Below, one piece after another: positions 1-64,000 of a stretch of 64,000 bases of DNA. The number at the start of each line of letters is the position of its first letter. Position 1 is the first letter of the stretch. A program made the position numbers and the translations under genes. This DNA is from Methylotenera oryzisoli (lineage in GTDB: Bacteria; Pseudomonadota; Gammaproteobacteria; Burkholderiales; Methylophilaceae): the NCBI GenBank assembly GCA_945881735.1, contig CAMCVF010000003.1, positions 62,001-126,000 of the forward strand, read 5' to 3'. The notes beneath the pieces were generated by a model, which did not search any database, had not been told where the DNA came from, and saw nothing but the letters and a program-made list of their open reading frames with translations.

Positions 1-357
1 GAAGCAACTGTTCGAAGTATTAACTATAATGGGGTGTTTGTTGGGGAGTTGAATGTTGGGTCTGGCGTTGGTACCAGCGTTATGAACGTTGCCCAAGAGA
101 TTAAGACATTTTTTTCTAGTGAAAGCATTATTCAGGTAACAGGGGAATTTCGTATGGGTGATATTCGTCACAATATTGCTGATATAACTAAGCTGAAAGA
201 CGTATTGGACTATATTCCATGTGTGCTATTCAAGCAGGGTTTGTCTAACTTTTTAGGTTGGGCAGAAAAGCAGCCGGATGAAGATAAATCTGCCTACTTA
301 CGTTCTGTAAATGAGCTTGCGGCACGTGGTTTAATGGGTAAGGCATATACACAATGA
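1..357 (+). CDS. NAD-dependent sugar epimerase/dehydratase, C-terminal part (gene starts before the window)
   Basis: The frame is open from the first base and ends at the TGA at 355-357, so this is the 3' end of a longer gene. The visible 118 residues contain the segment NVGSGVGTSV near the start. This segment is typical of the C-terminal half of UDP-glucose 4-epimerase-like short-chain dehydrogenases, where it contacts the nucleotide sugar. The N-terminal Rossmann fold with GxxGxxG and the YxxxK pair must lie upstream and cannot be checked. The stop overlaps the next start (ATGA), so the two are probably translationally coupled in a polysaccharide operon. The exact sugar substrate cannot be told. 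Confidence 0.75.
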   Translation, partial: EATVRSINYNGVFVGELNVGSGVGTSVMNVAQEIKTFFSSESIIQVTGEFRMGDIRHNIADITKLKDVLDYIPCVLFKQGLSNFLGWAEKQPDEDKSAYLRSVNELAARGLMGKAYTQ

Positions 358-935
358 AAAACGCATGCAAAATGAATCAGATTTGGAATTTCAAACTAAT
401 TCCTTTTCTGGTAGCAGATTTACGACGTGCACGGACACTAATTCATGGTGAGTCCGATAGTATGTCTGATTTTAGATTGTGGCTAGGAGTTCTGTCGCCA
501 AGGTTTTTGCCTGTTCTGCTTTGTAGGGTAGCGCATTTTTTTTATTGTATTAAGTTAACTTCTGTTGCCAAGTTTTTTTCGTTGCTTAATTTTTTATTTT
601 TCGGCATTGAAATAGCCATTCAATGCCGAATAGGAAAGGGTTTGTTTTTACCACATACTCAAGGTACGGTTATCGGAGCGTACTCCATTGGTGAGAACGT
701 TACCATTTTCCAAGGTGTTACATTAGGCGCGCGTGAGCTTGATTTTTCCTACAAAGAGCTGTCACGACCTTCTGTCGGTGACGCCGTAACTATCGGTGCT
801 GGTGCCAAAGTGTTGGGTGGGTTGAACTTAGGTTCGGGCGCGCGTGTTGGCGCAAATGCTGTAGTTCTGGAATCTATCCCCGAAAATTTTTTAGCAGCAG
901 GTGTTCCAGCTCGTGTAATAAAGCCATTGAGTTGA
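354..935 (+). CDS. Hexapeptide-repeat acyltransferase (serine acetyltransferase-like)
   Basis: A 193-residue protein whose C-terminal half (about residues 90-190) is a left-handed beta-helix of hexapeptide repeats (IGKGLF, IGENVTIF, VGDAVTIGAGA). It ends in AAGVPARVIK, the usual tail of CysE-like and colanic-acid-type acetyltransferases. The N-terminal 85 residues are hydrophobic and lack the long helical domain of true CysE. It overlaps the epimerase by 4 bp and is followed after 24 bp by a CgeB-like gene. An acetyltransferase decorating a surface sugar is therefore more likely than a cysteine-biosynthesis enzyme. Homologues near glycan loci are often named serine acetyltransferase by similarity only. 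Confidence 0.7.
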   Translation: MKNACKMNQIWNFKLIPFLVADLRRARTLIHGESDSMSDFRLWLGVLSPRFLPVLLCRVAHFFYCIKLTSVAKFFSLLNFLFFGIEIAIQCRIGKGLFLPHTQGTVIGAYSIGENVTIFQGVTLGARELDFSYKELSRPSVGDAVTIGAGAKVLGGLNLGSGARVGANAVVLESIPENFLAAGVPARVIKPLS

Positions 936-959
936 TGGTTCTCATAAGAAAAAGAATAA

Positions 960-1958
960 ATGAAACAAAATCTTGTGAATAAAAAAATTCTATTTATAGC
1001 CCCAGAATTTTTTGGCTATGAAAAAGAAATTGTCGCAGAATTGGAAAGGCGGGGTGCTGAAGTTGACTTTATTCCAGACAGGCCTTTTAAGTCTCCATTT
1101 ATGAAAGCTGTTACAAGACTTAGGCGTGAGTTGGTTTTGAAGCTAGCTGAAAGTTTTTTTTTGAAAGCCATAAAAAGATTTAATCGTAATAATTACGATT
1201 TAATTCTAGTGGTTTTGGGTGAATGTGTTTCACCTAAATTACTTACTAATTTGAGAGTGCAATTTCCCAAAGCAACATTTACCCTGTATATGTGGGACTC
1301 CTTTAAAAACAGGAAATTTCTTCCAAAAAATGTACCTTATTTTGATAAATGCTTCACATTCGATTTTGACGATGCTAAAAATTATGGCATGCAATTCCGC
1401 CCTTTATTTTATTCTAATGGATTTAAAAAGACTGAAGAGAAAAATTTAAAATTTGATATTAGTTTCATCGGAACTGCGCATTCTGATCGCTACAAAGTAG
1501 TTTCCAAAGTTGTAGCTAATTTACCAAAAGATACAAAAAGTTATTTGTATTTATTTTTACAAGCGCCCTGGGTATTTTGGTTACATAAACTTTGTAATAG
1601 TAAATTTAAAGGGGCGGCAATCCGAGAGTTTAATTTTTTGCCACTTTCTAAAGCTGAAGTAAAAAAAATATTTTCTGACTCACTTATCATTCTTGATATT
1701 GAACATCCTAAACAAACTGGCTTAACTATGCGAACGTTAGAAACATTAGGTGCCCAAAAGAAATTGATTACAACTAACTCTAATGTAGTTGACTATGATT
1801 TCTTTAACCCGAATAACATATTTGTTATGGATAGAGAAAATGTTGGACATATACCTAATTCATTTCTTTTACGACCTTATGAGCCTCTTAGTGATCAACT
1901 TTATGAAAAGTATTCTATAAAAGGTTGGTTAGATGATGTACTTGGTGTTAAAGCATAA
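960..1958 (+). CDS. CgeB/glycosyltransferase-like protein of the polysaccharide locus
   Basis: 332 residues. The N-terminal third (KILFIAPEFFGYEKEIVAELERRG) looks like the start of a GT-B fold. The C-terminal part contains the segment GLTMRTLETLGAQKKLIT, which resembles the CgeB-family region where the nucleotide sugar binds. This suggests a glycosyltransferase or glycan-modifying protein, but no metal-binding DxD triad is expected in this fold and the acceptor is unknown. The gene is markedly AT-rich with runs of A and T, more so than the housekeeping genes of the window. That fits the usual transferred character of O-antigen/EPS genes. It is the last plus-strand gene of the locus. Confidence 0.55.
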   Translation: MKQNLVNKKILFIAPEFFGYEKEIVAELERRGAEVDFIPDRPFKSPFMKAVTRLRRELVLKLAESFFLKAIKRFNRNNYDLILVVLGECVSPKLLTNLRVQFPKATFTLYMWDSFKNRKFLPKNVPYFDKCFTFDFDDAKNYGMQFRPLFYSNGFKKTEEKNLKFDISFIGTAHSDRYKVVSKVVANLPKDTKSYLYLFLQAPWVFWLHKLCNSKFKGAAIREFNFLPLSKAEVKKIFSDSLIILDIEHPKQTGLTMRTLETLGAQKKLITTNSNVVDYDFFNPNNIFVMDRENVGHIPNSFLLRPYEPLSDQLYEKYSIKGWLDDVLGVKA

Positions 1959-2061
1959 ATTAATATCATTTAAATGATCATCAAATAAATATGCATGTTC
2001 AGAAGATACAAATAAGGAAATTAAACAATGTTCATAAATATTTTGGTGGGTCTGGCTTTAT
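1959..2061. other. Intergenic stretch after the CgeB-like gene
   Basis: AT-rich DNA between the last plus-strand polysaccharide gene and the ABC remnant. No open frame of note and no clear hairpin with a T-run was found. The non-coding region as a whole runs to 2502 and is otherwise filled by the ABC and flippase remnants. Confidence 0.5.
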
Positions 2062-2304
2062 CGCGCCGGTTGCTTCGTCAAAAATAATCACATCGGCTTG
2101 TTAATATAACGCACATGCAATGCCGATTTTTTGGCGTTGACCGCCTGATAAGCGTAAACCGCGCTCGCCTACTAAGGCTTTATATTGCAACAGCCAAGTT
2201 TCAATGGCATCGGCTATTTGTGCTTGTTTAGCTGCAAGTTTAACGCGCTCGTAATCAATTTTAGCTTTAGGTACACCAAAAGCAATACTCTCGGCAATGC
2301 TTTT
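2062..2304 (-). pseudogene. Remnant of an ABC transporter ATP-binding domain (copy of the gene at 4690-6462)
   Basis: Read on the minus strand, about 240 bases align without gaps to positions 4865-5107. Those positions code for about residues 452-532 of the intact ABC flippase, from after the Q-loop to Walker B. By eye roughly nine in ten bases match. The copy keeps the LSGGQ signature and IIFDEAT Walker B sequence, but an in-frame TAA replaces a Lys-Gln region codon (near 2101). There is no start and neither end of the gene is present. It is a fragment, most likely left by a duplication or by recombination with another strain's locus. Confidence 0.85.
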
Positions 2305-2438
2305 AGTTGCAATAATGCCTGCAATGTCATGAAAAATCCAATTAACCCATAAGCCTCAATACCAAGATATTTGAAGTACATCGGAACGACTGCCGAACCA
2401 AGCAATACAGTCCAAGTGGAATTAACTAGGTCGAATTA
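2303..2438 (-). pseudogene. Remnant of an O-antigen flippase (Wzx-type) N-terminus
   Basis: Minus-strand translation from a stop at 2436-2438 gives NSTWTVLLGSAVVPMYF followed by KYLGIEAYGLIGFF and TLQALL. This is the usual first and second membrane segment of Wzx/polysaccharide biosynthesis flippases. After about 40 residues it runs straight into the ABC remnant in another frame, so the junction near 2303 joins two unrelated genes. A 14-nt period repeat (GAATTAACTAG at 2419-2429 and 2433-2443) lies at its 5' end. Nothing here can make a functional transporter. Confidence 0.7.
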
Positions 2439-2502
2439 ACTAGTCCAGCAAGCACGTTTCTTCTTAGGCTCATTACTTATCCAATATACCCGCTTACTTT
2501 AG

Positions 2503-3480
2503 TCAATCAATTTTCATCATTTTTATATAATTTTGGTAAGCCAATTTTAGTCCGTCTATTAGTTTGGTGTTCGCACTCCACCCCAGTCGATTTAACCTAC
2601 CAGAATCCATAAGCTTTCTCATAGTGCCATCTGGTTTGTTGGTGTCAAAGGAAATCTCACCATTAAAGCCTACAACTTTTTTAACTAAACTAGCTAGTTC
2701 AGAGATAGTTAAATCACTATTGCTGCCTAAATTAAGCAGCGGAGGCAAACCATCATTCCGATCTGCAGCCAGCATAGGCTTGAATTGTGCTTCTGGCAAA
2801 TTGATCACGTATAAGCATGCCTCTGCCATGTCTTCACTGTATAAAAACTCACGTTTAGGATTGCCTGAGCCCCACACTGTGACTGTGGCTTGACTGTTCA
2901 CTTTGGCTTCATGAAATTTACGAATCAGCGCAGGGATGACATGGCTATTTTCCAGGTGATAGTTGTCGCCTGGGCCATACAAATTAGTAGGCATGACTGC
3001 TAAATACTGCGTGCCATATTGGCGGTTATAGCTCCAACACATCTCAATACCTGCAATCTTAGCCAAGGCGTATGGGCGATTGGTAGTCTCTAATTCACCC
3101 GTTAACAAATATTCTTCTTTTATCGGTTGCGGGCAATCACGCGGATAAATGCAGCTAGAGCCTAAAAATAGTAAGCGTTTCACGCCACTTACATAGGATT
3201 GATGAATAACATTGGTTTGTATAGCCAAGTTCTCATATAAAAACTCTGCGGGATACGTGTTATTAGCATGAATTCCGCCTACTTTAGCTGCGGCTAAAAA
3301 TACATACTCCGGCTTTTCTGTTTGAAAGAAATCTTTTACTGCTTGCTGATTCGTGAGATCAAGTTCTCCATGGGTGCGCGTGACGATATTGCTATAGCCT
3401 TGCGCGTTCAGCTGCCGCATTAAGGCCGAACCCACTAGCCCACGGTGCCCTGCTACATAGATTTTAGCGTGTTTGTCCAT
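2503..3480 (-). CDS. fcl: GDP-L-fucose synthase
   Basis: Converts GDP-4-keto-6-deoxy-mannose to GDP-L-fucose by epimerisation and NADPH reduction. I take the ATG at 3480 (325 residues) rather than the longer in-frame start at 3525. The protein from 3480 begins just ahead of the Rossmann motif GHRGLVG (residues 11-17), whereas the longer form overlaps gmd by 32 bp. The catalytic serine region GSSC (107-110) and Y137-x3-K141 are present, and LGSSCIYP is diagnostic of the family. It lies 13 bp after gmd, which supplies its substrate. Its product presumably feeds the fucose-containing polysaccharide of this locus. Confidence 0.93.
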
Positions 3481-3493
3481 GCCTGGTGATTGT

Positions 3494-4591
3494 CTATTCG
3501 TGGTAATCCATGGCTTGATAGCCATGCTTTTTAATCAACTCGTCACGCTGGGCGGATTTATAGTCTTCATGAACCATTTCTGCGACAAGTTCATGGAAGG
3601 TAATCTTTGGGCTCCAACCGAGTTTTTGTTTGGCTTTGCTTGGGTCACCTAGTAACGTTTCTACTTCGGTTGGGCGGAAGTATCTTACGTCAACTTGCAC
3701 AATACATCTATCTTGCCAATAGCCCCTCTCATCTACCCCCGTGCCTTGCCAGGTGATTTGCATGTTCAGCTCTTTAGCTGCCGCGTTTACAAAGTCGCGT
3801 ACGCTGTATTGCAAACCAGTGGCGATGACAAAGTCTTCTGGTATTTCTTGTTGCAACATTAACCATTGCATCTCTACATAGTCTTTAGCATGTCCCCAGT
3901 CACGCAGGGCATCTAAGTTGCCTAAATATAAGCAGTCTTGTAAACCGAGGTTAATGCGAGCTAGCGCCCTGGAGATTTTGCGGGTAACAAAGGTTTCACC
4001 GCGTAAAGGGCTTTCGTGATTAAACAAAATGCCGTTGCAGGCATAAATACCATAGGCTTCGCGATAATTGACGGTAATCCAGTATGCGTATAACTTTGCC
4101 ACTGCGTAAGGGCTGCGAGGATAAAATGGTGTGGTTTCTTTTTGTGGGGTTTCTTGTACTAGGCCATACAGTTCTGATGTGGAAGCTTGATAGAACTTGG
4201 TTTTCTTTTCCATGGCCAAAATGCGTATGGCTTCCAAAATACGTAAAGTACCAATGCCATCCGCATTGGCTGTGTATTCTGGCATTTCAAAGCTCACCGC
4301 TACATGACTCATGGCAGCGAGGTTATAAATTTCATCAGGCTGCGTTTGCTGGATAATACGGATTAAATTACTAGAATCGGTTAAGTCGCCGTAGTGCAGA
4401 ACAAAGTTTTTGTTGTTCACATGCGGATCTTGATACAAGTGGTCTATGCGATCGGTATTAAATGATGAGGCACGGCGTTTTACACCATGCACGATATAGC
4501 CTTTGCCAAGCAAAAACTCGGCTAAATAGGCTCCATCTTGTCCAGTGATTCCGGTAATTAATGCAACTTTGTTGATTGTTTTACTACTCAT
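3494..4591 (-). CDS. gmd: GDP-mannose 4,6-dehydratase
   Basis: Makes GDP-4-keto-6-deoxy-D-mannose from GDP-mannose, the first step to GDP-L-fucose. Motifs: GITGQDG NADP-binding loop (residues 14-20), STSE with the catalytic acid region (137-140), and Y162-x3-K166. With the start at 4591 it has 365 residues, close to the family length of about 370. In-frame ATGs at 4609 and 4654 would only add an unconserved leader. The start has just a weak AAAG ahead of it. The gene sits between the ABC flippase and fcl, and manC at 6519 makes its GDP-mannose substrate. Confidence 0.93.
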
Positions 4592-4689
4592 CTTTAATGT
4601 GTCTTTCATAACTATTGCTGTGCTAACTAGTGAAATACTCGTTATTAGCCACAAACTTATCAGTATTTATATTAAGTTAATTGTTAACT

Positions 4690-6462
4690 CTAGGTTTCTA
4701 CTATTTGTTTGTATGAACCAACTCGCTTTACAAGTCCACCTGCCAGCTCAATAATTTGTGAACAGTTTTTGAGTGTGGTTAAGCGGTGCGCGATGATGAT
4801 AATGGTTAAGTTATCGCTTAAGCTATCAATTGCTTTCATCACCGCCTGTTCGGTTTCGGTATCCAGCGCGCTGGTTGCCTCATCAAAAATAATCACATCG
4901 GCTTGCTTGTATAACGCACGTGCAATGCCGATTCTCTGGCGTTGACCACCTGATAAACGCACACCGCGCTCGCCAACAAAGGTCTTATATTGTAACGGCC
5001 AAGTCTCTATGGCATCGGCTATTTGTGCCTGTTTAGCCGCAAGTTTAACGCGCTCGTAATCAATTTTAGCTTTGGGAACACCAAAGGCGATATTCTCGGC
5101 AATGCTGTTATCGGCCAAGAAAATAGCTTGGGGCACGTGTGCAATATGCGATTGCCACGCGCGCTTATTGGTTTCGTCTACTCTTTTTCCATCTATCTCT
5201 AATGAGCCCTCGGTAGGATCAAGCAATCCCATCAAAATGTCGAGCATGGTACTTTTACCGCCACCTGTCGAACCGATCACCCCCACCCTGGTGCCTTTTG
5301 AAATACTGATATCGAGTTTGTTGAGTACCCATGCCGACTCGTTGCTGTAGCGAAATGAGATTTGATTTAAATTAATGGAGTGCTCAAATGGTAATGGTTT
5401 TGATATCGGCTGATAAGCATGGCTGGGTAATGGCTGATCTAGCAGCTCTAACGTATCGCGCAGCGATGCTTGACTGCCGACGATACTGGAAACGCTGGAA
5501 TAGGTTTGCTGTAGGACAGGTAGTAAGCGTTGTGCGCCAAGCGCTAACGCACCCAATATTGGGATTGCCTTGGTTACACCATCTGGCTGAAAAGCTAATA
5601 TATAAGCCAGAACAGCAATTAATAGCATACCCAAAGACTCCATGAGGTAGCGTGGGGCGGTGCTGATAAACGACTGATCTCCCAACGCTCGACGCATTGG
5701 GAAATCTGAATCACGGTATATCTGACAGTAGATCGCCTGACTGCCATCTATCAACACATCACGAATACCTGACAAGCCTTCTTGCAGCGACTTGTGGACA
5801 TTATCGCCTTCACGCGCTATGCACTCCCCAGTTTGTATAAGCCGTTTGCGGGTAAATTTAATAATGCCCAAGTAAAGTAACCCAAAACCACCAAACGCGA
5901 TAAATGCGATAAGCGGATCAACATAAATAATGGCGACTAATATTGCCATTAGCATAAATAAAGAGCTGATGATGGTTAAAATGGGAATGAATGTACCAAA
6001 AATCACGGTATTTGCTTTAGCGGTAATGCCAGAAATGACTTCGCTACTATTTCGTGATGCATGTATTGCATATGACTGATAAAGTGTACGGCGATAAATA
6101 TCAAGACTGATATCCGAGCCTGTTCCGAATGATAATCGCATGGTTACCCAAATTAATAATACCCGCATGCAACCGGCAATCAGCACCGCAGAGCAAAATA
6201 CAACTGTCAGAGGAAATAAAAGTTGATCCGGTGTTGTAAGATTCAGAAACTGGACTACAGGTTGAGCCAAAGCGTGATCAAACACCTTTTGTGGGGCCGT
6301 TAATACACCCAAGAAAGGCAGAATAGCACCTATACTAAATACCTCTGCAAAAGAGGCCATTATCATCATGATTAGTAAAAGGCCAAACTGTCCGCGGCGC
6401 CTTAAAGCAATATGTCGCCATAGCCTGCCTATTAAACTAAAAAGTGAGTTTTGTTTTTGCAT
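4690..6462 (-). CDS. ABC transporter, fused permease and ATPase (PglK/MsbA-like glycolipid flippase)
   Basis: 590 residues in half-transporter order. The membrane domain with about six helices spans residues 25-310. The ATPase domain has Walker A GSTGGGKS (about 397-404), LSGGQ (503-507), Walker B VIIFDEAT (523-530) and the AHRL H-loop. The family works as a homodimer in the inner membrane, and relatives such as PglK flip lipid-linked oligosaccharides. That role is inferred here from its place between manC and gmd. A decayed copy of its ATPase region lies at 2062-2304. The gap of 98 bp before gmd holds no recognisable terminator. Confidence 0.85.
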   Translation of the reverse strand: MQKQNSLFSLIGRLWRHIALRRRGQFGLLLIMMIMASFAEVFSIGAILPFLGVLTAPQKVFDHALAQPVVQFLNLTTPDQLLFPLTVVFCSAVLIAGCMRVLLIWVTMRLSFGTGSDISLDIYRRTLYQSYAIHASRNSSEVISGITAKANTVIFGTFIPILTIISSLFMLMAILVAIIYVDPLIAFIAFGGFGLLYLGIIKFTRKRLIQTGECIAREGDNVHKSLQEGLSGIRDVLIDGSQAIYCQIYRDSDFPMRRALGDQSFISTAPRYLMESLGMLLIAVLAYILAFQPDGVTKAIPILGALALGAQRLLPVLQQTYSSVSSIVGSQASLRDTLELLDQPLPSHAYQPISKPLPFEHSINLNQISFRYSNESAWVLNKLDISISKGTRVGVIGSTGGGKSTMLDILMGLLDPTEGSLEIDGKRVDETNKRAWQSHIAHVPQAIFLADNSIAENIAFGVPKAKIDYERVKLAAKQAQIADAIETWPLQYKTFVGERGVRLSGGQRQRIGIARALYKQADVIIFDEATSALDTETEQAVMKAIDSLSDNLTIIIIAHRLTTLKNCSQIIELAGGLVKRVGSYKQIVET

Positions 6463-6518
6463 TTATGAATATTCAATTATTAAGTTTGAATTTTGAAGTT
6501 TGCATAAGCTAGTTGCAA

Positions 6519-7931
6519 CTAAACCTTGCGTCCATATATGTCGTCAAAACGGATAATGTCGTCCTCACCTACATAATCGCCACACTGTACTTCAATAATG
6601 GCTAGTGGTTCACTACCCTTATTTTCTAGGCGGTGTCTATGCGTTTTTGAGATGTAGGTGGATTGATTTTCGTTTAAGGTATATTCAATTTCGTTATTGG
6701 TAATAGTAGCAACACCCGACACCACCACCCAATGTTCTGCACGATGATTGTGCATTTGCATCGATAGCTTTTGGCCTGGATTAACAACAATACGCTTGAT
6801 TTTGAAATTGGAACCCTCCTCTAAAACGCTGTAGCTACCCCAAGGGCGGTAAACGGTTTGATGAATTTCGGTGAGCGTTGGGTTGTGTATTTTAACTTGC
6901 GCAACCAACGTCTTAATATCTTCGCTACGGCTTTTATCGCAAATCAAGGTCGCGTCTGCAGTTTGAATCACCACCACATTATCCAAACCCAAAGTGGCCA
7001 GCAAGCCTGTCTCTGCCCACAACAGGCTGTTACTGGTGTCGTGCGATAATACTTGGCCATGAGTGACGTTGTTTTGCGCGTCTTTTTCATGGCGATGATA
7101 TATAGAATCCCAACTACCCAAATCGCTCCAAGCCATATCCACCGGCACTACAGCTACTTTTTCGGCCAACTCGGCTAAGCCGTAATCCATTGAAACGTTA
7201 TCAAAACTGGCATAGGTTTCGGCAAAATTTTCTTCATTCATGCCAGCCATTTGTTGCGCCATTTCTGGCTGATATTGTTTCAGCATGGCCATAAATACCT
7301 GTGCTTTAAATACAAACATGCCGCTATTCCATAAATAGCCTTCATTTACAAATTGCTGCGCTTTTTCAACATTGGGTTTTTCAACAAATTGTGCTACCAG
7401 CAAAACTGGCATTTCGCCTTTGTATGCCAGTTGCTGGCTAGGTTTAATATAGCCATAGCCAGTTGCTGGCTCATGCGGCTTAATGCCGAGTAACACCAAG
7501 TAATCATCATCAGCAGCTAATTCAGCCGTTTGCCAGGCTTGTAAAAACGCATCTACTTTATCAATGGCGTGGTCCGATGCAAAAACACCAATCATGGCAT
7601 TTGGGTCTTGCTGATTAATTTGATTAACCGCCCAAGTAATTGCAGGCAAGGTATTTCTTGCGCAAGGCTCAGCTAACACATTATTCACGGCATCAATTGC
7701 TAGCTCAGCTAACTGGCCTTTTACTTCAAATTTATGGTCTTCGTGCGTTACTGTAAATAAATTTTTTGCTGTAACGTGTGAAAGCAAACGCTGCGTTGTT
7801 TGCTGCAACAGTGTCTGTTCGCCATTGAGTGCCAGCAATTGCTTAGGCCTTAAGGTGCGCGATAGCGGCCATAAGCGTGTGCCCGATCCGCCACATAAAA
7901 TAATGGCATACCGATTAAATTGATCACTCAT
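6519..7931 (-). CDS. manC: Mannose-1-phosphate guanylyltransferase / mannose-6-phosphate isomerase (bifunctional)
   Basis: 470 residues, the normal length for the bifunctional type II PMI/GMP enzyme (ManC, AlgA, XanB). The N-terminal nucleotidyltransferase has GGSGTRLWPLSR (residues 14-25) and the sugar-phosphate motif FVEKPN. The C-terminal cupin (about 350-465) has the QMHNHRAEHW zinc-binding run of phosphomannose isomerase. It makes mannose-1-phosphate precursors and GDP-mannose for gmd downstream. Its ATG overlaps the TGA of the MarR-type gene by 4 bp, so the two are co-transcribed and coupled. Confidence 0.94.
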   Translation of the reverse strand: MSDQFNRYAIILCGGSGTRLWPLSRTLRPKQLLALNGEQTLLQQTTQRLLSHVTAKNLFTVTHEDHKFEVKGQLAELAIDAVNNVLAEPCARNTLPAITWAVNQINQQDPNAMIGVFASDHAIDKVDAFLQAWQTAELAADDDYLVLLGIKPHEPATGYGYIKPSQQLAYKGEMPVLLVAQFVEKPNVEKAQQFVNEGYLWNSGMFVFKAQVFMAMLKQYQPEMAQQMAGMNEENFAETYASFDNVSMDYGLAELAEKVAVVPVDMAWSDLGSWDSIYHRHEKDAQNNVTHGQVLSHDTSNSLLWAETGLLATLGLDNVVVIQTADATLICDKSRSEDIKTLVAQVKIHNPTLTEIHQTVYRPWGSYSVLEEGSNFKIKRIVVNPGQKLSMQMHNHRAEHWVVVSGVATITNNEIEYTLNENQSTYISKTHRHRLENKGSEPLAIIEVQCGDYVGEDDIIRFDDIYGRKV

Positions 7932-8290
7932 AATGCATGTATCTCCGCTTGATGGAATGAGTTATTCAGGACCTGATGGCTGTCTTGACGAAGCTCTTCA
8001 ATTTCAGCTTGTAATTTAGCATACTCTTGTAGCTTTGCTTTCAGGAACCTTGCAGTAATCACGGACTTTTCTTCTAAACCTTGTGACGTTAATAAATACA
8101 TATAGGCTAGTTTATTTTGACTGTTGCGGAAGTTGCTGGCTTTGAGTAAGCCCTTTTCGATAAGAGCTTTAAGGCAAAAATTAACGCGACCCAAACTAAT
8201 ATTAAGTTTTTTTGCCAAGTCACGCTGGCTAATTTCTGGATTAGCTTCTAATATTTTGAGTATTTTATAACGGTATTCGTCAGTTAACAT
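7928..8290 (-). CDS. MarR-family EPS-associated transcriptional regulator
   Basis: 120 residues from the ATG at 8290; a GTG at 8308 would add six residues. I prefer 8290 because the family normally begins MLTDEYRYKIL. The winged helix covers about residues 10-75 (ISQRDLAKKLNISLGRVNFCLKAL is the helix-turn-helix region). A C-terminal coiled segment rich in Leu and Glu follows. The family is found at exopolysaccharide and exosortase loci in proteobacteria. The gene heads the manC-ABC-gmd-fcl operon and its stop overlaps the manC start. A perfect inverted repeat lies just upstream (8310-8324) and may be its own operator. Confidence 0.85.
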   Translation of the reverse strand: MLTDEYRYKILKILEANPEISQRDLAKKLNISLGRVNFCLKALIEKGLLKASNFRNSQNKLAYMYLLTSQGLEEKSVITARFLKAKLQEYAKLQAEIEELRQDSHQVLNNSFHQAEIHAL

Positions 8291-8309
8291 GCTGGATAAA
8301 CTTTTCACC

Positions 8310-8324
8310 GTTCAACAATTGAAC
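8310..8324 (-). promoter_or_regulatory. Inverted repeat upstream of the MarR-type regulator, possible operator
   Basis: GTTCAACAATTGAAC is a perfect 6-3-6 inverted repeat, about 20 bp before the chosen start codon and overlapping where the leader would be. MarR proteins bind palindromes as dimers and often repress their own operon. The site is seen directly; its use as an operator is inference. A looser pair of AATTGATT / AATCAATT arms lies further upstream (about 8340-8377). Confidence 0.4.
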
Positions 8325-8549
8325 AAAGTTTACCAATGATTAATTGATTTAGGCAAGCGATTATATGTTAATCAATTTTATGATGGCTGCAAATCGTTAT
8401 TGTGCTTGGTGCTTGCTCACATATTCAATAATGATCGCATTTTGTTGCTATGCTAAGCCTGTAAATTAAAAACTGATACAACCCGAGTGGCTATTTAACG
8501 ATAATTTTTGGCAGCTTGACAACTTTTTACTGAAATTGCCGCCACTTTT

Positions 8550-8960
8550 CTACATACCAGTAAACCTTTTGATGTCGCGCTGCTGGCGTTTGGTTGGCCG
8601 TCCGGCGCCTCTTTCTCTAATACCAAAATCGGCTTCACGCGTTATTTTGGCATTATCGCGCTTGGTTTTACTTCGCTCTGTTTCGGCATACAATAAAGTC
8701 GCTTCAGGCGCGCCACGGCGAATATTGGATAAGCCGGTGACTTCTACCTCAATTTCATATTCCTTATTACGAATGCTAATCAGCATGCCCGCTTTAACTT
8801 CTTTAGCCGTTTTGACACGATCGCCATCCACCCGCACTTTTCCGCCATCAACTGCATCGGCGGCAAGACTGCGCGTTTTATAAAAGCGCGCTGCCCATAG
8901 CCATTTATCTAAACGGCATTTATCATCAGCGCTTACAGTTTTACTGGCGTTTTCTTTCAA
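8550..8960 (-). CDS. hslR: S4-domain RNA-binding heat-shock protein (Hsp15)
   Basis: 136 residues. The S4 domain is at about residues 16-75 (CRLDKWLWAARFYKTRSLA, GGKVRVDG). A basic C-terminal tail (GRPTKRQQRDIKRF) follows, as in Hsp15. In Escherichia coli Hsp15 binds free 50S subunits carrying stalled peptidyl-tRNA and helps recycle them. The length matches the family (about 130). It is followed on the chromosome by the EPS regulator in the same direction, 240 bp away. It lies 11 bp after the Lon-like gene, suggesting one transcript. Confidence 0.9.
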   Translation of the reverse strand: MKENASKTVSADDKCRLDKWLWAARFYKTRSLAADAVDGGKVRVDGDRVKTAKEVKAGMLISIRNKEYEIEVEVTGLSNIRRGAPEATLLYAETERSKTKRDNAKITREADFGIRERGAGRPTKRQQRDIKRFTGM

Positions 8961-8971
8961 AGACTAGCTTC

Positions 8972-11149
8972 TTAGTTGATTAAATTAAGCTGTTTTTGCG
9001 GTTGATAAGGCTGGTTGCTTTCAAGCGTTTTGCGGTAATTTGCCAGCACATTCTGCACATGCCCCATTACCGTATTTGGCACATAAATGCCTGTTACATC
9101 TTGGCTACCTGCTGCTAATCCCGTTAGGTACTCAATGCCTTCTAGAACATGGTCAATGGTAATAATATGAAATTGTCCCTGCTCTACCGCCTTTACCACA
9201 GCCGCATCTAGCAGCAGATGGCGTTGATTACGCTTAGGGATAATAACACCCTGCTTGCCATCCAAACCCATGGCTTGGCATACTCTAAAATAGCCTTCAA
9301 TCTTCTCATTCACACCACCAATTGGCATTACCTCACCAAATTGATTCAGCGCACCAGTCACAGCCATGCCTTGGCTAATAGGCAAACCCGCCAAGGCCGA
9401 AAGCAAGGCAAATAGCTCTGCGCATGAGGCCGAATCGCCTTCTACGCCGTTGTACTCTTGCTCAAATACTAACGATGCATTAAGGCTTAAAGGCGCTAGA
9501 TGGCTAAAGCTGGCACTTAACCAGTTTTGCAGAATAAAAATACCTTTATCATGATTCGGCCCGCTCATATTCACTTCGCGGTCAATATTGATTAAGCCTT
9601 TACCGCCAGGGTAGCAACGCGCCGTGATACGAATGGGCGAGCCGAAACTGGCGTCGCCTAATTCTATATGTGTTAGCCCATTTACCTGCCCCACTACTTC
9701 GCCATGCACTTGAATTAATAGCTCATTATCAATAATCGAGTCACGTATTTGCGATTCAAAATATTGATTGCGCTTTGATTTGGCTTGGATCGCCGCTTGC
9801 ACATGTTCGGCTTTTACTAAATCAGCGCCATCAGAAAAAGCAGCACTTTCTAAGATTAAACGCTCTAAAAAGGCAAAATTGGTACTAATACGCGTTTGGT
9901 CTTCCTCTAAGCGCTGAAGCGCAGCAATTAAAACGGCAACCGCTTCTTTCGTAAAATGTGCCGTATGATGTTGCGCACACTTTTGCGCCACATAGCCTGC
10001 AATGGCAGCATAGTTTTCTGGCGTGGCCCAAATACGCTCGGCAAACTCTACTTTAATCGGAAAATAATTAAAAAAATCTGGCTGCTCATCTAAGCAATCG
10101 TAAAAGTCTTCACGGGTAGCAATCAATACCAACTTCACCTTCAAGGGCAATAAGGTATTATTGGCCACATATGTGCTGCTTTGCGCGTTATTGCCTGCAT
10201 CTTCAATTTGCAAGCTGCCGTTACGCAAAAACCGATGTAGTTTTTCTATGATTTGCGTGCCATTTTGTTCATCATTAAGCAAATCGCGTAAATGCAGAAG
10301 CAACATACCGCCATCGGCTTTGTGCAGATTACCTGCTCGCAAACGCGTAAAATCCGGTGAAGTTGCATTATCTGAAGCACTCTCAACCCCGCCAAATAAG
10401 GATTGCAAGCTAGGATCATTGTCATCAATAATCGGTTGATTTAATTGCTGATCAAAAGTGGCGCGATTATCCACCAGCACATTCACTCTAAAACGCGCAA
10501 AAAAAGCCTCATTTATCAAACCTTCTAAAGCATTATCAGATTCGCTGATGGTTGAAGGCTGCCAAGCTTTTAGGTATGCAAGAACCTCTTGCTTTACCAA
10601 CTTAAAATAGGCGTTTAATTGTAATTCGCAATCCATAAAAGTTTGATTTAAGGAGGAAATCGTTTTAACTAACCATTCCTCAGCCAGTGTGAGTATATTT
10701 TGTGTATTATCGGCAAGAACAAAATTAGGCATCTCCACCATCAAAGCACGGGCAAAACCATCCATTTCCACGCGCAACTTAGCTGCATATGAAACAGGTA
10801 GTTTAATTAAGGTAGGCTGATTGGGCTGCTCAAAATGATAAAGCGCAACTAAATCCGATAATTGCCTGCTATTTTGTAACAATCCATTTTGTTTAGCTGC
10901 TTCATGCATAGCGCTTTGCATCAGCGATGTTCGCCCGCTGCCCTGGGCACCCAACACCAATACATTAAAACCTGATTGCTGCATTTTAAGGCCGAATAAA
11001 GCGGATTTTTTTGCCTCGCTTTGTGCCACCCAGCCATGAATATTGGGCTGATAACCCGCATTATTTTCCAATAAATCGGCGGTGCTATTAAACATAAAAT
11101 TGTTTAAAGAAATAGTGGCGTTTAAATCAGCTGGCTTTAGTTTTTGCAT
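8972..11149 (-). CDS. Lon-family ATP-dependent protease of the LonB/YcbZ type
   Basis: 725 residues. An AAA-type module begins with Walker A GAQGSGRTS (about residues 67-75). The usual lysine is arginine here, as is seen in several non-classical Lon proteins. A large insertion and helical domain follow, then the Lon peptidase domain (about 500-690). That domain has the catalytic serine in EGDSAS and the catalytic lysine in GGVNEKI. It lacks the N-terminal substrate-binding LAN domain of LonA. Role: ATP-dependent or ATP-modulated protein turnover in the cytosol; substrates unknown. It is upstream of hslR, both linked to protein quality control. Confidence 0.87.
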   Translation of the reverse strand: MQKLKPADLNATISLNNFMFNSTADLLENNAGYQPNIHGWVAQSEAKKSALFGLKMQQSGFNVLVLGAQGSGRTSLMQSAMHEAAKQNGLLQNSRQLSDLVALYHFEQPNQPTLIKLPVSYAAKLRVEMDGFARALMVEMPNFVLADNTQNILTLAEEWLVKTISSLNQTFMDCELQLNAYFKLVKQEVLAYLKAWQPSTISESDNALEGLINEAFFARFRVNVLVDNRATFDQQLNQPIIDDNDPSLQSLFGGVESASDNATSPDFTRLRAGNLHKADGGMLLLHLRDLLNDEQNGTQIIEKLHRFLRNGSLQIEDAGNNAQSSTYVANNTLLPLKVKLVLIATREDFYDCLDEQPDFFNYFPIKVEFAERIWATPENYAAIAGYVAQKCAQHHTAHFTKEAVAVLIAALQRLEEDQTRISTNFAFLERLILESAAFSDGADLVKAEHVQAAIQAKSKRNQYFESQIRDSIIDNELLIQVHGEVVGQVNGLTHIELGDASFGSPIRITARCYPGGKGLINIDREVNMSGPNHDKGIFILQNWLSASFSHLAPLSLNASLVFEQEYNGVEGDSASCAELFALLSALAGLPISQGMAVTGALNQFGEVMPIGGVNEKIEGYFRVCQAMGLDGKQGVIIPKRNQRHLLLDAAVVKAVEQGQFHIITIDHVLEGIEYLTGLAAGSQDVTGIYVPNTVMGHVQNVLANYRKTLESNQPYQPQKQLNLIN

Positions 11150-11206
11150 GATTAGTTTGTATTGATAGGTTTGAGTCTGGATATTATCTAAATTGGAATT
11201 TGGGTT

Positions 11207-11659
11207 CTATTTTTGCCACTGCTTAATGGCCAAATCATCACTTAGCTTAGCGTCTACCCAACGCTCGCCGTGAGCAGTAGTTTCTTTTTTCCAAAATGGC
11301 GCTTGTGTTTTCAAAAAATCCATTATAAATTCACAGGCTTTAAAAGCCTCACCACGATGTGCGCTGACTACCGCAACCAGCACAATTTGATCTAAAGGTT
11401 GCAACGACCCTAGACGGTGAATAATCAAGCTATCCAAAATATCCCAGCGCAATTTTGCCTCAGCTTCAATGGCTTTTAGCGCGCTTTCGGTCATACCGGG
11501 GTAATGTTCTAAAGTCAGCTTACTAATTGAATCACCATCATTGATATCGCGCACCTGCCCAACAAAGCTCACAACCGCGCCAATACTAGGGCTTGCCAAT
11601 CTAAGCTTATTAAGCTGAAAGCCCACATCAAAATCTTCAATCTGTACTAAAACTGCCAT
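11207..11659 (-). CDS. moaE: Molybdopterin synthase catalytic subunit
   Basis: 150 residues, the usual MoaE length. It adds the two sulfurs to precursor Z, taking them from the MoaD thiocarboxylate. Typical segments are GAVVSFVGQVRD near residue 30, HRLG with the family's AHRGEAF near the middle, and the C-terminal lysine motif PFWKKE followed by GERWV. The gene directly follows moaD (17 bp apart) on the minus strand, so the heterotetramer partners are co-expressed. The rest of the molybdenum cofactor pathway is not in the window. Confidence 0.93.
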   Translation of the reverse strand: MAVLVQIEDFDVGFQLNKLRLASPSIGAVVSFVGQVRDINDGDSISKLTLEHYPGMTESALKAIEAEAKLRWDILDSLIIHRLGSLQPLDQIVLVAVVSAHRGEAFKACEFIMDFLKTQAPFWKKETTAHGERWVDAKLSDDLAIKQWQK

Positions 11660-11676
11660 CTAAATAGCCAGTCTAT

Positions 11677-11934
11677 TTAACCACCGGTGACTGGTGGAAA
11701 GAACGCCACTTCATCATTGGCTTGAATAGTGGCTAAATCGTCTACCAAGGTATGGTTAATGGCAGCGCGAACAAGTTGTTTGCCATCAAACAAATTGGCC
11801 CATACTTCGCCACGCAATGCTAGCCAGTTTTTAAGCGCGGTAATGGTCGTGACTTGATTCGGCAAATCAACTTCTTCCGTTGAATAATTGACCGCTTCTT
11901 TGATTCTTGCAAAATATAATACCTTTATTTTCAT
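11677..11934 (-). CDS. moaD: Molybdopterin synthase sulfur-carrier subunit
   Basis: 85 residues with a ubiquitin-like fold and the obligatory C-terminal double glycine (FFPPVTGG). MoeB adenylates this end, which then becomes a thiocarboxylate for MoaE. The length matches MoaD (about 81). It lies between rmuC (23 bp) and moaE (17 bp) in the same direction, probably one operon. Confidence 0.93.
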   Translation of the reverse strand: MKIKVLYFARIKEAVNYSTEEVDLPNQVTTITALKNWLALRGEVWANLFDGKQLVRAAINHTLVDDLATIQANDEVAFFPPVTGG

Positions 11935-11957
11935 ATCATTATGTTTTTTTATTAATG

Positions 11958-13280
11958 TTATTTCTCATCTAAAACGTCATCTATTGCATCCAACAAATCG
12001 AGTGGCTTATTACTTAATTCAACCCGCTCAATTTGCTTAAATCGGTTGGTGATTTTTTGGCTACTAATATGCACTTCTTGCGCGTTATCGTTTGCTTGGC
12101 GAATATTGTCGGCCAGCTTTTTCATACGCACATCAAAGCGCTCAAAGTCTTTGCTGAGCTTGCCCAGCTCATCTTTAATAATATGCACCTGTTTACGCAT
12201 TTCTACATCTTTTAATACCGCGCGCGCTGTATTGAGCACCGCCATTAATGTGGTGGGCGAAACCAACCACACCCGCTTAACCATGGCGTAATCAATAACC
12301 TCTGGATGATAGGCGTGAATTTCTGCAAATACCGCCTCTGCTGGAATAAACATCACCGCGCCGTCGCTAGTCACATTGGGGATAATATATTTATTGGCAA
12401 TATCATCCACGTGCTTTTTCAAATCCGCTTTAAACTGCTTGGTCGCGGCATCTTGCTCTATTTTGTTTAAACTTTTATCAAACATGCGGTGATAGTTTTC
12501 AAGCGGGAATTTGCTATCTACCGCCACAGTACCTGTTGGTTCGGGCAAAAACAAAGCGCAATCTACCCGTGTACCATTGGCAAAACTATGTTGCATACTA
12601 AAACTACTGGCCGGCAACACGTTACGCACCAAGCCCTCTAGTTGGACTTCGCCGTACGCACCGCGACTGCGCTTATCGCCCAGCAATTCTTGCAGGCTTA
12701 CCATATTCACAGTTAGTCCATCGATTTTCTTTTGCGCTTCATCAATGGTAGCCAAACGCTCCATCACGCTGACAAAAGTTTCGTTAGTTTTTTTAAAGCC
12801 TTCATCTAATCGATCTGATACTTTGCCACCAATTTGCTCTAAACGGCTATCGACTATTTTGCCTAAACTTTCCACGCTTTGCGTGAGGGTTGTGGTGGCT
12901 TTTAACATGGTATCGTTAATCAAACTTTGTTGCGCTTTACCTTGCTCGCTTAAGGTTTTGTGCAGCGTTTCCAATACCGTTTCGCGCGTTTGCGCCAAAC
13001 TGGAATTTTGTGCCAATTGCAGCTCTTGCATAGCACTACGGGTGCTTTGTAGCTCAATCGAAACTTGTGCTTTTAATCGATCGCCATTATCTTGAGTGGC
13101 CGTATTTAAGCGGTCTGCCAGCTTATTCAAGCCATCATTTAAATCTAATAACATGGCGCGATGCTTGTCTTCTAGCTGATTTAAAAGCACCGTATTTTTG
13201 CCACTTGAAAACTCACGCCAGGCAAGCCAAGCCAGCAAAACAAGCGTTAAAACTAAAAGGAAGATTATATTTTCGTTCAT
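11958..13280 (-). CDS. rmuC: RmuC-family DNA recombination protein
   Basis: 440 residues. One membrane segment near the N-terminus (residues 4-20, IIFLLVLTLVLLAWLAW) is followed by a long predicted coiled coil (about 30-190). The conserved RmuC nuclease-like domain (about 200-400) contains RGAYGEVQLE and VDSKFPLENY. In E. coli RmuC limits inversion rearrangements at short inverted repeats and belongs structurally to a PD-(D/E)xK-like group. It heads the moaD-moaE run without a clear functional link. Confidence 0.92.
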   Translation of the reverse strand: MNENIIFLLVLTLVLLAWLAWREFSSGKNTVLLNQLEDKHRAMLLDLNDGLNKLADRLNTATQDNGDRLKAQVSIELQSTRSAMQELQLAQNSSLAQTRETVLETLHKTLSEQGKAQQSLINDTMLKATTTLTQSVESLGKIVDSRLEQIGGKVSDRLDEGFKKTNETFVSVMERLATIDEAQKKIDGLTVNMVSLQELLGDKRSRGAYGEVQLEGLVRNVLPASSFSMQHSFANGTRVDCALFLPEPTGTVAVDSKFPLENYHRMFDKSLNKIEQDAATKQFKADLKKHVDDIANKYIIPNVTSDGAVMFIPAEAVFAEIHAYHPEVIDYAMVKRVWLVSPTTLMAVLNTARAVLKDVEMRKQVHIIKDELGKLSKDFERFDVRMKKLADNIRQANDNAQEVHISSQKITNRFKQIERVELSNKPLDLLDAIDDVLDEK

Positions 13281-13343
13281 AATTTACTATTATAAATCAG
13301 TCATTACAAACCCGTGCGACTTTCACTTTTTAAATAAAATCAT

Positions 13344-13590
13344 ATGATTAAACTTAAACCGCTTTTGTACCTATGGCTTGCCAATTTAACGCGCAAGCTT
13401 AAAGGCATTTATTATATCTATTTGGTCACCTTATTCACTTTGTAGTGCTATTAGATGCCAGCTTATTTCATGTTGGCGAAAATATGCGCAATGTAGGATT
13501 TGATTTTATGGCGAAAAACCGATTGATTTAGCCAGCAACAGATAAAGACATTGCGATTGTGGATATTAAGGTGATTGAAATTGGAGCGTC
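13344..13590 (+). pseudogene. Degraded membrane-protein start, possibly CHASE2-like
   Basis: An ATG at 13344 opens 34 residues (MIKLKPLLYLWL...) and stops at a TAG. Reading then continues in another frame with LLDASLFHVGENM, another stop, and DKDIAIVDI. A hydrophobic start followed by a short exported stretch and a DxxIVIVDI-type strand recalls the beginning of CHASE2 sensor domains, but the match is by memory and short. Frameshift and internal stops show it is not expressed as one protein. Confidence 0.3.
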
Positions 13591-13647
13591 GTATTGCCAG
13601 GCGCTTATGATCCCATTATTTCTGCTAGGTACGGGAGTACATGAGCT

Positions 13648-13728
13648 ATTCCTCTACCTGCTGCTGCATGGTTGTTTGGTAATGCCCTATTAGGATTGGC
13701 AGGATCAAGACGTAAATATAGCTTCTGA
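13648..13728 (+). pseudogene. PEP-CTERM (PLPA-type) protein-sorting tail, orphaned
   Basis: One frame reads IPLPAAAWLFGNALL, then GLAGSRRKYSF and TGA at 13726-13728. This is the full three-part exosortase signal: a PLPA motif, a hydrophobic helix and a basic RRK end. An in-frame TGA two codons before the motif (13642-13644), and no open frame further up, show that the body of the protein is lost or frameshifted. Exosortase-sorted proteins are linked to exopolysaccharide loci, and an EPS-type regulator lies 5 kb away. Confidence 0.65.
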
Positions 13729-13768
13729 TAAATTGCTATTAATTCAAAGCTTTCTTTGTAGGCTTTTT

Positions 13769-14800
13769 TTACACCAAATCATAAGCACGCAGCTCACTTT
13801 TTATATAAGCATAATAAATGGGTGCAGCCACAATGCCTGCCAGCCCAAAAATCGATTCCATTAGTAACATGGTAATTAATAGCTCCCAAGCATTGGCGCG
13901 AATTTGTCCACCCACAATACGTGCATTTAAAAAATATTCAAATTTGTGAATAACAATTAAATACAGCAGAGAACCAAACGCCACACCTAATGAATGGCTT
14001 AAACTCACAATCACAATTACGGTGTTAGAGATTAAATTGCCCACCACTGGAATTAAGCCGACTACAAAAGTAATCGCAATCATGGTTTTAACTAAAGGCA
14101 GCTCAATACCCAATATTGGCAAAATTACCGCTAAATAAATGCCTGTAAAAAAGGCATTTATTGAGGCAATTCGAACTTGTGCAAACACAATGCGCTGAAA
14201 GGCATCGCCAAATAGCCATGCACGTCGCGCTAAAGCGCGCGCAAACGGCTTATAGTCATCATCATTAATGGCGTCGCGCAGCCCAATCATGCCGCCAACA
14301 ATCATGCCTACCAGAATATGCACAGTAATGCGCCCTGCCTCTTTGCCAACCACCTGCAGTTCGGTGGCATGCGTTCGCAGCCAAATGGTCGCCTCTTCTT
14401 TAAACGCAATCGCGTCCGAAGGCAGTCTGTCTAAAATCCAAACGGGTAACACTTGGCGTGAATCTTCAATAATTTGCGCCATTTTGGCTAGTAAAACCGT
14501 CAGACTTCCTGATTCAGAGCGAAAAAAAGCCACCAGTCCCGCCCCTGCCAAGCTCAGCAGGCTTACCGTAACAATGGTTAGTAGCGCAAAAGCAATCAGC
14601 TTTGCACGCGGACCAGGTAACTTACGCTCGATATGTGGCGTTAGAAGGCGAATGAGTTCATAAACTAGCAATCCTCCTAACAAAGCAGGTAATAGATGGA
14701 AAATTAAAACTAATATCATTGCAAAGCCAATTAAGATCCATGATGCAATGTCATGTTTATTGAAAGTCATGATGCTATTTTTTTGAGTTATGTTTGTCAT
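13769..14800 (-). CDS. AI-2E family transporter (YdiK/PerM-like membrane protein)
   Basis: 343 residues with about eight hydrophobic segments, arranged in the family's way: two at the N-terminus, a soluble stretch around residues 90-150, then several to the end. The segment FVVGLIPVVGNLISN matches the conserved IPxxG region. Members export autoinducer-2 (TqsA) or act as Na+/H+ antiporters; the substrate here is unknown. A shorter start is possible at 14770. It follows the YigZ-family gene by 20 bp and so probably ends the herA-fhs-yigZ transcript. Confidence 0.85.
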   Translation of the reverse strand: MTNITQKNSIMTFNKHDIASWILIGFAMILVLIFHLLPALLGGLLVYELIRLLTPHIERKLPGPRAKLIAFALLTIVTVSLLSLAGAGLVAFFRSESGSLTVLLAKMAQIIEDSRQVLPVWILDRLPSDAIAFKEEATIWLRTHATELQVVGKEAGRITVHILVGMIVGGMIGLRDAINDDDYKPFARALARRAWLFGDAFQRIVFAQVRIASINAFFTGIYLAVILPILGIELPLVKTMIAITFVVGLIPVVGNLISNTVIVIVSLSHSLGVAFGSLLYLIVIHKFEYFLNARIVGGQIRANAWELLITMLLMESIFGLAGIVAAPIYYAYIKSELRAYDLV

Positions 14801-14820
14801 TGTTGCTTACAAATATTTAT

Positions 14821-15390
14821 TCATATGGTTGGCGAGTACCTGTGAGTAAATGCCGCTATTTCTGACGCAGGCAAACTGACTTTTATACGCACGGCTTGGT
14901 CAAATTGCTTATCCATCACTTTGCCTTTTAGCTGCAATACTAAGCGCGTTAATGCATCAACTTGATTGTAATGCACGCTTACACTTAATGCGCGCATTTC
15001 TACATAAGGGATTATTTTAGCGGCATCTAAGGCCATTTTGGCCGTGCCGCCATATGCGCGCGCCAGTCCTCCAGTGCCTAAATTAACGCCACCATAATAA
15101 CGTATCACACCAACTGCTACGTGAACTAAATCGCGCCCTTCTAACATTTGGAGGATTGGCTTACCTGCCGTGCCACTGGGCTCACCCGCATCTGAAAATC
15201 TAGGGATAATGCCGTCTGCGTTTTTGATTCTAAAAGCATAAGCCAGATGATGTGCATTTTGGTGCAACGTAGCCAATTGCCTTAAATAAAGCCCTACTTC
15301 TCGCTCTGTGTCGCAATGCCCAGCGAAAGCATAAAAGCGCGATTTATTAATGGTTTGCTCGGCAGAGCCTGATTGTTCAATGGTTAACAT
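14821..15390 (-). CDS. YigZ/IMPACT-family protein
   Basis: 189 residues. The N-terminal UPF0029 (Impact) domain (about residues 1-110) has the conserved KSRFYAFAGHC and DAGEPSGTAGKPIL segments. A short C-terminal DUF1949-type ferredoxin-like domain follows. E. coli YigZ has this arrangement; its biochemical role is not settled, though the eukaryotic relative IMPACT is linked to translation control. It lies 30 bp after formate-tetrahydrofolate ligase in the same direction. Confidence 0.87.
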   Translation of the reverse strand: MLTIEQSGSAEQTINKSRFYAFAGHCDTEREVGLYLRQLATLHQNAHHLAYAFRIKNADGIIPRFSDAGEPSGTAGKPILQMLEGRDLVHVAVGVIRYYGGVNLGTGGLARAYGGTAKMALDAAKIIPYVEMRALSVSVHYNQVDALTRLVLQLKGKVMDKQFDQAVRIKVSLPASEIAAFTHRYSPTI

Positions 15391-15420
15391 ACAACAACAA
15401 TTTAATTAAGCAAATAATAA

Positions 15421-17085
15421 TTAGGAAAGCCCAACAATATTGCCAGTTGCATTCACATCAATACGCATACTGGCAGGTACTTTTGGCAAGCCTGGCATTT
15501 TCATGGTTTGACCGCAGATTGCTACAATAAAACCAGCACCGCGCGATAGCTGCAAATCTTCAACTAGCAAGTTGTGTCCATCTGGCGCACCGCGCAAAAG
15601 AGGATTAGATGAGAATGAATATTGGGTTTTAGCAATACAAATAGGAAAGTGGCTATATTGTTGTTCTAATTCTGCCAATTTTAGTGCGGCTTTTTCACTT
15701 AATAATACGCTTTTTGCACCATACATTTTTTGTGCGATGGTTTGAAGTTTTTCGATTAGCGATAATCCATCGTCATACAATAATTTAAAGTGCGTTTTTC
15801 TTTGTCCAATACTATCAATAACCGCTTGCGCTAAATTGGTGGCACCTTTACCACCCTCAGCCCAATGTTTGCAGACTATGGTCTCACAACCCAACTGATG
15901 AATTGCCGCTTTTAAAACTTTAATTTCAGCAGCGGTATCATACGAAAAATGATTAATGGCAACAATCACCTGCATACCAAAATGGGTTTGGCAATTGTGA
16001 ATATGGCGTTTTATGTTTTCTATACCTAGGTTTAAATGCGAAATATTTTCAACATTTAAAGTAGCCAACTCGCCACCACCATGATATTTTAAAGCGCGTA
16101 TGGTTGCCACAATCACCACCAAATCTGGCTGCAAGCCTGTTTGACGGCATTTGATGTCCATAAATTTTTCAGCGCCCAAGTCGGCACCAAAACCTGCTTC
16201 TGTCACCACATAATCCGCCAATTTTAAAGCTGCTTTTGTCGCCACAACAGAGTTACAGCCGTGTGCAATATTGGCAAATGGGCCTCCGTGAATAAGCGCA
16301 GGCGTGTGTTCTAGGGTTTGTACTATATTGGGCTGGAATGCATCTTTGAGCAACGCCGTCATCGCGCCATGCGCTTGTAAATCACTGGCTAAAATAGGGC
16401 TGCCATTATGACTAATGGCGACTTGAATGTTGCCAAGTCGCTGCTTTAAGTCGGACAAATCTTCAGCCAAGCAAAAGATTGCCATCACTTCACTGGCAAC
16501 CGTGATATCAAAACCTGTATTGGTATGCGATTGATTAATAGTGATATCACGCAATGCACGGTCATTCATATCTAAGCAACGGCGCCAAGTCACTTTATCT
16601 ATTCCCAGTGCATTACCTTGATAAATATGATTATCGATTAATGCCGCCAACAGATTATTAGCAGAAGTAATCGCATGAAAATCACCTGTAAAATGCAGGT
16701 TAATGTTTTCCATAGGCACAACTTGCGCATAGCCGCCACCGGTTGCGCCGCCTTTTAGACCAAACACAGGGCCAAGTGATGGCTGACGTATGCATACCAT
16801 CGCGCTTTTTCCCGTTTTTTCTTGTTTAAAAAGCACATTGAGAGCATCGGCTAGGCCAACGGTTGTGGTGGTTTTCCCCTCACCTGCGGGGGTTGGGCTT
16901 ATGGCCGTCACTAATATTAATTGACCACTAGGCTTGTTTTGAAGTTTGGCAATGCAAGCTGTGCTGAGTTTAGCAATCCTATTCCCGTAAGGAATTAAAT
17001 CGTTGGCATCTATGTTTAATGTCTGCGCAATATCGACAATCGGCTTTAGCGTGGCCGCCTGAGCGATGTCGATATCTGACAACAT
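15421..17085 (-). CDS. fhs: Formate-tetrahydrofolate ligase
   Basis: 554 residues, the normal length. ATP-dependent formation of 10-formyl-H4F from formate. The P-loop variant [13 protein letters not shown] is near residues 66-80. Other family signatures are [18 protein letters not shown] and the [10 protein letters not shown] run. In methylotrophs (where it is called FtfL) it carries formate made by the H4MPT pathway into the folate pool for assimilation. The mch and cofactor genes at 52-64 kb fit that setting. The start lies 3 bp after the HerA/YjgR gene, so translation is probably coupled. Confidence 0.95.
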
Positions 17086-17088
17086 AAG

Positions 17089-18576
17089 CTATTTGCGGCC
17101 GCCCAATATAGAGCCCAATACACCGCGAACAATGCTGCGCCCCAGTTGCGAGCCAATGGCACGTGCAGTGGATTTAGCTGCACTTTCTAAAATGCTGTCT
17201 GAGCGACTGCTGGATTTACTAGCGCTTTTGCCGCCTAATACGCCGCCCAGCATGCCACCCCAATCAAAGCCTTTGCCTTCATCTACCACTTCGGCTGAAT
17301 CGGTTGCGCGTATTTTTAAAATTTCGTAAGCCGATTCACGGTCTACTTGTTTTTCGTAAAAGCCTTTAATGTTTGAGCTGGCAATTACCGCCGCTCTTTC
17401 CGTGTCGGTAATAGAGCCAAGTCGGCTTTGCGGCGGGCATACAAATGCTCGCTCCACAGGGCTTGGAATACCTTTTTCATCTAAAAATGAAACTAGTGCT
17501 TCACCCATTCCCAACTCAGTAATGGCAACAGCCACATCCACTTTTGGATTGCTTCTAAAGGTTTCGGCTGCTGATTTGACAGCCTTTTGATCGCGTGGCG
17601 TAAAAGCTCGTAAAGCATGTTGCACGCGGTTACCGAGCTGACCCAGAACAATATCGGGGATATCCAAAGGATTTTGACTGACAAAATACACGCCCACGCC
17701 TTTTGAACGAATCAAGCGTACTACTTGCTCAATTTTTTGCAGTAACGCAGGTGGTGCATCGGTAAACAGCAAATGTGCTTCATCGAAGAAAAATACCAGT
17801 TTTGGCTTATCTAAATCACCTACTTCTGGCAGTTTTTCAAATAATTCCGACAACAGCCAAAGCAACAAAGTAGCGTAAACGCGCGGTGAGTTATACAACT
17901 TTTCTGACGCCAAAATATTAATGACACCGCGGCCTTGTGAGTCTGTTTGCATTAAATCATCTAAATTTAAAGCTGGCTCACCAAATAACAAATCGCCACC
18001 TTCGGTTTCTAACTGTAAAAGTGAACGTTGCAGCGCACCAACGCTGGCGGCAGAAATATTGCCATAACTGGTTTGATATTCGGCGGCATTTTCTGCCGCG
18101 TGCTGTGACATGGCGCGCAAATCTTTTAAATCCAGCAGCAACCAACCCTTGTCATCGGCGATTCTAAAAATGGCATTAATCACACCCGCTTGCACATCAT
18201 TTAAGTTAAGCAAGCGCGCCAGTAATAAAGGTCCCATTTCGGCAATCGTAGTGCGAACGGGATGACCTTTTTCACCAAAAACATCCCACAGAATTACCGT
18301 TGAAGCTTGCGCTTTAAAATCATCCATGCCCAACTGCACCACACGCGCATCCACACGTGCATTGCCACCACCCGCTTGACTCATTCCAGTCAAATCGCCT
18401 TTTACATCGGCCATAAAAACAGGAACTCCTATTTTAGAAAAACCTTCTGCCATGGTTTGCAAAGTGACGGTTTTTCCTGTGCCTGTAGCGCCAGCGATTA
18501 AGCCATGACGATTAGCCATTTTCGGCAAAATATCCAGGAAATTTTCGGCTTTACCGACGCGGATAGGGTTAGTCAT
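17089..18576 (-). CDS. HerA/YjgR-type ATPase (DUF853)
   Basis: 495 residues of the YjgR/DUF853 family. Walker A GATGTGKT is at residues 29-36. Walker B is [11 protein letters not shown] (about 258-268), and the family-specific stretch [25 protein letters not shown] follows in the middle. A low-complexity Gly/Ser region precedes a basic C-terminal tail. HerA-like ATPases are hexameric DNA-pumping enzymes in archaea, but the bacterial YjgR branch has no established job. It is upstream of and nearly touching fhs; no functional tie is known. Confidence 0.87.
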
Positions 18577-18774
18577 GTATTTAAATTCGCTTATTTATTG
18601 ACTAGTTAACATGTGATTAGTATAAACCAAGCAAATATTTTTTACAGCAGGCAGATTAGGGACTATATTCAGTGTATTTAACTTAAAAGTTTATCAATGT
18701 TAAGCACAAGACTTAAATGTCAGCGCGGAAAGCGTTCAAATAGTTACACATTAAATTAAGGCAACTTTCACTTC
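18577..18774. other. Upstream region of the HerA/YjgR gene
   Basis: About 200 bp of AT-rich DNA that must hold the promoter of the YjgR-fhs transcript on the minus strand. I see no convincing -35/-10 pair, hairpin or coding remnant. The rest of the gap to 18895 holds only a doubtful 39-codon frame. Confidence 0.4.
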
Positions 18775-18894
18775 ATGAAGATATCGAAATTAATATTCTA
18801 TTTGAGACCATCAATCGTGTTTAATACCGCTTTTCTGGTTTACGTAATTTGGCTACTAATGGGTAACTCGGTTTACTTGAATGCGTTTGCCTAA
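18775..18894 (+). CDS. Possible 39-residue membrane peptide
   Basis: ATG at 18775 to TAA at 18892-18894: a short frame with a basic start (MKISKLIFYLRPS) followed by one hydrophobic helix (FNTAFLVYVIWLLMG). Its stop lies 1 bp from the end of the DUF302 lipoprotein gene on the other strand. There is no good ribosome binding site close to the ATG (TAAGG is too far, about 17 bp). No family is recognised. It may be a small single-pass protein or chance. Confidence 0.2.
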   Translation: MKISKLIFYLRPSIVFNTAFLVYVIWLLMGNSVYLNAFA

Positions 18895-18895
18895 C

Positions 18896-19447
18896 TTATA
18901 TATCGCCACGGCTAGCGGCCGCCATCAATTTAATTAGGGAATCCTCTAACTCTTGTGCGGATTTTTGTGCGCGAGGCGTAGGTTTATCAATGCTTTTAAG
19001 GTCAAATGTAGGTCTATCTAATGCCAAAAATAGGCGCATTTTTTTATTGGTGTCTGGCTTTTCATACAAAGCAATTCGGCAAGGCGCAAACACTAAAAAT
19101 TCGGGATGATCTAGCATGATTTCAGTGCCTTGGCTCAGATTACAAAAACTATGCACTTCTTTAACACCTTGCGGATCAATGCCGCGTAACTTAATGTGCT
19201 CGCCAATAGGAAAATTAGCTGGGTTTACAAAATTCATGCCTTCCGATACAGACTTTAAGCTATCAATCACATCATGATAGCTCACACCGTCTTTTACTGG
19301 CAACTCATATATAGCGCTGTTAAGATTAATGGGCGGTAACCCGTTTGGCATGATTTTAGTTTCAGGCGCACTGGCAATTTTAGTTGTGGCACACGCACTT
19401 AATAAAGCCAGCGTAACAAAACAAAATACATATTTAAGCAACATCAA
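18896..19447 (-). CDS. DUF302-family lipoprotein
   Basis: 183 residues. The signal peptide has lipobox LLSAC, with the lipidated cysteine at about residue 19, so the mature protein is anchored in a membrane. The rest resembles the DUF302 fold: GVSYHDVIDSLKSVSEGMNF, then the segment around HSFCNLSQG and the APCRIALYE strand, where family members carry paired cysteines. Function unknown. It is 36 bp downstream of the CysB-like regulator, same direction, so could be co-transcribed. Confidence 0.7.
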   Translation of the reverse strand: MMLLKYVFCFVTLALLSACATTKIASAPETKIMPNGLPPINLNSAIYELPVKDGVSYHDVIDSLKSVSEGMNFVNPANFPIGEHIKLRGIDPQGVKEVHSFCNLSQGTEIMLDHPEFLVFAPCRIALYEKPDTNKKMRLFLALDRPTFDLKSIDKPTPRAQKSAQELEDSLIKLMAAASRGDI

Positions 19448-19483
19448 TTTACTCCAAATTTATTTTGCCCGTATTACCAACTT

Positions 19484-20416
19484 TTAAGCATTGCGAAATG
19501 CTTTTAAGGCTTCATCTACCGATCTGCGATCAAATCTAGGAATTAATAACTCGATAAAGCCATAAATATAATTTCGCAAAAACGCGTCTTTGCGCACACC
19601 TAAATAGGTGGTGCTCGCTGGAAATAAGTGACTACAATCTAGACGAACCAAATCTTTATCGCGCTCTTCATCGTAAGCCATATTGGCAATTAAACCAACA
19701 CCTAAATCCAAGCCCACGTAGGTTTTAATCACATCCGCATCAATCGCACTTAATACAATATTTGGCATAACGCCCGCATCATGAAATACTTTTGAAACAG
19801 TAGTACTCCCCGTATAAGCAAAGTCGTAGGTAATTAACGGAAAGCTGGCGATTTTTGCCAAGGTAAGCGGTAGGGCATCAATCAAACGATGACCTTTTGG
19901 TACCACTATACAACGATTCCACTCATAGCAAGGCAGGCATAGCAATCGGTCATCCAGGCTGATTTTTTCAGTAGCTATGCCGATATCCGCCTCTCCACTC
20001 GCCACTTGCGCGGTTACTTGTGCAGGATCACCCTGATGAATATTCAGTTTAACATGTGGATAAGATGAAATAAATTGCTTAACAACAGACGGTAATTTAT
20101 AACGCGCTTGCGTGTGAGTGGTGGCGATAGTTAATGTGCCTGTTCCAACATTACTAAACTCGTCACCCACGCGTTTAATATTTTGCATTTCGAGCATTAC
20201 GGTGGCGGCAAGCTTAACGATATGGCGACCTGGCTCTGTAATACCTGTTAATCGTTTACCGTTACGCTGAAAAATTTGCAGATTTAATTCATCTTCGAGC
20301 ATTTGAATTTGCTTGCTTACACCAGGCTGCGATGTATGCAATACCTCAGCTGCAGCTGAAATATTTAATCCTTGCCGGGCTACTTCATGTATGTATTTAA
20401 GTTGATGAAGCTTCAT
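19484..20416 (-). CDS. cysB: CysB-type LysR regulator of sulfur assimilation
   Basis: 310 residues. The N-terminal winged helix (residues 1-60) contains MKLHQLKYIHEVARQG and HTSQPGVSKQIQMLEDEL, which are specific to the CysB/Cbl branch of LysR regulators. The effector domain (about 90-300) includes TTHTQARYKLP, the sulfate/N-acetylserine-binding strand of CysB. It is divergent from a TauE/SafE exporter and close to the complete sulfate-reduction operon, which it most likely activates when cysteine is low. The 130-bp shared upstream region is AT-rich and should hold its sites. Confidence 0.9.
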   Translation of the reverse strand: MKLHQLKYIHEVARQGLNISAAAEVLHTSQPGVSKQIQMLEDELNLQIFQRNGKRLTGITEPGRHIVKLAATVMLEMQNIKRVGDEFSNVGTGTLTIATTHTQARYKLPSVVKQFISSYPHVKLNIHQGDPAQVTAQVASGEADIGIATEKISLDDRLLCLPCYEWNRCIVVPKGHRLIDALPLTLAKIASFPLITYDFAYTGSTTVSKVFHDAGVMPNIVLSAIDADVIKTYVGLDLGVGLIANMAYDEERDKDLVRLDCSHLFPASTTYLGVRKDAFLRNYIYGFIELLIPRFDRRSVDEALKAFRNA

Positions 20417-20546
20417 TCATGCACCCCTTTGCGTAAAACACTCTATATAAGTAAATCATATACTAAAATAATAAAATGTTATTAAACAATTATATGAATA
20501 ACTGCTATATTACGCGGCTTTATTATCATTTGAGTGTGCATTACAC
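20417..20546. promoter_or_regulatory. Divergent cysB / tauE promoter region
   Basis: 130 bp between the divergent starts, very AT-rich (ATATACTAAAATAATAAAATG and similar). CysB-family proteins bind poorly conserved sites, so none is called. Control by the adjacent CysB-like protein is inferred from position only. Confidence 0.35.
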
Positions 20547-21398
20547 GTGGATTTTATCTATTATATTTGTGCAGGGTTTGTAGTTGGATTACTAGTAGGA
20601 CTAACTGGCGTAGGTGGCGGCTCGTTAATGACGCCAATATTACTAATATTCTTTAATGTTAAAGCAGCTGTCGCTGTTGGTACCGATTTACTTTATGCAT
20701 CCATCACCAAAAGTGTAGGTATCTTTGCACACGGCAAACTAGGCAATATCGATTGGAAAATTGTACGATTATTAGCTTATGGTAGTATTCCCGCGTCACT
20801 TTTGACTTTGGTGTATTTAAAAGACTTAGATATTGCCTCTGATCACGCCGTCAGTAGCATTAAGTTTTGGCTGGGTATTGCCCTACTACTTACCTCTATA
20901 TCCGTTTTATTTAGAAATCAATTAGCCGGCCTATCTAAAACAGAACATTGGATTAATCCAGAATACACACCCACCCTAACGGTTATTTTAGGTATTATTT
21001 TAGGCTTTTTAGTCACGCTTACTTCGGTTGGAGCTGGCGCATTGGGTGTTACGGCGTTACTTATTTTGTATCCTAAAATATCAATCACCAAAATTGTAGG
21101 TACCGATGTGGCGCATGCTGTGCCATTAACATTAGTTGCAGGCTTAGGCCATGCCAGCTTAGGCACAGTCGATTACAGCTTGCTGGGCACGCTACTAATT
21201 GGCTCAATTCCAGGCATCTGGATTGGGAGTCACTTAAGTGCAAAAGTGGCAGAACATTGGGTGCGCACATTGCTCGCATTGATATTAGTGTATGTAGGAC
21301 AAAAACTGGCTTTCCCAGAATTCAACCAGCTGATTGGTATTTCTGTTTTACTGTTTATCGTGGCATTAAAAGAATTAGGCTTAAAACGCACTAAATGA
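20547..21398 (+). CDS. TauE/SafE-family sulfite or sulfonate exporter
   Basis: 283 residues with about eight membrane helices in two repeats. Each repeat has a glycine-rich start: GLLVGLTGVGGGSLMTP near residue 15 and GFLVTLTSVGAGALG near 155. This is the two-fold arrangement of the family. It starts at GTG. Relatives export sulfite or sulfoacetate or act in sulfate uptake. Its place between the CysB-like regulator and cysI suggests handling of sulfite or another sulfur anion, direction unproven. Confidence 0.87.
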   Translation: MDFIYYICAGFVVGLLVGLTGVGGGSLMTPILLIFFNVKAAVAVGTDLLYASITKSVGIFAHGKLGNIDWKIVRLLAYGSIPASLLTLVYLKDLDIASDHAVSSIKFWLGIALLLTSISVLFRNQLAGLSKTEHWINPEYTPTLTVILGIILGFLVTLTSVGAGALGVTALLILYPKISITKIVGTDVAHAVPLTLVAGLGHASLGTVDYSLLGTLLIGSIPGIWIGSHLSAKVAEHWVRTLLALILVYVGQKLAFPEFNQLIGISVLLFIVALKELGLKRTK

Positions 21399-21490
21399 GA
21401 ATGACTTTTTGAATTAACCTACTAATTAGATTAAAATAACTGGTTAAGTTTTTAGTAAGAAACTAAGCAAATAACAGCGCAAACAAATTT

Positions 21491-23158
21491 ATGTATAAAT
21501 ACGACCAAATAGACCAACAAATAGTAAACGAACGTGTCGCTCAATATCGTGACCAAACACGTCGTTATTTGGCAGGCGAATTAAGCGAAGAAGAGTTTCG
21601 TCCATTGCGCTTGCAAAATGGCTTATATATTCAGCGCCACGCACCGATGTTCCGTATTGCGGTGCCTTACGGTATGCTTTCCAGCAAACAATTGCATAAA
21701 TTGGCCGACCTAGCCAACAAATACGACAAAGACTATGGCCATTTTTCAACGCGTCAGAACCTGCAACTTAACTGGCCAAAATTAGAAGACGTGCCAGAAA
21801 TGTTGGCAGAACTGGCTACTGTTGAAATGCATGCGATTCAAACTTCTGGCAATTGCATTCGCAACATTACTACGGACCAATTTGCAGGCATCGCGCCCGA
21901 TGAAGTGATTGACCCGCGTGCTATGGCGGAAATTATGCGTCAATGGAGTACATTCCATCCAGAGTTCGCATTATTACCACGCAAATTTAAAATTGCTGTT
22001 TCTGGCACTAAACAAGACCGTGCCATTGTGCAAGCGCATGATATTGGTATGGAGTTTTACACGGATAGCGCTGGAAAATTGGCTATTAAGGTATGGGTGG
22101 GTGGCGGTTTAGGTCGCACACCGATTTTAGGTTCTGTGATACGTGAACATTTAGAGTGGCAACATGCCCTTACTTACTGCGAAGCCATTATTCGCGTTTA
22201 CAACCTTCATGGTCGCCGCGATAACGCTTATAAAGCGCGCATTAAAATCTTGGTTAAAGCTTTAGGTATCGAAGAATTTAAAAACCAAGTTGAAGCCGAA
22301 TGGGCACATATAAAAGATGCGCCAAACACGATTACAGAAGCCGAATTGGAACGCGTAGGCAAGCATTTTGAAGCCATGCCTTATGAAAATATAACGGCAA
22401 ACGATGCGGGTTTTGATGCGTCAGTAGCTAGCAACCCTGCTTTTGCGGCTTGGGTAAAACGTTGCGTGCATGCTCACAAACAAACTGGCTACCGAGCTGT
22501 CACATTGTCATTAAAACCACATGGTAAAGCGCCTGGCGATGCAACATCGGCGCAAATGCATACCGTTGCCGATTTAGCAGCACAATACAGCTTTGGCGAA
22601 TTACGTGTATCGCATGAACAAAACTTGATTTTAGCCGACGTTAAATTAAGCGATTTATTTGCCGTTTGGGAAAAAGCGCGCACAGCCGGTTTAGCGACGC
22701 CGAATATAGGTTTGCTAACTGATATTATTTGCTGCCCAGGTGGTGATTTCTGTAGCCTTGCTAATGCTAAAAGTATTCCTATTGCAGAAGCGATTCAAAT
22801 GCAATTTGATAACCTAGATTATCTGCATGACATTGGCGATATTGAGCTGAATATCTCTGGCTGCATGAACGCTTGTGGACATCACCATGTCGGTCATATT
22901 GGTATTTTAGGCGTGGATAAAGATGGCTCGGAATGGTACCAAGTATCTATTGGCGGCAAGCAAGGCAATGACGCCAGCATTGGCGCTGTGATTGGTCCTT
23001 CGTTTTCTGCAGAAGAAATGCCAGGTGTGGTGCAAAAACTCATTGATGTATATGTAAAAGAACGCACACCTGAAGAGCGCTTTATTGATACCGTGCGTCG
23101 TTTGGGCGTTACGCCCTTTAAAACCTATGTTTATGCAAAAGAAGTGGTTTCAGCATGA
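21491..23158 (+). CDS. cysI: Sulfite reductase hemoprotein (nitrite/sulfite reductase family)
   Basis: 555 residues with the two ferredoxin-like half repeats and the cysteine motif for the coupled siroheme and 4Fe-4S cluster: CPGGDFC (C-x5-C) and GCMNACGHHH (C-x3-C). It reduces sulfite to sulfide with six electrons. No flavoprotein CysJ is nearby, so electrons come from another donor. The neighbouring DUF934 gene (4-bp overlap) and the ferredoxin gene at 27026 are the natural candidates. Order cysI-DUF934-cysH-cysD-cysN is the common betaproteobacterial operon. Confidence 0.93.
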   Translation: MYKYDQIDQQIVNERVAQYRDQTRRYLAGELSEEEFRPLRLQNGLYIQRHAPMFRIAVPYGMLSSKQLHKLADLANKYDKDYGHFSTRQNLQLNWPKLEDVPEMLAELATVEMHAIQTSGNCIRNITTDQFAGIAPDEVIDPRAMAEIMRQWSTFHPEFALLPRKFKIAVSGTKQDRAIVQAHDIGMEFYTDSAGKLAIKVWVGGGLGRTPILGSVIREHLEWQHALTYCEAIIRVYNLHGRRDNAYKARIKILVKALGIEEFKNQVEAEWAHIKDAPNTITEAELERVGKHFEAMPYENITANDAGFDASVASNPAFAAWVKRCVHAHKQTGYRAVTLSLKPHGKAPGDATSAQMHTVADLAAQYSFGELRVSHEQNLILADVKLSDLFAVWEKARTAGLATPNIGLLTDIICCPGGDFCSLANAKSIPIAEAIQMQFDNLDYLHDIGDIELNISGCMNACGHHHVGHIGILGVDKDGSEWYQVSIGGKQGNDASIGAVIGPSFSAEEMPGVVQKLIDVYVKERTPEERFIDTVRRLGVTPFKTYVYAKEVVSA

Positions 23159-23772
23159 GCAACTTAATCCAACTGAACAACAATACCGCTCAAATTGCAG
23201 AAAATGCCTGGGTAACCGCCCAGCTTCCCGCCAGCAATGTAGAGGAGCGCAAGCAAGCAGGTAAAGTAGTGTTATTCAAATTAACAGGCGAAGAGACTAT
23301 TACCGATACACAAATTGCAGATACTGTGATTCCTGCCTCTGGCAAAGTGATTGTGCCATTAAGCGTATTTATTGCCCGTAAAGAGTTGCTATTATCACGC
23401 ATCACCAATGGTGAAATCGGCGTGTGGCTTGATACGCATGAGTTATTAGCAGATTTAGTGAGTTGTCAGCCTGATTTAAATGCCCTGCCCATTATTGCTG
23501 TGCACCTAGAACGCTTTGCAGATGGTCGGATTTTTTCATTAAGCACTTTACTGCGTACCCGCTACGGTTTTAAAAATGAGCTACGCGCCATTGGTGACGT
23601 ATTGCGCGATCAACTATTTTTCTTAAAACGTAGCGGTTTTAGCAGCTTTTTATTGCGAGCTGACCGATCAGCTACTGAAGCACTTGCAAGCTTAAGTGAT
23701 TTTACTGTCCCGTATCAAGGCGCAGTAGATGAGCCGCGACCAGTCTTTACGCGCTATAACAGGCCTATATAA
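23155..23772 (+). CDS. DUF934 protein of the sulfate assimilation operon
   Basis: 205 residues; overlaps cysI by 4 bp (ATGA) and touches cysH. The family is found almost only beside cysI and cysH. Conserved-looking stretches are IAVHLERFADGRIFSLSTLLR and RAIGDVLRDQLFFLKRSGF. No cysteine cluster or cofactor motif is visible. It is often annotated as an oxidoreductase, but I see no sequence ground for that. A partner or electron-transfer helper of CysI is a reasonable guess from the fixed neighbourhood. Confidence 0.88.
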   Translation: MSNLIQLNNNTAQIAENAWVTAQLPASNVEERKQAGKVVLFKLTGEETITDTQIADTVIPASGKVIVPLSVFIARKELLLSRITNGEIGVWLDTHELLADLVSCQPDLNALPIIAVHLERFADGRIFSLSTLLRTRYGFKNELRAIGDVLRDQLFFLKRSGFSSFLLRADRSATEALASLSDFTVPYQGAVDEPRPVFTRYNRPI

Positions 23773-24528
23773 ATGTCAGGTGAGGTTTCATTTTTAAAAC
23801 CTTCGGCTGTTAACCCTGCTACATCGCCAGCATTAACCGATGACTTGCAAGCCAACGTACATGCAAAGACAGTCGAAGTGCTGTCTTTATTAAAAGCAGC
23901 TAGCAATGAATTAAGCCCTATTACTTTTGCCAATAGTTTTGGTGCAGAAGACATGGTGCTGTCGGATATCATTTTAAAAAATCAATTGCCTATAGAGATT
24001 TTTTCATTGGACACAGGCCGCTTACCAATAGAAACCTACGATTTAATTGCCAAAACTGAACAACATTATCAAGCCAAATTAAATGTGTTTTTTCCGCAAG
24101 CAAAAAGCGTTGAGTTTTATGTTAAAAAGCATGGCATTAACGCTTTTTATGAGTCCATAGAATTGCGTAAAAGCTGCTGCCATATCCGTAAGGTTGAGCC
24201 TTTGCAACGCGCATTAAGCGGCAAAAAAGCATGGATTACTGGCATGCGTGCTGCGCAAGCCACCACGCGCACTAGCCTACCTGTGCGCGAGTATGATGCT
24301 GGTAATAAACTAGAAAAATTCAACCCTTTAAGCGATTGGTCAGAATCAGAAGTATGGGCCTATATTCGTTTAAAAGATGTGCCATATAACGCATTACATG
24401 ATCAGTTTTACCCAAGCATTGGTTGTGCACCTTGTACACGTGCGATTACCTTAGGTGAAGATGTGCGCGCAGGACGCTGGTGGTGGGAAGACCCAATCAA
24501 TAAAGAATGCGGCTTGCATGTTAAATAG
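23773..24528 (+). CDS. cysH: Adenylylsulfate reductase, thioredoxin-dependent (CysH family, APS type)
   Basis: 251 residues. PP-loop-related fold with the substrate motif FANSFGAEDMVL. It has both cysteine pairs of the 4Fe-4S APS-reducing type: SCCHIRK (about residue 135) and GCAPCTR (about 217). Enzymes with these pairs reduce APS directly, while PAPS-specific ones lack them. That agrees with the operon, which has no APS kinase (cysC). A short tail follows. Start directly abuts the DUF934 stop. Confidence 0.92.
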   Translation: MSGEVSFLKPSAVNPATSPALTDDLQANVHAKTVEVLSLLKAASNELSPITFANSFGAEDMVLSDIILKNQLPIEIFSLDTGRLPIETYDLIAKTEQHYQAKLNVFFPQAKSVEFYVKKHGINAFYESIELRKSCCHIRKVEPLQRALSGKKAWITGMRAAQATTRTSLPVREYDAGNKLEKFNPLSDWSESEVWAYIRLKDVPYNALHDQFYPSIGCAPCTRAITLGEDVRAGRWWWEDPINKECGLHVK

Positions 24529-24578
24529 CAGCTTAAACCAAACAAACCACTTTAAATATAAATTTTAACTAATTGAAT

Positions 24579-25514
24579 ATGTTAACTAATAAACATCAAC
24601 CACTATCCCATTTAGATTGGCTAGAAGCAGAGGCCATTCATATTTTGCGTGAAGTGGCAGGCCAATGCAGCAACCCTGTTTTGCTATTTTCTGGCGGCAA
24701 AGATTCACTTTGCATTTTGCGCCTAGCTGAAAAAGCATTTCGTCCTGGCCGCTTTCCATTTCCGTTAATGCATATAGATACGGGTCATAATTATCAAGAA
24801 GTGATTGACTTTAGAGACCAGCGTGCCGCCGAATTGGGTGAACGATTGATTGTACGCTCAGTTGAAGACTCCATGAAACGCGGCACTGTGGTGTTAAAAA
24901 CCCCAGATGAGCCACGTAATAAACATCAATCGGTAACGTTATTAGAAGCCATTGAAGAGTTCGGGTTTGATTGCTGTATTGGTGGCGCACGCCGTGATGA
25001 AGAAAAAGCTCGCGCTAAAGAACGTATCATGAGTTTCCGTGATGAGTTTGGTCAATGGGATCCAAAAAATCAACGTCCTGAGCTTTGGAATCTGTATAAC
25101 GCACGCAGCCATAAAGGTGAAAATATACGCGCCTTCCCTATTTCAAACTGGACGGAAATGGATGTTTGGCAATATATAGAGCGTGAGAATTTAGGCTTAC
25201 CTAGTATTTACTTTGCGCACAACCGCGACATCATTATTCGCAGCGGTGCCATGATGCCAGCCAACATCAAACTGGCGGATGGCGACGTGATTAACTTGCC
25301 TAAAGCCGGTGAAGAAGTCATCAATATGCAAGTACGCTTTAGAACCGTGGGCGACATTACCTGCACAGCGCCTGTGATTTCAGATGCGGATACCGTCAGT
25401 AAAATTGTGCTAGAAACCGCAACCACGACGATTACTGAGCGCGGCGCAACGCGTTTGGACGACCAAACAAGTGACGCCAGCATGGAACAAAGAAAAAAAG
25501 AAGGCTATTTCTAA
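24579..25514 (+). CDS. cysD: Sulfate adenylyltransferase subunit 2
   Basis: 311 residues from the ATG at 24579; a TTG at 24573 would add two residues. The PP-loop SGGKDSLCILRLAEKAF at about residues 39-55 binds ATP. The family stretch CCIGGARRDEEKARAKER lies in the middle and a C-terminal EGYF ends it. With CysN it makes APS from sulfate and ATP. It starts 50 bp after cysH. Confidence 0.93.
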   Translation: MLTNKHQPLSHLDWLEAEAIHILREVAGQCSNPVLLFSGGKDSLCILRLAEKAFRPGRFPFPLMHIDTGHNYQEVIDFRDQRAAELGERLIVRSVEDSMKRGTVVLKTPDEPRNKHQSVTLLEAIEEFGFDCCIGGARRDEEKARAKERIMSFRDEFGQWDPKNQRPELWNLYNARSHKGENIRAFPISNWTEMDVWQYIERENLGLPSIYFAHNRDIIIRSGAMMPANIKLADGDVINLPKAGEEVINMQVRFRTVGDITCTAPVISDADTVSKIVLETATTTITERGATRLDDQTSDASMEQRKKEGYF

Positions 25515-25671
25515 ATAATGCAGCTAAATTGTTTTATTGAATATCCTGCTACGTTGCGCGGTGCTCACAATCGTCATATATTTTATGTTCAATCCGGTTG
25601 TAGTGCTTCTTGCGCCTTGCATTCATCTTCACAAAAACAATTTTTCAAGCATTTTTAATGATTGAGAAAAT

Positions 25672-26961
25672 ATGACAACACAGCACAACAATTCAAACCA
25701 TAACGATAGCCTATTGCGATTTATGACCTGCGGGTCTGTCGATGACGGCAAAAGTACGCTGATTGGTCGCCTGCTATTTGATACCAAAACCATTTTGGCC
25801 GATACGCTGACGCAAATTTCCAACACATCTAAAAAGCGTGGTATGGAAGCGGTTGATTTGTCTTTGCTAACCGATGGCTTACAAGCGGAACGTGAGCAAG
25901 GTATTACCATTGACGTGGCCTATCGCTACTTCAGCACGGGTACACGTAAATATATCATCGCCGATGCGCCTGGTCATGAGCAATACACGCGCAATATGGT
26001 CACGGCGGCATCTACTGCCAACTTGGCGATTATTTTGATTGATGCGCGTCGTGGCGTGCTGACACAAACGCGCCGACACAGCTACTTAGCGCATCTGGTC
26101 GGCATTCAGCATATTGTGGTGGCTGTTAATAAAATGGATTTGGTGAATTACGATCAAGCGATTTACGACAAGATTTGTGCTGATTATCAAACATTTGCCA
26201 CCGAAATTGGCTTAGCTGGTGCGCGTGATATTCGCTTTATCCCTATGTCGGCCTTAAATGGCGATATGTTGGTGGATCGTTTGGATAATATGCCTTGGTA
26301 TTCAGGCGAAACATTACTTGAAATGCTAGAAGCCGCGCCTGCTGCCGATGAAGAGCAAAATGCTGAATTCCGCTTCCCTGTGCAGTTTGTATGCAGGCCG
26401 CATGCAAGTGCCGATGCCGATTTGCACGATTTTAGAGGCTTTATGGGCCGTATAGAAAGTGGCGATATCGCAATAGGTGATGCCGTGACCGTGTTGCCAA
26501 ATGGCTTTCAATCAAAAGTAAAAGCGATTCGAGTTGGCGATACGCAATTACAAAGCGCTCAAACGGAACAAAGCGTAACCATATTGCTGGAAGATGAAAT
26601 TGATACATCACGCGGCGATATGATTGTTAAGACTGGCAGTGCGATTCAGCCTGTTAAACAAATCGAGGCATTTGTGTGCTGGCTATCTGAAACGCCCATG
26701 TCTACCGCTAGAACCTATGTAATTCGTCACACTACACGCGAATCAAAAGCGAAGGTTGCCGCTATTTCGTACAAAGTAGATGTAAATACACTGGAACAAC
26801 AAGCCACAACTGAACTCAAAATGAACGACATTGCGCGCATTAGCTTTAAACTGGCACAGCCCTTAATGGTGGACAGCTATACGCAAAATCGTGCCATTGG
26901 TGCGTTTATTGTCATTGATGAGTCAACCAACAACACGGTTGGTGCAGGCATGATTGTATAA
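25672..26961 (+). CDS. cysN: Sulfate adenylyltransferase subunit 1 (GTPase)
   Basis: 429 residues, EF-Tu-like. G1 is GSVDDGKS (about residues 17-24), G3 DAPGHEQY and G4 NKMD. Two beta-barrel domains follow to the end. GTP hydrolysis drives APS formation by CysD. There is no fused C-terminal APS kinase domain (CysC), agreeing with the APS-type CysH. The 157-bp gap after cysD has no hairpin that I can see. Confidence 0.93.
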   Translation: MTTQHNNSNHNDSLLRFMTCGSVDDGKSTLIGRLLFDTKTILADTLTQISNTSKKRGMEAVDLSLLTDGLQAEREQGITIDVAYRYFSTGTRKYIIADAPGHEQYTRNMVTAASTANLAIILIDARRGVLTQTRRHSYLAHLVGIQHIVVAVNKMDLVNYDQAIYDKICADYQTFATEIGLAGARDIRFIPMSALNGDMLVDRLDNMPWYSGETLLEMLEAAPAADEEQNAEFRFPVQFVCRPHASADADLHDFRGFMGRIESGDIAIGDAVTVLPNGFQSKVKAIRVGDTQLQSAQTEQSVTILLEDEIDTSRGDMIVKTGSAIQPVKQIEAFVCWLSETPMSTARTYVIRHTTRESKAKVAAISYKVDVNTLEQQATTELKMNDIARISFKLAQPLMVDSYTQNRAIGAFIVIDESTNNTVGAGMIV

Positions 26962-27025
26962 ATTTAAAAAACGATTAAAATTAAACAAATTAAATTATAA
27001 ATAGAAGTAACCCCAAGGAATAAAT

Positions 27026-27349
27026 ATGACGTATGTAGTCACCGAAAACTGTATTCAATGTAAATTTACCGATTGCGTAGATGTATGCCCAGTAGATTGT
27101 TTTGTAGAAGGCCCTAATTTTTTAGCGATTAATCCAGATGAGTGTATTGATTGTACGCTATGCGTTGCTGAGTGCCCTGCTGAAGCGATTTTTGCGGAAG
27201 ATGATGTCCCAGCAGACCAGCAGGAATATATTGCCTTAAACGCGCGTTTAGCACAGATATGGCCTGTCATCACATCACGGAAACAAGCACTAGAAGATGC
27301 TGAAGCCATGAACGGCGTAGCTGGCAAGCGCGAACTTTTAATAGAATAG
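27026..27349 (+). CDS. fdxA: 7Fe ferredoxin (3Fe-4S/4Fe-4S)
   Basis: 107 residues. The first cysteine set [18 protein letters not shown] and the second [12 protein letters not shown] are arranged as in Azotobacter-type FdxA, which carries one 3Fe-4S and one 4Fe-4S cluster. The C-terminal extension (about 45 residues) is normal for the group. A good AAGGA site precedes the ATG and a strong terminator follows. It lies 64 bp after cysN and could feed electrons to the CysJ-less sulfite reductase; that link is inference. Confidence 0.93.
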
Positions 27350-27363
27350 CTTCAAGTGCAATG

Positions 27364-27391
27364 AAAAGGGATGCGTAAGCATCCCTTTTTT
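27364..27391 (+). terminator. Rho-independent terminator of the cys-fdxA run
   Basis: AAAGGGATGC, loop GTAA, GCATCCCTTT followed by a T-run. The perfect stem of about ten pairs sits 14 bp after the fdxA stop on the plus strand. Confidence 0.9.
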
Positions 27392-27421
27392 GTTTAAAGT
27401 AATCTTTACAAATTAAATTAT

Positions 27422-27937
27422 ATGCAAACGCCACTACCATTTTTGCAACATTACTCGCCTGCCTTGCAAGATCGAGTGCGACAGTTGCAAGTGCAAGGAA
27501 AACTGGGTGACTATATAGTTGAACGTTACGCACAGCAACATCTGATACAGACTGATAAAGCGCTTTATGCTTATTGCAATGAAATTAAACAAAAATTTCT
27601 ACGAAACGCGCCAATGCTTGATAAAGCGCATTTTGATAATCGGCTAAGTGTTGAACACCATGCATTAGGATTAAACACCGCCATATCGCGTGTTCAGGGT
27701 GGCAAATTAAAAGCGAAAAAAGAAATCAAAATATCATCTTTTTTTAAATCCGCCCCTGTCGACTTTTTGCGTATGATTGTAGTACATGAACTAGCCCATT
27801 TAAAAGAACGCCATCATGACAAGGCGTTTTATCAACTTTGCCAGCATATGGAATCTGATTACCATCAGCTAGAATTTGATTGTCGTGTTTACTTACTTTG
27901 GAAAAACCAAGCAACAGATAAAACAATTTTGCTATAA
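27422..27937 (+). CDS. YgjP-like metallopeptidase (DUF45/WLM-type)
   Basis: 171 residues. Zinc motif HELAHLKERHH (about residues 120-131): HExxH plus a following histidine, in the strand-helix context of the SprT/WLM clan. E. coli YgjP (UPF0067-type) is a distant relative of unknown substrate. It lacks signal peptide and membrane segments, so cytosolic. It stands alone between the fdxA terminator and a decayed DoxX gene. No clear ribosome binding site precedes the ATG. Confidence 0.75.
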   Translation: MQTPLPFLQHYSPALQDRVRQLQVQGKLGDYIVERYAQQHLIQTDKALYAYCNEIKQKFLRNAPMLDKAHFDNRLSVEHHALGLNTAISRVQGGKLKAKKEIKISSFFKSAPVDFLRMIVVHELAHLKERHHDKAFYQLCQHMESDYHQLEFDCRVYLLWKNQATDKTILL

Positions 27938-27968
27938 GCACTGGCGCCATCATTTCATAGCTTAAGAC

Positions 27969-28192
27969 TTACTTCTTACCACACATACCACCTAAGCTAA
28001 ATTTACCTAAGCCCGTGTCGCTTAAGTAAAGAAACACAAAGCTAATGATTACCGCCAATTCGTCATCATAATTGATCGGTAAAAGCCACCTAGGGCATGC
28101 GCCATAAAATAAGCAAACGCCATTTGACCAGAAAGAATGAAAGCCATAGGTCGCATGAACAGGCCAATTAAAATCAGCGTGCCGCCCACCAA
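27969..28192 (-). pseudogene. DoxX-family membrane protein, decayed
   Basis: Minus-strand reading gives LVGGTLILIGLFMRPMAFIL, then GQMAFAYFMAHA. After a frameshift it gives DDELAVIISFVFLYLSDTG and LGKFS to a TAA at 27969-27971. This is the second half of a DoxX protein (family runs of GLFTRP, EMAVAYFMAH and FVFLYL). The first half, with the first helices, is missing. A small membrane protein of this group would be about 140 residues; here about 75 remain in two frames. Confidence 0.65.
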
Positions 28193-28266
28193 TTAATGAA
28201 AGCTTATGATAATTTATATGCTAATAATTCTGTGATAGCTTTACGTATGGCTTCAACATTACAAAC

Positions 28267-28852
28267 ATGATCTTTCATTTAGCACTGGCTGGCAGCTTAG
28301 GATGGGCAAGCGGTTTGCGGCTTTATCTCAATGTATTTATGGTGTGCGTGCTGGCTAGATACAACGTCACTCATTTGCCTGCTAGTTTAAATATATTAAG
28401 CAATCCGGGTATTCTTATTGTGGCAGGTGTGTTGAGTGTGATTGAATTTTTTGACGATAAAATCCCTTATGTAGATAGCGCATGGCATTCGATTCAAACC
28501 TTTATCCGTATCCCTGCTGGCGCCTTAATGGCTATGGACGCAATTAATACCTGCGGCCCAGTAACTGTGACGATTAACGCACTGCTTGACGGCTCATTAA
28601 CGGGTGTAACGCACGCGAAAAAACCAGCAGTCGCACGCTGATTAACACATCGCAAGAACTGGCAATTAATATTGCCACTTCTTTTAGTGAGGAATGTTTA
28701 TTACTAAAAGGTGGCTGGTTAGCGTTGATGCAATCGCTGTTTTTATTGGTTTATTACTGAAGTTTATTGTGTTTATGTTTTGGTTCTTACCAATATTATG
28801 GCGCGGCATCAAGCTTGTATTGGGTAATGTTAGTAAAGTGACGCGCGCCTAA
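28267..28852 (+). pseudogene. DUF4126 membrane protein, twice frameshifted
   Basis: The first 124 codons (28267-28641) carry the typical DUF4126 beginning: LGWASGLRLYLNVFMV, then VIEFFDDKIPYVDSAWHSIQTFIR. The frame is then lost near HAKK (about 28620). The expected continuation TLINTSQELAINIATSFSEE appears in the next frame. A second shift near 28735 leads to LLLKFIVFMFWFLPILWRGI and a stop at 28850-28852. With both shifts undone a normal length of about 195 results. Sequencing error is possible but two separate shifts make decay more likely. Confidence 0.75.
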
Positions 28853-28879
28853 TAAAATAATAATTATCGACTAATTAAA

Positions 28880-30067
28880 CTAGATTTTTTGACTTTTCCA
28901 CAAGCGCGTTTGACTAATAACGATTAAGGCAACCAGCAAATAAACCAACATCGCTAACGCCAAGCCCATCACACTGCCCCATACCAAAGGCACTATTAAA
29001 CCTGCTGACAAAGTTGATAAAAGCATTTGGATAAAGGCTTGTCCAGATGCCGCGGTGCCGCGGATTTTAGGGTGCCGGTCTAAGGCAGCTAGTGAAATAA
29101 TAGGCATGACTAATGCCATACCCACATTAAACAAGGCTACTGGCAAAATATTAAAAACAGGATTTAAAGGCCATAAATAACACACTGCTATATTTAACAT
29201 CACAATGATCAGCATCCAAGAAAACGCCAGTGTTAACACAGCTTTTGGAGAGAATTTGCCAGCCGCATATTTAGCCAAATAAGAACCCAGCACCATGCCA
29301 CATACAGTAGGTACAAACAAATAGCCGTATTGTTGCGGGCTTAAGCCTAAATGTTTGCCTAAAAATACGGGACTAGCTAATACATAGATAAAAAAAGCGG
29401 AAAAGCAGGCACCAATCGTAATACCAAGCTTGGCAAATTCTGCATCAGAAAATATGGTTTTATAGCTGGCTAGAACATTTTTGGCAGATAATGTAAGACG
29501 CTTTTCGGGCGGCATGGTTTCAGGGAGAAAAGTCACTGCTGCCCACAGCGACATGCCAGCATAAATTGCCAAGAAGATAAATATCGCTTGCCAGTGAATG
29601 CCTAATAACAATCCACCAATAATCGGCGCGATGGCAGGGGCGATTCCAAACAGCATTTGTACAGTTGCCATCACTCTTTGAGCGGCGGCGCCTTCAAACA
29701 AATCGCGCACCATGGCACGCGCGACTGTGTTACCCGCACCACCGCTTGCGCCTTGCAAAGCTCTAAAAAACCATAGCGTTTCTACATTTGGTGCAAATGC
29801 GCAGCCAATGGAAGCCAGTACAAAAATACCTAAACCCCATTTAATGGTAGTGACGCGCCCAATTGCGTCCGAAATCGCGCCGTGCCAAAGTGTCATCAAG
29901 GCGTATGGCAGTAAATAAACTGTTAAGCTTTGTTGAATATGTAAATCAGAGGTGCGCAAATCAGCACCCATCGCGTGGAATGCCGGCAAATAGGTATCGA
30001 TAGCAAAAGGTGCAAGCGCAGCCAAACTTGCCAGCACATACACTAAAAAAATGGAATGCGATTTCAA
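28880..30067 (-). CDS. Bcr/CflA-family multidrug MFS transporter
   Basis: 395 residues with twelve predicted helices. The MFS loop 2-3 motif appears as GAISDAIGRVTTIKWG, and RALQGASGGAGNTVARAMVRD is the family-specific helix 5 region of Bcr/CflA drug:H+ antiporters. The beginning matches the family (LAALAPFAIDTYLPA). Substrate unknown; relatives export bicyclomycin and chloramphenicol or cysteine. It stands alone beside a decayed methyltransferase gene. Confidence 0.88.
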   Translation of the reverse strand: MKSHSIFLVYVLASLAALAPFAIDTYLPAFHAMGADLRTSDLHIQQSLTVYLLPYALMTLWHGAISDAIGRVTTIKWGLGIFVLASIGCAFAPNVETLWFFRALQGASGGAGNTVARAMVRDLFEGAAAQRVMATVQMLFGIAPAIAPIIGGLLLGIHWQAIFIFLAIYAGMSLWAAVTFLPETMPPEKRLTLSAKNVLASYKTIFSDAEFAKLGITIGACFSAFFIYVLASPVFLGKHLGLSPQQYGYLFVPTVCGMVLGSYLAKYAAGKFSPKAVLTLAFSWMLIIVMLNIAVCYLWPLNPVFNILPVALFNVGMALVMPIISLAALDRHPKIRGTAASGQAFIQMLLSTLSAGLIVPLVWGSVMGLALAMLVYLLVALIVISQTRLWKSQKI

Positions 30068-30073
30068 CAGAGT

Positions 30074-30476
30074 CTAAATCTTTAAATTAATGCCGTTTGA
30101 ATTGTTAGCGATATGGGTAACATCAGGTTTGGTGAAGTGAGTTGCTAAAATATTGATACCGATTGGATACCTTTGATAGCCGTTCAACATTAAAAAAGCT
30201 TCCACTTGCACCTTATCAGTTTTGATTATTTCTATGGTCATCATTGGCACCACGATCTAAGCACACAACGCCATCTACAAAATAGTTGCGTCGCAAACTA
30301 AGTAAGATCATCACAAAGATAAACTATACTTGGTCAAATCTAGAGGTGTTCGGCAACTGGTAACTAGCCCAGCAAACACGATTCGCTTTCACCATTCTGC
30401 GATTATTACGATTAACAATAAAGGTGCCGCGATTCATGGAAGTTAACACAAAAGGTCTGGGACGGCGAATGACCAT
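30074..30476 (-). pseudogene. FkbM-like methyltransferase remnant with internal deletion
   Basis: From an ATG at 30476 the minus strand reads VIRRPRPFVLTSMNRGTFIV and NRNN, a TAG, then LLSLRRNYFVDGVVCLDRGAN in the same frame. This is the SAM-binding entry of FkbM-like proteins. The next part is missing. After the gap, in another frame, the C-terminal region IEIIKTDKVQVEAFL and NGYQRYPIGINILATH follows to a TAG at 30074-30076. About 130 codons remain of an expected 270 or so. The identification is from recalled family sequence and should be tested by search. Confidence 0.5.
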
Positions 30477-30522
30477 TTAACGACTTAACAAAACGATAAA
30501 AATGTATTTTATCAGCTAATTG

Positions 30523-31752
30523 TTATGGTAAGGCATGAAATTCCTCAACGCGCTCTTTATCACCTGCGACATATTTTTTAGAATTTTTATCTGTCCTAAA
30601 AATAATCGGTTTAGATGCCAAAACTGGATTTTTAGAATCCTCAATCGCTTTTTCAATCAAGTGATGATTAGGAGAAAGTGAGCAAACTGGGTCTGCGCTT
30701 TCTGCGTCACCTGTCAGCAAAAAGGCTTGACATCGACAACCGCCCAAATCGTTCATTTTCTCTGGGCAAGTTACACATGGCCCTTTCATCCAATCCGTGC
30801 CGCGATATTTATTAAAGGCTGGGCTTTCTTTCCAGGCATATTCCAAACCGTTATCACGCACATTAGGAAAAGCCATATTTGGCAATACACGTGCTGAATG
30901 GCATGGCAACACATCTCCGTTGGCGGTAACAATCATAAACACTTCTCCCCAGCCATTCATGCATTTTTTTGGTCTATCTCCAAAATAATCAGGTACCACA
31001 AAGAAAATCTTCATTTTGTTACCGACTTTTTGACGGAATTCGTTGGTAATACGCTCTGCTTCGTCAATTTGTTCTTTTAATGGCATCAACTGGCTACGAT
31101 TAACCAACGACCAGCCGTAATACTGGGTATTAGCCAGTTCAACATAATCCGCGCCCAGCGCTTCCGCCATCTCTAAGATTTCCTTGATATGGCCGATATT
31201 ATAACGATGTATCACTACATTTAGCACCATTGGATAGCCATGATTTTTAATCATGGCGGCTACTTTTTTCTTTAATTCAAAGGTTTTGGTATTGGTAATA
31301 AAGTTATTAATTTCTTCGGTAATATCATGCATGGACAACTGAATATGGTCTAAACCACCATCTTTAAAAGCTTGGATACGCTTTTCTGTTAAGCCAACAC
31401 CTGAAGTAATTAAATTGCTGTAATAGCCCAGCTTTTTGGCTTCAATCACTATATCTTCAATATCATCCCGCAATAATGGCTCGCCACCCGAAATGCCTAG
31501 CTGAATCGCACCCATTTTGCGCGCATCACGCAAGGCGTTAATCCATTGCTCAGTCGTTAATTCATTTTGTGTATGCTTGTCGTAATCGGTTGGGTTATAG
31601 CAAAATGCACAATGTAATGGGCAGCGATAAGTCACTTCTGCCAGCAACCATAATGGCTGGGTATGCGTAATATTCGCTGCCACGCCATTATTTTTTTCCT
31701 GCGCGTGAATCTCTTTCTGTACAACTGACTCACCTAACGATGTTTGTGTCAT
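30523..31752 (-). CDS. pqqE: PQQ biosynthesis radical SAM protein PqqE
   Basis: 409 residues. Radical SAM cysteines C44, C48 and C51 (CPLHCAFC). The C-terminal SPASM part has the cysteines CMNGW, CHSARVL, CVTCPEK and GGCRC for auxiliary clusters. It links the Glu and Tyr side chains of the PqqA peptide, with PqqD presenting the peptide. About 40 extra residues precede the first motif. It is the last gene of the operon pqqABCDE and is 75 bp from pqqD. Confidence 0.95.
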   Translation of the reverse strand: MTQTSLGESVVQKEIHAQEKNNGVAANITHTQPLWLLAEVTYRCPLHCAFCYNPTDYDKHTQNELTTEQWINALRDARKMGAIQLGISGGEPLLRDDIEDIVIEAKKLGYYSNLITSGVGLTEKRIQAFKDGGLDHIQLSMHDITEEINNFITNTKTFELKKKVAAMIKNHGYPMVLNVVIHRYNIGHIKEILEMAEALGADYVELANTQYYGWSLVNRSQLMPLKEQIDEAERITNEFRQKVGNKMKIFFVVPDYFGDRPKKCMNGWGEVFMIVTANGDVLPCHSARVLPNMAFPNVRDNGLEYAWKESPAFNKYRGTDWMKGPCVTCPEKMNDLGGCRCQAFLLTGDAESADPVCSLSPNHHLIEKAIEDSKNPVLASKPIIFRTDKNSKKYVAGDKERVEEFHALP

Positions 31753-31827
31753 TTTGCTACTCCTTGATTACTAAAGCTTGTAAATAACAAGCCCAGCTTA
31801 TAATTTTCCACGCTTAATTTTTTAAAC

Positions 31828-32136
31828 TTAAATCTTGCGAATCCACGCTTTACCGCTGGCCATTTCAAACATGCCAATAATGTCGGCTTCAATATTAACC
31901 GCTTCAGGAAAAGCCGCTTTTAAATCAGCCACAATATCACCGACTGTAGACTTACCATCTACGCGCTTTATGACTTCACCCGCACCACCATGTAGCTTCA
32001 CCATGCCCTCAGGAAAAAGTATCACATAACTTTGCTGTGCTTCTTCCCACTGAAACCGATGATGTAAGGCAATTGCAAACACATCTGAATGCTCTATTTT
32101 AAATTCTTCTGTTTGGCTCAATTGTAGGTTTTCCAT
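31828..32136 (-). CDS. pqqD: PQQ biosynthesis peptide chaperone PqqD
   Basis: 102 residues of the winged-helix PqqD fold that binds the PqqA precursor and delivers it to PqqE. The stretch VILFPEGMVKLHGGAGEVIKRVDGKSTVGDIVADL is the family core, split by charged residues. Starts 8 bp after pqqC. A PqqC-PqqD fusion, as in some methylotrophs, is not present here. Confidence 0.93.
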   Translation of the reverse strand: MENLQLSQTEEFKIEHSDVFAIALHHRFQWEEAQQSYVILFPEGMVKLHGGAGEVIKRVDGKSTVGDIVADLKAAFPEAVNIEADIIGMFEMASGKAWIRKI

Positions 32137-32144
32137 TTGATTTC

Positions 32145-32921
32145 TTATTCGAAATTGATTACAGGTTGGTGGAAATAATCTTTGCCATCGACTTTAATAT
32201 CCACGCTTGAAGCCAACATAATGGAATCAGCAATGACCCACAGCACATTCAATTTAAACTGCAAAATATCTAATGCTTTTAATTGCATTTCACGCGAGGT
32301 ACTAAAATAGTCTAGAGTCACACTTAAGCCCTGCTCTACATCTCGGCGTGCTTCAGTTAAGCGTTTTTTAAAGTAGCTTAAGCCTGATTCATTAATCCAC
32401 GGATACATTTGCGGCCATGAGCTGATGCGTTGTTGATGAATGTGCGGCGCAAACAATTCTGTTAGGCTTGAACATACAGATTCTTGCCAGCTGCGTTGTT
32501 TGGCAAAATTCACATAAGCATCTACTGCAAATTTAACCCCCGGGCTCACCAATTTAAGTGAGGTAATTTGCTCACGCGTTAAACCAACCGCCTCACCTAA
32601 CTGAATCCAAGCTTCAATACCACCAACGGCTTTTTTGTCCGCTTCATCCACACCATCATGGTCAGTAATACGTACAATCCACTGTTTACGCACTTCAACA
32701 TCATCACAATTAGAAAGAATTGCCGCGTCTTTCATGGGAATGCAAATTTGGTAGTAAAAACGATTCGCCACCCAGCATTGCAATTGGTCTTTAGTTAACT
32801 TGCCTTCATACATCATCACATGAAACGGATGATAGATATGATAGCCCTGACCTTTTTCGCGAAGCTTGTCCTCAAACTCAGCGCGGGTCCATGGCAAATT
32901 GTCTTTGGTTAATGCGTTCAT
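32145..32921 (-). CDS. pqqC: Pyrroloquinoline-quinone synthase PqqC
   Basis: 258 residues, all helical heme-oxygenase-like fold. It performs the last ring closure and eight-electron oxidation to PQQ with oxygen. Motifs include [16 protein letters not shown] near residue 27, [18 protein letters not shown] and the conserved RITDHDG. Lies 9 bp after pqqB. Confidence 0.95.
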
Positions 32922-32930
32922 TATTTTCTC

Positions 32931-33878
32931 CTAAAGAATGATATCCATACCATCATAGGCAACTTCAATGCCATGCTGGCTAAGCGTTGCACGCTCGGCA
33001 GAATCTTCTCTTAAAATTGGATTGGTGTTATTGATATGAATCAATACTTTACGCACGGCTTGGCCTTCTTTTGGGCCAAACTCATCTAACTTTTCAATCA
33101 TACCGCCCTTACCTGATTGCGGATTATGACCAATGCTACGCGCTGTTTTAGTCATCAAGCCCATATCAATCATTTCTGTGTCGGTCCAAAATGTACCATC
33201 CACCATAATGCAATCGGCTTGAGTCATAAACTGTGGCAAATGTGGCTCTATTTCACCCAAACCTGGGCTGTACCAGCATTTTTTACCGGTACTAATTTCT
33301 TCAATTAAAACACCAATAGTGTCGCCTGCTTTGGGGTCATTACGATGTGGCGAGTATGGCGGTGCTGCGCTTTTTAACGCTACTGCTGTGAACTTTAAAT
33401 TAGGCACATTTGGAATGGTAAAACTACTTGATTTACTAAGATCAGTTCCATCAATCGGTACAACGTGGCGATTAATACCACAATAATGACTCAAAATATT
33501 CAATACTTGGTTGCCGCTGGTTAGATCTTCATACACCATATCCGTGCAATAAATTTCACGCTTTACTTTACCTTCACGCAACATATATAAACCGGTGGTA
33601 TGATCAATTTGAGCATCAATCAGCACTATGGCTTGAATACCTGAATCCCTAATATTTCTGCCTGGTTGCAGTGGCGCAAAGTCTTGAATCTGTTGCAGTA
33701 CATCCGGTGAAGCATTGAATAGCACCCAATCAACGCCGTTACTAGAAACACAAATTGAAGACTGCGTTCGCTTAGTGGCATTTATGGTACCTTTGCGTAA
33801 ACCATCACAGTTTGGACAGTTACAGTTCCATTGTGGAAAACCACCGCCTGCCGCGGCACCTAAAACGTGAATATGCAT
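32931..33878 (-). CDS. pqqB: PQQ biosynthesis protein PqqB (metallo-beta-lactamase fold)
   Basis: 315 residues. Begins with VLGAAAGGGFPQWNCNCPNC, the family signature with a zinc site in the CNCPNC knot. The beta-lactamase-like fold continues with the variant metal motif around DAQIDHTTGL. In other bacteria it hydroxylates the Glu-Tyr intermediate. A hairpin separates it from pqqA, 120 bp upstream. Confidence 0.95.
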   Translation of the reverse strand: MHIHVLGAAAGGGFPQWNCNCPNCDGLRKGTINATKRTQSSICVSSNGVDWVLFNASPDVLQQIQDFAPLQPGRNIRDSGIQAIVLIDAQIDHTTGLYMLREGKVKREIYCTDMVYEDLTSGNQVLNILSHYCGINRHVVPIDGTDLSKSSSFTIPNVPNLKFTAVALKSAAPPYSPHRNDPKAGDTIGVLIEEISTGKKCWYSPGLGEIEPHLPQFMTQADCIMVDGTFWTDTEMIDMGLMTKTARSIGHNPQSGKGGMIEKLDEFGPKEGQAVRKVLIHINNTNPILREDSAERATLSQHGIEVAYDGMDIIL

Positions 33879-33954
33879 GAGATTCTTTGCTTAACTTTTT
33901 AAAAACTATATTTTACGCTAAAAAAATTTGTTATTAATTTTTTTAAGGAACAAA

Positions 33955-33979
33955 AAAGGCTGTCTTTAAACAGCCTTTT
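33955..33979 (-). terminator. Hairpin between pqqA and pqqB, probable partial terminator
   Basis: On the minus strand AAAGGCTGTTTAAAGACAGCCTTT is followed by a T-rich stretch. It sits about 20 bp after the pqqA stop and 77 bp before pqqB. A terminator that lets some transcription through would give much more pqqA than pqqBCDE message, a pattern known for pqq operons elsewhere. Confidence 0.75.
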
Positions 33980-33998
33980 ATTAATCAGCAAAAGCTAA

Positions 33999-34070
33999 TT
34001 ATTTGTTCATTACGTACATTGTTACTTCAAAGCCAAAACGCATTTCAGTAGCTGCTGGAGTTGTCCACAT
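33999..34070 (-). CDS. pqqA: PQQ precursor peptide PqqA
   Basis: A 23-residue gene on the minus strand. ATG is at 34068-34070 and TAA at 33999-34001. The product begins MWTTPAATEMRFGFEVTMY and ends VMNK. Glu15 and Tyr19 in the FEVTMY segment are the ExxxY pair from which PQQ is built. AAGGAT precedes the ATG at a good distance. Only 71 bp of spacing plus the hairpin separate it from the biosynthetic genes. Confidence 0.95.
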   Translation of the reverse strand: MWTTPAATEMRFGFEVTMYVMNK

Positions 34071-34224
34071 GATAGTATCCTTAGGTTAAATTATTTAAAA
34101 AAATCGCTGTTGCTCTTGATTAGTGCCACAACGTGAAATGAATTTTGCGCGCTTTTTAATTTAAGCAATACTGATAACTTACCCAAATACTACTAAGTAA
34201 ATTCATGATGCAGGCATCAGCAAT

Positions 34225-35331
34225 CTAGTCGCCAATCTCTTCGCTTAATCGCTTACTCCTACGTTGGCGTACTGACAAGGCTAAAGCCTCAAGCAAATTA
34301 ACCGACTCTTGCCAACCCAAGCACGCATCCGTAATCGATTGCCCGTATTTAAGTTCACAGCCTGGCGTGTGGTCTTGGCGACCTTCATTTAGGTGTGATT
34401 CCACCATTAAACCAATAATGCGTGCATCGCCAGAGGCAACTTGCTTGGCAACATCGCGCGCCACTTCGTTTTGCTTACTGTATTGCTTGCTGCTATTAGC
34501 ATGGCTGCAATCAATCATCAGCCTAGGTGCTAAGCCTTCACAAGCTAATTGATTACAGGCATCATCTACGCTGGCCGCATCATAATTGGGCGCTTTCCCG
34601 CCACGCAAAATCACATGGCAATCCTCATTGCCTGTGGTTGAGATAATGGCCGATTGGCCTTCTTTAGTTACTGACAAGAAATGATGTGGGCTAGCTGCTG
34701 TTTTAATCGCATCAATCGCCACACGCACGCTACCATCTGTACCGTTTTTAAAGCCCACCGGGCAAGATAAGCCAGAAGCCAACTCTCTATGCACTTGTGA
34801 TTCAGTTGTACGCGCACCAATCGCGCCCCAACTGACTAAATCCGCTGTGTATTGTGGCGTAATCGTATCTAAAAACTCAGCACCTGCTGGCACGCCAAGC
34901 TCATTCACATCTAGCAAAAATTTACGCGCGATTTCTAGGCCTTCATTAATGGCATAACTTCCATCCAGATGAGGATCATTAATCAAGCCTTTCCAGCCTA
35001 CTGTTGTGCGTGGTTTTTCAAAATACACACGCATCACAATCAATAAATCGGCTGCTAAATTTTTGCGCACTTCTAATAAGCGCTGTGCGTATTCCATGCC
35101 CGCTTTTGTGTCGTGTATAGAACAAGGCCCTACAATCACTAATAATCTATCGTCCGCTTGATGCAATATGCGGTGAATCGCCGCACGCGTGCGCAGAATA
35201 TTGTGCGTTGAATCTGCGCTTTCTTTTAAGCGACTTAGTAAATCGGAAGGCGTGATTAGAGGCTTGATTTCGCGTATGCGAACATCATCCGTGGCTAGTT
35301 TTTGGTACATTAGCTTTTCTTGATCGGTCAT
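34225..35331 (-). CDS. 3-deoxy-7-phosphoheptulonate synthase, class I (AroG/AroF/AroH type)
   Basis: 368 residues; the E. coli class I isozymes are about 350. It joins phosphoenolpyruvate and erythrose 4-phosphate in the first step of the aromatic pathway. Motifs: VGPCSIHD (near residue 65), the KPRTTVGWKGLINDP signature and the metal-binding HANSSK. Which feedback-sensitive isozyme it corresponds to cannot be told. It lies 3 bp after hisC in the same direction. Confidence 0.92.
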   Translation of the reverse strand: MTDQEKLMYQKLATDDVRIREIKPLITPSDLLSRLKESADSTHNILRTRAAIHRILHQADDRLLVIVGPCSIHDTKAGMEYAQRLLEVRKNLAADLLIVMRVYFEKPRTTVGWKGLINDPHLDGSYAINEGLEIARKFLLDVNELGVPAGAEFLDTITPQYTADLVSWGAIGARTTESQVHRELASGLSCPVGFKNGTDGSVRVAIDAIKTAASPHHFLSVTKEGQSAIISTTGNEDCHVILRGGKAPNYDAASVDDACNQLACEGLAPRLMIDCSHANSSKQYSKQNEVARDVAKQVASGDARIIGLMVESHLNEGRQDHTPGCELKYGQSITDACLGWQESVNLLEALALSVRQRRSKRLSEEIGD

Positions 35332-35334
35332 TTT

Positions 35335-36435
35335 TTACTTTTTTATAATCTGCGATAATACTTCTAAAAAGCGAGCATTTTCGCCAAATAAGCCAATGCT
35401 AACGCGCAAATAGTCGGGCATTTCATAATTGGCAATTGGTCGTACAATCACGCCATTTTTTAATAATTGCTGGTTCACCTGCGCTGCATTTTCAATTTTA
35501 AAACTAATAAAATTGGCATATGAGGGAATATAACTTAAGCCTAACGCTGTTAAGCCTTGTGCAATTTGCACCATACCAGCTTGATTTAAGGCATAGCTAC
35601 GTTCTACAAAATCGTCATCAGCCAAGCTGGCAACTGCCGCCGCCTGCGCGATATTATTCACATTAAATGGCTGACGCACACGGTTTAGCATATCGGCAAC
35701 ATTGGCGTGCATTAAGCCAAAACCAATGCGCAAACCAGCTAAGCCATAGGCCTTTGAAAAGGTGCGCGAAATAATCAGGTTATCAAATTCGCTCAACCAG
35801 GTAATCGCTTCCGATTTATGATTAGCCGATAAATACTCGTCATAAGCTTCATCTAGTACTACCAATACGTTTTTTGGCACTTGCTTTAAAAAACCTTTTA
35901 AAACAAGTTTAGAAAGCAAAGTACCAGTTGGATTATTGGGGTTAGCAATAAATATTAAGCGCGTCTTTGGCGTTATCGCTTTTAAAAAAGCGTCTAAATC
36001 GTGCGCAAAATCTTTTGCAGGCACCACCACACCAGAAGAACCAACTGCTTGCGTTACTAGGGGATACACGGCAAAGGCATGTTGTGAATAAATCGCCTCA
36101 CAGCCTTTATGTAAGAAGGCTCTAGCAGTAAGTTCTAAAATATCATTTGAGCCATTGCCAAATACAATCTGGTTATGGGCAACATTGAATTTCTGTGCCA
36201 CGGTTTGGCGCAAGGCATAACTATTGCCATCTGGATAGCGCGCAATATCTAAAATGGCATCTTCAATGGCCATTTGCGCTTTTGGGCTGATGCCAAGAGG
36301 GTTTTCGTTAGAAGCTAATTTAACAATATCGGCCTCATTTAAACCCATTTCACGCGCAAGCTCACCAATCGGCTTACCACCTTGGTAGGGGGCAATGGTG
36401 CGGATGTAATCGGGAGCTAAATCACTGATATTCAT
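35335..36435 (-). CDS. hisC: Histidinol-phosphate aminotransferase
   Basis: 366 residues, class I/II aminotransferase fold. The PLP lysine is in SRTFSKAYGLAGLRIG (about residue 230); NPNNPTGT and the VVLDEAYDEY loop are present. It transfers an amino group to imidazole-acetol phosphate and often also serves phenylpyruvate or prephenate. It is placed between pheA and DAHP synthase, so a role in phenylalanine/tyrosine transamination is plausible. A second hisC elsewhere is possible. Confidence 0.92.
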   Translation of the reverse strand: MNISDLAPDYIRTIAPYQGGKPIGELAREMGLNEADIVKLASNENPLGISPKAQMAIEDAILDIARYPDGNSYALRQTVAQKFNVAHNQIVFGNGSNDILELTARAFLHKGCEAIYSQHAFAVYPLVTQAVGSSGVVVPAKDFAHDLDAFLKAITPKTRLIFIANPNNPTGTLLSKLVLKGFLKQVPKNVLVVLDEAYDEYLSANHKSEAITWLSEFDNLIISRTFSKAYGLAGLRIGFGLMHANVADMLNRVRQPFNVNNIAQAAAVASLADDDFVERSYALNQAGMVQIAQGLTALGLSYIPSYANFISFKIENAAQVNQQLLKNGVIVRPIANYEMPDYLRVSIGLFGENARFLEVLSQIIKK

Positions 36436-36491
36436 ACAAAAAACCTATTTAATTTGACAATATTTTAACAAAGGCGTTTGCACTGCTCCAC

Positions 36492-37574
36492 TTAAACCAC
36501 GGCTACAGGATATGAACCTAGTACTTTTAGAAAAGAAGCACGCTGTTCGCAATCGTGCAAAGCAGCCTTTACTTTTGGATCCAGTTGATGGCCTTCGATA
36601 TCCACATAGAACACATAATCCCATAAGCCTTGTTTAGAAGGTCGCGATTCAAACTTGGTCATACTGACACCATGGCGTGAAAGCGGTTCTAACAATTCCA
36701 CCATTGCGCCAGGTTTATTTTGTGAAGTCATCACAAGTGAGGTTTTATCCCGTCCAGAAGGTGCAACCTCATGCTTACCCAACACTAAAAATCGTGTCGT
36801 ATTTTTTGGATCATCTTCAATATTTTCAGCCAGCACATTCAAATTAAACAATTCTGCTGCGCGTTTGCTGGCAATAGCAGCCGCAAAGGTATTGTCTGTT
36901 GAAACCAAATTATGAATCATCTGCGCGGCATAGGCGTTGCTGGTTACCGGCTCGCGTTGCGCACGTGGCAAGTTTTTATTAAGCCACTCATGGCATTGCG
37001 ATAATGATTGGCTATGCGAAAAAACATGCTGGATTTTGGTAATATCAGTTTGCTTTGAAAGCAGGCAGTGATGAATCGGCAGCGTAATTTCGCCACACAC
37101 TTTAAGCGTGCTTTCAAGCAACAAATCTAAAGTTAGACCAATTGCACCTTCGGTTGAGTTTTCAACTGGCACCACGCCATAATCGGCCTGCCCGGCTTCT
37201 AAAGTGCGAAAGACTTCGTCGATACTGCCGCACACCACGGCACTACGGCCTAGCCCAAACTGTTTGAGCGCGGCCTCTTCACTGTAAGTGCCCAATGGCC
37301 CTAGAAAAGCGATTGAAAGTTCTTTCTCCAGCGCACGGCAATTCGACATCACAACACGAAAAATATGGCTGATTGCCTCTGCAGATAATGGGCCTTGGTT
37401 ATTAGCTTGCAGGCGGCGCAGCACTTGCGCTTCACGCTCTGGACGATAAATCACGCCATCATCTTTTAAGCTACCTATGGTGCGCGCCAATGCGGCACGT
37501 TCATTCACCAGCTTTAAAAGCTGCTCATCAATCACATCAATCTGGTCTCTGTGCTGTTTTAATTGTTCACTCAT
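36492..37574 (-). CDS. pheA: Chorismate mutase / prephenate dehydratase (P-protein)
   Basis: 360 residues. The AroQ-type chorismate mutase helices are at about residues 1-90. Prephenate dehydratase follows (about 95-270) with AFLGPLGTYSEEAA and VVPVENSTEGAIG, and its TRF-type catalytic motif is NTTRFLVLG. The ACT domain at the end (about 280-355) contains ESRPSK, which binds phenylalanine for feedback control. It lies 20 bp after serC and 56 bp before hisC. Confidence 0.95.
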   Translation of the reverse strand: MSEQLKQHRDQIDVIDEQLLKLVNERAALARTIGSLKDDGVIYRPEREAQVLRRLQANNQGPLSAEAISHIFRVVMSNCRALEKELSIAFLGPLGTYSEEAALKQFGLGRSAVVCGSIDEVFRTLEAGQADYGVVPVENSTEGAIGLTLDLLLESTLKVCGEITLPIHHCLLSKQTDITKIQHVFSHSQSLSQCHEWLNKNLPRAQREPVTSNAYAAQMIHNLVSTDNTFAAAIASKRAAELFNLNVLAENIEDDPKNTTRFLVLGKHEVAPSGRDKTSLVMTSQNKPGAMVELLEPLSRHGVSMTKFESRPSKQGLWDYVFYVDIEGHQLDPKVKAALHDCEQRASFLKVLGSYPVAVV

Positions 37575-37594
37575 AATGTAAAAAGTGTCCTGAA

Positions 37595-38671
37595 TTAATT
37601 GCTACTGGCAAACTGCGTCATATATTCAATTAAAGCTTGTACGCCCTCAATTGGCATGGCGTTGTAAATGCTGGCGCGCATGCCACCCACAATGCGGTGG
37701 CCTTTTAATTGCAACAAACCTTGTTCTTCAGCGCCTTTTAAAAAGGCGGCATTTAGGCTTTCATCATTCAATCTAAAGGGAATATTCATACGTGAGCGAT
37801 TATGAATAGCAATGTTATTGCTGTAAAAATCGCTATTATCAACATAATCATAAAACAGCTTAGCTTTGGCCATATTTTTCTGCTCAATCGCCGCAACACC
37901 GCCTTGCTCTAATAGCCATTCAAACACCAAGCCCGCAACGTAAATGCTATAAGTCGCTGGCGTGTTAATCATGCTTTGATTTTCCGCCTGTATTTTCCAG
38001 TTAAACACGGCTGGAGTCAGCTTTGATGCTCTATCCAATAGATCTTCTCGCACAATCACAATACATAAACCCGCTGGGCCGATATTTTTTTGTGCGCCGC
38101 CGTAAATCACACCAAAATTATTCACATCAATTGGACGCGACAAAATATGCGACGACATGTCCGCCACAATTGGTACATCACCGGTATCGGGGATGTTATT
38201 AAACTCAACACCATTAATGGTTTCATTGGTGCAAATGTGCACGTAAGCGGCATTTTTATTTAATTGCCAGATTTTAAAATCTGGCACATGCGTAAAACCA
38301 GATTGTTCTGTATTACAGGCAACATCAATTTGCCCATAAGCGCGCGCATCTTCAACACTGCGCTTGCTCCAGGCACCAGTCACTGCGTAATCGGCACTTC
38401 TTCCATTCAGCAGATTTAATGGAATCATCGCATTTTCAGCGATAGCGCCACCTTGCAAAAACAGTACTTTATAGTTGCTTGGTATCGCCAGCAAAGTGCG
38501 TAAATCCGCCTCAGTTTTTTCTAATATACTGGTGAACTCTTTGCCACGATGTGACATTTCCATTACAGACATGCCGCTACCATGCCAATCCAGCATTTCC
38601 GCTTGGGCGCGCTCTAACACAGCTTTTGGCAGAACCGCAGGCCCTGCTGAAAAGTTAAATATTTTTTTCAT
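37595..38671 (-). CDS. serC: Phosphoserine aminotransferase
   Basis: 358 residues, normal length. The PLP lysine is in GGAQKNIGPAG; the N-terminus FNFSAGPAVLP is diagnostic. It converts 3-phosphohydroxypyruvate to phosphoserine and also serves in vitamin B6 synthesis. It lies 20 bp after gyrA, the usual gyrA-serC-pheA-hisC-aroG order in betaproteobacteria. Confidence 0.95.
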   Translation of the reverse strand: MKKIFNFSAGPAVLPKAVLERAQAEMLDWHGSGMSVMEMSHRGKEFTSILEKTEADLRTLLAIPSNYKVLFLQGGAIAENAMIPLNLLNGRSADYAVTGAWSKRSVEDARAYGQIDVACNTEQSGFTHVPDFKIWQLNKNAAYVHICTNETINGVEFNNIPDTGDVPIVADMSSHILSRPIDVNNFGVIYGGAQKNIGPAGLCIVIVREDLLDRASKLTPAVFNWKIQAENQSMINTPATYSIYVAGLVFEWLLEQGGVAAIEQKNMAKAKLFYDYVDNSDFYSNNIAIHNRSRMNIPFRLNDESLNAAFLKGAEEQGLLQLKGHRIVGGMRASIYNAMPIEGVQALIEYMTQFASSN

Positions 38672-38691
38672 CGCATTAATTTTTAAAATTG

Positions 38692-41244
38692 TTAATCCGC
38701 TGGCAAGACTTCATCCGTTTCAACTATTTTCTCTAAGCCTGATAACTTTTCACCCTCGCCCAGATTAATCAAAGTTACGCCTTGCGTAGCACGGCCCAAC
38801 TCACGGATTTCTTTTACACGGGTACGAATCAAGACGCCGCCTGTGGTAATCAACATAATTTCATCATCTTCATTGACTAATTTAGCCACCACCACCAAGC
38901 CATTTCGCTCGCTTACTGCAATGGCTTTAACGCCTTGTGTACCGCGGCCAGAATGACGGAAATCAGCCAGCACTGTGCGTTTGCCATAACCATTTTCAGT
39001 GGCCACCAACACTGTTTGCTGGTCGTTATCGGCAATCAACAATGACAATACTTGTTGTTTTGCAGCCAGCTTCATACCGCGTACGCCGCGTGTAGCACGG
39101 CCCATTGGGCGTACATCACCTTCAGTGAACCAAACCGCTTTACCGCCATTAGAGACCAAGACAATATCGTTGTTGCCGTTGGTCACTTCTGCGCCGATCA
39201 AGTAATCATCATCATCCAGATTAATAGCGATAATGCCGGATTTACGCGGATTAGCGAATTCGCTCAAAGCCGTTTTCTTGACAGTTCCTTGTGCAGTAGC
39301 CATAAAGATAAAGCGACTCTCGTCAAATTCTTTTACCGCTAAAATCGCGTTGATTTTTTCGCCTTCTTCAAGCGGGAATAAGTTGACTATTGGCTTACCA
39401 CGGCCAATACGGCTTCCTTGAGGCACTTCATATACTTTTAACCAGTACACACGGCCACGGCTAGAGAAGCACAAGATATAGTCATGCGTGTTCGCCACAA
39501 ACATCTTATCGATAAAGTCATCTTCTTTTGTCGGTGCCGCTTGCTTACCACGGCCACCACGGCGCTGTGCTCTGTACTCATCCAGCGGCTGAGATTTCAC
39601 ATAACCAGTGTGGGATAAAGTTACCACTACGTCTTGCGGCGTAATCAAATCTTCTAAGTTCAAGTCTTGCGCATTAGCGACGATTTCACTACGGCGTTTA
39701 TCGCCAAATTGCTTGCGAATTTCAGTTAATTCATCGGTAATCATGGCTGTCACGCGTGATGCATTGGCTAAAATATTTAATAAATCCGCAATCACATCCA
39801 TCACTTCTTTGTACTCAGAAACGACTTTATCTTGCTCTAAACCAGTTAAGCGTTGCAGTCGCATTTGCAGAATTTCTTGTGCCTGAATATCACTTAATTT
39901 GTAACCGTTTGGCGTTAAACCAAAATCGACAGACAACCCCTCAGGGCGTGAAGCTTCCATCGCCGCACGTTTAAGCATCTCTTCTACTACTGGTGAACTC
40001 CACACTTTCGCCATCAAATCAATTTTGGCTTCTGGCGGCGTTGGTGCGGCTTTAATTAGCGCAATCATTTCATCTACGTTGGCAAGTGCAACGGCTAAAC
40101 CCTCTAAAATATGACCACGCGCACGTGCTTTTTTCAACTCAAATACAGTACGGCGCGTAATTACTTCACGTCTGTGACGTAAAAACGCTTCTAGCATTTG
40201 TTTTAAATTTAACAATCGCGGTTGACCATCTAACAAGGCCACCATGTTCATACCAAACGTGTCTTGCAGTTGCGTTTGCTTGTAGAGATTATTCAACACA
40301 ACTTCTGCAATTTCGCCACGTTTAAGCTCAATCACCACTCGCATACCTGATTTATCAGACTCATCGCGCAGGTCAGAAATACCTTCGATTTTCTTTTCGT
40401 TAACTAATTCTGCGATTTTTTCAACAAAGGTTTTTTTGTTTACTTGGTAAGGTAATTCGTCAACAATTAAAGCTTGACGACCGCCGCGCTCTAAATCCTC
40501 CACATGAGTACGGCCACGCATCACCACACGGCCACGGCCTGTACGGTAGCCCTCTTTAACACCAACGGTGCCATAAATAATTCCAGCTGTTGGAAAGTCT
40601 GGTGCTGGCACTAAATCAATTAGCTCTTCAATACCCGTTTCTGGATCTTTAAGCAGCGCGAAGCACGCGTCCAGTACTTCATTAATATTGTGTGGCGGAA
40701 TGTTGGTCGCCATACCCACTGCTATACCCGAGCTGCCATTAATAAGCAGATTAGGAATACGTGCTGGCATTATCAGCGGCTCATGCTCGCTGCCATCATA
40801 GTTAGGGCCAAAATCAACGGTTTCTTTGTCAATATCGGCTAATAATTCATGTGCGATTTTTGACATACGAATTTCGGTGTAACGCATTGCCGCCGCGTTA
40901 TCGCCATCCACCGAGCCAAAGTTACCTTGACCATCCACCAACATGTAACGCAAGCTAAAATCTTGTGCCATACGAACAATCGTATCGTAAACTGCGGTAT
41001 CGCCATGCGGATGGTATTTACCAATCACATCGCCCACAATACGGGCCGATTTTTTGTAAGGTTTGTTGTAATCGTTGCTTAATTCGTGCATCGCAAATAA
41101 AACACGCCTGTGCACAGGCTTTAAACCATCACGCACATCGGGTAGTGCACGTCCCACAATTACGCTCATAGCGTAATCAAGATACGAACGCCGCATCTCA
41201 TCTTCTAAACTGATTGGCAGGGTTTCTTTAGCGAATTGATCCAT
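38692..41244 (-). CDS. gyrA: DNA gyrase subunit A
   Basis: 850 residues from the ATG at 41244, preceded by GGAAA. A start at 41292 is possible but unconserved. The catalytic tyrosine is Y122 in [10 protein letters not shown], same number as in E. coli. The quinolone-pocket positions are T83 and D87 ([10 protein letters not shown]); threonine at 83 is common outside enterics. The GyrA box QRRGGRG opens the C-terminal DNA-wrapping domain. It introduces negative supercoils with GyrB, which is not in the window. Confidence 0.96.
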
Positions 41245-41574
41245 TAGATTTTCCGTGAAATTTCCGTCGTTTTTTTGTGAAATTTTAAGCACTGTTTACG
41301 TGCTTTTTTAATTGCTTTACCACCCAAATATTAGCACAACTACCCCTGTAAAACACTTTAAAAGTTGCCTAATATTGACTATTCACGTATCAAAATACTA
41401 AAAAAAATCTTTTATAATTCCATTAAAATTTATTTAAATTCAAATTTAAATAAATTTTATTTATCAATTTAATTAAAATAAACAATTAGACAATTTGTAA
41501 TTAAAGCGTATTGTTTTTATTACGGTAGGTATAATTTTTTACTTACCATTAAAAACTATTTTAAGGAGATCAAC
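41245..41574. other. AT-rich divergent region between gyrA and the rubrerythrin operon
   Basis: 330 bp without a gene. It holds two copies of AAATTTCAC in the gyrA leader, a small hairpin (AAGCAC/GTGCTT, 41287-41305), a 36-bp AT-rich palindrome (41424-41459), and an AAGGAG ribosome site for the rubrerythrin gene near 41561. No clear promoter pair could be fixed on either strand. Confidence 0.6.
41424..41459. repeat. 36-bp perfect AT palindrome
   Basis: Arms of 17 bases (41424-41440 and 41443-41459) flank the central CA; apart from that the sequence has only A and T. It could extrude as a cruciform or bind a dimeric regulator about 115 bp upstream of the rubrerythrin start. There is no matching T-run tail that would make it a typical terminator, though transcripts from either side would form a long weak hairpin. 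Confidence 0.85.
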
Positions 41575-41994
41575 ATGCAACTAAAAGGATCTAAAACCGA
41601 AACCTGCTTAAAAGACGCATTTGCAGGCGAATCACAAGCTAACCGTCGTTATTTGTACTTTGCAAACAAGGCCGATGTTGAAGGCCAAAATGATGTTGCT
41701 GCCTTATTTCGCTCAACCGCTGAAGGTGAAACAGGTCACGCGCATGGCCACTTAGAATTTTTAGAAGCCTCTGGCGATCCAGCAACTGGTTTGCCCATTG
41801 GTCCTACAAGACAAAATTTAGAGTCAGCAGTAGCGGGCGAAACACATGAGTACACGGATATGTACCCAGGAATGGCTAGAACGGCACGCGAAGAAGGATT
41901 TGATGAAATTGCTGATTGGTTTGAAACCTTAGCAAAAGCTGAGCGTAGCCATGCTAACCGATACGCTAAGGCACTAGCCGAACTTGTGGATTAA
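41575..41994 (+). CDS. Rubrerythrin-family diiron protein without rubredoxin domain
   Basis: 139 residues, only the four-helix ferritin-like part. Iron-site motifs are E-x-x-H in [10 protein letters not shown] (about residues 51-60), a carboxylate near the start ([12 protein letters not shown]) and E-x-x-H in AERSHANRY near the end. The C-terminal rubredoxin domain of classical rubrerythrin is missing, so electrons must come from another protein. It is first in an operon with a GlpC-like Fe-S protein and DUF3501, the natural electron partners. Role: probably peroxide or oxygen stress. Confidence 0.9.
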
Positions 41995-42070
41995 ATAAAA
42001 TAATAGTGAGTTGGTGTAAGTACAAAACCTGTATTTACACCATCCAAAAATCATCTTTTGCGAGGTTAAT

Positions 42071-43420
42071 ATGAGCCGTGAAGGTAACTTAGAAGCCCCT
42101 ACCCGCCATGCCTTAGATTGGCAGAATCCTGATTTTTACAACGAAGACAGCTTAAATCACGAGCTTGAACGTGTGTTTGACATTTGCCATGGCTGTAGAC
42201 GCTGTGTGAGCTTGTGTAATAGCTTTCCAACGCTTTTCGATTTGGTTGACAACAACCCCACTATGGAAGTGGAAGGGGTTGATAAAAAAGACTTCATGAA
42301 GGTGGTTGACCAATGCTACATGTGCGATTTGTGCTACATGACCAAATGCCCTTACACGCCACCGCACGAATGGAACCTCGATTTTCCGCACACCATGCTG
42401 CGCGCCAAAGCCATCAAATTTAAAAAAGGAGAAGTGGGATTTAACGAAAAATTGTTAGCATCAACTGATTTACATGGGCAGTTTGCTGGCATACCAATAG
42501 TCGTACAAACCATTAACGCGGTGAACAATACAAAACTGATGCGCACAGTGATGGAAAAAACCTTGGAAGTTGATAAGCACGCTTGGTTACCCAGTTTTGC
42601 CAAAACAAAATTTAGGAGCAGCGCAGCAAAAAGTCAAGATTTTGCAGTGAAAGATGGCATTAAAACGCCAGGGAAAGTCGCCATTTATAGTACTTGCTAT
42701 GTAAATTACAACGAACCTGGCATTGGTCACGATTTACTAAAGGTGTTGGATCACAACGAAATACCATACATATTAGTTCAAAAGGAACAGTGCTGCGGCA
42801 TGCCAAAATTAGAGCTAGGCGATTTAGAAGCAGTTGCAAATGCCAAACAGGCCAATATCGCACATTTGGCACCATACGCCAAAGAGGGTTACGCAATCTT
42901 AAGCGCTATTCCTTCCTGTACGTTAATGTTTAAACAAGAAATACCGCTTATGTTTCCTGATTGTACAGACACTAAATTGGTGCAAGATGCTATGTGGGAC
43001 CCTTTTGAATATTTAATCGCCCGTAGCAAAGATGGATTACTTAAAACCGACTTCAAAACGCCGTTGGGTAAAATTAGTTACCATATTCCTTGCCATGGCA
43101 GAGTGCAAAATATTGGGAAAAAAACTGAGGAATTTTTAAAGCTGATTCCAGACACTAGCATTCAAACTACAGAGCGTTGTTCAGGCCATGCAGGTACTTA
43201 TGGCGTAAAAAAAGCGCATCATGCAATGGCAAAAAAAATTGGCAAGCCTGTGGCTAAACTAATGGCGAGTAATGCGCCTGATTACATTAGCTCTGATTGC
43301 CAGTTAGCAGGACATCATTTAGAGCAAATCATAAATGAAAATAAGCTCAATAATGACGAAAAACCTGCGCAATTAGCACACCCACTTAGCTTAGTCAGAA
43401 TAGCTTACGGACTTAAATAG
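42071..43420 (+). CDS. GlpC/HdrD-like iron-sulfur protein of the rubrerythrin operon
   Basis: 449 residues. Two N-terminal 4Fe-4S sets are CHGCRRCVSLC (about residues 38-48) and CYMCDLCYMTKCP (about 83-95). Two cysteine-rich CCG-type regions follow, the first with QCCGMPKLELGD and the second with ERCSGHAGTYGVKK. In the second the usual CCG is replaced by C-S-G-H. It resembles the GlpC subunit and heterodisulfide reductase subunit D. There is no membrane anchor. It likely carries electrons to the rubredoxin-less rubrerythrin; this is inferred from conserved company with rubrerythrin and DUF3501. Confidence 0.85.
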   Translation: MSREGNLEAPTRHALDWQNPDFYNEDSLNHELERVFDICHGCRRCVSLCNSFPTLFDLVDNNPTMEVEGVDKKDFMKVVDQCYMCDLCYMTKCPYTPPHEWNLDFPHTMLRAKAIKFKKGEVGFNEKLLASTDLHGQFAGIPIVVQTINAVNNTKLMRTVMEKTLEVDKHAWLPSFAKTKFRSSAAKSQDFAVKDGIKTPGKVAIYSTCYVNYNEPGIGHDLLKVLDHNEIPYILVQKEQCCGMPKLELGDLEAVANAKQANIAHLAPYAKEGYAILSAIPSCTLMFKQEIPLMFPDCTDTKLVQDAMWDPFEYLIARSKDGLLKTDFKTPLGKISYHIPCHGRVQNIGKKTEEFLKLIPDTSIQTTERCSGHAGTYGVKKAHHAMAKKIGKPVAKLMASNAPDYISSDCQLAGHHLEQIINENKLNNDEKPAQLAHPLSLVRIAYGLK

Positions 43421-43438
43421 AGAATTAAAGGATATCAA

Positions 43439-44017
43439 ATGAGCATTACACGCGATAATATTATGACCTTAGAAGCGTATAGCAAATACCGTAAAGAAAA
43501 TAAAACCAGCATTATGGCGCATCGACAGCTACGCTCTGTGCGCTTGGGCGAACACTTAAATATGCAGTTTGAAAGTGAATTGACGATTCGCTATCAAATT
43601 CAAGAAATTTTGCGCGTTGAAAAGCAGTTTGAGGAGCAAGGCATACAAGACGAGTTAGACGCTTACGCGCCATTAGTTCCAGATGGCAGCAATTGGAAAG
43701 CTACTATGCTGATTGAATATACCGATGTTGATCAACGCAAAATCGCGCTGACGCAACTTATTGGTATTGAAGACATGACTTACATTGAAGTAGAGGGCTT
43801 TAAGCGAGTTTATGCGATTTCAGATGAAGACCTAGACCGCGAAACCGAAACCAAAACCAGCGCTGTACATTTTTGCCGCTTTGAATTTAACGAAGCGGCA
43901 AAAAAGGCCATTAAATATGGTGCAAAAGTCACACTTGGTTGCGATCACCCCAATTACACGGTGCGTGTGAGCATTCCTCTGAATCAGCTTGAATCGTTAA
44001 GAGAAGACTTAAACTAA
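43439..44017 (+). CDS. DUF3501 protein
   Basis: 192 residues, soluble, rich in charged residues, no cysteine cluster (single cysteines near the end). Typical segments are YRKENKTSIMAHRQLRSVRLGEH and NWKATMLIEYTDVDQRK. It follows the GlpC-like gene by 18 bp. The family is nearly always in this three-gene arrangement with rubrerythrin, but no function is known. Its stop is 2 bp from the ridA stop on the other strand. Confidence 0.85.
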   Translation: MSITRDNIMTLEAYSKYRKENKTSIMAHRQLRSVRLGEHLNMQFESELTIRYQIQEILRVEKQFEEQGIQDELDAYAPLVPDGSNWKATMLIEYTDVDQRKIALTQLIGIEDMTYIEVEGFKRVYAISDEDLDRETETKTSAVHFCRFEFNEAAKKAIKYGAKVTLGCDHPNYTVRVSIPLNQLESLREDLN

Positions 44018-44019
44018 GC

Positions 44020-44394
44020 TTAGCTTAGGTCAACAATTGCTTCGATTTCAACTAAAACATCGCGTGGCAGTTTGGCCACTTGCACGGTAGAACGCGATGG
44101 CGTGTGAGTGCCAAATGCATCGCCGTAAATGCGGTTCATTTCAACAAAGTCGTCTAAATTTTTCAAAAATACAGTAGTTTTAACGACCTTACTTAAATCG
44201 GCGCCCGCCGCCTCAATCACCGCTTTTAAATTAGCCAAAACCTGTGTCGTTTGCACCACAATATCGCCATTGTTTAATGTGCCATCTGGGCGAAGCGCAA
44301 TTTGACCAGAGGTAAACAATAAATTACCAACTACCATGGCTTGTGAATAAGGGCCAATAGCGGGTGGAGCGAGTGGAGTTTGAATTACTTGCAT
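44020..44394 (-). CDS. RidA-family enamine/imine deaminase
   Basis: 124 residues from the ATG at 44394, preceded by AAGGTG; a GTG at 44403 would add three residues. It begins QVIQTPLAPPAIGPYSQA, the family start. The arginine in the late segment THTPSRSTVQVAKLPRD contacts the substrate carboxylate. It hydrolyses reactive 2-aminoacrylate and related enamines from PLP enzymes. It lies 21 bp after alr, a PLP enzyme, in the same direction. Confidence 0.92.
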   Translation of the reverse strand: MQVIQTPLAPPAIGPYSQAMVVGNLLFTSGQIALRPDGTLNNGDIVVQTTQVLANLKAVIEAAGADLSKVVKTTVFLKNLDDFVEMNRIYGDAFGTHTPSRSTVQVAKLPRDVLVEIEAIVDLS

Positions 44395-44415
44395 GTAAAA
44401 CACCTTTTTAAAAAA

Positions 44416-45540
44416 TTATGTTATTGAATCCGTATCTGACTGATTTGTATCAGAATAGCGAAATTGTACTCGTTTAACGTTGCAAAACAATTCGTATGCA
44501 ATGGTACCTGCCGCTTTTGCGACAGCATTGGCCTGCACTTGATCTCCCCAGAGCTCCACTGAACTGCCAACATGGGTAGCAGTAATATGCGTTAAATCAA
44601 CCATTAACATATCCATGGATACACGGCCGATTACTGTTGTAATTTGTCCGTTAACAGCCACAGGTGCCCCAATTGTAGAGCGAGGATAGCCATCACCATA
44701 GCCACAAGCCACCACTCCAACCAGCATATCTCGCGTGGCGGTAAAGATGCTACCATAACCAATTGAATCGCCTTGATGAATACTGTGTATAGAGATAATT
44801 TGTGAGCTTAATTGCATCACAGGTCGTAAACTTTGATTATGCAAATGCGTGTCGATAGGATGCGCACCATATAGCATAATACCTGGACGTGACCAGTGTT
44901 TTTGCGGATGCGAGACAAAAACTTGCGGCCAGCCAAGCACCGCTGCAGAGTTAGCTAAACTGGCATCTTTTAGCGAATGATTTTTAGTAGATAGCACAGT
45001 ATGCTGGAACAAAGCCAATTGTTGCAATGTATGAGATGAGTTTAAATTATCGGCATTGGCAAAATGGCTCATGGGCACAATTTTTGAAATATTGGCGTGT
45101 TGATTAAGTCGCTCAAACGCGCTGATATATTGTTCTGGCGATAATCCGACCCTGTGCATACCAGAATCCAGCTTCAGCCAAACTTGTACTGGCTTAGTCA
45201 GCTTGCTTGCCAGCAATTGATTGACTTGCCATTGCGCATGCAGCACTAGCCATAAATCGTTAGCTACAATTTCGGCTAACTCAGCCATTTCAAAAAAACC
45301 TTCTAATAATAGAATAGGATTTTTAATGCCGGCTTTACGCAGCTCTAATGCCTCTTCTAAGCAAGCTACTGCAAATCCATCTGCCTCATTGGAAATGGCT
45401 TTTGCACACTTTATTGCGCCATGCCCATAAGCATTGGCCTTAACGACCGCTAAGGCGTTACCTCCATGCTGCTGCTTAGCAACACGGTAATTGTGTCTAA
45501 ATGCATCTAAGCGAATATGAGCAATAGCTGGGCGTGACAT
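44416..45540 (-). CDS. alr: Alanine racemase
   Basis: 374 residues. The PLP lysine is in VVKANAYGHG (about residue 34); the second-base region includes RPGIMLYGAHP and SIGYGSIF. It makes D-alanine for peptidoglycan. Two-domain arrangement with alpha/beta barrel then beta domain. It is followed 21 bp later by ridA. Confidence 0.93.
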   Translation of the reverse strand: MSRPAIAHIRLDAFRHNYRVAKQQHGGNALAVVKANAYGHGAIKCAKAISNEADGFAVACLEEALELRKAGIKNPILLLEGFFEMAELAEIVANDLWLVLHAQWQVNQLLASKLTKPVQVWLKLDSGMHRVGLSPEQYISAFERLNQHANISKIVPMSHFANADNLNSSHTLQQLALFQHTVLSTKNHSLKDASLANSAAVLGWPQVFVSHPQKHWSRPGIMLYGAHPIDTHLHNQSLRPVMQLSSQIISIHSIHQGDSIGYGSIFTATRDMLVGVVACGYGDGYPRSTIGAPVAVNGQITTVIGRVSMDMLMVDLTHITATHVGSSVELWGDQVQANAVAKAAGTIAYELFCNVKRVQFRYSDTNQSDTDSIT

Positions 45541-45758
45541 AGCGCGTATAAATTTGATTAAAAGGTTTATAAAGCGTAAGCAAATTACGCTTTAATATAA
45601 TAACGCACATTTAATCATAGCTTAAAACAATCCAATTAAAAGTGATTGGATAATAATGAGCGCTTTGGCATAGATTAATACATACATATTAAACACACGC
45701 ATACATCGCTTAAAAGTAAGCAATGTATGTTGTATTTAAAGGGGATTTAAAACTTATT

Positions 45759-45843
45759 TGGTGCGAAAGGAGAGACTCGAACTCTCACGCCTTACAGCGC
45801 TGGAACCTAAATCCAGTGCGTCTACCAATTCCGCCACTCTCGC
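45759..45843 (-). tRNA. tRNA-Leu (anticodon UAG)
   Basis: 85 nt on the minus strand, starting GCGAGAGTGGCGGAATTGGT, with the long variable arm of leucine tRNAs and the CCA encoded. The anticodon loop is TTTAGGT in the CTGGA/TCCAG stem, giving anticodon UAG. The T arm GAGAGTTCGAGTCTCTC is standard. Confidence 0.95.
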
Positions 45844-46028
45844 AGGTAATTCCTAATTTTTTGAACGTTACTAAATCAACAAGTTGCTTATTGTATCTCA
45901 ATTTATAGTCATTTGATAAGAGATAGTCACTGTTATACGACAAATATTATCGCAATGCGCATAAGTTGATTGACAACCAAGCACCACTAATTGCAAGATG
46001 TTAGCTAATTTAAAGGAAGGTCAGATTT

Positions 46029-46277
46029 ATGCAAAGCTCATCATACACCGCCGAAAACAATATGCTACGCGCAGAATTAGAACTATTAATGAAAGAGCGC
46101 GAAACACTTTTAATTATTGCAGGCGCTGCCACTGGCTTAATCGCCGAATTAAATACGCATGATTTACCAATACGTACGGTAGAAGCGGCTGATTTATTGG
46201 CAACAACCATTAATAAATTATCAGAAGAAACTTTACAAGATGCACTTGGTGCCGTGCACGCTACTATTGATGCTTAA
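46029..46277 (+). CDS. Hypothetical 82-residue helical protein
   Basis: Good AAGGAAGG site 9 bp before the ATG. The sequence is acidic, short of aromatics and mostly helical. It opens with a likely coiled segment (NNMLRAELELLMKERETLLI) followed by a small hydrophobic stretch (AGAATGLIAEL). No family is recognised. It precedes the RND efflux genes by 91 bp in the same direction and could be in their transcript. Confidence 0.6.
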   Translation: MQSSSYTAENNMLRAELELLMKERETLLIIAGAATGLIAELNTHDLPIRTVEAADLLATTINKLSEETLQDALGAVHATIDA

Positions 46278-46368
46278 AATTTGTGATGCCTAAAGTTTGA
46301 TGCTTTAAGAGAATGTAATCTGTTGATACATTTATCCCTGTAACCGCCTATTTAACTTCTCTTTTTAT

Positions 46369-47805
46369 ATGAAAACTCTGCAAAAAATACAGCTCATCAG
46401 CATGTTGCTGATTTTTTGTGGGCTTGCAGCCGGTTGCGCCAAAGAGAAATACACAGCCAAACCATTAGATGCCAAGCAAGTCAGCACTAAGATACATGGT
46501 AAACAACTGTCAGACGAGGCTTTTAAAGCTTACTTAATTCAGCAAGGCTACGCGGCATCTGAGTGGCCGATAAGGGAATGGGGTTTAGAAGAGCTGACCT
46601 TTGCTGCGCTTTACTTTAACCCTAAATTAGACATAGCCAAAGCACAATTGGCGCTAGCAAATACATCTATTTCCACCGCTAAGCGATGGCAAAACCCTAT
46701 CTTAAACACAAGCTTGGCGCGCAGTAATCGTGCAAACGGTGACATTAGACCTTGGTCGTATGGCTTTGATGTGTCCATTCCAATTGTGACCAATAACAAA
46801 CGTGAAATTCTGGCTGAGGAAGCCGAGCGCCTTCGAGATGCAGCACAACTATCAGTGGCCGAAACGGCTTGGCAATTGCGCAGTCAAATCGCTAAAGATT
46901 TGATGACTTATCATGAAAATATAGCGTTACAGCAAGCATTAACGCTTGAATTAAATACGCATGGCAGTATTGTAAATATGTTGGAAAAGCGAGTAGCCAC
47001 TGGCTTTATTGGAAACAATGTATTAAGCGATGCAAAATTGCTACAAAAAAAAACTCAAATTGGATTGCAAACACTTTCTACTCAATTATTTGAAATTAAA
47101 GCCTCCTTAGCCGCAGATATTGGCCTGAGCGTTGACCAAAAAAGCGCTTTCAATATTAAACCGATTGCGCTAGATAATATTTTAAACCAGCAATCCAGCT
47201 TGCTTAATACACAGAATCAAATAGCTTTATTGCAAGAAAATGCCTTGCTCAATCGCTTGGATATTCGACGCAGCCTAGCCAAGTATGCGGCCGCTGAGGC
47301 TAAAATCAAATTAGAGGTTGCTAAACAAACGCCCGACATTGCTTTAACGCCTGGTTATATTTTTGAGTTTGGCGATAAAATTTGGTCGCTGGGTTTTAGC
47401 AGCTTGCTTAATTTACTCAATAAAAATCAAACACTGATTGCAGAGGCCACAAATTTACGTGAAATTGAAGGCGCAGAATTTGAGGCACTTCAAACCATTA
47501 TTATTACTGATTTAAATAGCGCTTTTGCAAGCTACCAATCTAGCTTGCAACAAGTTCAGCTCACCCAATCACAACTTGATTTTCAGAATAAGCAGCAGCA
47601 AAGCTTGGAAAAGCAACTAGAAGCTGGACTAGCGGACCGCTTAACGTTGACACAAAATAAATTAGTTTACTTGGTGACTGGACAGCAATTATTACGATTA
47701 AAATTTAACTGTTTAAAAGCCGCTAATCATATAGAAGACTTAATGCAACGCCCATTATTTGATGGACCAAACCCTTACAGTCAATCAGCAGAGCTAAGTC
47801 AATGA
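46369..47805 (+). CDS. TolC/CzcC-family outer-membrane efflux lipoprotein
   Basis: 478 residues. The signal peptide ends at lipobox CGLAAGC. The mature protein has the two long helical hairpin repeats of outer membrane factors (about residues 80-260 and 280-460). A segment like FNPKLDIAKAQLALANTSISTAKRWQNP is typical of CzcC. It overlaps the adaptor gene by 4 bp (ATGA). Works as a trimeric exit duct with the two next proteins. Confidence 0.87.
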   Translation: MKTLQKIQLISMLLIFCGLAAGCAKEKYTAKPLDAKQVSTKIHGKQLSDEAFKAYLIQQGYAASEWPIREWGLEELTFAALYFNPKLDIAKAQLALANTSISTAKRWQNPILNTSLARSNRANGDIRPWSYGFDVSIPIVTNNKREILAEEAERLRDAAQLSVAETAWQLRSQIAKDLMTYHENIALQQALTLELNTHGSIVNMLEKRVATGFIGNNVLSDAKLLQKKTQIGLQTLSTQLFEIKASLAADIGLSVDQKSAFNIKPIALDNILNQQSSLLNTQNQIALLQENALLNRLDIRRSLAKYAAAEAKIKLEVAKQTPDIALTPGYIFEFGDKIWSLGFSSLLNLLNKNQTLIAEATNLREIEGAEFEALQTIIITDLNSAFASYQSSLQQVQLTQSQLDFQNKQQQSLEKQLEAGLADRLTLTQNKLVYLVTGQQLLRLKFNCLKAANHIEDLMQRPLFDGPNPYSQSAELSQ

Positions 47806-48896
47806 ATAAAAAATATACGATTATTATAATATTACAAGCACTACTTATTGTGGCCTTGTTTTGGGTGATGGTTTTTTATGGCCAAGATGAATATGAAGCC
47901 TACCAAGCAGAGCAAGAAGAAGAAATTGAAAGTCCAAGTCGCGTTGCTGAAGTACAAGGCATCAATGTGGTTACTTTGCCATTGGCTACACAACAAAATA
48001 GCGGCATACAAACCGCAAAATTAGCCAGCACTACTTTTCAGGGTGAAATTAAAAGCTTTGGTTATGTGGTATCCATTGATAGGCTGATAGAAGCCAAAGC
48101 GCAATACATTCAACTTCAATCCAATATTCATCTTGCTCGCGCAGGTAGTACCCAAAAAATTCAGCAATATCAACGCCTTAAAACCTTGAATGAAGATGAT
48201 AAAAATGTGTCTGATTTAGCTGTGCAAGAATCATTAGCGGCTGTTAATGCCGATAAAAACACAATCAGTGCAGCAGCGCTCCAACTAAAAAACTTACAAA
48301 CAACCGTTGAGTTGCAATGGGGTAAAGAGTTAGCAAAAATTGCTTTTAACAACAACTTATCACCGCACCTGGCAGGTTTATTAAACAAAAACAATATGTT
48401 AGTGCAAGTTAGCTTGCCGCTTAACACTGTTTCACCGCTTAAAAATTCCACCATTAAAATCACCCCGCTAACTGAAACCTTTAAACCAGTTATCGCCGTA
48501 TACGTATCACCTGCCACCAACAGCGACAGCAATGGTTTTGGTAATACTTTTTACTACAGCGCACCGGCAAATTTATTAAGGATTGGGATGCGTGTCAATG
48601 TAGAAGTAGACCCCATTGTTGGAGACGAAACTAAGGGCATTATCATCCCTAGCAATGCTGTGGTTTGGTATGCAGGTAAGCCATGGGCTTATTTTAAACA
48701 AGCGTCAAATATAGTGGCGGATAGCAAAAATAGTGAGAATGAATTTGTGCGAAAACCCATTTCTACGGATACTGAGATTGATGCAGGCTGGTTTAATCAG
48801 GGCGTTGATGCGGATAGCGAAGTGGTGATTAGCGGCGCGCAATTATTATTATCAGAAGAATTTAAGTATCTGATTAAAAATGAGAATGAGGACTAG
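47802..48896 (+). CDS. RND efflux periplasmic adaptor subunit
   Basis: 364 residues. One N-terminal membrane anchor (IIIILQALLIVALFWVMVFY), then a barrel and hairpin region with a short coiled-coil, and a C-terminal membrane-proximal domain. The hairpin is shorter than in CusB. No histidine-rich metal-binding tail is visible. It overlaps the outer membrane gene and is 6 bp before the pump gene. Confidence 0.85.
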   Translation: MNKKYTIIIILQALLIVALFWVMVFYGQDEYEAYQAEQEEEIESPSRVAEVQGINVVTLPLATQQNSGIQTAKLASTTFQGEIKSFGYVVSIDRLIEAKAQYIQLQSNIHLARAGSTQKIQQYQRLKTLNEDDKNVSDLAVQESLAAVNADKNTISAAALQLKNLQTTVELQWGKELAKIAFNNNLSPHLAGLLNKNNMLVQVSLPLNTVSPLKNSTIKITPLTETFKPVIAVYVSPATNSDSNGFGNTFYYSAPANLLRIGMRVNVEVDPIVGDETKGIIIPSNAVVWYAGKPWAYFKQASNIVADSKNSENEFVRKPISTDTEIDAGWFNQGVDADSEVVISGAQLLLSEEFKYLIKNENED

Positions 48897-48902
48897 CTTG
48901 CC

Positions 48903-51900
48903 ATGATGTCGGCAATTGTTCGTTTCTCGATTCGCTTTTATGGCGTGATTATTGGCCTTGCCACCTTGATGGTTTTTTATGGCTTGTACAGCTTGTCGCG
49001 TGCTAATTTAGATGTTTTCCCTGAATTTTCACCCACGCAAATTATCATTCAAACTGAATCACCCGGTTTATCAGCAGAGTTGGTTGAAACGCTAGTAACA
49101 CAACCAATTGAAACTAGTATTGCGGGCACTGTGGGCGTGGCTGATATGCGCTCACAATCCATACCTGGCTTATCGATTGTGACGGTTATTTTTGATGAAA
49201 AGACAGATATCTACCGAAATCGTCAAGTGGTGGCTGAGCGTTTAAGCACACTGACCAACCAAATTCCTAATGGCATCACACCAAACATTACGCCACTCAC
49301 TTCTTCTGCAAGTACAGTTTTAGGGTTTGGTATAACATCCAAACAACGTAGTTTGATGGAATTACGCACTATCGTCGATTGGACCATTACACCGCATTTA
49401 TTGGCGATTCCTGGTGTGGCTGATGTAAATGTGTTTGGCGGCGAAGTGCGTCAATTTCAGGTGCAAGTAGACCCAGCCAAGCTGGTGCGCTATCAGCTCA
49501 ATATAAATGATGTATTAATCGCCACCCAAAAAGCTACTGGTGTTAGCGGCGCTGGCTATATTCAAAATAGTAATCAACGCATGATTGTGAATACCGAAGG
49601 CCAAGCCACAACCTCCACTAGTCTAGCCAAAGCTACCTTGCTGCATAAAAATGGTCATACTATTCGTTTGGGAGATATTGGCAAAGTAGTAGAAGGCGCT
49701 GCGCCATCGATTAGCGCCGCCGCTATTAATCAAGAAACAGGCATTTATTTATCAGTACAAGGCCAGCTTGGAGCCAACACGCATGCTGTTACCCAAGCCA
49801 TTGAGGCGTCGATTCAAGAACTCAAACCTACCTTAGCTGCAGAAAATGTCACTTTACAAGAAGGCTTATTTAGACCTGCAAACTTTATTGAAACAGCCAT
49901 AAAAGGCGTACGCACTGATATTTTAATCGGCTCGATTTTAGTCATCACTATTTTGTTTTTATTTTTGTTTAATGTACGTACGGCATTTATCTCAGCTACC
50001 GCTATTCCACTTTCCTTACTAACCGCCATTGTCGTCATGCGATATTTTGATATTGGCCTTAATATTATGGTGCTGGGTGGTTTGGCAATTGCCTTGGGCG
50101 AGGTAGTAGATGACGCGATTATTGATACTGAAAATATCTTTAGACGGCTACGCGAGAATCGATTGTTAGCTCAGCCGGCGCCAATTTATCAAGTGGTTTA
50201 TAACGCATCGATGGAAGTGCGCAGCTCGGTGGTCTACGCTACCATTATTGTAGCCTTGGTATTTATGCCACTACTTACATTAAGTGGCGTAGCAGGTAAA
50301 TTATTCGCACCACTCGGTTTTGCTTATATTGCAGCCATTATCGCCTCACTTGTGGTGGCCCTAACACTCACCCCTGCACTCTGTTACTTGATGTTAGGTA
50401 ATGCCGAATTATCCAGCGAAGATTCCCCTATAATTAAGGGGATTAAGCGCGGCTATGTGAACTTGCTGTATAAAATTGAAAGACAATACAAACTGATTTT
50501 GTCGCTTAGTTTTCTTTTTATTGCCATTGGCTTAGGTATTTTGCCATTATTCAAAAGCCAATTTATACCTGCGCTACATGAAGGGCATTTTATTATGCAC
50601 ATGACAGCCGTGCCAGGTACCTCCGAAACCGAATCTTTGCGCTTGGGTAAGCAAGTAGCCAAAGTGATTGGTGATATTAAAGGCGTTAAATCAGTCACGC
50701 AATGGGTAGGCCGTGCGCAAAACGGTGCAGATACCTTTGGCACGCATTACAGCGAATTTGAAATTGAAATTGGCACTCTTTCTGGCGAAGAACAAAACCG
50801 TATCTTGGCGGATATTCGTGAAGAATTAGCAGGAGATACGCAAGATTTGGATAAAGATGGCAAAGCCGAAATTGGTTTTGTTGGTGTTAACTTTGCAATT
50901 AATACATTCCTCACAGAACGCATCGAAGAAACCATTTCAGGCTACGCCGCCTCTACTGTAATTAATATATATGGCATCGATTTAGATGCACTAGACCGTG
51001 ATGCGCAGAAAATTGCAGGTTTAGTATCCCGAATAAAAGGTGCTAAAAATGTACTGGTGCAATCACCCCCAGGCACGCCACAAGCTGTGATTCGCTTGCG
51101 TCCGGATGCCTTATCGCGCTGGGGATTGCAACCTACCGATGTGCTGGATACCATTCGCACCGCTTTTGAAAGCGTGCCAATTAGCCAAGTGTACTTGGGT
51201 AGCCGCGTGGTGGGCTTAAGCGTGGTGTTAGAAAGTGAAGCGCGCGATGATATTGGCGATATTGGCAATATTCCCCTATTTAACCCTGATGGTAAGATGT
51301 TGCATTTAAAAGATATTGCCTTTATCAGCCAAGAAAACGGCCGCTCTAAAATATTGCACGCCGGTGCAAAACGCATTCAAACCGTTACTGCCAATGTAGA
51401 AGGTCGCGAAGTGGCCAGCTTTAGTGATGAAATTAAAAAACGCATTAAAAGCGATGTCAATTTAAGTACGGGTAACTATTTAGCCTTTACCGGCGAAGCG
51501 GAAGCCAATGCTAAATCGCGTGAAGATCTGATTGTGCATTCTTTATTGGCTGGGGTCGCCATATTCTTGATGCTGTATATCGCGTTTGGGCGACTGCGCA
51601 ATTTATTACTCACCTTTGCCAACTTGCCCTTTGCCTTAATCGGCGGCGTATTGGCAGCATTATTTACTGGTGGCTGGATTTCACTAGGCTCATTAGTCGG
51701 CTTTGTCACGCTATTCGGCATCACGCTACGCAATAGCATAATGATGGTGTCGCACTTTCAGCATTTGGTAGATACCGAAAACTGTGTGTGGAATTTAGAG
51801 ACCTGTATTCGCGGTGCCTCTGAACGCTTGCCTTCTGTACTAATGACAGCGTTAGTCACAGCCCTTGGTTTATTACCCTTAGCAGCAGGTAGCGGCCAAC

Positions 51901-52052
51901 CAGGGCGTGAAATTGAAGGGCCAATGGCCACCATTATTGTTGGCGGCTTGGTTACTTCTACTATTTTGAATTTGTTGATTTTGCCAGCGATTATGTTGCA
52001 TTTTGGCAAATTTGAAAAACAAATAAATTATGAGAAACAAGCGTCTTTTTAA
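48903..52052 (+). CDS. RND efflux permease, heavy-metal-efflux (CzcA/CusA) type
   Basis: 1049 residues, normal for the class, with twelve membrane helices and two large periplasmic loops. Helix 4 has GEVVDDAIIDTENI, the acidic proton-relay region of HME-type pumps rather than of drug pumps. The N-terminus FSIRFYGVIIGLATLMVFYG is typical. The methionine triplet of CusA could not be placed with certainty, so the metal (or another substrate) is open. No regulator lies next to it. Confidence 0.88.
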   Translation: MMSAIVRFSIRFYGVIIGLATLMVFYGLYSLSRANLDVFPEFSPTQIIIQTESPGLSAELVETLVTQPIETSIAGTVGVADMRSQSIPGLSIVTVIFDEKTDIYRNRQVVAERLSTLTNQIPNGITPNITPLTSSASTVLGFGITSKQRSLMELRTIVDWTITPHLLAIPGVADVNVFGGEVRQFQVQVDPAKLVRYQLNINDVLIATQKATGVSGAGYIQNSNQRMIVNTEGQATTSTSLAKATLLHKNGHTIRLGDIGKVVEGAAPSISAAAINQETGIYLSVQGQLGANTHAVTQAIEASIQELKPTLAAENVTLQEGLFRPANFIETAIKGVRTDILIGSILVITILFLFLFNVRTAFISATAIPLSLLTAIVVMRYFDIGLNIMVLGGLAIALGEVVDDAIIDTENIFRRLRENRLLAQPAPIYQVVYNASMEVRSSVVYATIIVALVFMPLLTLSGVAGKLFAPLGFAYIAAIIASLVVALTLTPALCYLMLGNAELSSEDSPIIKGIKRGYVNLLYKIERQYKLILSLSFLFIAIGLGILPLFKSQFIPALHEGHFIMHMTAVPGTSETESLRLGKQVAKVIGDIKGVKSVTQWVGRAQNGADTFGTHYSEFEIEIGTLSGEEQNRILADIREELAGDTQDLDKDGKAEIGFVGVNFAINTFLTERIEETISGYAASTVINIYGIDLDALDRDAQKIAGLVSRIKGAKNVLVQSPPGTPQAVIRLRPDALSRWGLQPTDVLDTIRTAFESVPISQVYLGSRVVGLSVVLESEARDDIGDIGNIPLFNPDGKMLHLKDIAFISQENGRSKILHAGAKRIQTVTANVEGREVASFSDEIKKRIKSDVNLSTGNYLAFTGEAEANAKSREDLIVHSLLAGVAIFLMLYIAFGRLRNLLLTFANLPFALIGGVLAALFTGGWISLGSLVGFVTLFGITLRNSIMMVSHFQHLVDTENCVWNLETCIRGASERLPSVLMTALVTALGLLPLAAGSGQPGREIEGPMATIIVGGLVTSTILNLLILPAIMLHFGKFEKQINYEKQASF

Positions 52053-52088
52053 AACGGCTATGGTTAAAAAAACAAATCCCAAATAAGT

Positions 52089-52475
52089 CTAATCGTACTT
52101 AATATATTTAAATCTTACATCCTCGTTTGGCGTGCCTTCAAGCGCACTTTTCGAACTGTCTGCATTCACCTCTTTAGCTGGTTGCCAGCCAATCACCTGC
52201 TCAATTTTAGCAGCCAATTCGAAGTCTTTATCGGTAATGCCTTTGGCATCATGCGTTTGCAATTTTACAATCAAATAAGCATAAGAAACTGTTAAATCAG
52301 GATGATGCCATGCAGCTTCAGCCAAGTGTCCTACTGTGTTCACAACCATTAAGGTGGCTTTCCAGCCGCTGGTTTTGTATTTTCGGCGAATCCAGCCATT
52401 TTCTAAATACCATTGCGGTAGCTCATTTTGTAGCTTGGCTGTAACTTCCGACTCTGAGTAAACTGCTGGTACCAT
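52089..52475 (-). CDS. 4a-hydroxytetrahydrobiopterin dehydratase (pterin carbinolamine dehydratase)
   Basis: 128 residues; the core has the two-histidine motif AWHHPDLTVSYAYLIV and a following THDAKGITDKDFELA, both diagnostic. In phenylalanine hydroxylase systems it recycles pterin; in methylotrophs with H4MPT the gene often lies with pterin and C1 genes and may serve pterin synthesis instead. No phhA is adjacent, which favours the second role. It is 54 bp after the kinase gene. Confidence 0.9.
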   Translation of the reverse strand: MVPAVYSESEVTAKLQNELPQWYLENGWIRRKYKTSGWKATLMVVNTVGHLAEAAWHHPDLTVSYAYLIVKLQTHDAKGITDKDFELAAKIEQVIGWQPAKEVNADSSKSALEGTPNEDVRFKYIKYD

Positions 52476-52529
52476 AGCCTTAGTCCTTTTTAAATCGATT
52501 AAATACTAGTCTTTACTAAGAGGTCATTA

Positions 52530-53192
52530 CTAGTGGATAGAAGAGCCCACTTTGTCTAAGGTTAACTCGCTTAAGCCTTCTAAAAAGTGCGTATAATCAG
52601 TTTTGTGCAAAATCCATTTGCCAAATTTTTTGTTTAAAACATAGTCGCTAAACGCTTCGTCTAACACACCATTTTGCGTCATCACTTTTAAACTTAATTC
52701 AGATTTAGTGTTACCAGACACGGTTTGTGAATCCGATTTAACCAAGATCAAATGCTGCGCGTTTAATTTTTGCGCCAACCATGCCGCAATACTATCAGAA
52801 GTAACATCCCAGTTCTGCGGAATGCTGTCATCTGAAAGAACCATATGGCTTGGCAACCACACAATACCGCGATGCTGCCATGTACGCTCATCGATTTCTA
52901 GCTGAGTCCTGGCTGTTGTCAGCAAGGGGTTCATATTAGCCAGCAATAATCCGTACTGGTCCATCGCTAAAACCGCCAAGCGATGCGCACAGGCATCGCT
53001 TATTTTAGATAACTTTTGCGCATCGCGTACGGCATCGGCAAAAACTCCACCGCCCGGTACAATGATAATATTACCGTAGCTGAACTTTGCAAATATAGTT
53101 AGCCAGCGCTCTAATTCAGAAGATCCTAAAAGACTTCCGCCAATTTTTACAATCCAAATTGGCCTATCTCTAACATTTTCAAATTGCTCCAT
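52530..53192 (-). CDS. Amino-acid-kinase-fold protein, MfnE-like (methylofuran precursor kinase)
   Basis: 220 residues of the amino-acid kinase fold: KIGGSLLGSSELERW at the start (residues 16-30), the VPGGGVFADAVRD loop and the DVTSDSIAAWLA ATP-binding run. The archaeal relative MfnE adds a phosphate to the aminomethyl-furan methyl phosphate in methanofuran synthesis. Assignment here rests on size, motifs and being among H4MPT/methylofuran genes. Another small-molecule kinase is possible. Confidence 0.72.
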   Translation of the reverse strand: MEQFENVRDRPIWIVKIGGSLLGSSELERWLTIFAKFSYGNIIIVPGGGVFADAVRDAQKLSKISDACAHRLAVLAMDQYGLLLANMNPLLTTARTQLEIDERTWQHRGIVWLPSHMVLSDDSIPQNWDVTSDSIAAWLAQKLNAQHLILVKSDSQTVSGNTKSELSLKVMTQNGVLDEAFSDYVLNKKFGKWILHKTDYTHFLEGLSELTLDKVGSSIH

Positions 53193-53305
53193 TTTTATTC
53201 CTAACCATTATTACTCAAGCATTTATTATAAGTAGGTATGATTTTGTAACAATTTAAATTGTTTTATGTTATACGTCAAAAATTACATTACGGATTAAGG
53301 TTTAT

Positions 53306-54721
53306 CTACTGAATTAAATAATACTCTAACAACGCTTTTAGATTAGATGCTTTATCCAGCGTTTCTTTATACTCTTTTTCGGCCACTGAATCGGCCACAA
53401 TACCTCCACCCGCAAAAAAACTCAGCTCATTTTCGTACACAACCGCGGTACGAATCGCAATATTGGTATCCATTTTTCTATCAAAGCCAATATAGCCAAT
53501 GGCGCCACAATAAAGCCCACGTTTATGTGGCTCTAATTCTTCAATAATCTGCATGGCGCGTAATTTTGGCGCACCTGTAATTGAGCCACCAGGAAAACAG
53601 CCTTTGAGCAAATCAACCGCAGTGGCCGTTTTATTGAGCTTACCCGTAACACTACTGACCAAATGATGCACATTGGCAAAGCTTTGCAGCTGAAATAATT
53701 GATTAGCTTTAATACTACCAACCACGCAATTTTTACCAATATCATTGCGCAATAAATCTACTATCATCACATTCTCTGCCCTGTCCTTAAGGCTATTCAA
53801 CAGCTCGTTTGAGTAAGCCAAATCTTGTGCAGGGTCGCTTGAACGTGGCCTTGTACCTTTAATAGGTCGTGTTTCAACATGATAGCCATCGGTTTGTAAA
53901 AAGCGCTCTGGCGAATTGGATAAAACCTGTATGCTTTGTGAGTTATTTAGAGGTAAATTCATGTATGCCATAAAAGGTGCAGGGCTAATTTCGCGCAGTT
54001 TTTTATAAGCTTGCCAGCTATCGCCCTGCACTTTTGCCACAAAACGTTGTGCTAAATTCACTTGATAACAATCGCCAGCGACGATGTAGTTTTTTACTTT
54101 GTTAAAGACTTGATAGTATGCTGATTTACTTAAATTTGACTGGATTTCTGAAAGCACGCTAAACGGCGTTGAGTCAGAAGTAGGCGCTGCAGGATTGTTA
54201 AATTTGGCACACAAGGCTGGCCAATTGACTTTTGTGGGTTCGGTTAAACCATGCGAAACAAGCACACTGCGCTTTTCGCGGTGATCAACCACAACCGCCC
54301 AATCATAAAATCCCAACATCAATTCAGGAATATTTGTAGCGGCGGCAATGTTAGGTAGCGTTTCAATTCGGCGACCTAAGTCATATGCAAAATAGCCTAA
54401 AGCACCGCCTGCAAATGGGTGCTGTGTTTTGGCGACCGGATATTGTTGCAGAATTTGATTAATTAAACAAAAAGGGTCGGCATCCGATACTTTTTCAGCA
54501 CCTTGCTGGCTAATAGTGGTTTTTTGGCCTGTGGTTACTATCGTGATAAAGGGCTCTGCCACCAAAATGTCGTATCGTCCATATTGACTACCTGCTTTGC
54601 CAGTAGCGTCATTTATCAATTGCCCACTATCCAATAACATGGCCCAGGGCTGATCTTTAATGCGCTCAAACAATAAAGCACTATCGTGGTGATAGGTCAA
54701 TTCATATTTCAATACTCTCAT
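53306..54721 (-). CDS. pabB: Aminodeoxychorismate synthase component I
   Basis: 471 residues of the chorismate-binding family. Motifs: KGTRPRSSDP, GGSITGAPK and the end GGGIVADSVAEKEYKETLDKA split by family residues. The N-terminal half resembles PabB rather than TrpE. It makes aminodeoxychorismate with a PabA glutamine amidotransferase, leading to p-aminobenzoate, the arene of folate and of methanopterin. Placement inside the C1 cofactor block suggests dedicated supply. Its GTG/ATG region overlaps the next gene by 4 bp. Confidence 0.9.
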   Translation of the reverse strand: MRVLKYELTYHHDSALLFERIKDQPWAMLLDSGQLINDATGKAGSQYGRYDILVAEPFITIVTTGQKTTISQQGAEKVSDADPFCLINQILQQYPVAKTQHPFAGGALGYFAYDLGRRIETLPNIAAATNIPELMLGFYDWAVVVDHREKRSVLVSHGLTEPTKVNWPALCAKFNNPAAPTSDSTPFSVLSEIQSNLSKSAYYQVFNKVKNYIVAGDCYQVNLAQRFVAKVQGDSWQAYKKLREISPAPFMAYMNLPLNNSQSIQVLSNSPERFLQTDGYHVETRPIKGTRPRSSDPAQDLAYSNELLNSLKDRAENVMIVDLLRNDIGKNCVVGSIKANQLFQLQSFANVHHLVSSVTGKLNKTATAVDLLKGCFPGGSITGAPKLRAMQIIEELEPHKRGLYCGAIGYIGFDRKMDTNIAIRTAVVYENELSFFAGGGIVADSVAEKEYKETLDKASNLKALLEYYLIQ

Positions 54722-55767
54722 GTTTGATTAGCCATTATGCTCAATTGAGCTACGGCATAGGCAGAAAAACAGATCGCTAATGCGTGTGAATTTTGTTTAA
54801 AAGCAGGCATATTGCTTGTAAGTATGGCATCAATCGATAGATATGGAGTGTTTAAATCTTCGGCTATTACGCTTACCAAAAAACTGCCAGCACCAACGCC
54901 AATTATAGGCATATTTGGTTTAAAGTGTTTTAAAACAGCTGCTTTCAATTGCATCAATTGTAATGTTCGGCAAGAAAATGCTAGTTGCACCCAACTATCT
55001 AGCGGCTTGTCTTCAACATCATAACCCACCATGCGTGCTAGCCTGCGTGCTGATTCTTGCAAGCTTTTACCCTTACCATCCGATGTTTCTGCCATGTCCG
55101 ACGATTCATCTAATTCGCCAGTCAAGCGGTAAACATCTGCCATGGTGGCAAAATACTCGGCCATGACATTGGTTTCAACCGAGTCTAAAAGTAACTTCTG
55201 ACCCAGTGCCATGACTGGCGTGCGAATCACGCCGGTATAAACCAGCGTATCTTCCTGCAAACGGCTTGCATCTGATAAAGCTGATGACAACACTTTGCCA
55301 GATTGAATCGCAATAATATCGCTGGTGGTGCTGCCAATATCCAGTAATAGCGCATCAGAGCGATAGTGCGCAATCAACCTGGCACTGGCGTGCCAATTAG
55401 TTGAGGCAATGCAATTAGTGTTTTCTGCAACTTGTACAATGCTTACAAAACCCTTACTAGCAGCATAAAACTGGCATTGCTGAACCAATAATTGGTTAAC
55501 GAATTGTGCAATAACATTTACACCCACATGTCGATTCGCAAATAAATCCACTAATTCGCCTGTCATGGTAATAGCATGCTTGGCTTGGTGCGGATTTATT
55601 TTAAAGCTGTTTAGTACAGTATGAATAGCAGACGACAAATTATCCAAACCACGCCACAAAGGACAAGCTACTTGCAAAGTACCAAGCAATTCGCCATCTA
55701 CATTCAGCAAAACCGCTTTAAGGTGCGCGCCACCAATATCCCAACCAAGTGTTTGTAATTTAGACAT
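54718..55767 (-). CDS. MfnF-like protein (COG1548, H4MPT-linked C1 transfer pathway)
   Basis: 349 residues with the sugar-kinase/hydantoinase-like nucleotide fold: LGWDIGGAHLKAVLL (residues 7-21) and LLLDIGSTTSDIIAI (about 144-158) are phosphate loops. Archaeal MfnF joins the furan diphosphate with the tyramine-glutamate unit in methanofuran synthesis. The methylotroph version is annotated as an H4MPT-linked C1 transfer protein. Its end overlaps pabB by 4 bp, and its start overlaps the ATP-grasp gene by 8 bp. Confidence 0.78.
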   Translation of the reverse strand: MSKLQTLGWDIGGAHLKAVLLNVDGELLGTLQVACPLWRGLDNLSSAIHTVLNSFKINPHQAKHAITMTGELVDLFANRHVGVNVIAQFVNQLLVQQCQFYAASKGFVSIVQVAENTNCIASTNWHASARLIAHYRSDALLLDIGSTTSDIIAIQSGKVLSSALSDASRLQEDTLVYTGVIRTPVMALGQKLLLDSVETNVMAEYFATMADVYRLTGELDESSDMAETSDGKGKSLQESARRLARMVGYDVEDKPLDSWVQLAFSCRTLQLMQLKAAVLKHFKPNMPIIGVGAGSFLVSVIAEDLNTPYLSIDAILTSNMPAFKQNSHALAICFSAYAVAQLSIMANQT

Positions 55768-56767
55768 GGATATTCACAATATGGCGTTGGAGAGTTGGCC
55801 ACTTAAAATCGGCTTGGGTTAAGCTATTAATTATAAGCGCGGCTGGGTTTTCACCCGTGGCTTCGGCCAATCCCGCATAACTAGTGGTTAAACGGGGATT
55901 AATCTCGACCACAACGATTGAACAATCCGCTTTTACAATTACATCAATACCAATATAACCATTTAGATTCATATCAGACTCAGCAATTTTCTGTGCCAAT
56001 AATTCAAACGCATGCCAAAATTGCTGTAGGGCATTAATTTCAATTCCTGCATACTTAAAAACTCTATCTTCTATTCTAATCAATTGCTTATTACAACTTA
56101 GAATCCGAGCAAAGCCTTGATGAATCACACATGAAATACTGGCGGCAACACCCTCTTGGTAAGGCTGAATCACATGACTACTAGCTTTATTACATTTATT
56201 AACCCAACGAATTAAATCATGAGCCTGTTCAACATATAACGTATCTGAGCATCCTGCACCGTCATTTGGCTTTACTACCCATTTGCCATCAACATTAGGC
56301 CAATTTTCAATGCGGTAAGTTGGAATAGTAGGAATACCAGCCCTCGTTAAAGCTAAATATGTGGTCATTTTATGACTCGCAAGTTCTATACTCTTAAGTC
56401 CACAACCCAATACCAGCTTGCCATGCAATACGGCTAATTCTGTTAACTTTTTAAGCAAGCCATCGGTTTCAGGTGCAATCAACCATACCGCATCAGCGTG
56501 CTTAATTTGCTGTTCCCAAATTTTCCATACATCATCGTTTATGTCAATTTCAATGCAATCGTGACAAAAATCAGGCCTTCTTAAGCGCACATCGACTGTT
56601 GTGCTAATCCGGTAAGGCAATTGAGATAAATCGCTTAGCAGCGCATCACGCATCAAATTACCCTCATAGACTAAAATTGCAGGCAAATCTGCGTGATTAA
56701 AACCACCTGCTGTGATAAATTCACACACAAATATTTTTTTTATTGTTATGTCAGGCAATTCGTGCAA
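55760..56767 (-). CDS. ATP-grasp ligase, MfnD-like (COG1821)
   Basis: 335 residues. ATP-grasp signatures are WVVKPNDGAGCSDTLYV (about 168-184) and VVEINPRLTTSY (about 287-298). The archaeal relative MfnD joins tyramine and glutamate in methanofuran. In the bacterial cofactor tyrosine may replace tyramine, so a tyrosine/tyramine-glutamate ligase is the best guess. There is no ATG. TTG at 56767 is preceded by GGGA, and family proteins begin IFVCEFITAGG shortly after. Its start region overlaps that of the divergent HisA-like gene. Confidence 0.75.
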   Translation of the reverse strand: MHELPDITIKKIFVCEFITAGGFNHADLPAILVYEGNLMRDALLSDLSQLPYRISTTVDVRLRRPDFCHDCIEIDINDDVWKIWEQQIKHADAVWLIAPETDGLLKKLTELAVLHGKLVLGCGLKSIELASHKMTTYLALTRAGIPTIPTYRIENWPNVDGKWVVKPNDGAGCSDTLYVEQAHDLIRWVNKCNKASSHVIQPYQEGVAASISCVIHQGFARILSCNKQLIRIEDRVFKYAGIEINALQQFWHAFELLAQKIAESDMNLNGYIGIDVIVKADCSIVVVEINPRLTTSYAGLAEATGENPAALIINSLTQADFKWPTLQRHIVNIHV

Positions 56768-57502
56768 ATTATTCCCGTAATCGATTTAATGCAAGGCCAA
56801 GTGGTGCACGCTAAAAGAGGCATTCGAAGCCAATATCAAGCCATTCAATCCAACTTGTGCAAAGGTAGCCTACCGTTCGACTTGATTGATGCCATATTGA
56901 AATTATACCAATTTCAAACCCTGTACATAGCAGATTTAGACGCCATCTTAGGTAAGGGTAACCACGATGAGTTAATCAAACAAATCAGCCAAAACTATCC
57001 AAACCTAACCATTTGGCTTGATTGTGGCATTCGCCAAGTAAATGCACGCGCTTTGTATCACTCAAATAATAATCAGGTCAATATACGCCCTGTGGTGGGA
57101 TCTGAGAACATCGCTAATTTGCAAGATTATCGCGCCATTAGTTATGGTTGCGAAAGCCAGCACATCTTATCATTGGACTACTCTGCAACCAGTGCAATGG
57201 GAATTGCCGAGCTACACAATAGCGCACGCTTTTGGCCAGACCACACGATTTGCATGACATTAAATGCTGTAGGTAATACGCAAGGCGTTGATGTAAGTAA
57301 ACTAAATGATTTGATTCAACTAAATCGCGCAAGAAAAAACCCTTCGCAACTCTACGCGGCTGGCGGTGTGCGCAATTTAGCCGATATTAAAGCATTAGAA
57401 AAAATGGGAATTACTGGCTCATTGGTGGCCACAGCATTACATACGGGCACATTAAGCCAAGCCGATATTGCCATGGCCTACACAATAAAAAACCCGAGCT
57501 AG
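56762..57502 (+). CDS. HisA-like barrel protein (COG1411) of the C1 cofactor locus
   Basis: 246 residues from the GTG at 56762. The frame is open further up, but the family starts with IIPVIDLMQGQVVHAKRG, so this start is chosen. TIM-barrel strands seen: IADLDAI, WLDCGIR and YAAGGVRNLADIKAL near the phosphate site. It is HisA-related but not the histidine enzyme. In methylotrophs and methanogens it occurs with H4MPT/methylofuran genes and its reaction is not established. It is the only plus-strand gene of the block; its last codons form half of a terminator hairpin. Confidence 0.78.
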   Translation: MQIIPVIDLMQGQVVHAKRGIRSQYQAIQSNLCKGSLPFDLIDAILKLYQFQTLYIADLDAILGKGNHDELIKQISQNYPNLTIWLDCGIRQVNARALYHSNNNQVNIRPVVGSENIANLQDYRAISYGCESQHILSLDYSATSAMGIAELHNSARFWPDHTICMTLNAVGNTQGVDVSKLNDLIQLNRARKNPSQLYAAGGVRNLADIKALEKMGITGSLVATALHTGTLSQADIAMAYTIKNPS

Positions 57503-57515
57503 CTCGGGTTTTTTA
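57487..57515. terminator. Bidirectional terminator between the HisA-like gene and phi
   Basis: AACCCGAGCTAGCTCGGGTT is a perfect 20-bp palindrome (57491-57510) flanked by an A-run before and a T-run after. The TAG stop of the HisA-like gene (57500-57502) lies inside the stem. It should stop both the plus-strand gene and the minus-strand phi transcript. Confidence 0.9.
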
Positions 57516-57536
57516 TTAGTACCTCATTAGAATAAG

Positions 57537-58073
57537 TTATTCTAAGTTTGCATGAATGGAACGCATTCCTTCCTCAGTTAATCCTTTTGATTCGATTAAA
57601 TCAGCAATAACGGCCTCTAAGAAAATCAATGTTGATAGTTCAAATTGTGAACCCATGGGCATTGCTTTCGTTAATGGGAAGCTATCATCTTGACCAATTT
57701 GAATCACTAAATCAGCCACATCTGCCATTGCAGATGATTTCTTCATTGAAATCACGACCAACTTTGCGCCAACTGATTTGGATTTTTTCACAAAAGGCAA
57801 TAATGTTTCTGTGCCGCCTGAGCCTGAAACCAACACCAATAAATCACCTGATTTAATCGCTGGCGTTACCACTTCACCAATCATGCTCACGTTATAGCCA
57901 GAGTGCACCAAACGCATTGCAAAAAAGCGTGAAACCAATAATGAACGACCAGCGCCACCTATAAATGTGCGACCTGCATGGTCAACTAACTTAAGCAATT
58001 CAGCTGCTTTACTGTTGTCAGTTACCGCTAAAATTCCTGTTAATTTGTCTAAAATAACCTTTTGATGATTCAT
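57537..58073 (-). CDS. hxlB: 6-phospho-3-hexuloisomerase
   Basis: 178 residues of the SIS sugar-isomerase fold, normal for PHI. Segments: AGRTFIGGAGRSLLVSRFFAMRL, then LVLVSGSGGTETLL and the C-terminal LEAVIADLIESKG. It converts hexulose 6-phosphate to fructose 6-phosphate, the second step of the RuMP cycle. AAGGATAG precedes the ATG. It is separated from hps by a terminator-like hairpin, so it may have partial read-through or its own promoter. Confidence 0.94.
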   Translation of the reverse strand: MNHQKVILDKLTGILAVTDNSKAAELLKLVDHAGRTFIGGAGRSLLVSRFFAMRLVHSGYNVSMIGEVVTPAIKSGDLLVLVSGSGGTETLLPFVKKSKSVGAKLVVISMKKSSAMADVADLVIQIGQDDSFPLTKAMPMGSQFELSTLIFLEAVIADLIESKGLTEEGMRSIHANLE

Positions 58074-58118
58074 TTTTCTATCCTTTTAGTATCGTTTTAA
58101 GTCACTCATGTATAATAA

Positions 58119-58154
58119 AAAAAACCCGACGCATTGCTGGGTCGGGTTTTTTAT
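58119..58154. terminator. Terminator-like hairpin between hps and phi
   Basis: AAAACCCGAC, loop GCATTGCTGG, GTCGGGTTTT with A-run before and T-run after: eight to ten pairs and useful in both directions. It sits about 60 bp after hps and 45 bp before phi on the minus strand, where the two are expected to be co-expressed. Confidence 0.85.
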
Positions 58155-58216
58155 TTTATTACACTAACTTTTAGCTCAACTTGGTATTAGTTAAAAATCC
58201 CTTGTTGAGAATAGAA

Positions 58217-58849
58217 TTAAGCGTGAGCGATTGCCGTGATTTCAGCAGCAGAAGCAGCAGGATCAGCAGCACCGTAAATAGCAGCACCAGCAACAATGAT
58301 TGTCGCGCCAGCGTCACGTACTTGTGCAGTTGTTGCAGCTTTTACGCCACCAGCAACTGAGATTTCAACGCCTAAGTTTAATGAAGCAACTAAAGCTAAA
58401 TCGGTGAATGGTGTTTGACCAGCAGCTTGCTGATCCAAACCAGTGTGAACACCAATGATGTGTGCACCAGCAGCAGCAACTTCTTTAGTTTTAGCAGCTT
58501 TGTCAGCAACGTTGATCAAGTCAACTTGTGCTTTTTTGCCGTATTTGTTAGCAACATCGATTACACCTTTGATAGTACCGATATCAGCACAACCAAGAAC
58601 TGTACAGATATCAGCACCAGCTTTATAGAATGGCTCAGCTTCGTAGAAACCAGCATCCATTGTTTTTAAGTCAACTAAGATTTTGTTATTTGGGAATTTG
58701 GCACGTAAAGTCTCTAACAATTTAACACCGTTATGTTTAATGCATGGTGTACCGATTTCTAAAATGTCTACATGTGGTGCTACTAAAGTTGCCAATGCAA
58801 CTGTTGCGTCAAAATCTAATGAATCTAATGCCATTTGGGTTAAAGCCAT
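58217..58849 (-). CDS. hxlA: 3-hexulose-6-phosphate synthase
   Basis: 210 residues, orotidine-decarboxylase-like barrel. Motifs: LEIGTPCIKHNG, VDLKTMDAGFYEAEP (aspartates and lysine of the active site) and VAGGVKAATTAQVRDAG. It adds formaldehyde to ribulose 5-phosphate, the key step of assimilation in this organism. GGAGAG precedes the ATG and a long leader with repeats lies upstream. Codons are strongly biased (many GCA, GTA, ACA) as in highly expressed genes. Confidence 0.96.
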   Translation of the reverse strand: MALTQMALDSLDFDATVALATLVAPHVDILEIGTPCIKHNGVKLLETLRAKFPNNKILVDLKTMDAGFYEAEPFYKAGADICTVLGCADIGTIKGVIDVANKYGKKAQVDLINVADKAAKTKEVAAAGAHIIGVHTGLDQQAAGQTPFTDLALVASLNLGVEISVAGGVKAATTAQVRDAGATIIVAGAAIYGAADPAASAAEITAIAHA

Positions 58850-58968
58850 GGTGTACTCTCCGATTAAAAATTATTATCAGTAACTAAAATTACTTAAAGT
58901 GATTGATTAACAAAAACCAATAATACTAAGAAATTGTTACAAAAATTTACTACTTTTTTACAACTAAA

Positions 58969-59000
58969 TTGTATTGCGACTAAAATGTATTGCGACTAAA
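58969..59000. repeat. Two tandem copies of a 16-nt unit upstream of hps
   Basis: TGTATTGCGACTAAAA occurs exactly twice in a row (58969-58984, 58985-59000), inside the presumed hps leader. It may be a slippage product or a doubled binding site. Confidence 0.9.
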
Positions 59001-59065
59001 ATTTACGCATCTTTTACAACTCACGCAAGGCAATTAAAAGCCTAGCTTTTAGTGCATTTTAAGCT

Positions 59066-59103
59066 TGACGCATTATACTATGCGTCCTGACTATTGTTGT
59101 CAA
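59066..59103 (-). promoter_or_regulatory. Probable hps promoter with palindrome over the -10
   Basis: On the minus strand TTGACA (59098-59103) is followed by TATAAT (59072-59077) at 20 bp, or by TAGTAT at 17 bp. GACGCAT and ATGCGTC arms (59067-59073, 59080-59086) flank the -10, a perfect 7-6-7 palindrome. A sigma-70 promoter with an operator is the simplest reading. Confidence 0.45.
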
Positions 59104-59195
59104 TGTTAAACCACATTTATTACAACTAAGTTACAGATGTAAGACATAGAATATGAGATTTAACTCATAAAAATGGCTACTTACATCTAAAAAAC

Positions 59196-60149
59196 TTATA
59201 GCTTAGCTGCTAATGCTACTTCCAATTTATTTTGATCTGCAACAAAACCGCGAATACCTTCTGATAACTTCTCAATCGCCATTGCGTCTTGGTTTAGTTC
59301 AAAACGGAATTCAGCTTCGGTCATTTTTGCAGGTGGTGTTTTAGTCGCTCCCGTGTCTTTTAGCATTTGTACTAAAGTACCTTCTGTAGCGGCCAAATCT
59401 TGCAATAAGTTTGGTGAAACTGTTAAGCGATCACAACCAGCTAATGCAATTAACTCGCCAGTGTTACGAAATGAAGCACCCATTACCACTGTTTTATAGC
59501 CATGCTCTTTGTAATACTGGTAAATTGCACGTACTGAAACCACACCTGGATCTGTTTCTTGTGTGTATTCCGTAGTTGGGTTTTTTGCTTTGTACCAATC
59601 TAGGATGCGGCCTACAAACGGTGAAATCAAAAATACGCCGGCTTCAGCACAGGCACGCGCTTGGCCAAAACCGAACAACAATGTTAGGTTACATTGGATG
59701 CCTTCTTTTTCAAGAATCTCGCCCGCTTTGATGCCTTCCCATGTAGATGCTAATTTAATCAATACGCGGTCTTTAGTAATACCAGACTCTTCGTACAATT
59801 TGATTAATTTACGTCCTTTAGCCACCATTGCATCTAAGTCAAATGACAAACGCGCATCTACTTCGGTTGAAATACGGCCTGGTACTTCTTTGGTAATTTC
59901 AGCACCAATTAAAACAGCTAATTTGTCGGCAGCGCTGTCGACTTGTTGCGCTTTTGTGCCGCCTTGCGCTTTTGCATAAGCAATCGCTGTTTCAATTAAT
60001 GGCGCATATTGTGGCAACTGGCTTGCTTTTAATACTAATGAAGGGTTTGTTGTTGCATCCACTGGCTTAACAGCTTTAATCGCTTCAACGTCACCAGTAT
60101 CAGCTACGATAGTGGTCATGCTTTTTAGTTGGTCTAGTAAATTTGCCAT
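59196..60149 (-). CDS. tal: Transaldolase
   Basis: 317 residues, TalB-type. The Schiff-base lysine is in [11 protein letters not shown] (about residue 131), with [13 protein letters not shown] near the start and [18 protein letters not shown] in the middle. It rearranges sugar phosphates to regenerate ribulose 5-phosphate in the RuMP cycle. A strong AGGAGG lies before the ATG and a TATAAT (60223-60228 region, minus strand) further up. Confidence 0.95.
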
Positions 60150-60357
60150 TATTTCCTCCTAGTTTGATTACGTATTGGTTATAAATTAAATTTAAACCGC
60201 ATATTTTAAAATTCAACTCAATATTATAACGCAAAACAAAATCAGAGTGACTGAACATCCAGCTAAATTTTAAATCCAACTAATTGTTAAACAATATTAA
60301 ATAACTTTTTTTTGATTTTCCTTATGAATATAATTTGCTGGTGAATAGGGCTCAACT
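60150..60357. promoter_or_regulatory. Upstream region of tal
   Basis: AT-rich. TATAAT on the minus strand at 60223-60228 lies about 75 bp before the tal start; no good -35 is seen at the right distance. No other structure found. Confidence 0.35.
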
Positions 60358-60711
60358 ATGACTTAATCTGAAGAAGATATCACCATCAATATAATGTACC
60401 CGCTTTCGGCGATTAGTGCTTGGATATTAGTCCGCCATCAATGGTTAATGACAAAAATGCGCAGCTTTTTAACAGGCGAATCTTTTCCCTCATTAATTCA
60501 TTTATATCAATTTGATTCCACCACAGCAAAACACTCCAAATTAACCGATAACCCAGTCCAAGGCTTCAACAAAACAAAGCATAGCCTGGAAATTTTTTGG
60601 GATCAAACGGTTAGATCGCATCATGCATCTTATGGACTATCTGTGTTTGAACAACTGAATTTATTTAAAGCGCAAGCGCATCAGTTTATCATCGCTGAAG
60701 ACTATTTTTAA
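60358..60711 (+). pseudogene. Unrecognised frame with stop at codon 3 (or 105-residue gene from 60394)
   Basis: ATG at 60358 is followed by ACT and a TAA, then SEEDITINIM and continuous coding in the same frame to 60711. From the next ATG (60394) 105 residues follow with codon choice like the neighbours (TTA, CAA, GAA), for example SFPSLIHLYQFDS and LEIFWDQTVRS. There is no ribosome site at 60394. A CAA or GAA changed to TAA at codon 3 would explain this. No family recognised. Confidence 0.35.
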
Positions 60712-60814
60712 GCAATTATGCACTGGTACGCTTAAGGCATTAATATTTCATCTGCAAAGTTTTAGTTATCTTCTAAAACGCTATTAACGTCGCCAGTCTT
60801 TGGTTGTTTGCTTT

Positions 60815-61705
60815 TTAGCTATCACTTTGTTCTAATAATTGTGTGAATCCATAAGCAAATAAACTGGCTACCGTTAAATCGGCACTTGTACCAGGATTAA
60901 GCTGTTTTTGCTTCAATTCCTTATCCCACGCCAGCAGCTTGGCTTGATTAAGCTTGGGGTTGCCTGAAATATTAAAAATTGTTAAATATAGTTTAGCTTG
61001 CTGTTGAATATCCCTTGCAACAGCTTCACCATACTTACGCAAGAGATGAGAGTCGGGGAAGATCGCCAAAAAAGTTAAATAGACTTGAGTAGCTAGCCAA
61101 GCTGGCTTTTTATCTTGAAAGGAGGTTTTTAATATGGGCAATGCCAAATTAAAAATGGCATCAAAATTATTATTGTATTGCGAGGCAATGGTATCTCGAC
61201 AAGCAGCCGCTTTCATGGCGTCTAGCAAAGTGCAATCTGCAGTTTGATGCACATCATGTTCGTATACATAACCAAGGCCTGCAGGATTGGCCAGATTAAT
61301 CGCTTTAAAAGTTAGGGTAGCGTCATCAATAGTGGTGTTCTGTAACACGTATTTTAATCGGTCTAAATAGTCATCTTGGCCTGACAAGCGATATTGACTA
61401 AGCATTAATGCAGCATGCACCAAGGGAGCACAAATCAAAATAATACCTAAATTGGTATTGCAAGCGACGGCTTCTTGGGTTGCTTCAACACTCAACAAAA
61501 TACGTTGCCCCAAGGTTAAATCAGGCAAGGCAATTACGCTGGAAACCGCCTCTGCACTTTTAATAAAGTCATACACTGTCATGCCATGACCATCGGCAAA
61601 AATGTGCACATTTCCAGGCTTTAACGCTTCAAGCTCAGCAAGGCAGGCAGACTTAAAAAGTTGGCTGACTTTTTGGTGAATAGAGTTTGCTGTGGTTTGT
61701 GCCAT
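60815..61705 (-). CDS. Triphosphoribosyl-dephospho-CoA synthase-like protein (COG1767) of the H4MPT locus
   Basis: 296 residues, all-helical CitG/MdcB-like. ACLAELEALKPGNVHIFADGHGMTVYDF contains the family's KPGNV active-site run (about residues 29-33). In citrate lyase systems such enzymes make the prosthetic group precursor; no citrate lyase genes are here. In methylotrophs the gene (called orf7 in Methylobacterium) sits with mch and is needed for the H4MPT/methylofuran pathway, with no proven reaction. It ends the minus-strand run. Confidence 0.8.
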   Translation of the reverse strand: MAQTTANSIHQKVSQLFKSACLAELEALKPGNVHIFADGHGMTVYDFIKSAEAVSSVIALPDLTLGQRILLSVEATQEAVACNTNLGIILICAPLVHAALMLSQYRLSGQDDYLDRLKYVLQNTTIDDATLTFKAINLANPAGLGYVYEHDVHQTADCTLLDAMKAAACRDTIASQYNNNFDAIFNLALPILKTSFQDKKPAWLATQVYLTFLAIFPDSHLLRKYGEAVARDIQQQAKLYLTIFNISGNPKLNQAKLLAWDKELKQKQLNPGTSADLTVASLFAYGFTQLLEQSDS

Positions 61706-61751
61706 TTTTTTAGGCTTTAATGACTACATCTTATGACTAATTAATAGAAAT

Positions 61752-62612
61752 TTAAAGAGTGCTTAAACAATCATCTACCAACACTTGCGCAATATTGATT
61801 TGGGCGACATTTTGCAAGCCACGCCAAGCAGGAATGCTATTGACTTCTAGCACGTAAAGTTCGCCGTTTTCATCGCGAATAACATCGACTCCGCAATAAG
61901 AAATACCCAATATTTTAGAGGCTTGTACCGCCAACTCTAAAATATCAGCACAATGAATCGCCTCGCATTTGGCGCCAAGCGCTACGTTATGCAACCAGCC
62001 TTCGCCACTTCGGCGCATGGCAGCAATTGCCTTGTTATTAACCACAAATACGCGATAATCATGAGTAGATTTTACAAAGCTTTGCAAATAAAAAACGCCA
62101 TCTACATGCTTATCCATTGGTAAAGGTGGCGATTCACTAACCAAGCGCACGCCCTGCCCTTGCGACCCAAATAGTGGCTTAATCACTAAGGCTTTTTGTT
62201 GATTAATAACGGCATGCGCCGCTTGACGCGATTCGCATACCCAAGTGCGCGGCGTTTTAATACCAGACTGATGCAATAAAAAACTGGTCATGGCTTTATC
62301 TACGGTGCGCTCAATCGCTTTTGCATCGTTGTAAATCAATACATTCTGCATTTTTAAAATATGAATCACATTTAAGCGCGTGGTAATTTGTTGCAAAGTA
62401 CCGCCAGCAATGCCGCGCACAAAAGCTATTTTGGGTAATTCGTCAAAGTGAGGGATGTGAATGCATGGCGAATCTTGGGAAAGATCAATCACACAATCTC
62501 TTAATGATACAAAAACAGCCTCTACTCCACGACTAGCAAAGGCTTTTGCTAGTTGCGCACCATGCCAACCACCTTGTGTTTCAACTTCATCCGTAAATAT
62601 GGGGATACGCAT
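61752..62612 (-). CDS. RimK-like ATP-grasp ligase of the H4MPT locus
   Basis: 286 residues. ATP-grasp parts: ALVIKPLFGSQGQGVRLV (about 144-161), then YCGVDVIRDENGELYVLEVNSIPAWRGL. Relatives add glutamate to coenzymes or proteins (MptN, CofF, RimK). In methylotrophs the equivalent (orf17) is tied to the archaeal-like C1 pathway; a glutamate ligase for methylofuran or methanopterin is likely but not proven. It is 9 bp after mch. Confidence 0.8.
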   Translation of the reverse strand: MRIPIFTDEVETQGGWHGAQLAKAFASRGVEAVFVSLRDCVIDLSQDSPCIHIPHFDELPKIAFVRGIAGGTLQQITTRLNVIHILKMQNVLIYNDAKAIERTVDKAMTSFLLHQSGIKTPRTWVCESRQAAHAVINQQKALVIKPLFGSQGQGVRLVSESPPLPMDKHVDGVFYLQSFVKSTHDYRVFVVNNKAIAAMRRSGEGWLHNVALGAKCEAIHCADILELAVQASKILGISYCGVDVIRDENGELYVLEVNSIPAWRGLQNVAQINIAQVLVDDCLSTL

Positions 62613-62621
62613 TAAAACGAA

Positions 62622-63593
62622 TTAAGCGCCAAATGACTGGTTTAATAAATCTTCATCAAAAGCACCTGCAAAATAACTATTGCCAGTTGTTAGATTAGTA
62701 ATAGCGACTTTTGCTGGCGAAAATAATAATGGGTCGATTTGGTAAAAATCCATATTCACCTCTTTAAAAACTTGTGCAAATGGCTTGCCATAATCTTTTG
62801 AAGCACTACTGGGCAAATCGGCTGCTAATTTCTTGGCTGCTTCATCGCTACATTGCACAAATAAATGCACAAATCCACCAAACAAAATCGCATCATTGGT
62901 GCGGCCCATGCCGGTCAAAAAGTCTGAGCTAGGGGATGGCAGTGGCGCACTCGCAATGCCATCCACTAATTGATTAAGAGGAAAATGCAAGGTATGCAGC
63001 TTATGCAAGGCCACTTCTAATACGCGCGCCACAATTTGCACAGTACCTGCAAGACTGCGAGTTGGGGTTAAAATAAAGGTCAAGTTTTCAGGATTTATTA
63101 GCGTATCGCGCGCGACTTTTTCAATCACCTCAAGCGGCGGAACTCTGTCTGCTTCTAAAACCAATACGGTTTTTTTTGCCGTGTCTTTATAGTCAATGTC
63201 TTTAAAAAGATCCTCACGCTGGGCAATGCTGCGCGCAGGACCAGAACCCAGTGAAAAAAACTTTTCGTAACTTAAAGTCCAGCCTGCATACTGGCTACCC
63301 AAACATGCTAGCACAGGTCTCTTTGCGCTGACTTGCACGCCTGTTGGCCAATGCTTAAACGGTAACTGTTGTGTAAAAGTAACCTGCCCCAAGCCCCCCA
63401 TGCAAATTTCCGCAATGCGCCGCCCTGCTTCCAGTCCTCCTGCGACATCAATTCCAGCATCCACAATTATTGCGCCAGAGTTATGTTTGCTAATGCCTAA
63501 ATTAAGCGTAGCTGCATCGTTAAGCAAAGCAACTACTAAAGGTTGCGCTAGTTGGTTAACACTTATAGAGTTTGTAGGCTGAATATCAATCAT
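62622..63593 (-). CDS. mch: Methenyltetrahydromethanopterin cyclohydrolase
   Basis: 323 residues, normal length. It hydrolyses methenyl-H4MPT to formyl-H4MPT in formaldehyde oxidation. Family runs: SGAIIVDAGIDVAGGLEAGRR, EICMGGLGQVTF, and KRPVLACLGSQYAGWTLS near residue 95. It is the clearest marker of the archaeal-type C1 pathway in the window. It lies between the ATP-grasp gene at the edge and the RimK-like ligase. Confidence 0.95.
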   Translation of the reverse strand: MIDIQPTNSISVNQLAQPLVVALLNDAATLNLGISKHNSGAIIVDAGIDVAGGLEAGRRIAEICMGGLGQVTFTQQLPFKHWPTGVQVSAKRPVLACLGSQYAGWTLSYEKFFSLGSGPARSIAQREDLFKDIDYKDTAKKTVLVLEADRVPPLEVIEKVARDTLINPENLTFILTPTRSLAGTVQIVARVLEVALHKLHTLHFPLNQLVDGIASAPLPSPSSDFLTGMGRTNDAILFGGFVHLFVQCSDEAAKKLAADLPSSASKDYGKPFAQVFKEVNMDFYQIDPLLFSPAKVAITNLTTGNSYFAGAFDEDLLNQSFGA

Positions 63594-63632
63594 ATTTAAT
63601 CGTCTTGGTTTGAAATTTAATTATTAGGGTTG

Positions 63633-64000
63633 CTAAAGATCAGCCGTTCTTTGTAGTACCTTTTGTTTAGCGAGCTTTGCTGTGCGCGCCCCAGCAATCA
63701 CACTGCAAATCGGCATGCCCATTGGTATCACGCTATTAGGCTGCGGGATATCACATACCCATTCTGGCCAATCCATATCTAGCGGTACTTTTGCAGTTTG
63801 GTTAGCGTAGATAATCTGCATGGCCCGCGATTGCCTAGCTACCACTGGCCACTCAGTTAATTGAGCTATACAACTGGCAACATGCGCCGCAAATAAATTG
63901 CCGCGTTTGGCTTCGTACAACCCCATAGACATACTTAATCGTGGGTTAATCTCTAACATAAACACATCATCGTTATGCACAATGCAATCGCAACTATTAA
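63633..64000 (-). CDS. ATP-grasp protein of the H4MPT locus (COG2232), C-terminal part
   Basis: The frame is open to the window edge, so the N-terminus lies beyond 64000. It contains the ATP-grasp Mg-binding run FMLEINPRLSMSMGLYE, then AANLFAAHVA-like context and a short tail ending in QRTADL. In methylotrophs the gene next to mch with this signature is called orf5 and is needed for H4MPT-dependent growth; its reaction is unknown. 39 bp before mch. Confidence 0.75.
   Translation of the reverse strand, partial: NSCDCIVHNDDVFMLEINPRLSMSMGLYEAKRGNLFAAHVASCIAQLTEWPVVARQSRAMQIIYANQTAKVPLDMDWPEWVCDIPQPNSVIPMGMPICSVIAGARTAKLAKQKVLQRTADL

Follow-up and report, generated by a model that had tools for sequence, protein, structure and literature searches.

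In most methylotrophic bacteria formaldehyde oxidation cannot proceed without methylofuran, and a gene for a HisA-like barrel protein among cofactor genes of Methylotenera oryzisoli raises the question of which step in methylofuran synthesis, if any, this protein performs. The gene lies in the window, a 64,000-nucleotide stretch of contig CAMCVF010000003.1 (C3:62001-126000); positions are counted from its first letter unless a contig is named. The six ORFs that a sequence-only reading had picked out as a supply block for methylofuran and methanopterin were found in place, and profile searches matched the named families far beyond chance. On the reverse strand these are Pcd, pterin-4a-carbinolamine dehydratase (52089..52475; PF01329, 4e-27; NF002017 above its cut-off), an MfnE-like (Orf21-like) kinase (52530..53192; PF00696; NF040622, 1.3e-29, 103.4 bits against a cut-off of 300), PabB, aminodeoxychorismate synthase component I (53306..54721; TIGR00553, 362.1 bits against 328.4), an MfnF-like (Orf9-like) protein (54718..55767; NF040623 for MfnF, 147.5 bits against 520), and an MfnD-like ATP-grasp ligase (55760..56767; NF040722, 9.4e-32, 110.6 bits against 400). 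The start of the last is uncertain, with TTG 56767 or a downstream start as candidates in a comparison of possible starts. MfnE, MfnF and MfnD are called “-like” because their scores fall below these archaeal equivalog cut-offs; the MfnF-like protein does belong to TIGR03123, the bacterial H4MPT-linked C1 protein family of Orf9 type (317.7 bits against a cut-off of 244.1). The genes are contiguous, as had been proposed, but they overlap only at pabB/mfnF (4 bp) and mfnF/mfnD (8 bp), the ORF coordinates leaving gaps of 54 bp between pcd and mfnE and 113 bp between mfnE and pabB.

The proposal that this block supplies the arene of both C1 cofactors did not hold. PabB leads to the pABA precursor, which serves H4MPT and folate, not methylofuran. 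The arene of methylofuran comes from tyrosine/tyramine (PMC8141765), and the block therefore carries no arene supply for both cofactors.

The cluster runs past position 57502. Still on the reverse strand, it continues with HxlB, 6-phospho-3-hexuloisomerase (57537..58073; TIGR03127 above cut-off), HxlA, 3-hexulose-6-phosphate synthase (58217..58849; TIGR03128 above cut-off), a transaldolase (59196..60149; TIGR00874 above cut-off), a CitG-like protein (60815..61705; PF01874, 4.2e-64) in what we take to be the Orf7 position, a RimK-type ligase in the MyfB (Orf5) position (61752..62612; TIGR00768 above cut-off; NF040720, 202.1 bits against 350) and Mch, methenyl-H4MPT cyclohydrolase (62622..63593; TIGR03120, 400.9 bits, above cut-off). 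Beyond mch follow a MyfA-like ligase, an Mpt_N-domain protein and MptG, while MfnB (C3:146749-147444) and FhcD (C3:188926-189816) are encoded elsewhere on the contig. The block forms one arm of an “archaeal-like” cluster, already published, that makes dephospho-H4MPT and methylofuran, and by profiles and gene order the HisA-like gene is a member of it. Two further observations concern other features. The sigma-70 consensus occurs 99 times in the window, below the 112.8 expected by chance. A “Fae” identity for the family U171h was dropped; three of its members gave no Pfam match and one no NCBIfam match, and they may be shadow ORFs.

The HisA-like gene is divergently paired with mfnD/mfnF. Its listed ORF, which begins at GTG 56693, is probably too long: of the 15 rows listed (of 60 computed), 14 have a start codon 9 bp upstream of the IPVIDL motif, which in the window is GTG 56762, the probable true start. 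Judged by synteny and family membership, the gene (56762..57502, forward strand) is the ortholog of orf17; its assignment draws on the TIGR00734 score (107.8-109.9 bits), synteny, an AlphaFold2 model and the start codon. In profile search the protein as listed matches TIGR00734 (hisAF_rel) at 6.9e-31 and 107.8 bits, as against 62 bits for the HisA profile TIGR00007. It stays below the TIGR00734 curated cut-off of 179.85, and since none of 150 Pseudomonadota genomes exceeds that cut-off, the bacterial branch falls entirely below it in that sample. All 73 Orf17 family members match the profile. Their loci, that of Methylobacterium bullatum (L104) included, share the family and gene order with the window; the neighbour-gene counts come from custom profiles and are approximate, since the ATP-grasp ligases MfnD, MyfA and MyfB cross-match, and the custom FolB profile also matches MfnB.

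A phenotype for this gene is on record. In Methylorubrum extorquens, deletion of orf17 abolishes methylofuran while methenyl-dH4MPT is still detected, complementation restores methylofuran, and no methylofuran-glutamate intermediates were seen in the mutant (Hemmann et al. 2021, PMC8141765). The sequence-only reading had suggested that the HisA-like protein might catalyse a step missing from methylofuran synthesis in bacteria. A need for the protein agrees with this mutant of its ortholog, and the suggestion is not new, because the deletion was already published (PMC8141765). The reading had named unchanged pools of both cofactors as the result that would count against it; the M. extorquens mutant lost methylofuran and kept only H4MPT (PMC8141765). 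Its description of the protein as the one member without a reaction agrees with the treatment of Orf17 in the same source (PMC8141765), and no reaction was found in print among the open-licence literature. Cluster and phenotype are thus already known; what is added here is a co-occurrence and active-site comparison, and with it a sharper question about the step at which Orf17 acts.

The predicted structure (AlphaFold2, pLDDT 93.4) has HisA/PriA as its nearest fold (Z 25.9), and a phmmer search of the PDB found 22 distinct sequences whose names mark them as HisA/PriA-type, the best at E 1.7e-05. Together with the PF00977 match (1.8e-22), this fold might suggest a second HisA of histidine biosynthesis. 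The beta-1 and beta-5 aspartates of HisA are indeed present in all 73 members (D8 and D139), within a set of invariant residues that also comprises R22, Y25, D87, E115, G201, G202 and H227; this conservation is partly selected, the loci having been collected through motifs at residues 55-62 and 158-167. In an alignment with 15 proteins taken as HisA by score group and motifs, however, the Asp of RDG falls on V170 and the GGG of the GGGIR loop on D87-x-G89 (we assume the roles of the two aspartates, the loop and the RDG motif in HisA). One phosphate-site motif, the beta-7 glycine pair, appears to be kept, and the other to be replaced by the invariant Asp87 and Glu115. Orf17 is not a HisA, because a phosphate-site motif and the RDG aspartate are replaced; its TIGR00007 score also lies far below the cut-off of 228.95. 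A further match of HisA/HisF type is located at C10:1880-2575, with a HisC some 2.7 kb away. We rejected a second HisA on the lost motifs and give it hardly any credence. From these aligned positions we infer a singly phosphorylated, perhaps amine-bearing, substrate of the furan branch.

Co-occurrence was examined in two samples of Pseudomonadota. Orf17 and MfnB occupy the identical nine of 150 genomes; in the second sample Orf17 is present in 54 of 248 genomes, all 54 with MfnB, and Orf17 is absent from seven of the 61 MfnB genomes. Orf17 without MfnB was never found in either sample. Six of the 54 Orf17 rows (G271, G247, G197, G311, G137 and G028) contain one stop inside the matched stretch. 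Orf17 tracks MptG exactly (54 and 54 of 248), and given this and the seven MfnB genomes without Orf17, co-occurrence alone expresses no preference between furan and pterin there. The identical distribution would also suit a role in H4MPT synthesis, where a HisA-type barrel with an aspartate pair might open the ribofuranose of the ribosyl-aryl phosphate in an Amadori-like reaction, a chemistry that we guess to have motivated White's earlier proposal for MJ_0703 (as cited in PMC8141765). The published mutant, which keeps methenyl-dH4MPT, speaks against it (PMC8141765), as does one genome (G015) with MptG above cut-off and neither MfnB nor Orf17. Among 14 control genomes, Haloferax volcanii and Sulfolobus acidocaldarius have MptG above cut-off without MfnB, and TIGR00734 exceeds its cut-off in only one. 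Mutant and G015 together led us to reject an H4MPT enzyme, which we regard as very unlikely. In the contig scan no archaeal relative was among the best 80 of 551 confirmed matches, whose lineage-naming titles are all proteobacterial, and archaeal co-occurrence therefore rests on the 14 control genomes. Taken together, the gene is an Orf17 ortholog that quite probably encodes a furan-branch enzyme, neither HisA nor an H4MPT enzyme.

Orf17 could then be an acid-base catalyst on one singly phosphorylated furan-branch intermediate, which would be bound at the beta-7 glycine pair that is left, its cationic or amine-bearing part facing D87/E115. It would act upstream of MfnF, so that its loss would block core formation. 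With HisA chemistry excluded and the probable substrate so narrowed, a short list of steps is left. Our leading but weak assignment is amination of the aldehyde 4-HFC-P to the aminomethyl compound F1-P, ranked first because it is the one core step for which the cluster offers no consistent enzyme. No consistent aminotransferase was found near Orf17 or MfnB (5 of 80 loci, and none of 20 further loci chosen by hand from the 61 MfnB genomes) in a survey seeded with 13 PF00155-type proteins from the window genome, by which unrelated PLP classes would be missed; for two of the five matches the nearest seeds are sulfhydrylases. That archaea possess a PLP-type MfnC alongside an Orf17 homolog weakens amination as the step for Orf17. 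The archaeal MfnC is an aminotransferase of the same type as several housekeeping enzymes, and a promiscuous AspAT-, AlaT- or HisC2-like protein could aminate 4-HFC-P while Orf17 serves another, unrecognised furan-branch step. The 13 PF00155 matches in the window genome include AspAT-like and AlaT-like proteins and two HisC, and Hemmann et al. counted five MfnC homologs in M. extorquens (PMC8141765). We place this near, though short of, an even chance; it leaves Orf17 without a step, and none of these genes is consistently in the cluster.

Should Orf17 itself aminate, it might do so as a PLP-free bacterial enzyme, which we judge improbable. 4-HFC-P, a PLP-like aromatic aldehyde with a CH2-phosphate, would condense with an amino donor in the barrel to give an imine, the aspartate pair D8/D139 would shift a proton across the C-N-C unit, much as in the Amadori reaction of HisA, to yield F1-P, and D87/E115 would hold the amine. 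We know of no PLP-free transaminase of this kind, and such a reaction, if true, would be new enzymology.

The second-ranked role, a lesser possibility, is to help close or dehydrate the ring, at the MfnB stage or after it. HisF, which closes the imidazole ring, ranks among the closest folds (Z 22.3), and the restriction of Orf17 to MfnB genomes in the samples fits such assistance. MfnB turns over slowly (0.9-2.7 per min at 25-45 C for the enzyme of M. maripaludis), and neither its cyclisation nor its two dehydrations have been assigned to particular residues (PMC11365854, PMC6604932). Yet MfnB alone yields 4-HFC-P in vitro, and seven of the 61 MfnB genomes lack Orf17, though their MfnB may serve other pathways. 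Alignment of the window genome's MfnB with MJ1099 shows the Asp-x-Lys and the later Asp...Lys motifs kept (residue numbers in part assumed by us), and on this ground we rejected the idea that Orf17 makes up for a bacterial MfnB that is damaged. Third in rank, and doubtful, comes a step that lies between F1-P and MfnF.

Set against the archaeal methanofuran pathway MfnA-F, the window genome encodes MfnB and MfnD-, MfnE- and MfnF-like proteins, the last three differing in their scores below the archaeal equivalog cut-offs. No PF00282 (MfnA-type) match was found in this genome, which is 92.7% complete. The archaeal core route has been reported in vitro with MfnA-F and without a HisA-like protein, and a bacterial MfnC is not identified in the literature as covered by PMC8141765. 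M. extorquens Orf17 (Mext_1835) belongs by profile to the same PF00977 HisA-type family, and by gene order its neighbours are likewise MfnF/Orf9, CitG-like, MyfB, Mch and MptG. The window differs in that the RuMP genes HxlB, HxlA and transaldolase separate the Orf17 gene from the CitG-like gene, and in its MfnD-like gene, reported to be missing from M. extorquens (PMC8141765). With HisA/PriA, finally, Orf17 shares the (beta-alpha)8 barrel, and its D8, D58, D139, T166 and beta-7 GG align with HisA residues, whereas A-S/T stands for the beta-8 GR, beside the replacements at D87-x-G89 and V170, and R22, Y25, E115 and H227 are invariants new to Orf17.

The block at 52089-57502 of the window contains six ORFs, as the sequence-only reading described, with overlaps confined to pabB/mfnF and mfnF/mfnD rather than running throughout. 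By profile, its members are a pterin-4a-carbinolamine dehydratase (Pcd), an MfnE-like kinase, PabB, an MfnF-like protein scoring above the TIGR03123 cut-off and an MfnD-like ATP-grasp ligase, and the opposite strand encodes a barrel related to HisA/HisF, Orf17. The orf17 gene probably starts at GTG 56762, 9 bp upstream of its IPVIDL motif. The divergent mfnD and orf17 starts lie nearly back to back at 56725-56770. Across 50 loci, the median gap between the conserved N-terminal motifs of the two is 47 bp, leaving little space for separate promoters.

To its right, the block is followed within the window by HxlB, HxlA, transaldolase (Tal) and a CitG-like protein, then by a RimK-type ligase occupying the position of MyfB and by Mch. 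Outside the window, Mch is followed by a MyfA-like ligase, an Mpt_N-domain protein and MptG. About 21 kb past the window comes a second group, comprising MfnB, DUF447, a DHPS-like protein and a flavoprotein; FhcD is about 63 kb beyond the window. The order Pcd-MfnE-PabB-MfnF-MfnD, Orf17 on the opposite strand, HxlB-HxlA-Tal-CitG-MyfB-Mch is identical in Methylotenera oryzisoli (locus L032) and Methylobacillus glycogenes (L038). Together with the RuMP genes, this shared order makes Methylophilaceae the probable family of the source organism. Among the best 80 of 551 confirmed Orf17 matches (both 10-kb flanks present in 56), MfnF was found in 70 and an MfnD-type ligase within 300 bp of Orf17 in 58. 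Other neighbours detected with our own profiles in these 80 loci were CitG-like (72), MyfB (64), Mch (61), MptG (52), MfnE (40), PabB (32), Pcd (30) and MfnB (17). Orf17 homologs are also carried on 34 of 72,556 PLSDB plasmid records (hits H1-H15), chiefly from Azospirillum, Paraburkholderia and Rhizobium.

The proposal that the HisA-like protein acts in methylofuran synthesis is partly supported, but in essence it is not new: the deletion phenotype of its ortholog is in print, making the proposal a published result at the phenotype level. Hemmann et al. 2021 (PMC8141765) named the protein Orf17 and assigned it to PF00977. Deletion of orf17 in the Methylorubrum extorquens PA1 delta-mxaF background abolished methylofuran, with methenyl-dH4MPT still present, and was complemented; no methylofuran-glutamate intermediates were seen (PMC8141765). 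Its authors omit Orf17 from their scheme and suggest an early step for it, for example core formation; they could not name a bacterial MfnC either, and White is cited for the proposal that the archaeal counterpart MJ_0703 acts in H4MPT synthesis (PMC8141765).

Co-occurrence was examined in two overlapping samples, 150 Pseudomonadota genomes and 248 genomes from the order of G091, with 55 distinct Orf17 genomes in total. TIGR00734 scores in the first split into nine genomes at 81.9-107.9 bits and the rest at 68.6 or below, and MfnB was found in exactly those nine. MptG exceeded its cut-off in ten, the nine Orf17/MfnB genomes and G015; in G027 the MptG match is a fragment (24.8 bits). The G015 homolog (L134, 137.5 bits) occurs without an MfnB or Orf17 match. 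Of the 248 genomes, 54 carry Orf17 as called with our own profile A2 (E 1e-25 or better), and the same 54 carry MptG, four of them with an MptG score under the cut-off; MfnB occurs in 61, so that in this sample Orf17 tracks MptG more exactly than MfnB. Neither sample contains a genome with Orf17 and no MfnB. Seven of the 248 (G185, G296, G321, G332, G349, G361 and G366) have MfnB without Orf17, and an MfnB homolog is thus not always accompanied by Orf17.

In five of these seven (G185, locus L127; G296, G349, G332 and G366, L130-L133), which also lack an MptG match, the MfnB-like gene (PF04476) lies near FolB-type and Pterin_bind (FolP-type) genes, and in the other two it is fused to FolB. The MfnB homologs of Orf17-less genomes may belong to another pathway, and a folate-linked role for one MfnB branch is possible. 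MfnB-FolB fusions (PF04476 + PF02152; L128:7551-8651, L129:7548-8654 and L137:7992-9137) come from the Orf17-less G321 and G361 and from one Orf17 genome, G344. An MfnB-MfnE fusion, a 545-aa ORF with PF04476 and AA_kinase, occurs in G219 (L135:7851-9485).

The bacterial clusters encode MfnB, MfnE, MfnF and ligases. No consistent aminotransferase was found in them: among the best 80 of 551 Orf17 loci, five match 13 PF00155-type seeds, two of these being closest to sulfhydrylases, and 20 further loci gave no match. Orf17, itself an orphan gene, may be paired by elimination with the orphan amination step. A promiscuous transaminase performing the step is, however, an easy alternative, and archaea have both MfnC and an Orf17 homolog. 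We consider it unlikely that Orf17 carries out the amination in whatever form, and a PLP-free form decidedly improbable. The window genome has 13 PF00155 matches (AspAT-, two HisC-, BioF-, AlaT-, DapC-, PatB C-S lyase-, MocR-type regulator-, GlyA-, PseC-, two homocysteine-type sulfhydrylase- and HemL-like). The second HisC-type gene is at window 35338-36435 (minus strand; TIGR01141 above cut-off), and the other lies near a HisA/HisF-type match on contig C10. PF00282 (MfnA-type decarboxylase) has no match in this genome, which is 92.7% complete, so its absence is not certain; an MfnD-like gene is present despite this.

AlphaFold2 predicts Orf17 as a confident barrel (pLDDT 93.4, pTM 0.91). Eleven residues (D8, R22, Y25, D58, D87, E115, D139, W158, G201, G202 and H227) do not vary in any of the 73 members, and V170 is kept in 72 of them; at residues 55-62 and 158-167, the search motifs selected for part of the conservation. 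Of solved structures, HisA/PriA is nearest in fold (Z 25.9, rmsd 2.4, 225 aligned, 20% identity), followed by HisF (Z 22.3). When the Orf17 profile was aligned to 15 HisA-type proteins (probability 99.3), D8, D58, D139, T166 and G201-G202 aligned with HisA residues, whereas the HisA GGG lies opposite D87-x-G89, the RDG aspartate opposite V170 and the beta-8 GR opposite A223-S/T224. With the catalytic and phosphate-binding roles that we take to be assigned to particular HisA residues, our reading of the alignment is that Orf17 would retain the barrel aspartates and one phosphate site of HisA, the other being replaced by two carboxylates.
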